The translations under genes and the position numbers were made by a program. From Acidimicrobiia bacterium (GTDB lineage: Bacteria; Actinomycetota; Acidimicrobiia; Acidimicrobiales; Bin134), in the NCBI GenBank assembly GCA_009843865.1, contig VYCQ01000039.1, positions 1 to 32,084 of the forward strand: 32,084 nt of DNA, in the 5' to 3' direction. Below the pieces are notes generated by a model. That model did not search any database and was not told where the DNA came from. It worked only from the letters and a program-made list of their open reading frames with translations. Below, one piece after another: positions 1-32,084 of the stretch; position 1 is the first letter of the stretch; every line of letters begins with the position of its first letter.

Positions 1-18
1 CCCCCCCCCCCCCCCCCC
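1..18. repeat. 18-base poly-C run at the window edge
   Basis: The first 18 bases are all C and lead into the reading frame of a truncated restriction gene. No other run of this length occurs in the window. It could be a sequencing artefact: poly-G at the 3' ends of reads in two-colour chemistry appears as poly-C at the left edge of a contig. It could also be a real homopolymer tract inside res. The edge position favours artefact. Confidence 0.85.
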
Positions 19-44
19 GAGAGAAAAAACAACCCACACCTCCG

Positions 45-1616
45 GTGGTCATCTTCGTGGTGGACAACATTCGCAATGCCACCGCGCTCTATGAACACCT
101 AGCTGGAGGCATCGAAGCCGACGGCACACTACGTCAGGGCGCTTACCCTGAACTGTCCAATGTAGATGAGCATGGCAGGTGGCATAGCTCACCACGCACT
201 CTGGTGGTCCACAGCAAGGTAGCCAAAGACGATGCCATCCCCGACCCGCTCAAAGCTCTGCTAGTGCAGACCGCGAACGTTGACAGCAAAACAGATGCCG
301 AGGCCGCGGTACGCAAGATGCTCAACACCGTGGGCAAAGCAGGAGAGCCCGGTGCCAATGTTCGTTGCGTGGTGTCGGTGGCCATGCTCACCGAGGGGTG
401 GGATGCTCGCACCGTAACTCACATCGTAGGCTTTCGAGCTTTCAGTACCCAGCTTTTGTGCGAGCAGGTCACCGGGCGAGCGCTGCGCCGCACTGCTTAC
501 GACGCGCTGCGAAAAACCGATGATGGCCGCGTGTTGCTCGAGCCTGAGTATGCCGAGGTGGTGGGCATCCCCTTTGAGTTCATGCCCGGTGCCACCGAGG
601 TGAACAAAAACCCCAAATCGCCCAAACCCTGCACCCGAGTCCACACGGTGCCTGACCGTCGCCACCTCAGGGTGGCATGGCCCCAAGTGATCGACTACGT
701 GCGGCTTACCCCCCAGGGGCGGTTCGCCCTAGAACTCGACCAAGTAAAACCGTGGCAGCCCAGCCCCCAGAAGACAGCCACCATGACCGCGCTAGAAGGC
801 TCGGTGGGCAAAACATCCATCATCAGCTCGCAGTTAGATAATGAGCGCCAACGCACTGCTCAGATAGAACTGGCTTCAGAGATCGCCCGGGCCATGACCA
901 CCGGCGACTCCAACCACACCTCCAAAACACGCGAACAAGGCCGAACATCGCTGTTTCGCTCCGCGCTAGTAGCGGTGAGCCAATGGGCCGACCATCCCAA
1001 TGTTAAAGGCGGCAAAGCTGTCGAACCTTACGACCTTCGGCCCATCGCAGCCGACCCGACCAACCTCCAAGAAGCCGCCGAAGCCATCTTGGATGCCTGC
1101 AACTTCGGTGCTGAGTCCGAATCGTCCCGGCGGGCCCGGCTGGCTCAGCCCACGGTGGCCGACACCGCTCAGGTGGACTTCGAAACCACCCTGGCCCACA
1201 TTCATGAGGCCCACCACTCCGAACTCTCACACGCTGCCTGCCACTCTTACCTTGAACTGCGCTGCGCTAAAGCACTCGACAACGACCCACGCGTTACGGC
1301 CTGGGTGCGCAACTTCCAGTTGGGCTGGAGCATTCCCTATTGGGACGAAACCTTGTGGCGGCGCTATGAGCCCGATTTCGTGGCCAAGCTAGAGGGTGGA
1401 ATGAACCTCATCGTGGAGTGCAAGGGCGTGTGGGACGACAAAACCACCACTGTCAAACAGTGGACAGAGAATTATTGGATTCCCTGCGTGGCCGGCACCG
1501 TCGAGCTTCCCGATGAACTACGCCGCTGGCACTACGGGGTGATTGACGACGACAAGTCGGTGCGCCACCAACTCGATCTGGCCATCAAGGCAGCCCTAAA
1601 GGAAGGACCAGCGTAG
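45..1616 (+). CDS. res: Type III-like restriction enzyme Res subunit, 3' part (helicase C domain plus nuclease)
   Basis: This is the C-terminal part of a restriction subunit that works with the adjacent methyltransferase, using ATP-driven helicase/translocase activity and cutting unmodified DNA. The frame stays open from base 45 to the window edge, so the GTG at 45 is probably internal and helicase domain 1 (Walker A, DEAD box) is missing. Visible are helicase motif V (residues 110-121, VSVAMLTEGWDA) and motif VI (141-149, QVTGRALRR). A PD-(D/E)xK nuclease site follows near the C terminus, with PD at 443-444 and ECK at 458-460. Its stop codon overlaps the mod start by one base, so the two genes are co-transcribed. 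Family members are about 1000 residues, so about half is absent. The cytoplasmic restriction role is well supported; classification as true type III rather than a type III-like relative is less certain. Confidence 0.88.
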   Translation: MVIFVVDNIRNATALYEHLAGGIEADGTLRQGAYPELSNVDEHGRWHSSPRTLVVHSKVAKDDAIPDPLKALLVQTANVDSKTDAEAAVRKMLNTVGKAGEPGANVRCVVSVAMLTEGWDARTVTHIVGFRAFSTQLLCEQVTGRALRRTAYDALRKTDDGRVLLEPEYAEVVGIPFEFMPGATEVNKNPKSPKPCTRVHTVPDRRHLRVAWPQVIDYVRLTPQGRFALELDQVKPWQPSPQKTATMTALEGSVGKTSIISSQLDNERQRTAQIELASEIARAMTTGDSNHTSKTREQGRTSLFRSALVAVSQWADHPNVKGGKAVEPYDLRPIAADPTNLQEAAEAILDACNFGAESESSRRARLAQPTVADTAQVDFETTLAHIHEAHHSELSHAACHSYLELRCAKALDNDPRVTAWVRNFQLGWSIPYWDETLWRRYEPDFVAKLEGGMNLIVECKGVWDDKTTTVKQWTENYWIPCVAGTVELPDELRRWHYGVIDDDKSVRHQLDLAIKAALKEGPA

Positions 1617-4288
1617 TGGCCCGGCGATCCTCCGGCCCGCCCCGCCCGCCGGGGTCGTACCGCCACGAGCAGGCATCACGGGTATACCAGCCCACAGCCG
1701 AGACGGCACCGCTGATGGACGACGAGCAGCGCCAACCCAAGGAGTTCACCGTGACCCGTGTCGAAAATGACATTCCCGTTGAGCAGGCGGCCACCGACCG
1801 AGCCGCCCAGCCCGTGCCCCGGCTGGCTTGGGATCGCCAAGGCCATACCTCGGCCGACGACGGCCCCCACCACTTCGCGGGAACACCGCTGTACACCAGG
1901 GAGAAGATCAACCCCCTCACCATGATCGATCAGCTTCGCCGCCCCGACGCCGGGGTGCCGCTCAATTTGCTCGACGACTTCAACGGTCTGCCCGCCGACG
2001 CCCAGAAGTGGGAGTTCTACCAGCACTCCGGGCACTGGCAGAACCGCCTCATCCACGGCGACTCCGCTGAGGTGATGCAATCGCTTATCGCCCGCGATGG
2101 CCTAGCCGGACAAGTGCAGATGATCTATTTCGACCCGCCCTACGGCATCAAATACAACTCCAACTTCATGGTTGCCACCGACAAGCTTGAAACCAAGAAC
2201 GACGATACCGGCATACCAGTGGGCGACACCCTACCTATCAAGGCTTTCCGGGATACCTACCGCAACGGCATCCACTCCTATCTTGACGAAATCCACGAGC
2301 GACTGGTGCTATTCCGTGAGCTGTTGGCGGATTCAGGCTCGCTGTTCTTACAGATCGGCGATGACAACGTTCACCGCTTGGCCGTGCTCTGCGATGAAGT
2401 ATTTGGAGAAGAAAATCGTGTGGCAACAATTACTTGGCGACCGACTGGCGGGTCATCGGCAAAGACTCTGCCAGAATCGGCGAGCTACTTGCTTTGGTAT
2501 GCCAAGAACAAGGAAAGAGTCAAGTATCGACAACTATATGAGCCCTTGAGTCGTCGAGAAATGGTTGAAGAGTGGAATAAGAGTTTCTCTACTCCAAAGG
2601 TTGAAATGCCTGATGGCACAACAAGCAGATTGACCAAATCGGACGCCATCGATCCAGACAATCAACTTCCCAAGGGTGCTCGAATATTTCGCGACATGCC
2701 TCTTACTTCTCAAGGGGCATCAAATTCAGGAAGGACCTGTTCTTATGTGTTTGACGAAGTAATATACCACTCAGGAAACACGCGCCAGTGGCGTGTGTCT
2801 ACTCCTACGGAGTACACACACGCCACTGAGGCGGAGGCACGCGCCATTGGAGTGAATTCGCCGCCTGACGGCGGCGAAAAAGAACTGTGTGGTTTAGATC
2901 GCCTTGCCAAATTAGGGCGGCTTTACGGAACCGGTGAAGGCGGTGATCTTCACTGGAAGCAGTACGAAAACGAAATACCTGGACGCCGTATCGACAATGT
3001 TTGGAACATGGTAATGAAGACTTCCAACAAGCGTTACGTCGTCCAAGTCGCCAACACTGCCGTTGAGCGCTGCATCCTCATGGCTACCGATCCCGGCGAT
3101 CTTGTCCTAGACCCCACCTGTGGCTCCGGGGTCACACCGCATATGGCCGAGCATTGGGGACGGCGCTGGATCGGCATCGATGCCGGTCGCGTGTCCATCG
3201 CAGTAACCCGCCGCCGCCTGCTCACCACTACCCATCCCTGGTACCTCACCCGCGACGGGGGCAGCGATCCAGCCGCAGGGCTGGATATAGAGACGATGCA
3301 ACGAGTCTCCGCCGCCACGCTGGCCTACGACACGGTGAATGATCCCGAGAACACCATCTACTTGGTCGACCGGCCCAAACAAGACACCAGGCGCTCCCGG
3401 CTAACTGGACCGTTCACAATAGAATCGGCATCGCCCTACGCCTACCTACCTTTCAGCGAAGACCCTGCTGCGCCAGCCACCGACATCGGCGCTGCCGAAG
3501 GTCAGAATGCCCAGCGATTACTTGAAGCGCTAATCGCTCACCCCATCTGCGATGCCTCGGGCCAAGAGGTGCTGAGCGTGGTCGAGACCACCCCGTGGCC
3601 CCGCGGCCAACTAGTATCGCACGAAGCCGACTGCACCGCACCGGGCCGAGAAACCCGGCTCGCCGCGGCCATCATGCTGGCCGCCTCCGACATCACAGTG
3701 AGCGCGGAGATGATCGCACGAGCCGCCAGCGAGGCCCGGCGAGCTCGTCACGACATCTCTGATCTCATCATCGTGGCCAGCGCCTTCGAAGATGCCGCCA
3801 GCGCCGATGCCGGTGCGGTGCGAGTCCACAAGGTAGCCGCGTCGCGCGATCTGCAAATCCCCGGTTTGGGCAACGAACCCGATGCCGGTGCTTTCACCCT
3901 GCTAGGCGAGCCCGATGTGTTCTGCGATCGCGACGGCGAGGGCAATCTGGTTGTCGAGCTGGCGGGCTACGACACCTACGACCCCTCCACGGGAAGGGTC
4001 AAGCAAGCGAGTGGTGCCGATGTGGACTGCTGGATGGTCGACACCGATCACGACGGCACTGGTTTCTTCCCCCGATTGGTGTACTTGCCTGCCTTCAAGC
4101 GGGGCGATCCCCAGATCAAGCGCTTAGTCAAGTCACTCGGCAAAGACCTCGACAAGACAGCAGAGGAAGCCCTGTGCGGTACCACCTCGCAACCCTTTTC
4201 CCCGCCCCGTCCCGGCAACAACGTGGCTGTCAAGATAATCACCCGCACCGGTGCCGAGATGACCGCGATTGCCCACCCACCAGCATAA
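1616..4288 (+). CDS. mod: Type III-like DNA methyltransferase (Mod), beta-class
   Basis: S-adenosylmethionine-dependent adenine methyltransferase that supplies protection, and normally target recognition, for the Res subunit upstream. The motif order is beta-class: DPPY (residues 173-176) precedes the SAM-binding motif DPTCGSG (499-505), and the target recognition domain lies between them (about 265-465). The GTG start overlaps the res stop by one base and has a GGAAGG ribosome site about ten bases upstream. The protein has 890 residues, longer than a minimal Mod, with an uncharacterised C-terminal region of about 360 residues that probably contacts Res. Base composition is odd: the recognition domain (about 2400-3050) is visibly poorer in GC than its flanks (42% in 2521-2580 against 67% in 3121-3180, counted by hand). 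It also contains a large inverted repeat. This suggests the recognition domain was exchanged. Confidence 0.9.
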   Translation: MARRSSGPPRPPGSYRHEQASRVYQPTAETAPLMDDEQRQPKEFTVTRVENDIPVEQAATDRAAQPVPRLAWDRQGHTSADDGPHHFAGTPLYTREKINPLTMIDQLRRPDAGVPLNLLDDFNGLPADAQKWEFYQHSGHWQNRLIHGDSAEVMQSLIARDGLAGQVQMIYFDPPYGIKYNSNFMVATDKLETKNDDTGIPVGDTLPIKAFRDTYRNGIHSYLDEIHERLVLFRELLADSGSLFLQIGDDNVHRLAVLCDEVFGEENRVATITWRPTGGSSAKTLPESASYLLWYAKNKERVKYRQLYEPLSRREMVEEWNKSFSTPKVEMPDGTTSRLTKSDAIDPDNQLPKGARIFRDMPLTSQGASNSGRTCSYVFDEVIYHSGNTRQWRVSTPTEYTHATEAEARAIGVNSPPDGGEKELCGLDRLAKLGRLYGTGEGGDLHWKQYENEIPGRRIDNVWNMVMKTSNKRYVVQVANTAVERCILMATDPGDLVLDPTCGSGVTPHMAEHWGRRWIGIDAGRVSIAVTRRRLLTTTHPWYLTRDGGSDPAAGLDIETMQRVSAATLAYDTVNDPENTIYLVDRPKQDTRRSRLTGPFTIESASPYAYLPFSEDPAAPATDIGAAEGQNAQRLLEALIAHPICDASGQEVLSVVETTPWPRGQLVSHEADCTAPGRETRLAAAIMLAASDITVSAEMIARAASEARRARHDISDLIIVASAFEDAASADAGAVRVHKVAASRDLQIPGLGNEPDAGAFTLLGEPDVFCDRDGEGNLVVELAGYDTYDPSTGRVKQASGADVDCWMVDTDHDGTGFFPRLVYLPAFKRGDPQIKRLVKSLGKDLDKTAEEALCGTTSQPFSPPRPGNNVAVKIITRTGAEMTAIAHPPA
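2786..2828. repeat. 43-base near-perfect inverted repeat inside the mod recognition domain
   Basis: The outer arm CAGTGGCGTGTGT (2786-2798) pairs perfectly with ACACACGCCACTG (2816-2828). The inner arm ACTCC (2801-2805) pairs with GGAGT (2809-2813) around a three-base loop. Position 2800 also pairs with 2814, and 2799/2815 is the only mismatch, giving 19 of 20 pairs. The reading frame passes through without interruption. A direct repeat, CACGCGCCAGTGG / CACGCGCCATTGG, flanks it at 2780-2791 and just after 2836. It may be a small inserted palindromic element. Confidence 0.8.
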
Positions 4289-4309
4289 ACGAGGACATGG
4301 ACTTACCGA

Positions 4310-5542
4310 TTAGCCAGCCCAAAGAGCGCTTACCGGCACCGCACTGATCCGCTCTCCGAGTTCGTAGCTCTGCGGCCCGGTGTGCAGCACAACCCCGGCG
4401 ACAAACCGATCGCCTAAGCGATCTCGGAGCCAGCGCAAATGGCGAGCATGGTTGTTGGTGGGCGCTCCAGACGACTTGATCTCCAAAGCTACCACCTGCT
4501 GACCATCAAATTCGGCGATCACATCAATCTCATGTCGGCCTTGCGCGTCTCTCAAATGGTATAGCTGTGGAAAAAGATCGCTAACTGCGGCTTCAGAGCG
4601 GAGTTGAGCAACCACAAAAGTCTCAATGAATCGGCCCAAAAGATCGCTATCTCTGATCAAAGTCTCTTCGGTCGCACCGACCACTGCGCTCAACAGGGCA
4701 GGATCGATCAGGTAGCGCTTGGGTGATTTCACTAGTCGAGACAGGCGATTGGAGTGCCAAGAGGGCAATTCGTCGATAATTCTTAGATTGCTCAAAAGCT
4801 GCCGGTAAGCATTGCCAGTCTCCCGGTTAACACCCGCTGCCGTATAGATAGCCTTGTCTTCAACCACACCGGCTGAATTCAAAGCGTATGCCTCAAAGTA
4901 CCGGCTTAGCCGTTGGGGATCGCGTTGTGGAGCCATACCAAGGGTATCGCGCTCGACGACCTGCCTGATGTAGCTCCTGAGCCACCGTCGCCTTTGCAAC
5001 TGCGCTGTTCCCAACGCTACCTCAGGAAATCCGCCCCTTAAAGCAAGAGCGATGTAGCCGCGCAAATCCGGCGTATCAGACGTAGGATTCAAGTTATCCC
5101 CGGCGGCTATCCGATCTAATAGCGGGCGTGACGGATTCTCCGCCATCTCCGACACGCTCAGAGGATGCATGTCTACCCATACCAGCCTTCCTGTTCCTGC
5201 CCAGGTGCTTTCGTCCAAGCTGGCGCGGGCCGATCCCGTGATGATGAAGCGACCCGGATAACTCTCTGAATCAACAGCCCGCTTGACCGCCCCCAAGACC
5301 CCTGGAACCGCCTGCCATTCATCGAGCAACACTGGCTCAGCAAGCCCGCGCAGCGCAACATCAGGATCGGCCTCGAAAGCCGCCGCTTCTATCGCCCTGT
5401 CTAAACGAATCGCTGTGGCAGCATAGCGGAGGGCAGTCGTCGTCTTTCCCGAAGCCCTTGGCCCCACTAAAAAGATGGCAGGCACTTCAGCCAACAAGCC
5501 TGAGATCAAAGGATCTACAAGCCGATAACGATAATCGTCCAC
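4310..5542 (-). CDS. AAA family ATPase with C-terminal DUF4143
   Basis: A stand-alone ATPase of the widespread AAA/DUF4143 family, whose cellular role is generally unknown. It shows Walker A GPRASGKTT (residues 27-35), Walker B VLLDEWQ (71-77) and an IITGSAR sensor-like motif (100-106). The C-terminal DUF4143 region has nuclease-like residues EIDV (338-341) and EIKSS (354-358), resembling a PD-(D/E)xK core. The 410-residue length is normal for the family. The start is a GTG, as no better ATG lies upstream in frame. The gene converges on mod with a 21-base gap and no visible terminator, and sits in the same GC-rich block as the restriction system and the toxin-antitoxin pair. A defence or mobile-element role is suggested by this context only. 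Confidence 0.85.
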   Translation of the reverse strand: MDDYRYRLVDPLISGLLAEVPAIFLVGPRASGKTTTALRYAATAIRLDRAIEAAAFEADPDVALRGLAEPVLLDEWQAVPGVLGAVKRAVDSESYPGRFIITGSARASLDESTWAGTGRLVWVDMHPLSVSEMAENPSRPLLDRIAAGDNLNPTSDTPDLRGYIALALRGGFPEVALGTAQLQRRRWLRSYIRQVVERDTLGMAPQRDPQRLSRYFEAYALNSAGVVEDKAIYTAAGVNRETGNAYRQLLSNLRIIDELPSWHSNRLSRLVKSPKRYLIDPALLSAVVGATEETLIRDSDLLGRFIETFVVAQLRSEAAVSDLFPQLYHLRDAQGRHEIDVIAEFDGQQVVALEIKSSGAPTNNHARHLRWLRDRLGDRFVAGVVLHTGPQSYELGERISAVPVSALWAG

Positions 5543-5563
5543 AACATGATGCTACTGGCTGAA

Positions 5564-5624
5564 TCGCGCTTTGGCGCGGTCTAAAATCGTGTTTTGGCGC
5601 GACTCTCAGTCGCGCTTTGGCGCG
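5564..5624. repeat. Three imperfect copies of a TCGCGCTTTGGCGCG repeat, with an inverted repeat
   Basis: TCGCGCTTTGGCGCG occurs at 5564-5578 and 5610-5624, and the variant TCGTGTTTTGGCGCG at 5587-5601, starting 23 bases apart. Between copies two and three is a perfect inverted repeat, GCGCGACT (5597-5604) and AGTCGCGC (5608-5615), with a three-base loop. The array lies between two divergent starts (the DUF4143 ATPase and vapB), so it may bind a regulator, or it may be debris of a repetitive element. Confidence 0.7.
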
Positions 5625-5663
5625 GGCCATGCAAGAGGGCAATTGCCCCGCTAAGCATTATGA

Positions 5664-5700
5664 TTGCCCACAAGATAAGCTATTGTGGTAAAATAGATCA
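5664..5700 (+). promoter_or_regulatory. Candidate promoter and operator of the vapBC pair
   Basis: An inverted repeat, CCACAA (5668-5673) and TTGTGG (5683-5688), lies directly in front of the antitoxin start, where VapB-type antitoxins usually bind to repress their own operon. A TAAAAT -10-like box is at 5689-5694. The ATG at 5701 falls about where transcription would begin, and no Shine-Dalgarno sequence precedes it, so the message may be leaderless. A possible -35 (TTGCCC, 5664-5669) has a rather long 19-base spacer. Confidence 0.45.
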
Positions 5701-5949
5701 ATGAGTGGGACACATGCTCTAATAGTGGGAAATCGGGGTAGGGTGGTCATCCCAGCGAAAGTGCGGGAGCGAGCCAATCTACGTGAGGGCAGGCCACTGA
5801 TCCTGTTAGAGACCCCTGAAGGCTTAGTGCTGCTAACCCGCGAGCAGCTCCGTGCCCGGGTGTGCCGCGAATTTCACGGGCTCGATCTGGTGGCCGACTT
5901 GCTCGCCGATCGACGCCGAACCGCCGCCCTTGAAGATGCAACAGTGTGA
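5701..5949 (+). CDS. vapB: AbrB/MazE-type antitoxin (VapB-like)
   Basis: Small DNA-binding antitoxin expected to neutralise the PIN-domain toxin downstream and to repress the operon. Residues about 6-50 form a swapped-hairpin AbrB domain, recognisable from the pattern GNRGRVVIPAKVRERANLREG and the following LLETPEGLVLL strand. The C-terminal part (about 55-82) is Arg- and Asp-rich and would wrap the toxin. The 82-residue length is typical. Its stop codon lies inside GTGA, overlapping the toxin start, which is the usual coupling of antitoxin and toxin translation. Confidence 0.87.
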   Translation: MSGTHALIVGNRGRVVIPAKVRERANLREGRPLILLETPEGLVLLTREQLRARVCREFHGLDLVADLLADRRRTAALEDATV

Positions 5950-6314
5950 ACACCGTCCTTGATACCTCGGCGATCTTGGCATTCGTTCAAGATGAAGACG
6001 GCTCAACAGCAGTTGAAGAAGCACTGCTTAACGGCGCGGTGTGCGGAGCCGCTAACTGGTCAGAGGTCGCGCAGAAGGTGCTGGCCGCAGACCGTGATTG
6101 GGACCTCGTCCGAGCGCTTCTTCTCAGCTATGAAGTCCACATCGAACCGGTGACCGCCGACGATGCCGAATGGGCGGCTCTACGCTGGCAAACAGGAGAA
6201 AGGCTGTCGCTGGCCGACCGACTCTGCATGGCTCTGGCCACCCGGCTCGACACCGATGTGCTCACCGCCGACACAACATGGGGATCAACAGACCAGATAT
6301 CACAAATCCGGTGA
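5946..6314 (+). CDS. vapC: PIN-domain ribonuclease toxin (VapC-like)
   Basis: Putative RNase toxin of a type II toxin-antitoxin module. The PIN fold is shown by the N-terminal VLDTSAILA motif with its first acidic residue, and by the later cluster LSLADRLCMALA followed by DTDVLTADTTW, which supplies the other metal-binding aspartates. Length is 122 residues, standard for VapC. The GTG start overlaps the antitoxin stop by three bases. VapC enzymes normally cleave tRNA or rRNA and slow growth when the antitoxin is degraded; the target here cannot be told from sequence. It closes the GC-rich accessory block, and base composition drops right after it. Confidence 0.88.
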   Translation: MNTVLDTSAILAFVQDEDGSTAVEEALLNGAVCGAANWSEVAQKVLAADRDWDLVRALLLSYEVHIEPVTADDAEWAALRWQTGERLSLADRLCMALATRLDTDVLTADTTWGSTDQISQIR

Positions 6315-6319
6315 AACGG

Positions 6320-6472
6320 CTAGCGAAAAAATCTACCACCACCGCGAAAAATGGCATTGCCCACCATACGCCGAACAACACGTTTGCCAATCTTGCCTTT
6401 CTTAGCAGCATTGACATCGCCCATACGTTTGACTAGCTGATACAGAAATCCGCGTGTTTTATTACTACCCAT
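6320..6472 (-). CDS. Small basic protein of unknown function (50 residues)
   Basis: The frame starts at the ATG at 6472 and gives a 50-residue, very basic product with the pattern MGSNKTRGFLYQL, then GDVNAAKKGKIGKR and two closely spaced arginines. I recall similar small conserved hypothetical proteins with a GDVNAxxKGKxGKR core, but cannot name a family. An in-frame start 66 bases further upstream is possible but adds a segment of different character. It converges on vapC with a five-base gap, so its 3' end lies at the accessory-block boundary and could be either natural or truncated. A nucleic-acid-binding role is only a guess from its charge. Confidence 0.45.
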   Translation of the reverse strand: MGSNKTRGFLYQLVKRMGDVNAAKKGKIGKRVVRRMVGNAIFRGGGRFFR

Positions 6473-6543
6473 AAATTCAACTCTAACAAAGGAGTGTGAC
6501 GAGTTGCCCCACAACACAAGGTCATTCGCTATAGGCAATGCCG

Positions 6544-7923
6544 TTAGCTGGCTCGGGTTGTGATTAGTTGCACTCGCTGAGCAGTGTCGATCTTCATGTT
6601 GTTTAGTTCATCGGTGTAGAAAAACTTTTCCTTACCAAAGGCTGGCCGCAGCTCATCTAGCCAGGATGCCTTCTCATCATATGCAGCAAAAAAAAGCTTA
6701 TTAACCCACTCTGGATTACGAGCTTGCACAAACTTGAGGGCAATCACCTTCTCTCCCCCTATCTCAGCAATTCCATCCACCATCACCTTGCCTGGCGTTG
6801 CCGACATTGACGGCCCCCGCCAAGTTCTGGCCAATCCAGACACCTGCTTATAGGCATCGGTATAAATCTGATAAGCCTCAACCAAAGGCACCTCGAAATA
6901 ACGCCTAGCCCCCGTGTCTCGTTCCACGAACATGTAATACGGAACCGCTCCTAACTTCACCTCAGTGGTAATCATGTCAGCCCAAGTACTAGCACTATCG
7001 TTCACATGGCGAATCAGCGGGGCTTGACAGCGCACCACCGCACCGGTGTTAACTATGCGTCGCAACGCCTCTTGAGATACCTCAGTAGATAGCTCAACTG
7101 GGTGGGAGTAATGCGCCATGATGGCCAAATGGCGACCAGAAGCCACGATCTCTTCAAACAAACGCAACAGATCATCAGCCTCTTGCCCGTTAGTGAACAT
7201 ATAAGGCCAATAAGCCGGGGCCTTAGTGCCAAAACGAATAGTATCAATCTCTAAAGCATCATCTAACAAGGGCTCCACATAACGGCGAATCAAATCGGTG
7301 CGCATGATCATCGGATCACCACCGGTAAACAGCACATCTGAAACAGTGGGATGCAGCTTCAAATACGAAACCAACCGATCGATTTCCTTACTAGCAAACT
7401 TCAGATCATCTATCCGCACAAACTGAGGCCAACGAAAACAATAAGTGCAATAAGCATGACAAGTTTGGCCCTGAGTGGGGAAAAACAGCACCGTCTCACG
7501 GTACTTGTGCTGCAAACCTTGCATCACCTCTTCTTCAAGGTAGCCAGCATTCATCTCTACCTGACCAGCAGGATGCGGGTTGAGGCTGAGCTGAATCTCC
7601 TGAGCGGCAGCCTTTATGTCTGCTGAAGAAGCATCTGCTTTTATTAAATCGGCGATACAAGTGAAATTTTCTGGATCCAACATGCCTTCTTGCGGAAAAG
7701 TAAGCTGAAACATGGGATCATTGGGCACATTGTCCCAATCAATAAGCTGCTCACACACATAATTATTAGTTTTGAACGGCAAAACCGACCCCACCACACG
7801 AGTCACCATGCGCTGATGCGCGCTCATCCGCTCAAAGCCAGGCACATCTTCTAAATTGCGAAGCTGAAAAGTGCGAAATGCTTGGGATTCGTTATTGCTA
7901 GTAATGTTTCTTAACTTAAACAC
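6544..7923 (-). CDS. kamA: KamA family radical SAM protein (lysine 2,3-aminomutase-like)
   Basis: Radical S-adenosylmethionine and PLP enzyme of the lysine 2,3-aminomutase family, which moves an amino group from C2 to C3 of an amino acid. The iron-sulfur motif CxxxCxxC is at Cys155, Cys159 and Cys162, and the SAM-contacting GGDP motif at 201-204. The PLP-lysine region is atypical: known aminomutases carry PGGGGK, whereas this protein has ATPGKVMVDG, making Lys379 the candidate. The substrate (lysine, glutamate, arginine or other) is therefore uncertain. The 459-residue length fits the family. The GTG start has only a distant GAAGAG ribosome site. It lies 21 bases after the rhomboid-like gene and is probably co-transcribed with it. 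Confidence 0.85.
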   Translation of the reverse strand: MFKLRNITSNNESQAFRTFQLRNLEDVPGFERMSAHQRMVTRVVGSVLPFKTNNYVCEQLIDWDNVPNDPMFQLTFPQEGMLDPENFTCIADLIKADASSADIKAAAQEIQLSLNPHPAGQVEMNAGYLEEEVMQGLQHKYRETVLFFPTQGQTCHAYCTYCFRWPQFVRIDDLKFASKEIDRLVSYLKLHPTVSDVLFTGGDPMIMRTDLIRRYVEPLLDDALEIDTIRFGTKAPAYWPYMFTNGQEADDLLRLFEEIVASGRHLAIMAHYSHPVELSTEVSQEALRRIVNTGAVVRCQAPLIRHVNDSASTWADMITTEVKLGAVPYYMFVERDTGARRYFEVPLVEAYQIYTDAYKQVSGLARTWRGPSMSATPGKVMVDGIAEIGGEKVIALKFVQARNPEWVNKLFFAAYDEKASWLDELRPAFGKEKFFYTDELNNMKIDTAQRVQLITTRAS

Positions 7924-7944
7924 AAATCTGGTTTGCTCTTCATT

Positions 7945-8871
7945 TTAGCGCCGTGGATTGCGGCGACGTAAGCGTTTTGAATAAACCTCTAGTTGTTTAC
8001 GTTGTTTAGAAGACAGGCTATCTAAACCTTCGCTAGCAACTTGATCCAAGAGCGCGTCTACCTCTGGGCTGGTTGGCTCCTCCGGTGCCAAAACAACACG
8101 AAGATGCTGATCTCGGCTTCGTCTACGAGTTGAACTAACTCTTCGTGCTCGAGCAGTAGAACGATCGACGCTTAAAAACAACGACAACTTAGGAACCCAT
8201 GAAAGCTGCGTGGCAAAGCCAAAAGAACGAATGCCAAGCAGCGCTACAGCCACAGTGCAAATCAGCACTACCAACAAATACTCATCACGCCGGGCAATAG
8301 CTTGCAAGACATCCAACCCCAAGATCACCACCACAATCACCCAACCAGGTATACCAGGCCAAAATCGGACATTAGAAAAGTGTGCTACAAACGCAACCAG
8401 CACCCCCACCTCCACCATCCGCAATCCCGTTACCCAACCTTCTATACCGCTTATGGCCTCCACCACGGTCACGATCACCGCGGGCACAATCGTGAGAAAG
8501 ATCAAAAACAACGCGAACCGCCAACGACCTAGCATCCTCTCTAGCTGATTGCCCAACATATAAAAAATGGCCAACAAAATAATCGTCCAAATACTAGGTT
8601 GATTAGGAATAGGCCATGTACACAGCCTCCACAAATCGCCTTCTAAAACGCTACCAACACTAAACCCATCCGAAACAAGGGCTAAATGCCTAAACAAAGG
8701 TCCGTAAACACCCTCAACCGCCCAAACAATCATGGAAATCACACCTAGGCCCACCACAAAAACAGTGGTTGACACACCATAATTGCCGATGCGAAACCAA
8801 CAATCCTCACTATGACCGTAACGTGGCTGATAATTCATAACGACAGGTGGCCTGCTAAGAACACATGACAT
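7945..8871 (-). CDS. Rhomboid-like membrane protein lacking the catalytic serine
   Basis: Polytopic membrane protein with about six hydrophobic segments (roughly residues 33-52, 93-110, 117-138, 150-166, 177-192 and 198-214). The rhomboid loop/TM2 signature is visible: GDLWRLCTWPI, then FYMLGNQLERMLGRWRFALFL. The GxSG active-site motif expected in TM4 is absent, so it is probably not a protease. The cytoplasmic C terminus (about 262-303) resembles the DUF6576 tail of many rhomboid family proteins. The start is ambiguous: the ATG at 8871 and an in-frame ATG at 8838 are both possible and neither has a good ribosome site. It is first in a likely two-gene unit with kamA. Function is unknown. Confidence 0.78.
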   Translation of the reverse strand: MSCVLSRPPVVMNYQPRYGHSEDCWFRIGNYGVSTTVFVVGLGVISMIVWAVEGVYGPLFRHLALVSDGFSVGSVLEGDLWRLCTWPIPNQPSIWTIILLAIFYMLGNQLERMLGRWRFALFLIFLTIVPAVIVTVVEAISGIEGWVTGLRMVEVGVLVAFVAHFSNVRFWPGIPGWVIVVVILGLDVLQAIARRDEYLLVVLICTVAVALLGIRSFGFATQLSWVPKLSLFLSVDRSTARARRVSSTRRRSRDQHLRVVLAPEEPTSPEVDALLDQVASEGLDSLSSKQRKQLEVYSKRLRRRNPRR

Positions 8872-8962
8872 ACACCCGTCTTTGGGGTAAAAGCTACATA
8901 GTGTCCGACCATACCCCGATGAGATTAGTCACTACGCTACGAGATCTGCGAAGCGCTCACGA

Positions 8963-10051
8963 TTACTGGCTAAGTATGCCGCTTCTTTGAATGATGGCTT
9001 CGGTTACTTCAAACCCACCTCCTAAAGCATCAAAATCTACCGACCCAATAGACAAAGCCGTAAGCGGTACTAAGGCAGAGTTGGATTTAACGCCATCTGC
9101 TAGCGGATACTCAAAAGTGTGACGAGTGAAATAGCTCTGCGCTGAAGGCGACAGCAAATAGGCGATGAGGCTCTGTGCGGCCTCTTTGTCATCGACATTG
9201 CTTGTCATCGTGGCAGCAGTAATAATAAGAAGCGACCCGATATCTTGATCGTCTAGATCATAATTAGCAGCGTTGTGGGCTTGACCTGAAGCCTCGGCAT
9301 CACTAGCCAAGCGATAATTGTAATAGTGGTTTACCAAGCCCATGTCGATTTCGCCACGAGCCACAGCCTCCACAATGGCCACATTATTGGAGTAGTAACG
9401 GGCATCATTATCTACCATGTCAGCAAGCCACTGAGTAGCTACATCATTGCCGTATTGATCCCGAAATACCGTAAACCAATCTACAAAAGACCCGTTAGTA
9501 GCAGGTATAGCCACTCGTCCATTCCACATGGGATCGGTTAGCTCAAACACCGAGCTTGGCAGCTCAAAAGCTGGTACCGTCTCGGTGTTATGTACCAATA
9601 CCCGCTTGCGACCCGAAAAGCCGATCCAAGTGCCCTTATCGCCCCTAAAACTCTCATCCACCAAATCCAATACGCTGTTATCCATGATGGTCAGCAAGCC
9701 CTTTGATTCCAAAAACCCTACTGGTCCAGGTGAACGCGAGATGTACACATCAGCTTCTGTGCGATCTCCTTCCTCGTCAATCAACAACGCTAAATCGGTA
9801 GATGACCCCCAACGCACCTGTATCGAAATCCCACTCTCACAGGCAAACGCATCTAGTACCGGTTTAATGAGGTTCTCGCTGCGTCCCGAATAAACAGTGA
9901 CACTACCAGCGTTATTATCGGCACAATTACCATCATAAATTGTTGCTGCAAGGCCCTCTAGCTTCTCACCGTCGTCGCCTCCACAAGATGCAACTACAAC
10001 AACGAACACAACCAACAAAGCAACAACACGCATGCGCAGTACGGTTTTCAT
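8963..10051 (-). CDS. Iron(III) ABC transporter substrate-binding lipoprotein
   Basis: Extracytoplasmic solute-binding protein of the FbpA/FutA ferric-iron family. A lipoprotein signal peptide ends in a lipobox with Cys23 as the probable lipid anchor (VVASC). Family features include VTVYSGRSE (52-60), ADVYISRSPGPVGFLES (100-116) and the tyrosine-rich NHYYNYR (241-247), where FbpA-type proteins coordinate iron through paired tyrosines. Length is 362 residues. No permease or ATPase gene lies beside it, so it is either an orphan binding protein serving a distant transporter or the remaining part of an operon. It has a strong-looking promoter and almost no leader. Binding of another anion or metal cannot be excluded. 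Confidence 0.87.
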   Translation of the reverse strand: MKTVLRMRVVALLVVFVVVVASCGGDDGEKLEGLAATIYDGNCADNNAGSVTVYSGRSENLIKPVLDAFACESGISIQVRWGSSTDLALLIDEEGDRTEADVYISRSPGPVGFLESKGLLTIMDNSVLDLVDESFRGDKGTWIGFSGRKRVLVHNTETVPAFELPSSVFELTDPMWNGRVAIPATNGSFVDWFTVFRDQYGNDVATQWLADMVDNDARYYSNNVAIVEAVARGEIDMGLVNHYYNYRLASDAEASGQAHNAANYDLDDQDIGSLLIITAATMTSNVDDKEAAQSLIAYLLSPSAQSYFTRHTFEYPLADGVKSNSALVPLTALSIGSVDFDALGGGFEVTEAIIQRSGILSQ

Positions 10052-10061
10052 GAAAATAAAA

Positions 10062-10088
10062 ATTATAGGCAGTGCTCTATTTTGTCAA
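10062..10088 (-). promoter_or_regulatory. Consensus-like promoter for the iron-binding lipoprotein gene
   Basis: On the minus strand, a perfect TTGACA (10088-10083) and a perfect TATAAT (10067-10062) are separated by 15 bases, slightly short. The ATG begins only 11 bases past the -10 box, leaving a leader of a few bases, with no Shine-Dalgarno. The region is shared with the divergent sigma factor gene. I saw no convincing DtxR- or Fur-type operator. Confidence 0.6.
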
Positions 10089-10192
10089 GTTATCTTAATA
10101 TAGTTTATAAAGCTATGCTTACTTACTCTTGCTGATTGAAAATCGTAACCACTTACGGGACGGCGATGGCTAAGCACTAAAATCTTGGCGAC

Positions 10193-10759
10193 ATGGCCAA
10201 CCAAGCTACTTTTTCTGATCAAGCCATGATCTACATGGACCAGCTCTACTCGGCTGCTCGGCGCATGACCCGTAATGTTGCTGATGCTGAGGATCTAGTA
10301 CAAGAAACCTACCTACGCGCCTACCGAGGATTTAGCAACTTTAAGGAAGGCACCAACCTTCGAGCCTGGCTTTTCCGCATTCTTACCAACGCTTTTATCA
10401 ACTCCTACCGCAGCAAGCAACGCAAACCCCAATCAGTAAACTTAGATCACACAGAAGACCTTTACATGCACCAAAAGCTCGGGAGCAACATTCAAAAGGC
10501 TCTTAACATCAGTGCCGAAGAGGTGCTGATGGAATCCATCACCGAGACGGAAATCGTGCAAGCTCTGGAATCACTACCTGAAGAATATCGCATAACCGTC
10601 TTGTTAGCCGATGTAGAAGGATTTGCCTATAAAGAAGTTGCCGAAATCCTAGAGGTTCCTATTGGCACGGTCATGAGTAGGCTGCACCGTGGAAGAAAAA
10701 CACTACAAAAACGGTTATCTGAATTCGGAAAGACTCGAGGTTATGTTGCAATCAAATAA
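10193..10759 (+). CDS. Sigma-70 family factor, ECF type, SigR/SigH-like
   Basis: RNA polymerase sigma factor of the extracytoplasmic-function class. Region 2 spans about residues 13-80 and contains [17 protein letters not shown] and [19 protein letters not shown], very close to actinobacterial SigR/SigH, which govern the thiol-oxidative stress response. Region 4 (about 121-173) has the helix-turn-helix [22 protein letters not shown]. The 188-residue length is normal. A gene for a small Cys/His protein follows after 17 bases and is probably its anti-sigma, supporting redox control. The ATG at 10193 lies close behind a TAAAAT box (10178-10183), so the message may be nearly leaderless. In mycobacteria a different sigma gene (sigM) lies near trxB; this one is separated from trxB by the Tad operon. 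Confidence 0.9.
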
Positions 10760-10776
10760 ACATCCAAAGAACTCAG

Positions 10777-11061
10777 ATGAATAGCAGCGGAGGCTGCGCG
10801 GGGCGGCCTGATCAATGTGAGTTCTCACGCCACCTCATCTCTAGTGCGCTTGACGGACAACCCACCTTGGCAATCATCAATCATGTACGCATGGAGTTAA
10901 GCAATTGTACAGCATGTATGCAGATTCTCGAAGTAGAAATTCAATATAAACTTGCTATGAGTCAAGCCTGTCGTGAGTCCGCTCCTGAGTCATTGCAAAT
11001 CCGCATTAGCGAAAGCCTACAACGGATTGTGTTGGACGACCTAGAAATTTCTGATTTTTAA
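10777..11061 (+). CDS. Putative zinc-binding anti-sigma factor with an atypical ZAS motif
   Basis: Small protein (94 residues) directly downstream of the SigR-like gene, where RsrA-type anti-sigma factors normally sit. RsrA holds its sigma factor through a zinc site of one upstream Cys plus HxxxCxxC and releases it when thiols are oxidised. Here Cys44 and Cys47 form CxxC and Cys14 could be the upstream ligand, but the residue four before Cys44 is Glu40 instead of His; the nearest histidine, His36, is four residues further away. The motif is thus HxxxxxxxCxxC. Zinc binding and redox switching may be altered, or the alignment may be looser than assumed. The assignment rests on position plus the partial motif. 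Confidence 0.65.
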   Translation: MNSSGGCAGRPDQCEFSRHLISSALDGQPTLAIINHVRMELSNCTACMQILEVEIQYKLAMSQACRESAPESLQIRISESLQRIVLDDLEISDF

Positions 11062-11120
11062 TCCCTTGCATTACCTAATTTGCTTAGAAATTGCTACAAA
11101 AAGTGGCCTAAGGTGAGCTT

Positions 11121-11297
11121 GTGGACATAACAGCGGCAGTTATATGGCACTGGTGGATTGGTTTAGCAATTGTATTAGGCGTGCTCCCGTTGGTGATCGC
11201 CACCATCGTAGGCTATTTCGTGAGGGTAATCGCGCCTCGCTACAACACCCGCTATCAACGCCATGTGAGGTCCCACAACGTTGACGAACTGAAATAG
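11121..11297 (+). CDS. Small single-span membrane protein (58 residues)
   Basis: A GTG-started frame at 11121 with an AGGTGAG ribosome site just upstream (11111-11117) encodes 58 residues. A hydrophobic segment at about 10-35 (WHWWIGLAIVLGVLPLVIATIV) is followed by a basic tail rich in Arg, Tyr and His. The basic side suggests the C terminus faces the cytoplasm. It sits between the anti-sigma gene and the DUF2342 metalloprotease gene, 18 bases before the latter, and is probably co-transcribed. No family is recognised and no function is claimed. Confidence 0.6.
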   Translation: MDITAAVIWHWWIGLAIVLGVLPLVIATIVGYFVRVIAPRYNTRYQRHVRSHNVDELK

Positions 11298-11315
11298 AAA
11301 CAACGAGATCGACAG

Positions 11316-12425
11316 GTGATTACAAAAGCCGATCCAGTAGATTGGCATCTAGCTAAACGTGTAGCCAAAAGGGTTAGTGGGCATGAGCCTTTTCTTAACT
11401 CTTACCACTACCGCGAACTTGGCGCTGAACTAACCGACCTCACTGCTCAAGCTGAAGAACTAGTAGCAGCCGAAACAGGCTTGGTGTCAGCAACAGGACC
11501 AGCCCGAGCACAAGTAACCACCCGAGTTGGCTGGGTAGATGCAAACCTAGCCTCTTTTCAACGCCTACTGCGTCCACTTACCAACAAGATAGCCGAACGA
11601 ACCTCATCGTCGTGGATGGCTCCAGCAACCAAAAAAATAAGCGGGATCGAAATGGGTGCTGTGCTGGGTTGGATATCCACAAAAGTGCTAGGCCAATACG
11701 ACCTTTTAATCATTGAAGATGAACAACCCGAAGACCAAGACATGGTTTATTACGTGGGACCTAATTTAATAGCCTTAGAACGCAAGCATGATTTCGAACC
11801 ACAACAGTTCCGCCTATGGCTAGCACTACATGAAACCACTCATCGGGCCCAATTCACGGGTATCAGCTGGCTAAGGCCGTATTTCTTAGGCTTAGTGCAA
11901 GAGATCTTGAATACCGCTGAGCCAAATCTAGATCACTTCAAACAAGCAGCAAGGCAAGCTCTCCAAGCTCGTCACCGCGGTGAAGATCCCTTAATGAACG
12001 GTGGTCTACCCGGTCTCTTGGCCACACCTGAGCAAAAAAAGATACTAGACCAAATTGGCGGCATGATGAGCCTGCTAGAAGGTCATGGAGATATCACCAT
12101 GAACAGAGCTGGCGCTGATCGCATCCCCGATGCTGAGCGCTTTTCGCGGGTGCTGCACAACCGTCGCAGCTCCACCAAGGGCTTGGCCCGGCAACTTCAA
12201 CGACTTGTCGGAATCGAAGCCAAGCTCAATCAATATGCTGCTGGAGAGAACTTCATCACAGCCTTAGAAGCTCATAGCGGGCCTGAACTAATAAACCGAG
12301 CTTGGGAATCAGCCACACATCTGCCATCCATGACCGAAATAAACAACCCATCACAATGGATCGACAGAATCAGCTCAATAAATAAATCAAACGCTAAGCC
12401 CGCTCTAATCGCAACTAACAAGTGA
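11316..12425 (+). CDS. Zinc-dependent metalloprotease, DUF2342 family (F420-associated hypothetical)
   Basis: Actinobacterial protein of the DUF2342 zincin family, sometimes annotated as coenzyme F420 biosynthesis-associated because of its distribution; its substrate is unknown. The zinc motif HExxH is at residues 172-176 (HETTH), followed by RAQF, typical of the family. Length is 369 residues. There is no signal peptide, so it should be cytoplasmic. It starts with GTG at 11316 and its stop overlaps the tilS start in GTGA, so it is co-translated with tilS. The same gene order (DUF2342, tilS, hpt) occurs in mycobacteria, which supports both the identity and the actinobacterial origin. Confidence 0.88.
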   Translation: MITKADPVDWHLAKRVAKRVSGHEPFLNSYHYRELGAELTDLTAQAEELVAAETGLVSATGPARAQVTTRVGWVDANLASFQRLLRPLTNKIAERTSSSWMAPATKKISGIEMGAVLGWISTKVLGQYDLLIIEDEQPEDQDMVYYVGPNLIALERKHDFEPQQFRLWLALHETTHRAQFTGISWLRPYFLGLVQEILNTAEPNLDHFKQAARQALQARHRGEDPLMNGGLPGLLATPEQKKILDQIGGMMSLLEGHGDITMNRAGADRIPDAERFSRVLHNRRSSTKGLARQLQRLVGIEAKLNQYAAGENFITALEAHSGPELINRAWESATHLPSMTEINNPSQWIDRISSINKSNAKPALIATNK

Positions 12426-13291
12426 ACAACACAGTCACAGATCTGCTAGCACGTTGTAACTTCCCCCCTGCTGGAACACACCTGAGTTGCGCTGTATCAG
12501 GTGGACCTGACTCGTTAGCGTTGCTGGTGCTCGGCGCGCAAGCAGGGTGTGAAGTAACAGCCTGGCATGTTGATCACGGCCTGCGGCCCGACTCCAACAA
12601 AGATGCCGCGGTAGTAGCAGCAGCAGCTAATCGCTGGGGAGCTAAGTTTGTGGCATGCAAAGCTATATGTAAGCCCGGACCTAACCTAGAAAGCAGAGCG
12701 CGAGCTGCCCGCTATGAAGTATTACCCAAAGAGACATTCACCGGCCATACTGCTGACGATCAAGCCGAAACCGTGTTGTTAAACCTCATGCGCGGTGCTG
12801 CGGTAGATGGCCTAGCTGGAATGAATCCAAAACGACGACCGCTACTGCAACTACGCCGTCTAGAAACCCGCAACCTATGCAAATCGGTAGGGCTAAAACC
12901 AATACAGGATCCGTCCAATTTAAGCCTAATACATCGACGTAACCGCATCCGCCATGAGCTCTTGCCCCTGCTATGCAACATCGCCCAACGCGACATTGTG
13001 CCAGTGATCACTCGTAATGCCGCCATCCTAGGAAGTGTGCGAGATCTGTTAAACGAACTCGCTAACGATGTTGAACCCACCGATGCCAAAGCATTAGTTA
13101 AGATGCCTGAACCCCTTGCACAAGTAGTATTACGACGTTGGATTCAAGACACAACCCAAGCCGAACACCCCATTAATGCAGCCACCGTACAACGGGTACT
13201 GGCAGTTGCACGCAACGAAGCTCGTTCCACCGAGATTGGTTGCGGCTGGCGAGTCACCCGATCTTCACAACAGCTCGGCTTAAGCAAATAA
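12422..13291 (+). CDS. tilS: tRNA(Ile)-lysidine synthase
   Basis: ATP-dependent enzyme that attaches lysine to the wobble cytidine of the AUA-reading tRNA-Ile, changing its identity from Met to Ile. The PP-loop motif SGGPDS is at residues 26-31, and the family motifs HTADDQAETVLLNLMRG and RRNRIRHELLP follow. At 289 residues it is shorter than the E. coli enzyme and seems to keep only the catalytic domain plus a short following region, as is common in actinobacteria. The GTG start overlaps the upstream stop, so translation is coupled. hpt begins 21 bases after its stop. Confidence 0.93.
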   Translation: MNNTVTDLLARCNFPPAGTHLSCAVSGGPDSLALLVLGAQAGCEVTAWHVDHGLRPDSNKDAAVVAAAANRWGAKFVACKAICKPGPNLESRARAARYEVLPKETFTGHTADDQAETVLLNLMRGAAVDGLAGMNPKRRPLLQLRRLETRNLCKSVGLKPIQDPSNLSLIHRRNRIRHELLPLLCNIAQRDIVPVITRNAAILGSVRDLLNELANDVEPTDAKALVKMPEPLAQVVLRRWIQDTTQAEHPINAATVQRVLAVARNEARSTEIGCGWRVTRSSQQLGLSK

Positions 13292-13311
13292 GCAAAGCTA
13301 ATTTTTCCAAC

Positions 13312-13878
13312 ATGTCCAACGAGACAACCACAAACAACGACCAGCACCCCCAACCAGGACGAGTGCTAATCACTACCGAAGATCTGTCGAGATGCATCAC
13401 AGACCTAGGTGCCACCATCACTGAGAACTACAGGGGTCGCGCCCTCCTGCTAATCGGTGTACTCAAGGGTGCTTTCATGTTTATGGCAGACCTAGCTCGA
13501 ACAATAGACCTACCAGTGGAATTCGATTTTATGGCTGTGTCGTCTTATGGCAGCTCCACTCGCACCAGCGGAGTGGTTCGGATTGTCAAAGACCTTGACC
13601 TTGATCTAGCCGATCGCCATGTGCTCTTAGTAGAAGACATCATCGACAGCGGCCTAACGCTTAACTACCTTCGCAAGAACCTGCTAGCTCGCAATCCCGC
13701 CAGCTTGGAGGTTTGCGCCCTTTTGGTTCGCAAAGGATTGCAGCACGAAGACCTCAACCTGCGTTATATGGGCTTTGAAATTCCGCCTGACTTCGTAGTG
13801 GGCTATGGCCTAGATATCAACGAGCGCTATCGCCAACTTCCTTACATTTGTCAATACGGTTCACACAGCAGTATATAA
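13312..13878 (+). CDS. hpt: Hypoxanthine-guanine phosphoribosyltransferase
   Basis: Purine salvage enzyme converting hypoxanthine and guanine with PRPP to IMP and GMP. The PRPP-binding loop VLLVEDIIDSGLT is at residues 104-116, preceded by the conserved GVLKGAFMFMADL and the FMAVSSYG segment. The ATG at 13312 gives 188 residues, the usual length; an in-frame start 72 bases upstream would overlap tilS and add no conserved sequence. It follows tilS as in many bacteria. In relatives ftsH often comes next; here the Tad operon follows instead. Confidence 0.93.
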   Translation: MSNETTTNNDQHPQPGRVLITTEDLSRCITDLGATITENYRGRALLLIGVLKGAFMFMADLARTIDLPVEFDFMAVSSYGSSTRTSGVVRIVKDLDLDLADRHVLLVEDIIDSGLTLNYLRKNLLARNPASLEVCALLVRKGLQHEDLNLRYMGFEIPPDFVVGYGLDINERYRQLPYICQYGSHSSI

Positions 13879-13978
13879 AATTATCTGAAATATCTTTTGA
13901 TATCATCTCAGAGGTATAGTAGGTTAAGCCCTTCGGAGCATCATCAGGCTCCCGCCTCTACTCTATGGACAAAAGCCG
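13879..13978 (+). promoter_or_regulatory. Probable promoter region of the Tad operon
   Basis: This 100-base gap separates hpt from the Tad cluster. It holds a TATAGT -10-like box (13915-13920) without a clear -35, and a small hairpin with GGAGC (13935-13939) pairing with GCTCC (13948-13952). No strong terminator for hpt is visible. Since the following genes overlap or almost touch, their promoter most likely lies here. Confidence 0.35.
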
Positions 13979-14647
13979 ATGCCTACGGCAAGCGAGGATC
14001 GACCCCGCCAACTTCCATGGATTACGGCTGGATTAGCCATCACCCTCAGCACCGCCATCATCTTCGCCATTTGGGCATCATCACTCAGTGACCGCACCGC
14101 GGTAGCAGTTGCCAACCGAATCATCCCAGCAGGATCAAAAATCGCAGTTGACGACCTACGCTCTGTAGAAATGGCAGTGGGCCAAGGTGCTACCTATATC
14201 CCCATTACTGAGATTGATTCGCTTTTAGGCCATGTGGTTCAAACCAACATTGCTGAAGGTACGATTCTGCACCCTGGCTTAATATCCACACGATCTGCGA
14301 TTGGTGAAGATCAAGCAATAGCAGGTGTGATGCTAGATCCAGGTGAATATCCAGTTGCACATCTCAGCCCTGGGCAAACCGTCGGGGTTGTCTTAATTGA
14401 CAACCCCGACCTTACCAATAACAACCACTCATCCATAACCAAGGTTGTCGAAGCGCAAGTTGTTGAGGCAAACGTGTTACCTGACTCAACCCGAAAAGCA
14501 CTGTTTGTATCACTTTTGGCTTCCAAAAAAGATGCACAGCTAATCAGCCAAGCTGCTTTTAACAACGAAGTGCGCTTGATCTTGTTGTCACAAACAACAA
14601 CCAAGGCATCCGCCACGCAAAACGACATAACCAAAGACAAACCATGA
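13979..14647 (+). CDS. SAF-domain protein, CpaB/RcpC-like
   Basis: First gene of the Tad cluster. One membrane segment (about residues 15-33) precedes an extracytoplasmic SAF domain (about 41-105; VAVANRIIPAGSKIAVDDLRSVEM), as in the CpaB/RcpC pilus-assembly proteins. Secretin partners of CpaB are absent, as expected for a single-membrane cell, so the protein probably acts at the membrane/cell-wall face. Length is 222 residues. The ATG at 13979 is chosen because the membrane segment follows directly; an ATG at 13965 is out of frame. The stop overlaps the next start in ATGA. Confidence 0.8.
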   Translation: MPTASEDRPRQLPWITAGLAITLSTAIIFAIWASSLSDRTAVAVANRIIPAGSKIAVDDLRSVEMAVGQGATYIPITEIDSLLGHVVQTNIAEGTILHPGLISTRSAIGEDQAIAGVMLDPGEYPVAHLSPGQTVGVVLIDNPDLTNNNHSSITKVVEAQVVEANVLPDSTRKALFVSLLASKKDAQLISQAAFNNEVRLILLSQTTTKASATQNDITKDKP

Positions 14648-15390
14648 GCTTCATTGCCATTGGCAGCGCAAAGGCCAGCCCAGGCGCAACGAGTCTGGCC
14701 GTTGGACTCAGCTTGACTTGGCAAGCAACCACTAATCGCCAAGCAATGCTTATAGAAGCTGATGCCGACGGAGGTGTGATGGCAGCTCGTTTCGGCCTAG
14801 CTTCAAATCCATCCTTGCTAGAATTATCTGGCACAGCTCGCCACGAGTTATCGCTCCAAGGATTACAAACCAACTGCCAAATGTTGGCAGATCAAGTGCC
14901 TTGTTTGGTAGCTCCTGGGTGCGGAAACACAGTTTCATTGGTGCTGTCTTCTATGGCAACGCGCCTAGCTACTAGCTTCAGCCAATTTGGCGAACTAGAT
15001 GGAATAGCAGACATAGGGCGCATACGCTTAAACACCCAGTCAGCAAAGCTCATCGAGTGCTGCGACCTTTTAATAGTGGTTGCTAGGCCAGAATTTGAAC
15101 AGCTAGTGCCCTTGGTACACCTAGCGCGCACCCTACAAACCCAAAATATCCCCAGCGTCCTAGTGTGCATTGGAGATCGACCTTACCCCCCAGCAGAAAT
15201 GGCTAAAACCTCTGGATTAAACCTGCTAGGGGTGATGGCTCACGATTCTCGTGTGAATCAAGCTTTGCTCAGCGGCCTACCCGAACAAAGCCGATCCCAC
15301 CGCTTGTTGCTATGGCGCACTTTAAGCGAACTAGCTCAGCGCATTCAACAACGCCTCTCACGAGCATCTTCAAGCCGTGTCGCAGCCTAG
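14644..15390 (+). CDS. CpaE/TadZ-like ParA-family protein with degenerate P-loop
   Basis: MinD/ParA-fold protein in the position of CpaE/TadZ, which localise Tad machinery at the cell pole. The fold is suggested by the N-terminal strand and loop, an AMLIEADADGG segment (the usual D in switch I) and a later LLIVVARPEFEQL strand. The P-loop is degenerate: residues 7-17 read GSAKASPGATS where KGGVGKT is expected, so the conserved GK[ST] lysine is lost although the first lysine may persist. ATP hydrolysis may be reduced or absent. It overlaps the SAF gene by four bases and lies nine bases before the cpaF-like gene. Confidence 0.78.
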   Translation: MSFIAIGSAKASPGATSLAVGLSLTWQATTNRQAMLIEADADGGVMAARFGLASNPSLLELSGTARHELSLQGLQTNCQMLADQVPCLVAPGCGNTVSLVLSSMATRLATSFSQFGELDGIADIGRIRLNTQSAKLIECCDLLIVVARPEFEQLVPLVHLARTLQTQNIPSVLVCIGDRPYPPAEMAKTSGLNLLGVMAHDSRVNQALLSGLPEQSRSHRLLLWRTLSELAQRIQQRLSRASSSRVAA

Positions 15391-15399
15391 GAGTTAACC

Positions 15400-16713
15400 A
15401 TGACCGTGAGCCTTCACCTCGAACGTGTTCTAAACATAATCAATAAAAAGTTCGAGCTAGCTGACATAGCTCAGATCAACAACCGCTCAGAACAAAAAGC
15501 CCATGCCAAAAAGTTCATCGCAGAGGCCCTCGATACCATCGCTGCTGAGCGTGCTCGAGCCTTCCTCCCTGCCATCGACAGCGACGAAGAGGAACGTATC
15601 AGCGACGAGGTGCTAGCCACTCTGTTCGGGCTTGGACCGCTAGAGAAATTGCTGGCCGATGACACCGTAGAAAACATCAGCGTCAACGGCTGCGACACAG
15701 TTTGGGTGCATCACACAGGTGGCGTAAAACGACGCGCTGACGCAATTGCTAATTCAGATGAGGAGTTGATCGCTCTAATCTCCCGAGCGGCGGCACGTTT
15801 AGGCCGCAATGAGAGGCGTTTTGATATTGCCAACCCATTTTTAGACTTGCAACTGCCTGATCGCTCACGCCTCAACGCTGTAATGGCCGTTTCAGAGCGA
15901 CCGGCTGTGTCTATCCGTAGACATCGTCATCAACGGGTCAGCTTGAATGACTTATGCAAACTGAATGCTTTCGATTCGGTCCTCCAAGATTTCTTAAATG
16001 CTGCTGTTAATGCGCGTATGAGCATCATCGTGTCTGGCGGCACCAACGCTGGCAAGACAACACTGCTTCGTGCACTGTTGAATGCTTGCGATCCCAGCGA
16101 ACGACTCATCACAATTGAAGACCGGTTAGAGCTAGCACTTAGCTCCGATCCTGAACGTCACTGGGACGTGATCGAACTAGAAACGCGCACAGCCAACATT
16201 GAGGAATCAGGTGAGATCACAATGCAGCAATTAGTGCGCAATGCGCTGGCCATGTCTCCCGACCGACTGGTGGTAGGTGAAGTAAGAGGCCCTGAGGTGA
16301 TCGACATGCTGGCCGCTCTCTCTACTGGCAATGACGGCTCTATGTGTACCATCCACGCTAACTCCTCACAGGCAGCCTTTAGCAAGATCGCCACCTACGC
16401 TTTGCGATCAGCCGAACAGCTGCCGGTTGAAGCCACTAATCGAATGATCGCTGAAAGCATCAACCTCGTAGTTCACTTAGAACACAACAGCCACGGTGAT
16501 CGCAAGGTGAAATCTGTTCGCGAGGTGATCGGCACCACACAAGGAGCTGTCAACAGCATAGAAATCTTTACAACAACCGACTCAGGCGTGACGCTCTCAC
16601 AAGGACAACTTCAACCTACCACCTATCAACGCCTCAATAAAGTGGGCTTTAACCCCGCTGAATACAGCTGGCTAGCTGATCAGGCGATCTGCACCAATGG
16701 AGCTGATGGCTGA
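15400..16713 (+). CDS. cpaF: Tad pilus assembly ATPase CpaF/TadA
   Basis: Cytoplasmic hexameric secretion ATPase that powers Tad/Flp pilus assembly. All motifs are present: Walker A GGTNAGKTT (residues 213-221), the Asp box ITIEDRLEL (237-245), Walker B RLVVGEVRG (289-297) and the His box CTIHAN (316-321). Length is 437 residues, normal for CpaF. A GGAG ribosome site lies just before the ATG. The stop overlaps the tadB start by one base. An intact ATPase indicates the locus is functional. Confidence 0.93.
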   Translation: MTVSLHLERVLNIINKKFELADIAQINNRSEQKAHAKKFIAEALDTIAAERARAFLPAIDSDEEERISDEVLATLFGLGPLEKLLADDTVENISVNGCDTVWVHHTGGVKRRADAIANSDEELIALISRAAARLGRNERRFDIANPFLDLQLPDRSRLNAVMAVSERPAVSIRRHRHQRVSLNDLCKLNAFDSVLQDFLNAAVNARMSIIVSGGTNAGKTTLLRALLNACDPSERLITIEDRLELALSSDPERHWDVIELETRTANIEESGEITMQQLVRNALAMSPDRLVVGEVRGPEVIDMLAALSTGNDGSMCTIHANSSQAAFSKIATYALRSAEQLPVEATNRMIAESINLVVHLEHNSHGDRKVKSVREVIGTTQGAVNSIEIFTTTDSGVTLSQGQLQPTTYQRLNKVGFNPAEYSWLADQAICTNGADG

Positions 16714-17636
16714 TGAGCGCGCTCATTGGTGCTGTACTAGGAACAGCCATGGGATTTGGAGTGGTTTGCATATTTGCAAGCAGTCAAAGGTTCACCGTAC
16801 ACACTCACCCACAAGCCTGGTTACGCAACAACAAACAGAGACCGCTGTCGAAACACGGCAATGAAATGGGTGCATCGCTGCTAATCCGCTTAGCAGCATC
16901 TGTTTTGGGGTTCGTCATTACTTTTGTGTTCACAGGCTGGCCCGTAGCTGGAGGGCTGATAGCAGTAAGTGCATTTAGTGCTCCCAAACTATGGACAGCC
17001 AAAGCACAACGAGCCAGTGAGTTAGAACGCATGGCTGCCTTAGCCACTTGGGTGGAAATGATGCGTGACACAATCAGTGCCGCGTCAGGACTAAACGAAA
17101 CTTTGCAAGCCACCGCTGATTCTGCGCCAGCCATTATTCGCCCAACAGTACGTCAACTTGTAGGACGCGCGGAACGAGAATCTCTCAATGAAGCTTTAAC
17201 CAAATTCGCTCAAGAGATGAACCATGCCATAGTCGACATCATCGCATTGACGCTAAGCAAAGCAGCAGCCAACCAAGTGGGTTCTTTACAGCAAGCCCTT
17301 GGCGAACTCGCAAACAACACCCGCCAAGAAGTTTCAATGAGACTTAAAATTGAGGCTTCACGCGCCCGCCAACATGCTTCTGCTCGTTTCGTTATGGGTG
17401 TAATAGCCGTTTTCTGCGTCGGCCTTATTGCCTTTAGCCGACCCTACCTTGAACCATTCGACAGCGCCTCAGGTCAGGTTGCGCTAGCTATAATCGGCAC
17501 ACTCTTTATTGGTTCTGCTGTTGCACTCGAAAAAATGAGCCGTTTTAGGGCTTTACCAAGAATTCTGACGCTAAGAGACAACATCTCAACCCAAGCTAAT
17601 GAAACGCCTTTGATTACTCAAGGTATTTACCGATGA
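16713..17636 (+). CDS. tadB: Tad inner-membrane platform protein TadB
   Basis: Type II secretion system F-domain protein forming, with TadC, the membrane platform on which the CpaF ATPase works. Hydrophobic segments lie at the N terminus (about 1-20), around 52-86 and in two C-terminal spans (VIAVFCVGLIAF and VALAIIGTLFIGSAVAL). The cytoplasmic F domain between them carries the usual pattern MMRDTISAASGLNETLQATA. Length is 307 residues. The start overlaps the cpaF stop, and the stop overlaps tadC in ATGA. Confidence 0.88.
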   Translation: MSALIGAVLGTAMGFGVVCIFASSQRFTVHTHPQAWLRNNKQRPLSKHGNEMGASLLIRLAASVLGFVITFVFTGWPVAGGLIAVSAFSAPKLWTAKAQRASELERMAALATWVEMMRDTISAASGLNETLQATADSAPAIIRPTVRQLVGRAERESLNEALTKFAQEMNHAIVDIIALTLSKAAANQVGSLQQALGELANNTRQEVSMRLKIEASRARQHASARFVMGVIAVFCVGLIAFSRPYLEPFDSASGQVALAIIGTLFIGSAVALEKMSRFRALPRILTLRDNISTQANETPLITQGIYR

Positions 17637-18511
17637 TCGTTGGCTTGGTTTTAGGTTGCGGAATAGGCACAGGAATAGTTCTAACCACCTGGGGGATATT
17701 CCCACCACGCCAACCCCTTAAAACACGCCTTAAAGCCCTACACCATACAAACGATGCTGCTAATAACCCCAAAACTCCACTTGATCAACTTGGACAAACC
17801 ACAGCCCAAATGCTTGCACGTCTGGGACTATCACAAAACAAGCTTGACTGCGATCTTCAAATAACTAGAACAAACTTGCAACAACTGGCTCTCGCCAAAT
17901 TAGCGGGTCTTGTGATCGGTGCAGGTCTGCCGATGACCTTTTGGTTTATCGGAGTGCTGGTTCAAATTTGGATATCGCCAATTTTTGTGGCCATCTCTAC
18001 AATCTTGCTAGGCGGGTTGTTGTTCTTGCTTCCCGATCTACTCCTCCACCAAAAAGCTAACCAACAACGACAAGATTTGCGACATCAGATCAGCGTATTC
18101 CTAGACCTCGTTGGCCTACACCTAGCAAGCGGCGCTGGCATCGAAAAGGCTTTGGTGGATTCTTCTACCCAAAGCACCGCCTGGGGTTTTGTAGAAATTC
18201 ATCGCAACCTTCAACAAGCTCAGTTGGCCAACAAACCTCTCTGGAGCGCTTTAGAAAAATTGTCTGATGATCTGAGATCACCTGAACTCAGTGAAATCGC
18301 AGCGTGGTTGCGACTTGCTGACAGTTCAGGTTCACGGGTTCGCTCTTCCTTGCATGTAAAAGCTCGAGGTTTAAGAGAACGTGCCTTGTATGAATCAGAA
18401 GCCCAAGCACAAATCGCCACAGAACGAATGTCATTGCCGGTGGTGCTTTTGTTTGCCGGATTCTTAGGACTTATTGGCTATCCAGCTCTAGCTGCCATCG
18501 TCGGCTCGTGA
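17633..18511 (+). CDS. tadC: Tad inner-membrane platform protein TadC
   Basis: Second type II secretion F-domain protein of the locus. It has an N-terminal membrane segment, two more around 85-140, a cytoplasmic F domain with LDLVGLHLASGAGIEKAL, and a C-terminal span (LPVVLLFAGFLGLIGYPALAAI). Length is 292 residues. The start overlaps the tadB stop by four bases. Pairing of TadB and TadC after CpaF is the typical Tad order. Confidence 0.87.
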   Translation: MIVGLVLGCGIGTGIVLTTWGIFPPRQPLKTRLKALHHTNDAANNPKTPLDQLGQTTAQMLARLGLSQNKLDCDLQITRTNLQQLALAKLAGLVIGAGLPMTFWFIGVLVQIWISPIFVAISTILLGGLLFLLPDLLLHQKANQQRQDLRHQISVFLDLVGLHLASGAGIEKALVDSSTQSTAWGFVEIHRNLQQAQLANKPLWSALEKLSDDLRSPELSEIAAWLRLADSSGSRVRSSLHVKARGLRERALYESEAQAQIATERMSLPVVLLFAGFLGLIGYPALAAIVGS

Positions 18512-18604
18512 TCTACAACAACGTCTTGATCGCCCCCAATACGGTTGCGGAGGCTGATATCGGCACCTTGAAGTGCCCATCAACAAGCTCAGAGGAAATC
18601 AAAA

Positions 18605-18799
18605 ATGAAATCCAAGATCTTTCGAGCCGCTATCAGCATAGGAACTGCGGTGACCATGCTGATCCAGCGAGACCAACACAACGAACGTGGCGATGTGACT
18701 ACTACGGTAATCATCATCGCTGTGCTGGTGACCGCTGCGGTAGCGGCGGGTGTTGTGATTACTTCGTTTATCTCCGAACAAACCAACAAGATCGGTTGA
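18605..18799 (+). CDS. Flp-like pilin candidate (64 residues)
   Basis: Small protein with an AGAGGAAAT ribosome site just before its ATG. A basic N terminus is followed by ERG at 27-29 and a 25-residue hydrophobic stretch starting DVTTTVIIIAV. This resembles a class III pilin signal cut after the glycine, giving a mature Flp-like pilin of about 35 residues. The Glu at mature position 5, usual in pilins, is Thr here. It directly follows tadC, the place expected for a pilin or minor pilin. A 93-base gap lies before it, the largest inside this operon. Confidence 0.65.
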   Translation: MKSKIFRAAISIGTAVTMLIQRDQHNERGDVTTTVIIIAVLVTAAVAAGVVITSFISEQTNKIG

Positions 18800-18803
18800 T
18801 CTG

Positions 18804-19232
18804 TTGGCGGTACGAAACAAGCTCCTAACCTCGGCGAGTTATCAGCCTTTTCCTCAAAACTGCCAGCAACGTGGTGAGGTATCCACCGCTGTGTTGGTAA
18901 TCCCAATAGCCATTGGTTTGGTGCTCATGGTTGTTCAGGCCGGTTTTGTGTTGCACGCTCAAGCCATCATTGATGCCGCCGTTCAAGAAGGTGTTCTTGC
19001 TGGCACTACCGAATCGGGCACCAAACAACTTGCATATGAGATAACTGAATCGGTGATCACGGATAGCTCCGAGACCTTACTCGCAGATGTAACGATAAAC
19101 GTGGAATCCGATCCCTTACAAATGATGATTACCGCTCGGGCGAAGGTGAAATCTTTGCTGCCTGGTTTCGAACCAAGCATTTCAGCAGTGGCTTCAGGAC
19201 CGCGTGAGATCTTCATCCCACAAGCTTTATAA
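18804..19232 (+). CDS. TadE-like pseudopilin
   Basis: Small single-span protein of 142 residues with a pilin-like junction QRGEVSTAVLVIPIAIGLVLM at about 22-42 and an extracytoplasmic rest, as in TadE. It contains the recurring TadE pattern HAQAIIDAAVQEGVLAG. The only start is a TTG at 18804, five bases after the pilin stop, so translation is probably coupled and the exact start is uncertain. Mature position 5 is not Glu. Confidence 0.68.
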   Translation: MAVRNKLLTSASYQPFPQNCQQRGEVSTAVLVIPIAIGLVLMVVQAGFVLHAQAIIDAAVQEGVLAGTTESGTKQLAYEITESVITDSSETLLADVTINVESDPLQMMITARAKVKSLLPGFEPSISAVASGPREIFIPQAL

Positions 19233-19294
19233 AACACCTCAGCCTAATTAAGAAAATTGCTCAATCCTATTGCTGCCAAAAAGGAAGCAGCGTT

Positions 19295-19684
19295 GTGGGG
19301 ATCAGCATCTTCACCCCGGTTGTAGCCACCTTATTGTTCTTCGTGATTGCTGCCGGACGAGTTGGTGTAACCGAAAGCAGAGTAACCACAGCAGCCCATG
19401 CAGCCGCTCGAATTGCCAGCCAACATCGCCACACAAACACAGCAGAAATTGCAGCCCAAACAACAGCAATGGCCTCACTTATCGAAGCCGATGTTCACTG
19501 CAAAGATGGGCCGCAAATACACATGCATGAACTCAATCTTCAGCCAGCAGGCAAAGTGCGCCTGCAAGTGTCTTGCAAGGTGAGCTTTGCTGATCTCATT
19601 ATGCCAGGACTACCAGACACCCTCACCGTTTCAGCTGAAGCAACCGCAGTGGTGGACAACTACCGCAGTGAAATTACTTGGTAA
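19295..19684 (+). CDS. TadE/TadG-like small pseudopilin
   Basis: A 129-residue frame starting at GTG 19295 has a hydrophobic segment (FTPVVATLLFFVIAAGRVG) and then TTAAHAAARIASQHRH, typical of TadE-like proteins. The usual leader motif lies upstream of this GTG: codons 19283-19294 add GSSV, giving QKGSSVVGISIF. The frame is open back to before 19232 with no ATG, GTG or TTG that includes it, only an ATT at 19256. The true start may therefore be non-standard. Its TAA overlaps the next ATG by one base. Confidence 0.6.
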   Translation: MGISIFTPVVATLLFFVIAAGRVGVTESRVTTAAHAAARIASQHRHTNTAEIAAQTTAMASLIEADVHCKDGPQIHMHELNLQPAGKVRLQVSCKVSFADLIMPGLPDTLTVSAEATAVVDNYRSEITW

Positions 19685-20145
19685 TGCATGCTTATCGAGA
19701 ACAGAAAGATGGCAAACGATTACATTGCGCTGACTCACTCGAAAGCGGCCAATCCTCTGTGATCTTTGTGACCCTTGCCGTCGTACTTGTGATGGTAGGC
19801 GGACTTGCCTATGACGGAGCTCAAATATTAAATGCCAAAAGGCAGGTCTCCTTATTAGCACGAGAAGCTGCTAGAGCAGGTGCTCAAGCCATCTCTTCAA
19901 GCTCACCATATGAGGAAGGCGATCTTCTGGCCATTAATCCCGCTCTAGCTCATAATGCTGTAGCAGATTTCTTAGAGCCACATAGCAACTACTCAGTTGT
20001 CGTGTTGGAAGACACAGTCTCAACAACAATTTGGTTAACACAGCCTGTCCGAATCTTGTCAATGCTAGGGATTGATGCGCAACAAGTTATGAGTACCGGC
20101 ACTGCCCGAGCGGTGCGAGGTATCCAAACAGAAAGCACACAATGA
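19684..20145 (+). CDS. TadG-like pilus protein, short
   Basis: A 153-residue protein with a soluble N terminus, the junction ESGQSSVIF and a hydrophobic segment (VTLAVVLVMVGGLAYDGAQIL), followed by REAARAGAQAI, the usual pattern after the membrane span of TadE/TadG proteins. It lacks the long von Willebrand-type domain of classical TadG. The ATG at 19684 is preferred because it overlaps the previous stop in TAATG; a TTG two codons earlier is less likely. Its stop overlaps the LysM/BTAD gene in ATGA. Confidence 0.65.
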   Translation: MHAYREQKDGKRLHCADSLESGQSSVIFVTLAVVLVMVGGLAYDGAQILNAKRQVSLLAREAARAGAQAISSSSPYEEGDLLAINPALAHNAVADFLEPHSNYSVVVLEDTVSTTIWLTQPVRILSMLGIDAQQVMSTGTARAVRGIQTESTQ

Positions 20146-23039
20146 AGCTCGACGATATAGATCGCAAGGAGATACTCCGTAGTCTGGGATGGGCCACACT
20201 TTTATGCATCTTCTTAACCGGTTTACCTATCTTCCTAATACTCGGGGTGGGATGGCCAAGCCCAAAGAGCCTGCCTCAGTTATCTGAGCTATCGCTTACT
20301 TTGCATACAGGGGCAATACCCGCTGATTTTGTAGTCAAATCAATAGCACTGATGCTTTGGATCGTCTGGCTACAAATGGCCTTCAGCACCGGCATAGACA
20401 TTTGGGCACACCTTCATGGGCGGGCCACTCCTCAGGTTGTTCTGATTCCTCGCTTTATGCGGTACTTATCAAGTCGTGTGATTGCCGGGGCCTTACTAGC
20501 TTCATTTGCTTTACAAAATCCTGCTACGGCTGTGGCTGACAACCGTGATCTCTTAATACCAATAACACCCGTCACCGTTTCATCTAATGAAGAAAGTTCC
20601 CAATCATCAGATTCCAACAACGATAACTTGCAAGATGTTGCTGAAAAATACTTAGGCAATCCTGATCGTTGGACCGAAGTTTTTGTTTTAAACAAAGATC
20701 AAATCCAAAACGACAATGAACCCCAACATGACAGTCAACCTCTACATGATCCAACTTCTGTAAAACCTGGCTGGGAACTCATCATGCCAACAACCACCCA
20801 AAAGTCCAACGACTCACAACAAGCCACACAGTACATGGTGGCCAAAGGGGACTCTCTTTGGAAAATAGCAGATCAAGAACTAGGCGACCCCGAAAGATGG
20901 GTGGAGGTGTTTGATGCCAATCGCCAAACAATCCAAGACCCTAACATGATCTTACCCGGCTGGGAACTACTTTTACCTCCACCACCAGCCACTAATAGCC
21001 CTTTTGAATCGAAGGCATTTGCACCAGCTATTTCTGAAAATACTAATTCTCTGTCACCTGAACTGATAACAAAAACACCACCATTATTAACAACAATAGC
21101 ATTTACCCCAAAAAAGGCTGAACCAGCCCTAGCATATGCAACCGCTACACCAACGGTTGTTCTCAACGTGCCAGATCAACCTCTCAACCAAAGTGCTCTG
21201 GATCGTCAAACCTTGCTGGCTCTCGGAGGTCTAGGGGTGTTTGCTAGCAGCTTCATTTGGATGCTTACCAAACTACGTCAGGCCAAACCCCGTCGACTAC
21301 CCGCCAACAGGCATCCCACATTAACCGAAGCCCCTCTCAACAACACCGAAAAACGCCTTTGGACTTGCATTGACAACGACAAAGCAGATTTCTTGGATGC
21401 ATCCTTGCGTTTCTTAACCACCCGCTTGGAAAACAAGCCCACTCCAGCCATTATGGCGGTTAACCTAAGACCAACCGGCATATCCCTAATGCTTGAAACG
21501 CCGATACACCCACCAAAGGACTTTGCGGCTAGCGAGGATCTGTTGACTTGGGAACTGCCTAAACAAACCTACCTCAACAATCATCTCCACGAAGCTCTAC
21601 AAGCACCAGCACTCTTGCCCCTGCTGATAGCACTCGGCAATATAGGCAAAGATGAGTTTTTGCTAAATCTTGCCCATATTCGAGTTTTGAATCTTCAAGG
21701 TGACCAAAATGGGATCACTGAATACTGCACATCAGCAGCTGCCCAATTAGCTAGCAGCCATCTAGTGGATGACCTTGCAATCATTTGCGTAGGCTTTGAA
21801 CAAAAACTAGTTGCGTTTGAACGAGTGCATTACGCCAAAGATTTAACAACAGCTCTAGCCCTTATACATCAACAACAATGTGAAGCTGAAGCGCTGCTCG
21901 GAACATCGACATCCTCCTCCAAACTTCAACCATCTAAACATTCCGATATTTCCCCAACAACTGTGGTCATTGCACCAAACCCACTTAACCCAGAAGATGC
22001 CGCTGTACTACTAAAAAAATGCAATGTCTGGACCTGTTTAATAGCTCAAGGTATACCCAATACCAATTGGAACTTACGATTTATCGGCGAAGCAATTTCT
22101 TTACAGCCCTTAGACATTTGGCTAAACCCTAATGGCATTTCAAGCGAATCCGCCTCGGCTATAGAAGCCCTGTTAACAACATCAATAGCTGCCAAACAAC
22201 AACCTACTGAAATGCTGCCCAACGCTAACCCATCACACAACAACCCCGTGGCACCCATCCTTAAGCAAACCCAAACACAAAGAAAACTTGAAGTACGAAT
22301 GCTCGGGCCTGTTGAGGTGAGCGGAACACAAGAAACGATCACCTCAAACCGAGTCTTAGATATTATTGCGTACCTTGCCGCCCACCCCGAAGGTGTCGAC
22401 CAAGGTCAGCTTATGACCAACCTGTGGCCAGCCGACAACCCACCATCTAGATCTACCTTATCCAACTCATTAAGCCGAGCTCGTCAAGCTCTAGGGATCA
22501 ACTCCCAAGGTCATCCTTACCTACCCCGTATGGATACCAACGGGGTCTATCGGCTACACCCCGAAGTGCGCACCGACTTACAGCTTTTCCGCGAACTGCA
22601 AATCACAAGCCACAAACATCCCGGCAATGAAGGTAGACAAATACTGGCTAAGGCTCTGGAATTAGTACGAGGTACCCCGTTTACGGGAGGAAACGGCAAA
22701 CGATATCGCTGGGCTGAATTCGGACTAAGAAGTGAAATTGAATTAGCAATTGACAATACAGCTCATGAATTGGCGCACAGATGTATTCAAGCAGGCAATC
22801 CTGACAGCGCACGAGCTGCGGTCATGATAAGCCTACGAACAGTTGGCCTGTGTGAAGAATGCTACCGCTGGCGACTCAAAGCCGCAGCAAACAACCACGC
22901 CGAAGTTCGCCGTATTATGGCTGAACTAACCACTTCTTTAACCCAAAGAAATCATAAAACATTTACACCTAACGAACCTCACGCTGATACCCAAGCAATC
23001 TACGACCAAATCATGTCAGGTAAAATCCTTTTCGAATAG
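20142..23039 (+). CDS. Membrane-tethered LysM - SARP/BTAD regulator
   Basis: A 965-residue protein with an unusual layout. Three membrane segments (about 17-37, 66-84, 111-130) lead to an extracytoplasmic part with two LysM-like domains. The first (about 161-216) is degenerate; the second (230-279, YMVAKGDSLWKIADQELGDP) is clear. A fourth membrane segment (357-375) is followed by RQAKPRR, and the rest should be cytoplasmic. From about 716 comes a winged-helix DNA-binding domain of the OmpR/SARP type (LEVRMLGPVEVSG; ALSRARQ-like recognition region SLSRARQALG), then a BTAD helical region (about 815-950). LysM domains bind peptidoglycan, so the protein could sense cell wall and control genes while anchored. 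It ends the Tad operon and overlaps its neighbour by four bases. Residues 385-710 are not recognised. The topology and role are inferred. Confidence 0.85.
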   Translation: MKLDDIDRKEILRSLGWATLLCIFLTGLPIFLILGVGWPSPKSLPQLSELSLTLHTGAIPADFVVKSIALMLWIVWLQMAFSTGIDIWAHLHGRATPQVVLIPRFMRYLSSRVIAGALLASFALQNPATAVADNRDLLIPITPVTVSSNEESSQSSDSNNDNLQDVAEKYLGNPDRWTEVFVLNKDQIQNDNEPQHDSQPLHDPTSVKPGWELIMPTTTQKSNDSQQATQYMVAKGDSLWKIADQELGDPERWVEVFDANRQTIQDPNMILPGWELLLPPPPATNSPFESKAFAPAISENTNSLSPELITKTPPLLTTIAFTPKKAEPALAYATATPTVVLNVPDQPLNQSALDRQTLLALGGLGVFASSFIWMLTKLRQAKPRRLPANRHPTLTEAPLNNTEKRLWTCIDNDKADFLDASLRFLTTRLENKPTPAIMAVNLRPTGISLMLETPIHPPKDFAASEDLLTWELPKQTYLNNHLHEALQAPALLPLLIALGNIGKDEFLLNLAHIRVLNLQGDQNGITEYCTSAAAQLASSHLVDDLAIICVGFEQKLVAFERVHYAKDLTTALALIHQQQCEAEALLGTSTSSSKLQPSKHSDISPTTVVIAPNPLNPEDAAVLLKKCNVWTCLIAQGIPNTNWNLRFIGEAISLQPLDIWLNPNGISSESASAIEALLTTSIAAKQQPTEMLPNANPSHNNPVAPILKQTQTQRKLEVRMLGPVEVSGTQETITSNRVLDIIAYLAAHPEGVDQGQLMTNLWPADNPPSRSTLSNSLSRARQALGINSQGHPYLPRMDTNGVYRLHPEVRTDLQLFRELQITSHKHPGNEGRQILAKALELVRGTPFTGGNGKRYRWAEFGLRSEIELAIDNTAHELAHRCIQAGNPDSARAAVMISLRTVGLCEECYRWRLKAAANNHAEVRRIMAELTTSLTQRNHKTFTPNEPHADTQAIYDQIMSGKILFE

Positions 23040-23116
23040 CTCTAGCGTTAAGCCATTGATCGCTTTAAAACATCAAATATCGGTTCTAGAGAAATACGAG
23101 GGTAGGGTGTTGGCTT

Positions 23117-23452
23117 ATGGTTGACAACGCCAACCCCCCTAAAAAAGCCAATTCATCGAACTTGAAATTTGGCAACATCTGGGCTGAGGAAGCTACTGAT
23201 GCGGTGGTAAACACTGTTGACAAGGTTCGCAGCGTTACTACTGGCCCAATTGTAAGTGCTAGCCGCATTCTAGCTTATATCATTTTTGCAGTATTTTCCC
23301 TGCTTATCGTATTTACTTTAAGCATCATCGCTGCCGTACGAGGTCTAGAAATAGCTACGGGTAAAACCTGGGCAGCTCACGGTATTTTAGGCATGGCGTT
23401 CGTATCATTAGGTATGTTCGCTTGGTCTAAACGTCCTAAACACTCATCATAA
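23117..23452 (+). CDS. Small membrane protein of unknown function (111 residues)
   Basis: Encodes a soluble N-terminal part (about 1-50) with an ATDAVVNTVDKVRS amphipathic stretch and two hydrophobic segments (about 52-73 and 89-103), ending in a basic tail. It lies four bases before trxB, so both are probably in one transcript; a ribosome site is weak. Such short two-span proteins next to trxB in actinobacteria have no assigned function; I recognise no specific family. Confidence 0.65.
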   Translation: MVDNANPPKKANSSNLKFGNIWAEEATDAVVNTVDKVRSVTTGPIVSASRILAYIIFAVFSLLIVFTLSIIAAVRGLEIATGKTWAAHGILGMAFVSLGMFAWSKRPKHSS

Positions 23453-23456
23453 ACCA

Positions 23457-24428
23457 ATGGACAAACAAGATAACCATAAGGTTGTCATCATCGGCTCAGG
23501 CCCAGCAGGGTTAACCGCGGCCATCTATACCGCTAGAGCTAACCTAAACCCCCTAGTAATTGAAGGTACACCTTCCTCTACTAGCAACCAGCCCGGCGGA
23601 CAGTTGATGTTAACAACCGATGTGGAGAACTACCCTGGATTTCCCCAAGGGATAATGGGCCCAGAACTGATGACACAGTTTCGCGAACAGGCGCAACGAT
23701 TCGGAGCTGAAATACTAACCGACAAGGTCACTCGTGTAGACCTCACACAGCTTCCCCATAGTATTTGGGTAGGCGACCCAAATAAGCCTGAACCCACCTA
23801 CCACACTTGGTCGGTAATCATCTCAACAGGAGCTGAACCACTAACGTTAGGTCTTGAGGCTGAACAACGCCTCATTGGTCGTGGTGTATCAACTTGTGCT
23901 ACCTGTGATGGCTTCTTTTTTACTAATCAGCATATTGCCATTGTGGGAGGCGGCGATTCGGCTATGGAAGAAGCCATCTTCCTCACTCGATTTGCATCTA
24001 AAGTTACTGTAATACATCGACGAGACAAACTGAGGGCTTCAAAGATTATGCAAGATCGAGCATTCGCTAACGACCGTATTGAGTTCTTGTGGAACAGCAC
24101 AGTGAGCAACTTAATTGGCCAAAACCGACTTGAAGCAGTAGAGGTGATCAACCGCGTTACTAACAAAACCTCAGTGTTAGATATAACCGGACTATTTATT
24201 GCTATCGGTCACCGTCCCAATACAGACTTGTTCACAGATCAACTACACCACAAACAAAACGGCTACCTGCTTACCAAGCCCAACTCTAGTCATACTGAAG
24301 TAGCTGGCGTGTTCGCTTGTGGAGATGTGCAAGACGATGTTTACCGTCAAGCAATCACCGCAGCAGGATCTGGATGTATGGCAGCAATTGATGCCGAACG
24401 CTGGCTGGAGTCTGTCGGACACGGATAA
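23457..24428 (+). CDS. trxB: Thioredoxin reductase
   Basis: FAD- and NADPH-dependent flavoenzyme that keeps thioredoxin reduced. The FAD motif GSGPAGLTAA lies at about residues 12-21, the redox CATC at Cys147 and Cys150, the NADPH motif GGGDSAMEEA shortly after, and the C-terminal FAD-contact segment GVFACGDVQDDVYRQ near the end. Length is 323 residues, as usual. Thioredoxin is encoded 89 bases downstream, and the SigR-like factor in this window would be expected to regulate this pair, although I saw no clear SigR promoter before it. Confidence 0.95.
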   Translation: MDKQDNHKVVIIGSGPAGLTAAIYTARANLNPLVIEGTPSSTSNQPGGQLMLTTDVENYPGFPQGIMGPELMTQFREQAQRFGAEILTDKVTRVDLTQLPHSIWVGDPNKPEPTYHTWSVIISTGAEPLTLGLEAEQRLIGRGVSTCATCDGFFFTNQHIAIVGGGDSAMEEAIFLTRFASKVTVIHRRDKLRASKIMQDRAFANDRIEFLWNSTVSNLIGQNRLEAVEVINRVTNKTSVLDITGLFIAIGHRPNTDLFTDQLHHKQNGYLLTKPNSSHTEVAGVFACGDVQDDVYRQAITAAGSGCMAAIDAERWLESVGHG

Positions 24429-24517
24429 ATCCTAAGCCTACTAGTAAAATTGTTCATAAGAACACCACCCGTCCTCATTACAAAACCCCCAACTCGTAAA
24501 ACAAAGGAAAATCAACC

Positions 24518-24847
24518 ATGGCTGAAGGCATCGCCATCCTTACCAACGAAACCTTTGACGAAACAATAGGCAGCGCAGAACTTCCCGTTGTTGTTGATTT
24601 TTGGGCAGAGTGGTGTGGACCTTGCAAAACAATCGCTCCGATTCTTGATGAGATCGCTGCTGAAAAAGCTGGAGTTATCAACGTAGCCAAGCTAAACGTG
24701 GATGAAGCCACCGATATTGCTATGCGTTATCAGGTAATGAGCATTCCAACACTGATTGTCTTCAAAGACGGCGCAATAGTCAAACGAATCGTAGGAGCCA
24801 AAAGCAAAGAACAGCTTCTACAAGAAATTAATGAGATAGTCTGTTAA
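24518..24847 (+). CDS. trxA: Thioredoxin
   Basis: Small cytoplasmic thiol-disulfide oxidoreductase reduced by the TrxB encoded just upstream. The active site WCGPC is at residues 32-36, and the conserved cis-proline region SIPTLIVFKDG follows. Length is 109 residues. An AAAGGAAA ribosome site lies before the ATG at 24518. trxB-trxA beside a cwlM-like gene and parB is the mycobacterial arrangement. Confidence 0.95.
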   Translation: MAEGIAILTNETFDETIGSAELPVVVDFWAEWCGPCKTIAPILDEIAAEKAGVINVAKLNVDEATDIAMRYQVMSIPTLIVFKDGAIVKRIVGAKSKEQLLQEINEIVC

Positions 24848-24881
24848 ATAGACTAAAATATCTGCTTATATCTCTTCATAG

Positions 24882-25883
24882 GTGGAAAGGAAAGCAAAAG
24901 GATTGGAAAATGACAATTTACCAACCTTACGGCGAGGAGACCAAAGCAACGCTGTCACGCTCTTACAACAACAATTAGCCACCGCGGGATTTGCGTTAAA
25001 CCTCACCTCACATGGACACTTTGATATATCAACCGCAGTAGCTGTAGCTGATTTTCAAGCTAGCCGAGGACTAAGCGTTGATGGGATTTGCGGACCACAT
25101 ACCTGGACTGCCTTACAAGAAGCAGGCTGGACTCTAGGAGACCGCAACCTCATGAACACGAAACCAATGTTGCGAGGAGATGACGTAGCCGAGCTACAAC
25201 TACGTTTAGGTTCACTGGGCTTTGATGCTGGCAGAGTGGACGGCATCTTTGGGCCCAATACTGCTAGCGCTCTACAAGAATTTCAATTAAACAGTGGCCT
25301 AACAGCGAACGCGATATGCACAAAAAATACTGTTATCTCGCTGAAACGAATATCAGCAAGAGTGTCTCCCACTACTGTTGCAGTTGTTCGTGAGCGAGTC
25401 AAGCTGCAAAGGACACCGCATAAACTCACCAACAAACACATCATGGTTGTTTTTAGTAAAACCTTAGCTGCTGTTGCTGGAGAACTCTGTAGCAGCTTAC
25501 GTCGTGCAGAAGCTGTGGTAAACGAGATGTGTGACCTGTCTGAATTAGAATCAGCAGATCAGGCTAACATCTTAAAAGTAGATGTTTGCTTAGATCTACG
25601 AATCGCTGACACCAAAGAATGTCGTATTGCCTATTTTGCTACCGAAGGTTTTGTGTCTCCCGGCGGGCAGAGGCTGGCAGACATCCTTGAACAGCGATTA
25701 TCTGCCACCCTGGGTTTTGAGGGTACCGGAGTACAGGGCATGCGCTTGCCGATCTTGCGCCACACCCGCATGACAGCGGTTCAATGCTTGATCGGACCAT
25801 TCGGCCTCATTCAAGCACGACTCTCACCAGTGGCTCGAGCTATAGAAGGCAGCCTGGCTTTATGGACCACAAAACCAACTTAA
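24882..25883 (+). CDS. cwlM: CwlM-like protein: two peptidoglycan-binding repeats plus degenerate amidase domain
   Basis: It occupies the position of mycobacterial cwlM, next to trxA and convergent with parB. Two PG_binding_1 repeats are clear: about residues 14-76 (LLQQQLATAGF, DFQASRGLSVDGICGPHTWTAL) and 95-153 (ELQLRLGSLGF, RVDGIFGPNTASALQEFQ). The C-terminal part matches the outline of an Amidase_3 domain, but the zinc site is lost: the DPGHGG strand reads HIMVVFSKT, the SIHANA His site reads LDLRIA, and the catalytic Glu (VLVExGF) is replaced in VQCLIGPFG. It is thus predicted to be inactive. Mycobacterial CwlM is likewise a regulator of peptidoglycan precursor synthesis rather than a lytic enzyme. 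No signal peptide is seen. The start is a GTG at 24882. Confidence 0.78.
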   Translation: MERKAKGLENDNLPTLRRGDQSNAVTLLQQQLATAGFALNLTSHGHFDISTAVAVADFQASRGLSVDGICGPHTWTALQEAGWTLGDRNLMNTKPMLRGDDVAELQLRLGSLGFDAGRVDGIFGPNTASALQEFQLNSGLTANAICTKNTVISLKRISARVSPTTVAVVRERVKLQRTPHKLTNKHIMVVFSKTLAAVAGELCSSLRRAEAVVNEMCDLSELESADQANILKVDVCLDLRIADTKECRIAYFATEGFVSPGGQRLADILEQRLSATLGFEGTGVQGMRLPILRHTRMTAVQCLIGPFGLIQARLSPVARAIEGSLALWTTKPT

Positions 25884-25931
25884 AATTATACAGCATGATC
25901 ACAAACCAAGCACACACAACTAACATACACC

Positions 25932-26813
25932 TTATCGCTGAAGCATTACCCGATAAATTCGCTCCAAGTCCCCCATATCAGCAAACTGAATTACAACCTT
26001 GCCCTGTCCCTTGCCCAAAAACACATCAACTTTAGTGTCAAGGTAATCACCAAGCTGGTTTTCCAACTCAAGTACCGCTGCTCCCCGATCAGCTTTTCGG
26101 GTACGCACAGCTTTGACATTATTAACAGCCTTCACACCAATATCTTTAACAGCCTCCTCAACCATACGAACCGTTAAGCTTTCAGCTACTGTTTTTTCGG
26201 CCAACTTAACAAGCTTGTTTGGATCAGTTACCCCCAGCAAGGCTCGAGCATGGCCAGCAGTTAACGAACCTTGAGTTACCATTTCTTTTACCTGTTCGGG
26301 CAATTGCAACAAACGCAAGGTGTTAGCCACCGATGAACGACTTCGACTAAGGCATTTCGCCACTTTTTCCTGTGTAAAGTCAAACTCATCTATCAGCCTC
26401 TGAAACGATAAAGCCTGTTCAATCGGGTTCAAATCTTCACGTTGCAGGTTTTCTAGCAAAGCTTGTTGTAGGGCATCAGCATCTTTTGCCGAACGAACTA
26501 CCGCAGGAATACTGCTCAATCCTGCTTGTCTTGCTGCTCGATAACGTCGTTCACCAGCAATAAGCTGATACTTACCTTCTTTAACGAGACGCACTAACAC
26601 CGGTTGTAATACGCCAACCTCGCGAATTGACTCACTTAAAGACTGCAAAGCAACCTGATCAAAACTATCACGAGGCTGAAAAGGATTAGCCGAAATTACA
26701 TCCAACGGAAGTTCTAAATAAGAAGAAAGCTGCTGTCCTTTAGTTTGAGGTTGAATCGCAGGATCTGAAATGAGGGCGCTAAGACCTCTACCCATCCCTC
26801 GTGAGCGTACCAT
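25932..26813 (-). CDS. parB: Chromosome-partitioning protein ParB
   Basis: CTPase clamp that binds parS and organises the origin region for segregation. The N-terminal MGRGLSALI leader, the GERRYRAAR CTP-binding box (87-95) and a helix-turn-helix around 140-165 (TQEKVAKCLSRSRSSVANTLRLL) are visible, with a C-terminal dimerisation tail ending the protein. Length is 293 residues. The ATG at 26813 is chosen because AAGGAGGTG lies five bases upstream; a longer frame from 26831 lacks such a site. It overlaps the parA 3' end by 26 bases, so the two are co-translated. It converges on the cwlM-like gene. Confidence 0.93.
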   Translation of the reverse strand: MVRSRGMGRGLSALISDPAIQPQTKGQQLSSYLELPLDVISANPFQPRDSFDQVALQSLSESIREVGVLQPVLVRLVKEGKYQLIAGERRYRAARQAGLSSIPAVVRSAKDADALQQALLENLQREDLNPIEQALSFQRLIDEFDFTQEKVAKCLSRSRSSVANTLRLLQLPEQVKEMVTQGSLTAGHARALLGVTDPNKLVKLAEKTVAESLTVRMVEEAVKDIGVKAVNNVKAVRTRKADRGAAVLELENQLGDYLDTKVDVFLGKGQGKVVIQFADMGDLERIYRVMLQR

Positions 26814-27594
26814 CAAGCACCTCCTTAGCAAGCTCGCGATAAGCCAAAGCTCCCCGCGAAGCAGGATGTGTCATGTTAACTGGTGCTCCAAAAGATGGAG
26901 CTTCAGCTAACCGGATATTACGGGGAATTACTTGATGACAAACCTTATTTCCAAAATAACTACGAATTTCAGCTTCCACTTGAGCCGAAAGCTTGGTTCG
27001 CGCATCATACATTACTAAGACAATCAGCGAAATCTCTAAACCACTATTAAGACTATTCTTTACCAACTCGACGTTTCTCATCAACTGCCCCAGACCCTCG
27101 AGTGCATAATACTCACACTGAACGGGCACCAACACCTCTCTAGCTGCTGCCAATGCATTCACGGTGATAAGACCAAGCGAAGGAGGGCAATCTATAAAAA
27201 CAAAATCATAAGTATCTACCACCACACTCAAAGCTTCATACAATCTGCGCTCACGGCTAAAAGCAGGTACAAGCTCTACCTCTGCGCCTGCTAAATCCAA
27301 AGTAGATGGGCATAACAACAAGTTCTCAATTTTCGTTGCCACAGTGCTATCAGCCATAGTGCTGTTTTGAAGAAGCACATCATAAATGGAAATATCACAT
27401 TCAAATGGATTCACACCCAAACCAGTGGTGGCATTAGCCTGCGGATCTAAATCAACAACCAGAACTTTTTGCCCCTCATCAGCAAGGCAAGCCGCTAGAT
27501 TAACCACTGTGGTTGTCTTGCCGACTCCACCCTTTTGATTGGCAACAGCGATAATACGCGTTTTGTGCGACGGCATGACATGGGCTACGGACAC
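26788..27594 (-). CDS. parA: Chromosome-partitioning ATPase ParA
   Basis: Walker-type ATPase that moves ParB-parS complexes on the nucleoid. The deviant Walker A KGGVGKTT is at residues 21-28, with VVDLDPQANATTGLG and VFIDCPPSLGLIT after it. Length is 268 residues from the GTG at 27594; an internal ATG (27576) would give 262 and cannot be ruled out, as neither has a clear ribosome site. A parS site lies about 50 bases upstream of the start, between parA and rsmG, so ParB could also affect parA transcription. Confidence 0.95.
   Translation of the reverse strand: MSVAHVMPSHKTRIIAVANQKGGVGKTTTVVNLAACLADEGQKVLVVDLDPQANATTGLGVNPFECDISIYDVLLQNSTMADSTVATKIENLLLCPSTLDLAGAEVELVPAFSRERRLYEALSVVVDTYDFVFIDCPPSLGLITVNALAAAREVLVPVQCEYYALEGLGQLMRNVELVKNSLNSGLEISLIVLVMYDARTKLSAQVEAEIRSYFGNKVCHQVIPRNIRLAEAPSFGAPVNMTHPASRGALAYRELAKEVLDGTLTRDG
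26814..26830 (-). promoter_or_regulatory. Strong ribosome binding site of parB inside parA
   Basis: On the minus strand AAGGAGGTG precedes ATG (26813) by five bases. It lies within the parA coding sequence and decides the parB start. Confidence 0.75.
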
Positions 27595-27642
27595 CTATTT
27601 CAGTCTCTCGCGTCCACCGATTATTTTCAAGCACTTAAACAA

Positions 27643-27658
27643 TGTTTCATGTGAAACA
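27643..27658. promoter_or_regulatory. parS site
   Basis: TGTTTCATGTGAAACA matches the bacterial parS consensus TGTTTCACGTGAAACA except for one central base (C to T). The dyad extends by two bases on each side (AA/TT), so nine-base arms are perfect around the central TG. It sits between rsmG and parA, near ParB and about 3.7 kb from dnaA, the usual place for ParB loading. Confidence 0.9.
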
Positions 27659-27667
27659 TTGTGGCCA

Positions 27668-28228
27668 CTAAAGCTTACGTACACGATGAAATCTTGGCCT
27701 AGTTAAAACGATATCATCTACGGACATACCATAGGAAACAAGCAAACTTTCAGGCCACGGGCTGGCATCAGGTGCAGCGCTTACTACCAACTCTCCACCT
27801 TGTCGTAGCAAAGGCGCAGCAGCTGCAATCACGCTTTGAACTGGGCCAAAGCTTCTAACCGTAACTAAATCAGCCTGTTCCGCAAACTGCTTCTCATTTT
27901 TCAAACTAAAAGCATCCCTGTGGCACACCTCTACTCGTTCGCCATACCCAAGCTGAGCACACTGTAATTCCAAAAAAGCAGCACGAGCCAACGATGCCTC
28001 TACTAAAGTCCAAGAACTTTGTGGCCACAATGCAATCAACACCAAAGCAGGTATACCGCCACCACTGCCCAAATCAATTGCAGTTTCAGGTTGATTACGA
28101 GCCGCGTGAGCAAAACCCAACGAATGATCAAGATAATCGGCTATATCTTGATGCCCTATCCAACCTCGCTGTTGAGCTCGACTAAATACCTCAGTCAGCG
28201 CAAAATAAGAAACAATGTTCAACTCCAC
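27668..28228 (-). CDS. rsmG: 16S rRNA m7G527 methyltransferase RsmG (GidB)
   Basis: SAM-dependent methyltransferase modifying G527 of 16S rRNA. The SAM motif DLGSGGGIP is at residues 52-60 and the VTVRSFGPV segment lies later, both characteristic of the family. Length is 186 residues, slightly short at the N terminus for the family, which may vary. The ATG at 28228 lies three bases after the jag stop. Gene order jag-rsmG-parA-parB is conserved in actinobacteria. Confidence 0.93.
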   Translation of the reverse strand: MELNIVSYFALTEVFSRAQQRGWIGHQDIADYLDHSLGFAHAARNQPETAIDLGSGGGIPALVLIALWPQSSWTLVEASLARAAFLELQCAQLGYGERVEVCHRDAFSLKNEKQFAEQADLVTVRSFGPVQSVIAAAAPLLRQGGELVVSAAPDASPWPESLLVSYGMSVDDIVLTRPRFHRVRKL

Positions 28229-28231
28229 CTA

Positions 28232-29143
28232 TCAATTCGGGATAATAACTACCCAGCGACGAGGTTCTTGACCTTCAGAAACAGTGCCCACCCCATCAAT
28301 ATCAGCAACAACGTCATGCACCACTTTGCGATCCACAGCATTCATTGGTTCTAGCGATCGCTCCATCCCGGTATCTTGAACTTCTTGCGCGATCTTCACG
28401 CAAAACTCCTCCAAAGCAGCTCGCCGACGCTCTCTGTAGCCAGCAATATCTACTCGGATTCGACCTTCGCAATTACCGTCGGACTTACGCTGCACCAACA
28501 TTCGCGACAAATCCTCAACTGCACGCAAAGTGTTGCCCTTAGGCCCAATCAACAAACCGACCCCATCGGTGTTTGCGACCTGCATCTCTACAGTATCTTT
28601 GTCTACCCGATTTGCAGAAACCTCTGCGTCTAATTCAAAAACCTCGATTAATCCATCTAGAAAATCGACAACCACCGTACTTTGCTCTTCTAAGCTCATT
28701 GGTTCTTCCATGGACTGATTCTCCCTTGTTCTTGCCCCCTTTGAGGCTTTTGTTGATCGCCTGCTGTTTGTTCTAGATCTCAAACTAGCTTCATCAGAAC
28801 TCCGTTTTCGATTTCTATCTCTATTGTTTTTCTCACTGTTAGTCCGATTATGACCGCGATTACTAGAACGATTGCTACTGCGGCCATCTGAACGACCATT
28901 GCTTGAACGACTGTTGGCTGAGCGCCCATTACTAGAACGGCGGCGTCTCAATGACTTCTCCGAGGGTGACAACGGTTTCACACGAGCTCTAATCCTGGCA
29001 TCTGCTCGTCCTAAGCCCAAAAGACCCGATTTAGGTTCATTAAGAACCTCAAACTCAGCTTCTCTACGATCAACACCAAGTTGATCTAAGGCAGTTTCTT
29101 CTGCCTGCACTACAGATTTGCCCATTACTTCTAGCCATTCCAT
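28232..29143 (-). CDS. jag: Jag/KhpB RNA-binding protein with long low-complexity linker
   Basis: RNA-binding protein of the Jag (KhpB/EloR) family linked to cell elongation and YidC. The Jag_N domain spans residues 1-52, a KH type II domain carries GLLIGPKGNTL (196-206), and the R3H-like end (about 265-302) reads MNAVDRKVVHDVVADIDGVGTVSEG. Between 58 and 145 lies a linker made almost only of Ser, Arg and Asn, which looks like repeat expansion at DNA level (28850-28945). The 303-residue length exceeds many homologues because of it. It follows yidC closely. Confidence 0.9.
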   Translation of the reverse strand: MEWLEVMGKSVVQAEETALDQLGVDRREAEFEVLNEPKSGLLGLGRADARIRARVKPLSPSEKSLRRRRSSNGRSANSRSSNGRSDGRSSNRSSNRGHNRTNSEKNNRDRNRKRSSDEASLRSRTNSRRSTKASKGARTRENQSMEEPMSLEEQSTVVVDFLDGLIEVFELDAEVSANRVDKDTVEMQVANTDGVGLLIGPKGNTLRAVEDLSRMLVQRKSDGNCEGRIRVDIAGYRERRRAALEEFCVKIAQEVQDTGMERSLEPMNAVDRKVVHDVVADIDGVGTVSEGQEPRRWVVIIPN

Positions 29144-29145
29144 TT

Positions 29146-30363
29146 TTATTTTCTCCTCTTCTTGCGCTGACGCCTACGATCAGTTGGATACGACTGATGG
29201 CCCTTTTGTGTCGTTCGACTTGATTGAGATTGTTCTAATGGCTTTGCTCCATTCTTCGAGCTGCCCCTTTTCAATTGCGATCTAGATACCTTCGTCTCTG
29301 CCCTTTTATCATCAGCTTTCTTCGTTGATGAAACAGGTGTCGCAACACTTTGATTATTTACGCGACGACTATCTGTACGACGTCTTGGAGGAGTTCGTGA
29401 AGTTGGTCGTCGGCTACCATGATTTACTTGTGGCATACGCGATTGCCTAGCAGACTGTATAGATGTTGCCTCAGTCTTAATAACGTCTATATCAAAATCA
29501 TCATCATTTTTATTCTGCTTCAGAGCTTGACGCTCTTGATGTGGCCGATAAATACGACGTGTAATCACTGCTTGCTGACCTACACGAACAACATTAGAAG
29601 TAACAAAATATACATTCAGGGCAGCAGGAAAATTAAGAGAAATTAATGGTAAAAACCAAGGCATAATCCTCATAATCATCTGCTGCTGAGGATTAACTGG
29701 AGCATCGGGATCACGACGACCAGCAATCTGGCGCTGCTGCACATAACTGGTAACCCCAATCAAAACTATCAGCAACAAAAACGGCATAGCAGAAGTCAAA
29801 GAATCCCGAAATGCACCTACCACAGTTGCAGACAGATCAATTCCCAGGAAGTTCATTTCTGTGTTGCCCTCAAGAGTATTCCTGAGCTCTGAGTCCGTGG
29901 CTAAATACTCAGGATTAAATCGACGCTCAGCAAATTGAGGATTTGCAACAACACCATTATTGCGAGGCAACAACCCATAACCCGCATGAACACCAAGATC
30001 GCTCACGCGTCTTGTAAGACCTTGAATTAGTCGAAAAAGAACAAAAAATACTGGAATTTGAGGAAGAATCGGTAAACAACTTCCCAATGGATTCACATTG
30101 TGAGCTCGATACAAACGCATCATCTCTTCGTTCATACGTTGCCGATCCCCACGAAATTGAGTCTGCAACTTCTTCACCTGCGGTTGTATTGCTTGCATTC
30201 GTAACATAGAACGTGTTGTGTACAACGTAAGCGGAGTCAACAACAACATCACCGTCAAAGTGAACAAGATGATGGCAAAACCAAAACTATGCCCAGCTAA
30301 ATAATATAGCGCCAACAACCAGGCCAAACCATCAAAAAGAGTATCGAAAATAGTTTCAAACAT
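29146..30363 (-). CDS. yidC: Membrane protein insertase YidC/Oxa1
   Basis: Inserts membrane proteins alone or with SecYEG. The short gram-positive-type YidC has no large periplasmic domain; membrane segments lie near residues 10-45, 95-115, 190-208 and 232-262, with the conserved TPLTLYTTRSMLRMQ (43-57) and NPLGSCLPILPQIPVFFVLF region. The ATG at 30363 (405 residues) overlaps the yidD 3' end by eight bases and has GAAGAAG upstream; an earlier in-frame start would overlap further. From about 275 the tail is long and strongly basic, ending in RRRQRKKRRK, as in YidC homologues whose tails bind ribosomes. Confidence 0.92.
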   Translation of the reverse strand: MFETIFDTLFDGLAWLLALYYLAGHSFGFAIILFTLTVMLLLTPLTLYTTRSMLRMQAIQPQVKKLQTQFRGDRQRMNEEMMRLYRAHNVNPLGSCLPILPQIPVFFVLFRLIQGLTRRVSDLGVHAGYGLLPRNNGVVANPQFAERRFNPEYLATDSELRNTLEGNTEMNFLGIDLSATVVGAFRDSLTSAMPFLLLIVLIGVTSYVQQRQIAGRRDPDAPVNPQQQMIMRIMPWFLPLISLNFPAALNVYFVTSNVVRVGQQAVITRRIYRPHQERQALKQNKNDDDFDIDVIKTEATSIQSARQSRMPQVNHGSRRPTSRTPPRRRTDSRRVNNQSVATPVSSTKKADDKRAETKVSRSQLKRGSSKNGAKPLEQSQSSRTTQKGHQSYPTDRRRQRKKRRK

Positions 30364-30667
30364 TAGAAGACACTTCTTCAATAACAGGATTAAAGGCTTT
30401 GTTGCCACACTTATCTGGTACTGGATCCCAACCCGAAGGTCCTCTAGGTCGACATCTCAATAAGCGACACACCGTCAACCAACTTCCCTTGATTGCCCCA
30501 TGCACCTCAATTGCTTCAGCAGCGTAATAAGAACAACTTGGTACATAACGACAAGGACTAGGCCGATAATCAGTAACATACTGATAAATAACAACTAACA
30601 AGCCCAACCCTCGTCTAGGCCCATTGACTAAAACAGACAATACTTTAAAGATACGTACCTTATTCAT
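30356..30667 (-). CDS. yidD: Membrane protein insertion efficiency factor YidD
   Basis: Small membrane-associated factor that helps YidC-dependent insertion. The family core RYVPSCSYYAAEA (40-52) and the cysteine-rich segment CRLLRCRPRGPSGWDPVP (67-84) are present. The ATG at 30667 (103 residues) is preferred because it overlaps the rnpA stop and has AGGA five bases upstream; a frame 21 bases longer is possible. It overlaps yidC by eight bases. Confidence 0.92.
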   Translation of the reverse strand: MNKVRIFKVLSVLVNGPRRGLGLLVVIYQYVTDYRPSPCRYVPSCSYYAAEAIEVHGAIKGSWLTVCRLLRCRPRGPSGWDPVPDKCGNKAFNPVIEEVSSNV

Positions 30668-31004
30668 AGGTCCTACATAGGTTCTCATTCAAGATAACCA
30701 AACACTTACGCACAGAATCTTCTAAGTCTGTGTAGCGCACATTACGTGTGCCGCGGTGTAGACCTATCAAATAATCGCCAGAACGTAGCTCCTCACAGTT
30801 TGTTTGATCCAATGTATGCATCACATGTCGTAATCTGCGTCGGATTTTGTTACGCACTACAGCCGCTCCCACATCTAATCCCAAGGCATATCCAACTTGT
30901 ATTGTGTTCTTATCGGGATTAGCCAGATACCGTACCCAAACTGAACCATATGCAACACGAGTCCCTTCGGTACGCAACCGATCAAACTCAAAGCGTTTTG
31001 TCAA
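30660..31004 (-). CDS. rnpA: Ribonuclease P protein component
   Basis: Protein subunit of RNase P, which matures the 5' ends of tRNA. The RNR-type motif RNKIRRRLR is at residues 51-59. Length is 114 from the TTG at 31004. The start may lie four codons upstream: CTG at 31016 would add the conserved-looking I-G-R before L-T-K-R, has AAAAGG eight bases upstream, and forms CTGA with the rpmH stop. The TTG has AGG directly adjacent, a poor spacing. It overlaps yidD by eight bases. Confidence 0.9.
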   Translation of the reverse strand: MTKRFEFDRLRTEGTRVAYGSVWVRYLANPDKNTIQVGYALGLDVGAAVVRNKIRRRLRHVMHTLDQTNCEELRSGDYLIGLHRGTRNVRYTDLEDSVRKCLVILNENLCRTYE

Positions 31005-31012
31005 CCTACCTA

Positions 31013-31147
31013 TCAGGCTGAAAGCCTTTTACGACCCCGGCGGCGGCGCGCGTTAATAATAGCCCTACCACCTCTTGTTAACATTCTTTGTCGAAAACCA
31101 TGACGCTTGGCGCGATGACGCATATTTGGCTGATAAGTGCGTTTCAC
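31013..31147 (-). CDS. rpmH: Ribosomal protein L34
   Basis: A 44-residue protein beginning MKRTYQPN and ending GRKRLSA, the unmistakable L34 signature. It starts at a GTG (31147) with a strong GGAGGAAG ribosome site at 31150-31158 and ends at 31013. It is the first gene of the rpmH-rnpA-yidD-yidC-jag-rsmG-parA-parB series on the minus strand and faces dnaA across the origin. Confidence 0.95.
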
Positions 31148-31439
31148 TACTTCCTCCAAACTACATTGTATTTATAATATAACTTATAATTATAACATAA
31201 CAAACAATTAGCTAAATAGTTTACAAAAACAACATAGTCAACATTATGAACATGACTAACACCTGCTAACTCTTTTGCAAAACTTTTGCTTTTTAAGTGC
31301 ATCATTTAGTTGTAGGTGTTATGGTCAAACAATCTTAGCGAGAAGGTATCATTTCGTTTTAGAGAAAAAATAACCGCCTAGTTATCCACAGCTTGTTCAC
31401 ATTTGTGGATAACACATATTTTTTGGAGTTATTAGTACA
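31148..31439. other. AT-rich intergenic region between rpmH and dnaA, part of oriC
   Basis: This 292-base gap has no gene. The part next to rpmH (31163-31230) is very rich in A and T and could unwind during initiation. Two DnaA boxes lie near dnaA. It must also contain the divergent promoters for rpmH (a TATAAT on the minus strand at 31194-31189, without a clear -35) and for dnaA. In related genomes a second origin part lies beyond dnaA, outside this window. Confidence 0.7.
31382..31412. promoter_or_regulatory. Pair of inverted DnaA boxes
   Basis: TTATCCACA (31382-31390) and its exact reverse complement TGTGGATAA (31404-31412) are separated by 13 bases. Both match the consensus DnaA box perfectly. 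They lie just upstream of dnaA, where they may serve both origin function and autoregulation. Confidence 0.85.
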
Positions 31440-32084
31440 GTGATTTCCCCTACACATCTCTGGTCTTCTTGTACTACCCTCATTCGATCTCAGGTTCCAG
31501 ACTCTGTATGGCAATCAACATTTGCTCAAACAAAACCAATCTCTTTTAAAGAAGATGTTTTAGAAATAGCAGTTCCTAATAATCTAATTCGAGATCGTCT
31601 TGAAGGTGATTTATATGCACCGATTAGTAAAGCTTTAGCAGATGCTCATACAAGTCCTATTACTCTTCACATCACCATAGATAATAATAATGTTGAAGAA
31701 CCACACACTACATCTGTAAATGAAATAGCAAAAACTGAAGTAATTAATACTTTTAAATCAAAACGTAAAACTAGCTTTCTTCATCCTAATTTTGTTTTTG
31801 ATAAATTTGTTACGGGTCCATCTAATCGCTTCGCTTTAGCAGCAGCGTTATCTGTAGCAGAAGCTCCAGGTGAATCTTACAATCCCCTTTTTATTCATGG
31901 TCATGCAGGTTTAGGGAAAACGCATCTTTTACAAGCTATTGGACATTATATTAAAGATCATTATGTGGCTGATCCTCGACATCCTATTCAACGAATTTTA
32001 TATGTATCTACAGAAACTCTCCTCAATCAGTTTGTAGATGCTATTCGTAGTAATACAACAATAGAATTCAAAAAAACTTATCGC
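31440..32084 (+). CDS. dnaA: Chromosomal replication initiator DnaA (5' part)
   Basis: The GTG at 31440, with GGAG 11 bases upstream, opens a frame running to the window end (215 residues seen; full proteins have about 450 or more). The N-terminal DnaB-interacting domain (about 1-80) is followed by a short linker, then the AAA+ core, beginning with LHPNFVFDKFVTGPSNRFA at about 114-132 and Walker A GHAGLGKT at 154-161. The DNA-binding domain is outside the window. Base composition is very AT-rich (22% GC in 31741-31800), much lower than the genes at the left end. Confidence 0.95.
   Translation, partial: MISPTHLWSSCTTLIRSQVPDSVWQSTFAQTKPISFKEDVLEIAVPNNLIRDRLEGDLYAPISKALADAHTSPITLHITIDNNNVEEPHTTSVNEIAKTEVINTFKSKRKTSFLHPNFVFDKFVTGPSNRFALAAALSVAEAPGESYNPLFIHGHAGLGKTHLLQAIGHYIKDHYVADPRHPIQRILYVSTETLLNQFVDAIRSNTTIEFKKTYR

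What the first reader, a model, noticed from the sequence alone, without database searches (positions are those of the whole stretch)
20142..23039. Membrane-anchored LysM receptor fused to a SARP-type transcription regulator
Four predicted membrane segments place two LysM domains outside and a winged-helix/BTAD region inside the cell. This is a one-protein route from peptidoglycan sensing to DNA binding. It is translationally coupled to the Tad genes, so it may control pilus production in response to the wall. About 320 residues between the last membrane span and the DNA-binding domain match nothing I recognise.
Basis: partly seen in the sequence, partly recalled or inferred. Interest (0 to 1): 0.8.

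Follow-up and report, generated by a model that had tools for sequence, protein, structure and literature searches.

The report
Wall-anchored SARP protein of Tad loci
A membrane protein with wall-binding LysM domains outside the cell and, inside it, a dead secretion-motor domain joined to a gene-activator domain is built into one class of actinobacterial Tad pilus operons, and it probably links the state of the cell wall or pilus machine to gene expression.

Summary
The 965-aa ORF at 20142-23039 has four membrane segments, and charge bias puts two LysM units outside and the C-terminal part inside. The C-terminus folds like the SARPs AfsR and EmbR (Z 16-17). The start overlaps the tadG stop (ATGA), as in congeners.

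The stretch that "matches nothing" is identified here. Residues ~413-684 are an FtsK/EccC-type P-loop domain, closest by sequence to EccC's own degenerate DUF domain. Profile search and predicted fold agree. None of 26 diverse members keeps Walker A, so it is a pseudo-ATPase.

In 21 of 22 distant actinobacterial loci with uncut upstream DNA (chromosomes and plasmids), the gene follows a run of Tad genes. Only some actinobacterial Tad loci have it. The architecture is not unrecorded: a 2013 table lists "LysM, BTAD" in a Propionibacterium plasmid tad locus without comment.

Most likely it is a Tad-dedicated, membrane-held SARP regulator in the manner of ToxR/CadC/TcpP. A structural wall anchor of the pilus machine is the main rival. 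DNA binding, wall sensing and control of tad are inferred, not shown.

The parts
20142..23039 (+). LysM / pseudo-ATPase / SARP membrane protein, 965 aa
   Evidence: ORF; family in the congeners and other actinobacteria
20193..20249 (+). TM1 (aa 18-36)
   Evidence: hydropathy 2.45
20328..20384 (+). TM2 (aa 63-81)
   Evidence: hydropathy 1.89
20478..20537 (+). TM3 (aa ~113-132), weakly hydrophobic, preceded by Arg and ending in A-V-A before Asp, like a signal-peptidase site
   Evidence: AxA in about 16 of 22 aligned members
20616..20789 (+). LysM-1, divergent (aa ~159-216)
   Evidence: family alignment A1; no Pfam hit in this protein
20832..20978 (+). LysM-2 (aa 231-279)
   Evidence: Pfam LysM E 1.3e-4, above cut-off; Kbp LysM E 4.8e-9 with the family profile
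21210..21266 (+). TM4 (aa 357-375), followed by TKLRQAKPRR
21378..22193 (+). FtsK/EccC-type P-loop domain without Walker A (aa ~413-684), pseudo-ATPase
   Evidence: AF2 pLDDT 75, pTM 0.74; Foldseek and VIA; profile vs EccC E 7.4e-7; no Walker A in 26 members
22284..22577 (+). OmpR/SARP-type winged helix (aa ~715-812); recognition helix aa 770-784
   Evidence: fold and profile match to AfsR/EmbR; AfsR contacts W74, S91, R92, R94 correspond to W762, S778, R779, R781
22578..22958 (+). BTAD (TPR-like) domain (aa ~813-939)
13979..14647 (+). rcpC/cpaB-like (SAF domain)
   Evidence: Pfam SAF 1.6e-9
14644..15390 (+). TadZ-position gene, no Pfam hit
   Evidence: position and conservation
15400..16713 (+). 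tadA ATPase
   Evidence: T2SSE 4.9e-39
16713..17636 (+). tadB
   Evidence: T2SSF, below cut-off, and position
17633..18511 (+). tadC
   Evidence: T2SSF 1.7e-7
18605..18799 (+). probable Flp-like pilin, 64 aa
   Evidence: conserved small ORF with RGDVTTTVIIIAVLV segment
18804..19232 (+). tadE-like 1
   Evidence: TadE 2.3e-5
19295..19684 (+). tadE-like 2
   Evidence: TadE 1.8e-4, just below cut-off
19678..20145 (+). tadG-like; its stop overlaps the start of the LysM/SARP gene
   Evidence: Tad 4.7e-4, just below cut-off; ATGA
13894..13952 (+). conserved promoter-like elements and 5'-leader hairpin upstream of the tad operon (hairpin 13935-13952)
   Evidence: alignment of 18 congener leaders

Best explanation
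A membrane-held one-component transcription regulator dedicated to a subset of actinobacterial Tad pilus loci. Its four membrane segments hold it in the membrane. The two LysM units grip peptidoglycan outside. A catalytically dead FtsK/EccC-type domain lies at the inner face of the membrane, where EccC carries its own DUF domain, and probably serves as a docking or oligomerising unit that reads the assembly state of the pilus machine. The C-terminal SARP unit binds DNA and recruits RNA polymerase, as AfsR does, most likely at the tad operon or other envelope genes. Shown here: domain identity, topology bias, loss of Walker A, fixed Tad linkage, start/stop overlap. Inferred: peptidoglycan as ligand, docking to Tad proteins, DNA binding, target genes and direction of control.
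For: Predicted C-terminal fold matches AfsR bound to RNA polymerase and promoter (Z 17.2) and EmbR (Z 16.1). The family profile hits EmbR (2e-11), AfsR (9e-9) and the membrane-bound regulators CadC (7.6e-5) and ToxR (1.3e-4). Positions that contact the DNA backbone in AfsR (PMC10936776) are kept: W762 in 27/30, S/T778 in 25/30, R781 in 29/30 members; the base-reading R779 is basic in 16/30. Positive-inside bias puts the SARP part in the cytoplasm. The middle domain is EccC/FtsK-like by profile and fold. The gene lies directly after the tad run in 17 congener loci with a complete run and in 21 of 22 uncut distant loci.
Against: No target promoter found. AfsR's R87, T88 and K95 are not kept in the window protein, R779 is acidic in 7 of 30 members, and one member (L089) has lost the recognition-helix Arg. 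The near-invariant position inside the operon would also suit a machine component. No expression, DNA-binding or peptidoglycan-binding data.
Confidence: 0.55

Rival explanations
1. A structural part of the monoderm Tad machine: LysM anchors the machine to the wall, the EccC-like domain docks to the TadA/B/C platform, and the SARP unit is a reused protein-protein module.
For: Strict place after tadG on the same strand in 21 of 22 distant loci; the ten highest-scoring TadA genes of the phylum sample lie in genomes that have the protein; the middle domain comes from a membrane secretion-motor family; the base-reading residue varies.
Against: Recognition-helix R781 in 29/30 and the W/S backbone contacts are kept, which a pure scaffold would not need; many actinobacterial genomes with Tad-type ATPase genes lack the protein.
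Confidence: 0.3
2. A latent factor released by proteolysis: the third membrane segment is an internal signal peptide cut at A-x-A, and the LysM-TM4-SARP part, or the SARP part alone, works only after cutting.
For: Segment 3 has an Arg-rich start, a weak hydrophobic core and A-x-A followed by a polar stretch in most members.
Against: Cutting at A-x-A would leave the SARP part attached through TM4; no protease site near TM4 was looked for; A-x-A motifs are common.
Confidence: 0.1
3. A DNA-handling factor for Tad-dependent DNA uptake, with the winged helix and FtsK-like part acting on incoming DNA.
For: FtsK-type fold and a DNA-binding-type domain in a Tad locus.
Against: No Walker A in 26 of 26 members, so no motor activity; SARP folds bind promoter DNA.
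Confidence: 0.03

Closest known systems
SARP regulators AfsR and EmbR
   Same: OmpR-type winged helix plus BTAD; predicted fold Z 16-17; main backbone-contacting residues kept
   Different: AfsR (NOD/TPR) and EmbR (FHA) are soluble and carry extra domains at the C-terminus; here the SARP unit is C-terminal to membrane, LysM and pseudo-ATPase parts
ToxR / CadC / TcpP membrane-bound winged-helix regulators
   Same: OmpR-type winged helix tethered to the membrane with an extracytoplasmic part; TcpP and ToxR control a pilus (from memory); profile hits CadC and ToxR
   Different: Opposite domain order, four membrane segments, LysM outside, BTAD and a pseudo-ATPase inside
EccC / EssC (type VII secretion) and FtsK
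   Same: Middle domain fold and sequence, closest to the EccC DUF domain that follows the membrane segments of EccC
   Different: Walker A absent throughout; single domain; no ESX genes seen in the annotated loci
PAGK_2369 of the Propionibacterium acnes plasmid pIMPLE-HL096PA1 (PMC3666418)
   Same: LysM and BTAD listed for one ORF right after three TadE genes in a tad locus
   Different: Labelled 'TadB' there; topology, pseudo-ATPase and role not discussed; not compared here at sequence level

Membership tests
SARP transcription regulators | OmpR-type winged helix followed by BTAD | tested here: met
   Predicted fold AfsR Z 17.2, EmbR Z 16.1; profile EmbR 2e-11, AfsR 9e-9; Pfam BTAD in 16/30 members, though not in the window protein itself
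SARP transcription regulators | DNA-contacting residues of the recognition helix | tested here: inconclusive
   W762, S778, R779, R781 match AfsR W74, S91, R92, R94; R87, T88, K95 do not match; the family varies at the base-reading site
SARP transcription regulators | Binds direct repeats and recruits RNA polymerase | not testable with these tools
   needs EMSA, ChIP and in vitro transcription
LysM proteins | LysM domain outside the membrane | tested here: met
   LysM-2 above Pfam cut-off; outside by charge bias, prediction only
LysM proteins | Binding to peptidoglycan | not testable with these tools
   needs a pull-down
FtsK/EccC-type ATPases | FtsK/EccC fold | tested here: met
   The 35 Foldseek matches with E<0.001 are FtsK, type VII secretion EccC/core complexes, the coupling protein TcpA and one entry named only 'ATPase'; VIA Z 11-12 for FtsK and EccC5 DUF; all six profile hits with E<1 are EccC or FtsK
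FtsK/EccC-type ATPases | Walker A for ATP binding | tested here: not met
   Absent in 26 of 26 members, window included
ToxR/CadC-type membrane-bound one-component regulators | Cytoplasmic winged helix joined through membrane segment(s) to an extracytoplasmic part | tested here: met
   Topology by hydropathy and charge, prediction only
ToxR/CadC-type membrane-bound one-component regulators | Transcription control from the membrane | not testable with these tools
   no expression data
Tad pilus locus component | Encoded inside a tad operon with conserved order | tested here: met
Tad pilus locus component | Needed for pilus formation | not testable with these tools
   needs a deletion mutant

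The most novel reading that the evidence does not exclude
A secretion-motor-derived pseudo-ATPase couples the assembly state of the Tad machine and its anchoring in the wall directly to promoter activation by a SARP unit in the same polypeptide: a one-protein route from pilus machine to RNA polymerase.
Probability: 0.3. Interest if true: 0.82.

Novelty: new variant of a known kind. Interest (0 to 1): 0.6.

Why it matters
How actinobacteria without a Gram-negative outer membrane hold and control Tad pili is poorly known. This family gives one candidate protein per locus that could do both. It also shows an EccC/FtsK-type domain turned into a non-catalytic unit inside what looks like a transcription regulator. 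It can be tested in cultivable Streptomyces, Microbacterium or Curtobacterium strains that carry the same locus.

Tried and rejected
A profile over the most diverse alignment (A1) could not seed the genome-contig scan, so a closer alignment was used. Pfam gives nothing credible for the middle domain in any member. L022 seemed to lack TM1-TM2, but that locus was truncated; the full contig (L051) has them. TPR hits at the top of the profile search come from the BTAD repeats against designed TPR arrays and were set aside in favour of EmbR/AfsR, which align over the whole domain. A look for an operator gave a conserved promoter-like region upstream of rcpC but no convincing direct repeat at SARP spacing (by eye). 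Literature searches for LysM with BTAD, Tad or Flp pili found only the 2013 table; two papers on Gram-positive type IV pili and on the Caulobacter Tad machine do not mention LysM.

Full report
What was checked. It occurs once in its own genome. Relatives with 41-55% identity occur in nearly all sampled congeners.

Topology. Hydropathy gives segments at 18-36, 63-81 and 357-375, and a weaker one at about 113-131. Over 22 family members, the loops assigned to the inside are basic (loop 2 net +2.1; after TM4 net +5.9), and those assigned to the outside are acidic (after TM3 net -6.6; before TM4 net -6.0). This is the pattern expected for N-in, LysM-out, C-in. Segment 3 looks like a signal peptide (Arg-rich start, weak core, A-x-A) in most members; whether it is cut is unknown.

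Domains. LysM-2 passes Pfam's cut-off and the family profile matches solved LysM domains. LysM-1 is divergent here but visible in the alignment. The C-terminal part of an AlphaFold2 model aligns with AfsR in its promoter complex (Z 17.2) and with EmbR (Z 16.1). The family profile finds EmbR, AfsR, CadC and ToxR. Mapping the AfsR contacts published in PMC10936776 through the profile alignment puts W762, S778, R779 and R781 at the places of W74, S91, R92 and R94. R781 is kept in 29 of 30 members, and R779 varies.

The unrecognised 320 residues. A separate model of residues 396-700 (pLDDT 75, pTM 0.74) was compared with the PDB. The leading Foldseek matches are FtsK motor domains, type VII secretion EccC structures, the TcpA coupling protein and the EccC5 DUF domain. 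VIA Z is 11-12 for FtsK and EccC5 DUF. Foldseek TM-scores are modest (0.47 at most), so the fold match alone would be only moderate evidence. Independently, a sequence profile of 28 members finds six PDB sequences with E<1, all EccC or FtsK, the best at 7.4e-7; the clearest single stretch aligns with the EccC5 DUF domain. None of 26 diverse members, the window protein included, has a Walker A motif in the domain. It is therefore read as a pseudo-ATPase, just inside the membrane, where EccC has its own DUF domain.

Genomic setting. In the congeners the order tilS-hpt-rcpC-TadZ position-tadA-tadB-tadC-tadE-tadE-tadG-LysM/SARP is fixed. Of 25 distant loci (5 annotated plasmids, 20 chromosomal or contig loci), three are cut at a record end. 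Of the other 22, 21 have a TadA gene and further Tad genes upstream on the same strand; in the Micrococcales plasmids one or two extra genes can lie between tadG and this gene. The exception, L094, has tadG but no tadA nearby. The start overlaps the tadG stop as ATGA in the window and in 18 of 19 congener loci. In a sample of 149 genomes of the phylum about 12 have a multi-domain match, whereas TadA-type ATPases, a broad class, reach E<=1e-60 in 121. So this protein marks a subset of such loci. A conserved promoter-like stretch with a 5'-leader hairpin precedes rcpC.

Interpretation. The retained recognition-helix Arg and the SARP fold favour a transcription regulator held in the membrane, working like ToxR, CadC or TcpP. 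The strict operon position and the secretion-motor-derived middle domain make a structural role in the pilus machine a serious rival. The data cannot decide, so confidence in the regulator reading is 0.55, although the anatomy itself is well supported.

Known or new. The architecture is common in databases as a 'LysM peptidoglycan-binding domain-containing protein'. One ORF with LysM and BTAD was tabulated in a P. acnes plasmid tad locus and labelled TadB (PMC3666418). I found no paper in the held library that describes its topology, the pseudo-ATPase, or its generality. That library lacks most subscription papers, so absence there is weak evidence.

Noticed in passing
window 18605-18799 +: A 64-aa Flp-like pilin candidate sits in another frame inside the 106-aa ORF 18508-18828; the small gene is conserved in congeners.
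   Followed up: partly
window 13935-13952: Leader hairpin GGAGC-N8-GCTCC upstream of rcpC, with matching changes on both arms in L031 (GGAGTT/AACTCC) and L047 (GGCACCG/CGGTGCC), next to conserved promoter-like elements.
   Followed up: partly
L094 3925-4857 and 11086-15005: tadG plus the LysM/SARP gene without tadA-C nearby, with an IS110 transposase in the stretch: a possible remnant or a stand-alone pair.
   Followed up: partly
window 10193-10759; L032 14489-15088: ECF sigma factor upstream of the tad region in the window; many congeners carry a second ECF sigma gene between the LysM/SARP gene and the trxB block.
   Followed up: no
G000:C35:87901-88719 (outside the window): A second T2SSE-type ATPase (341-aa frame) on the same contig.
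   Followed up: no
window 45-5542: Large N6/N4 DNA methylase (1616-4288) next to a 523-aa protein of unknown kind (45-1616) and an AAA_14/DUF4143 protein (4310-5542).
   Followed up: no
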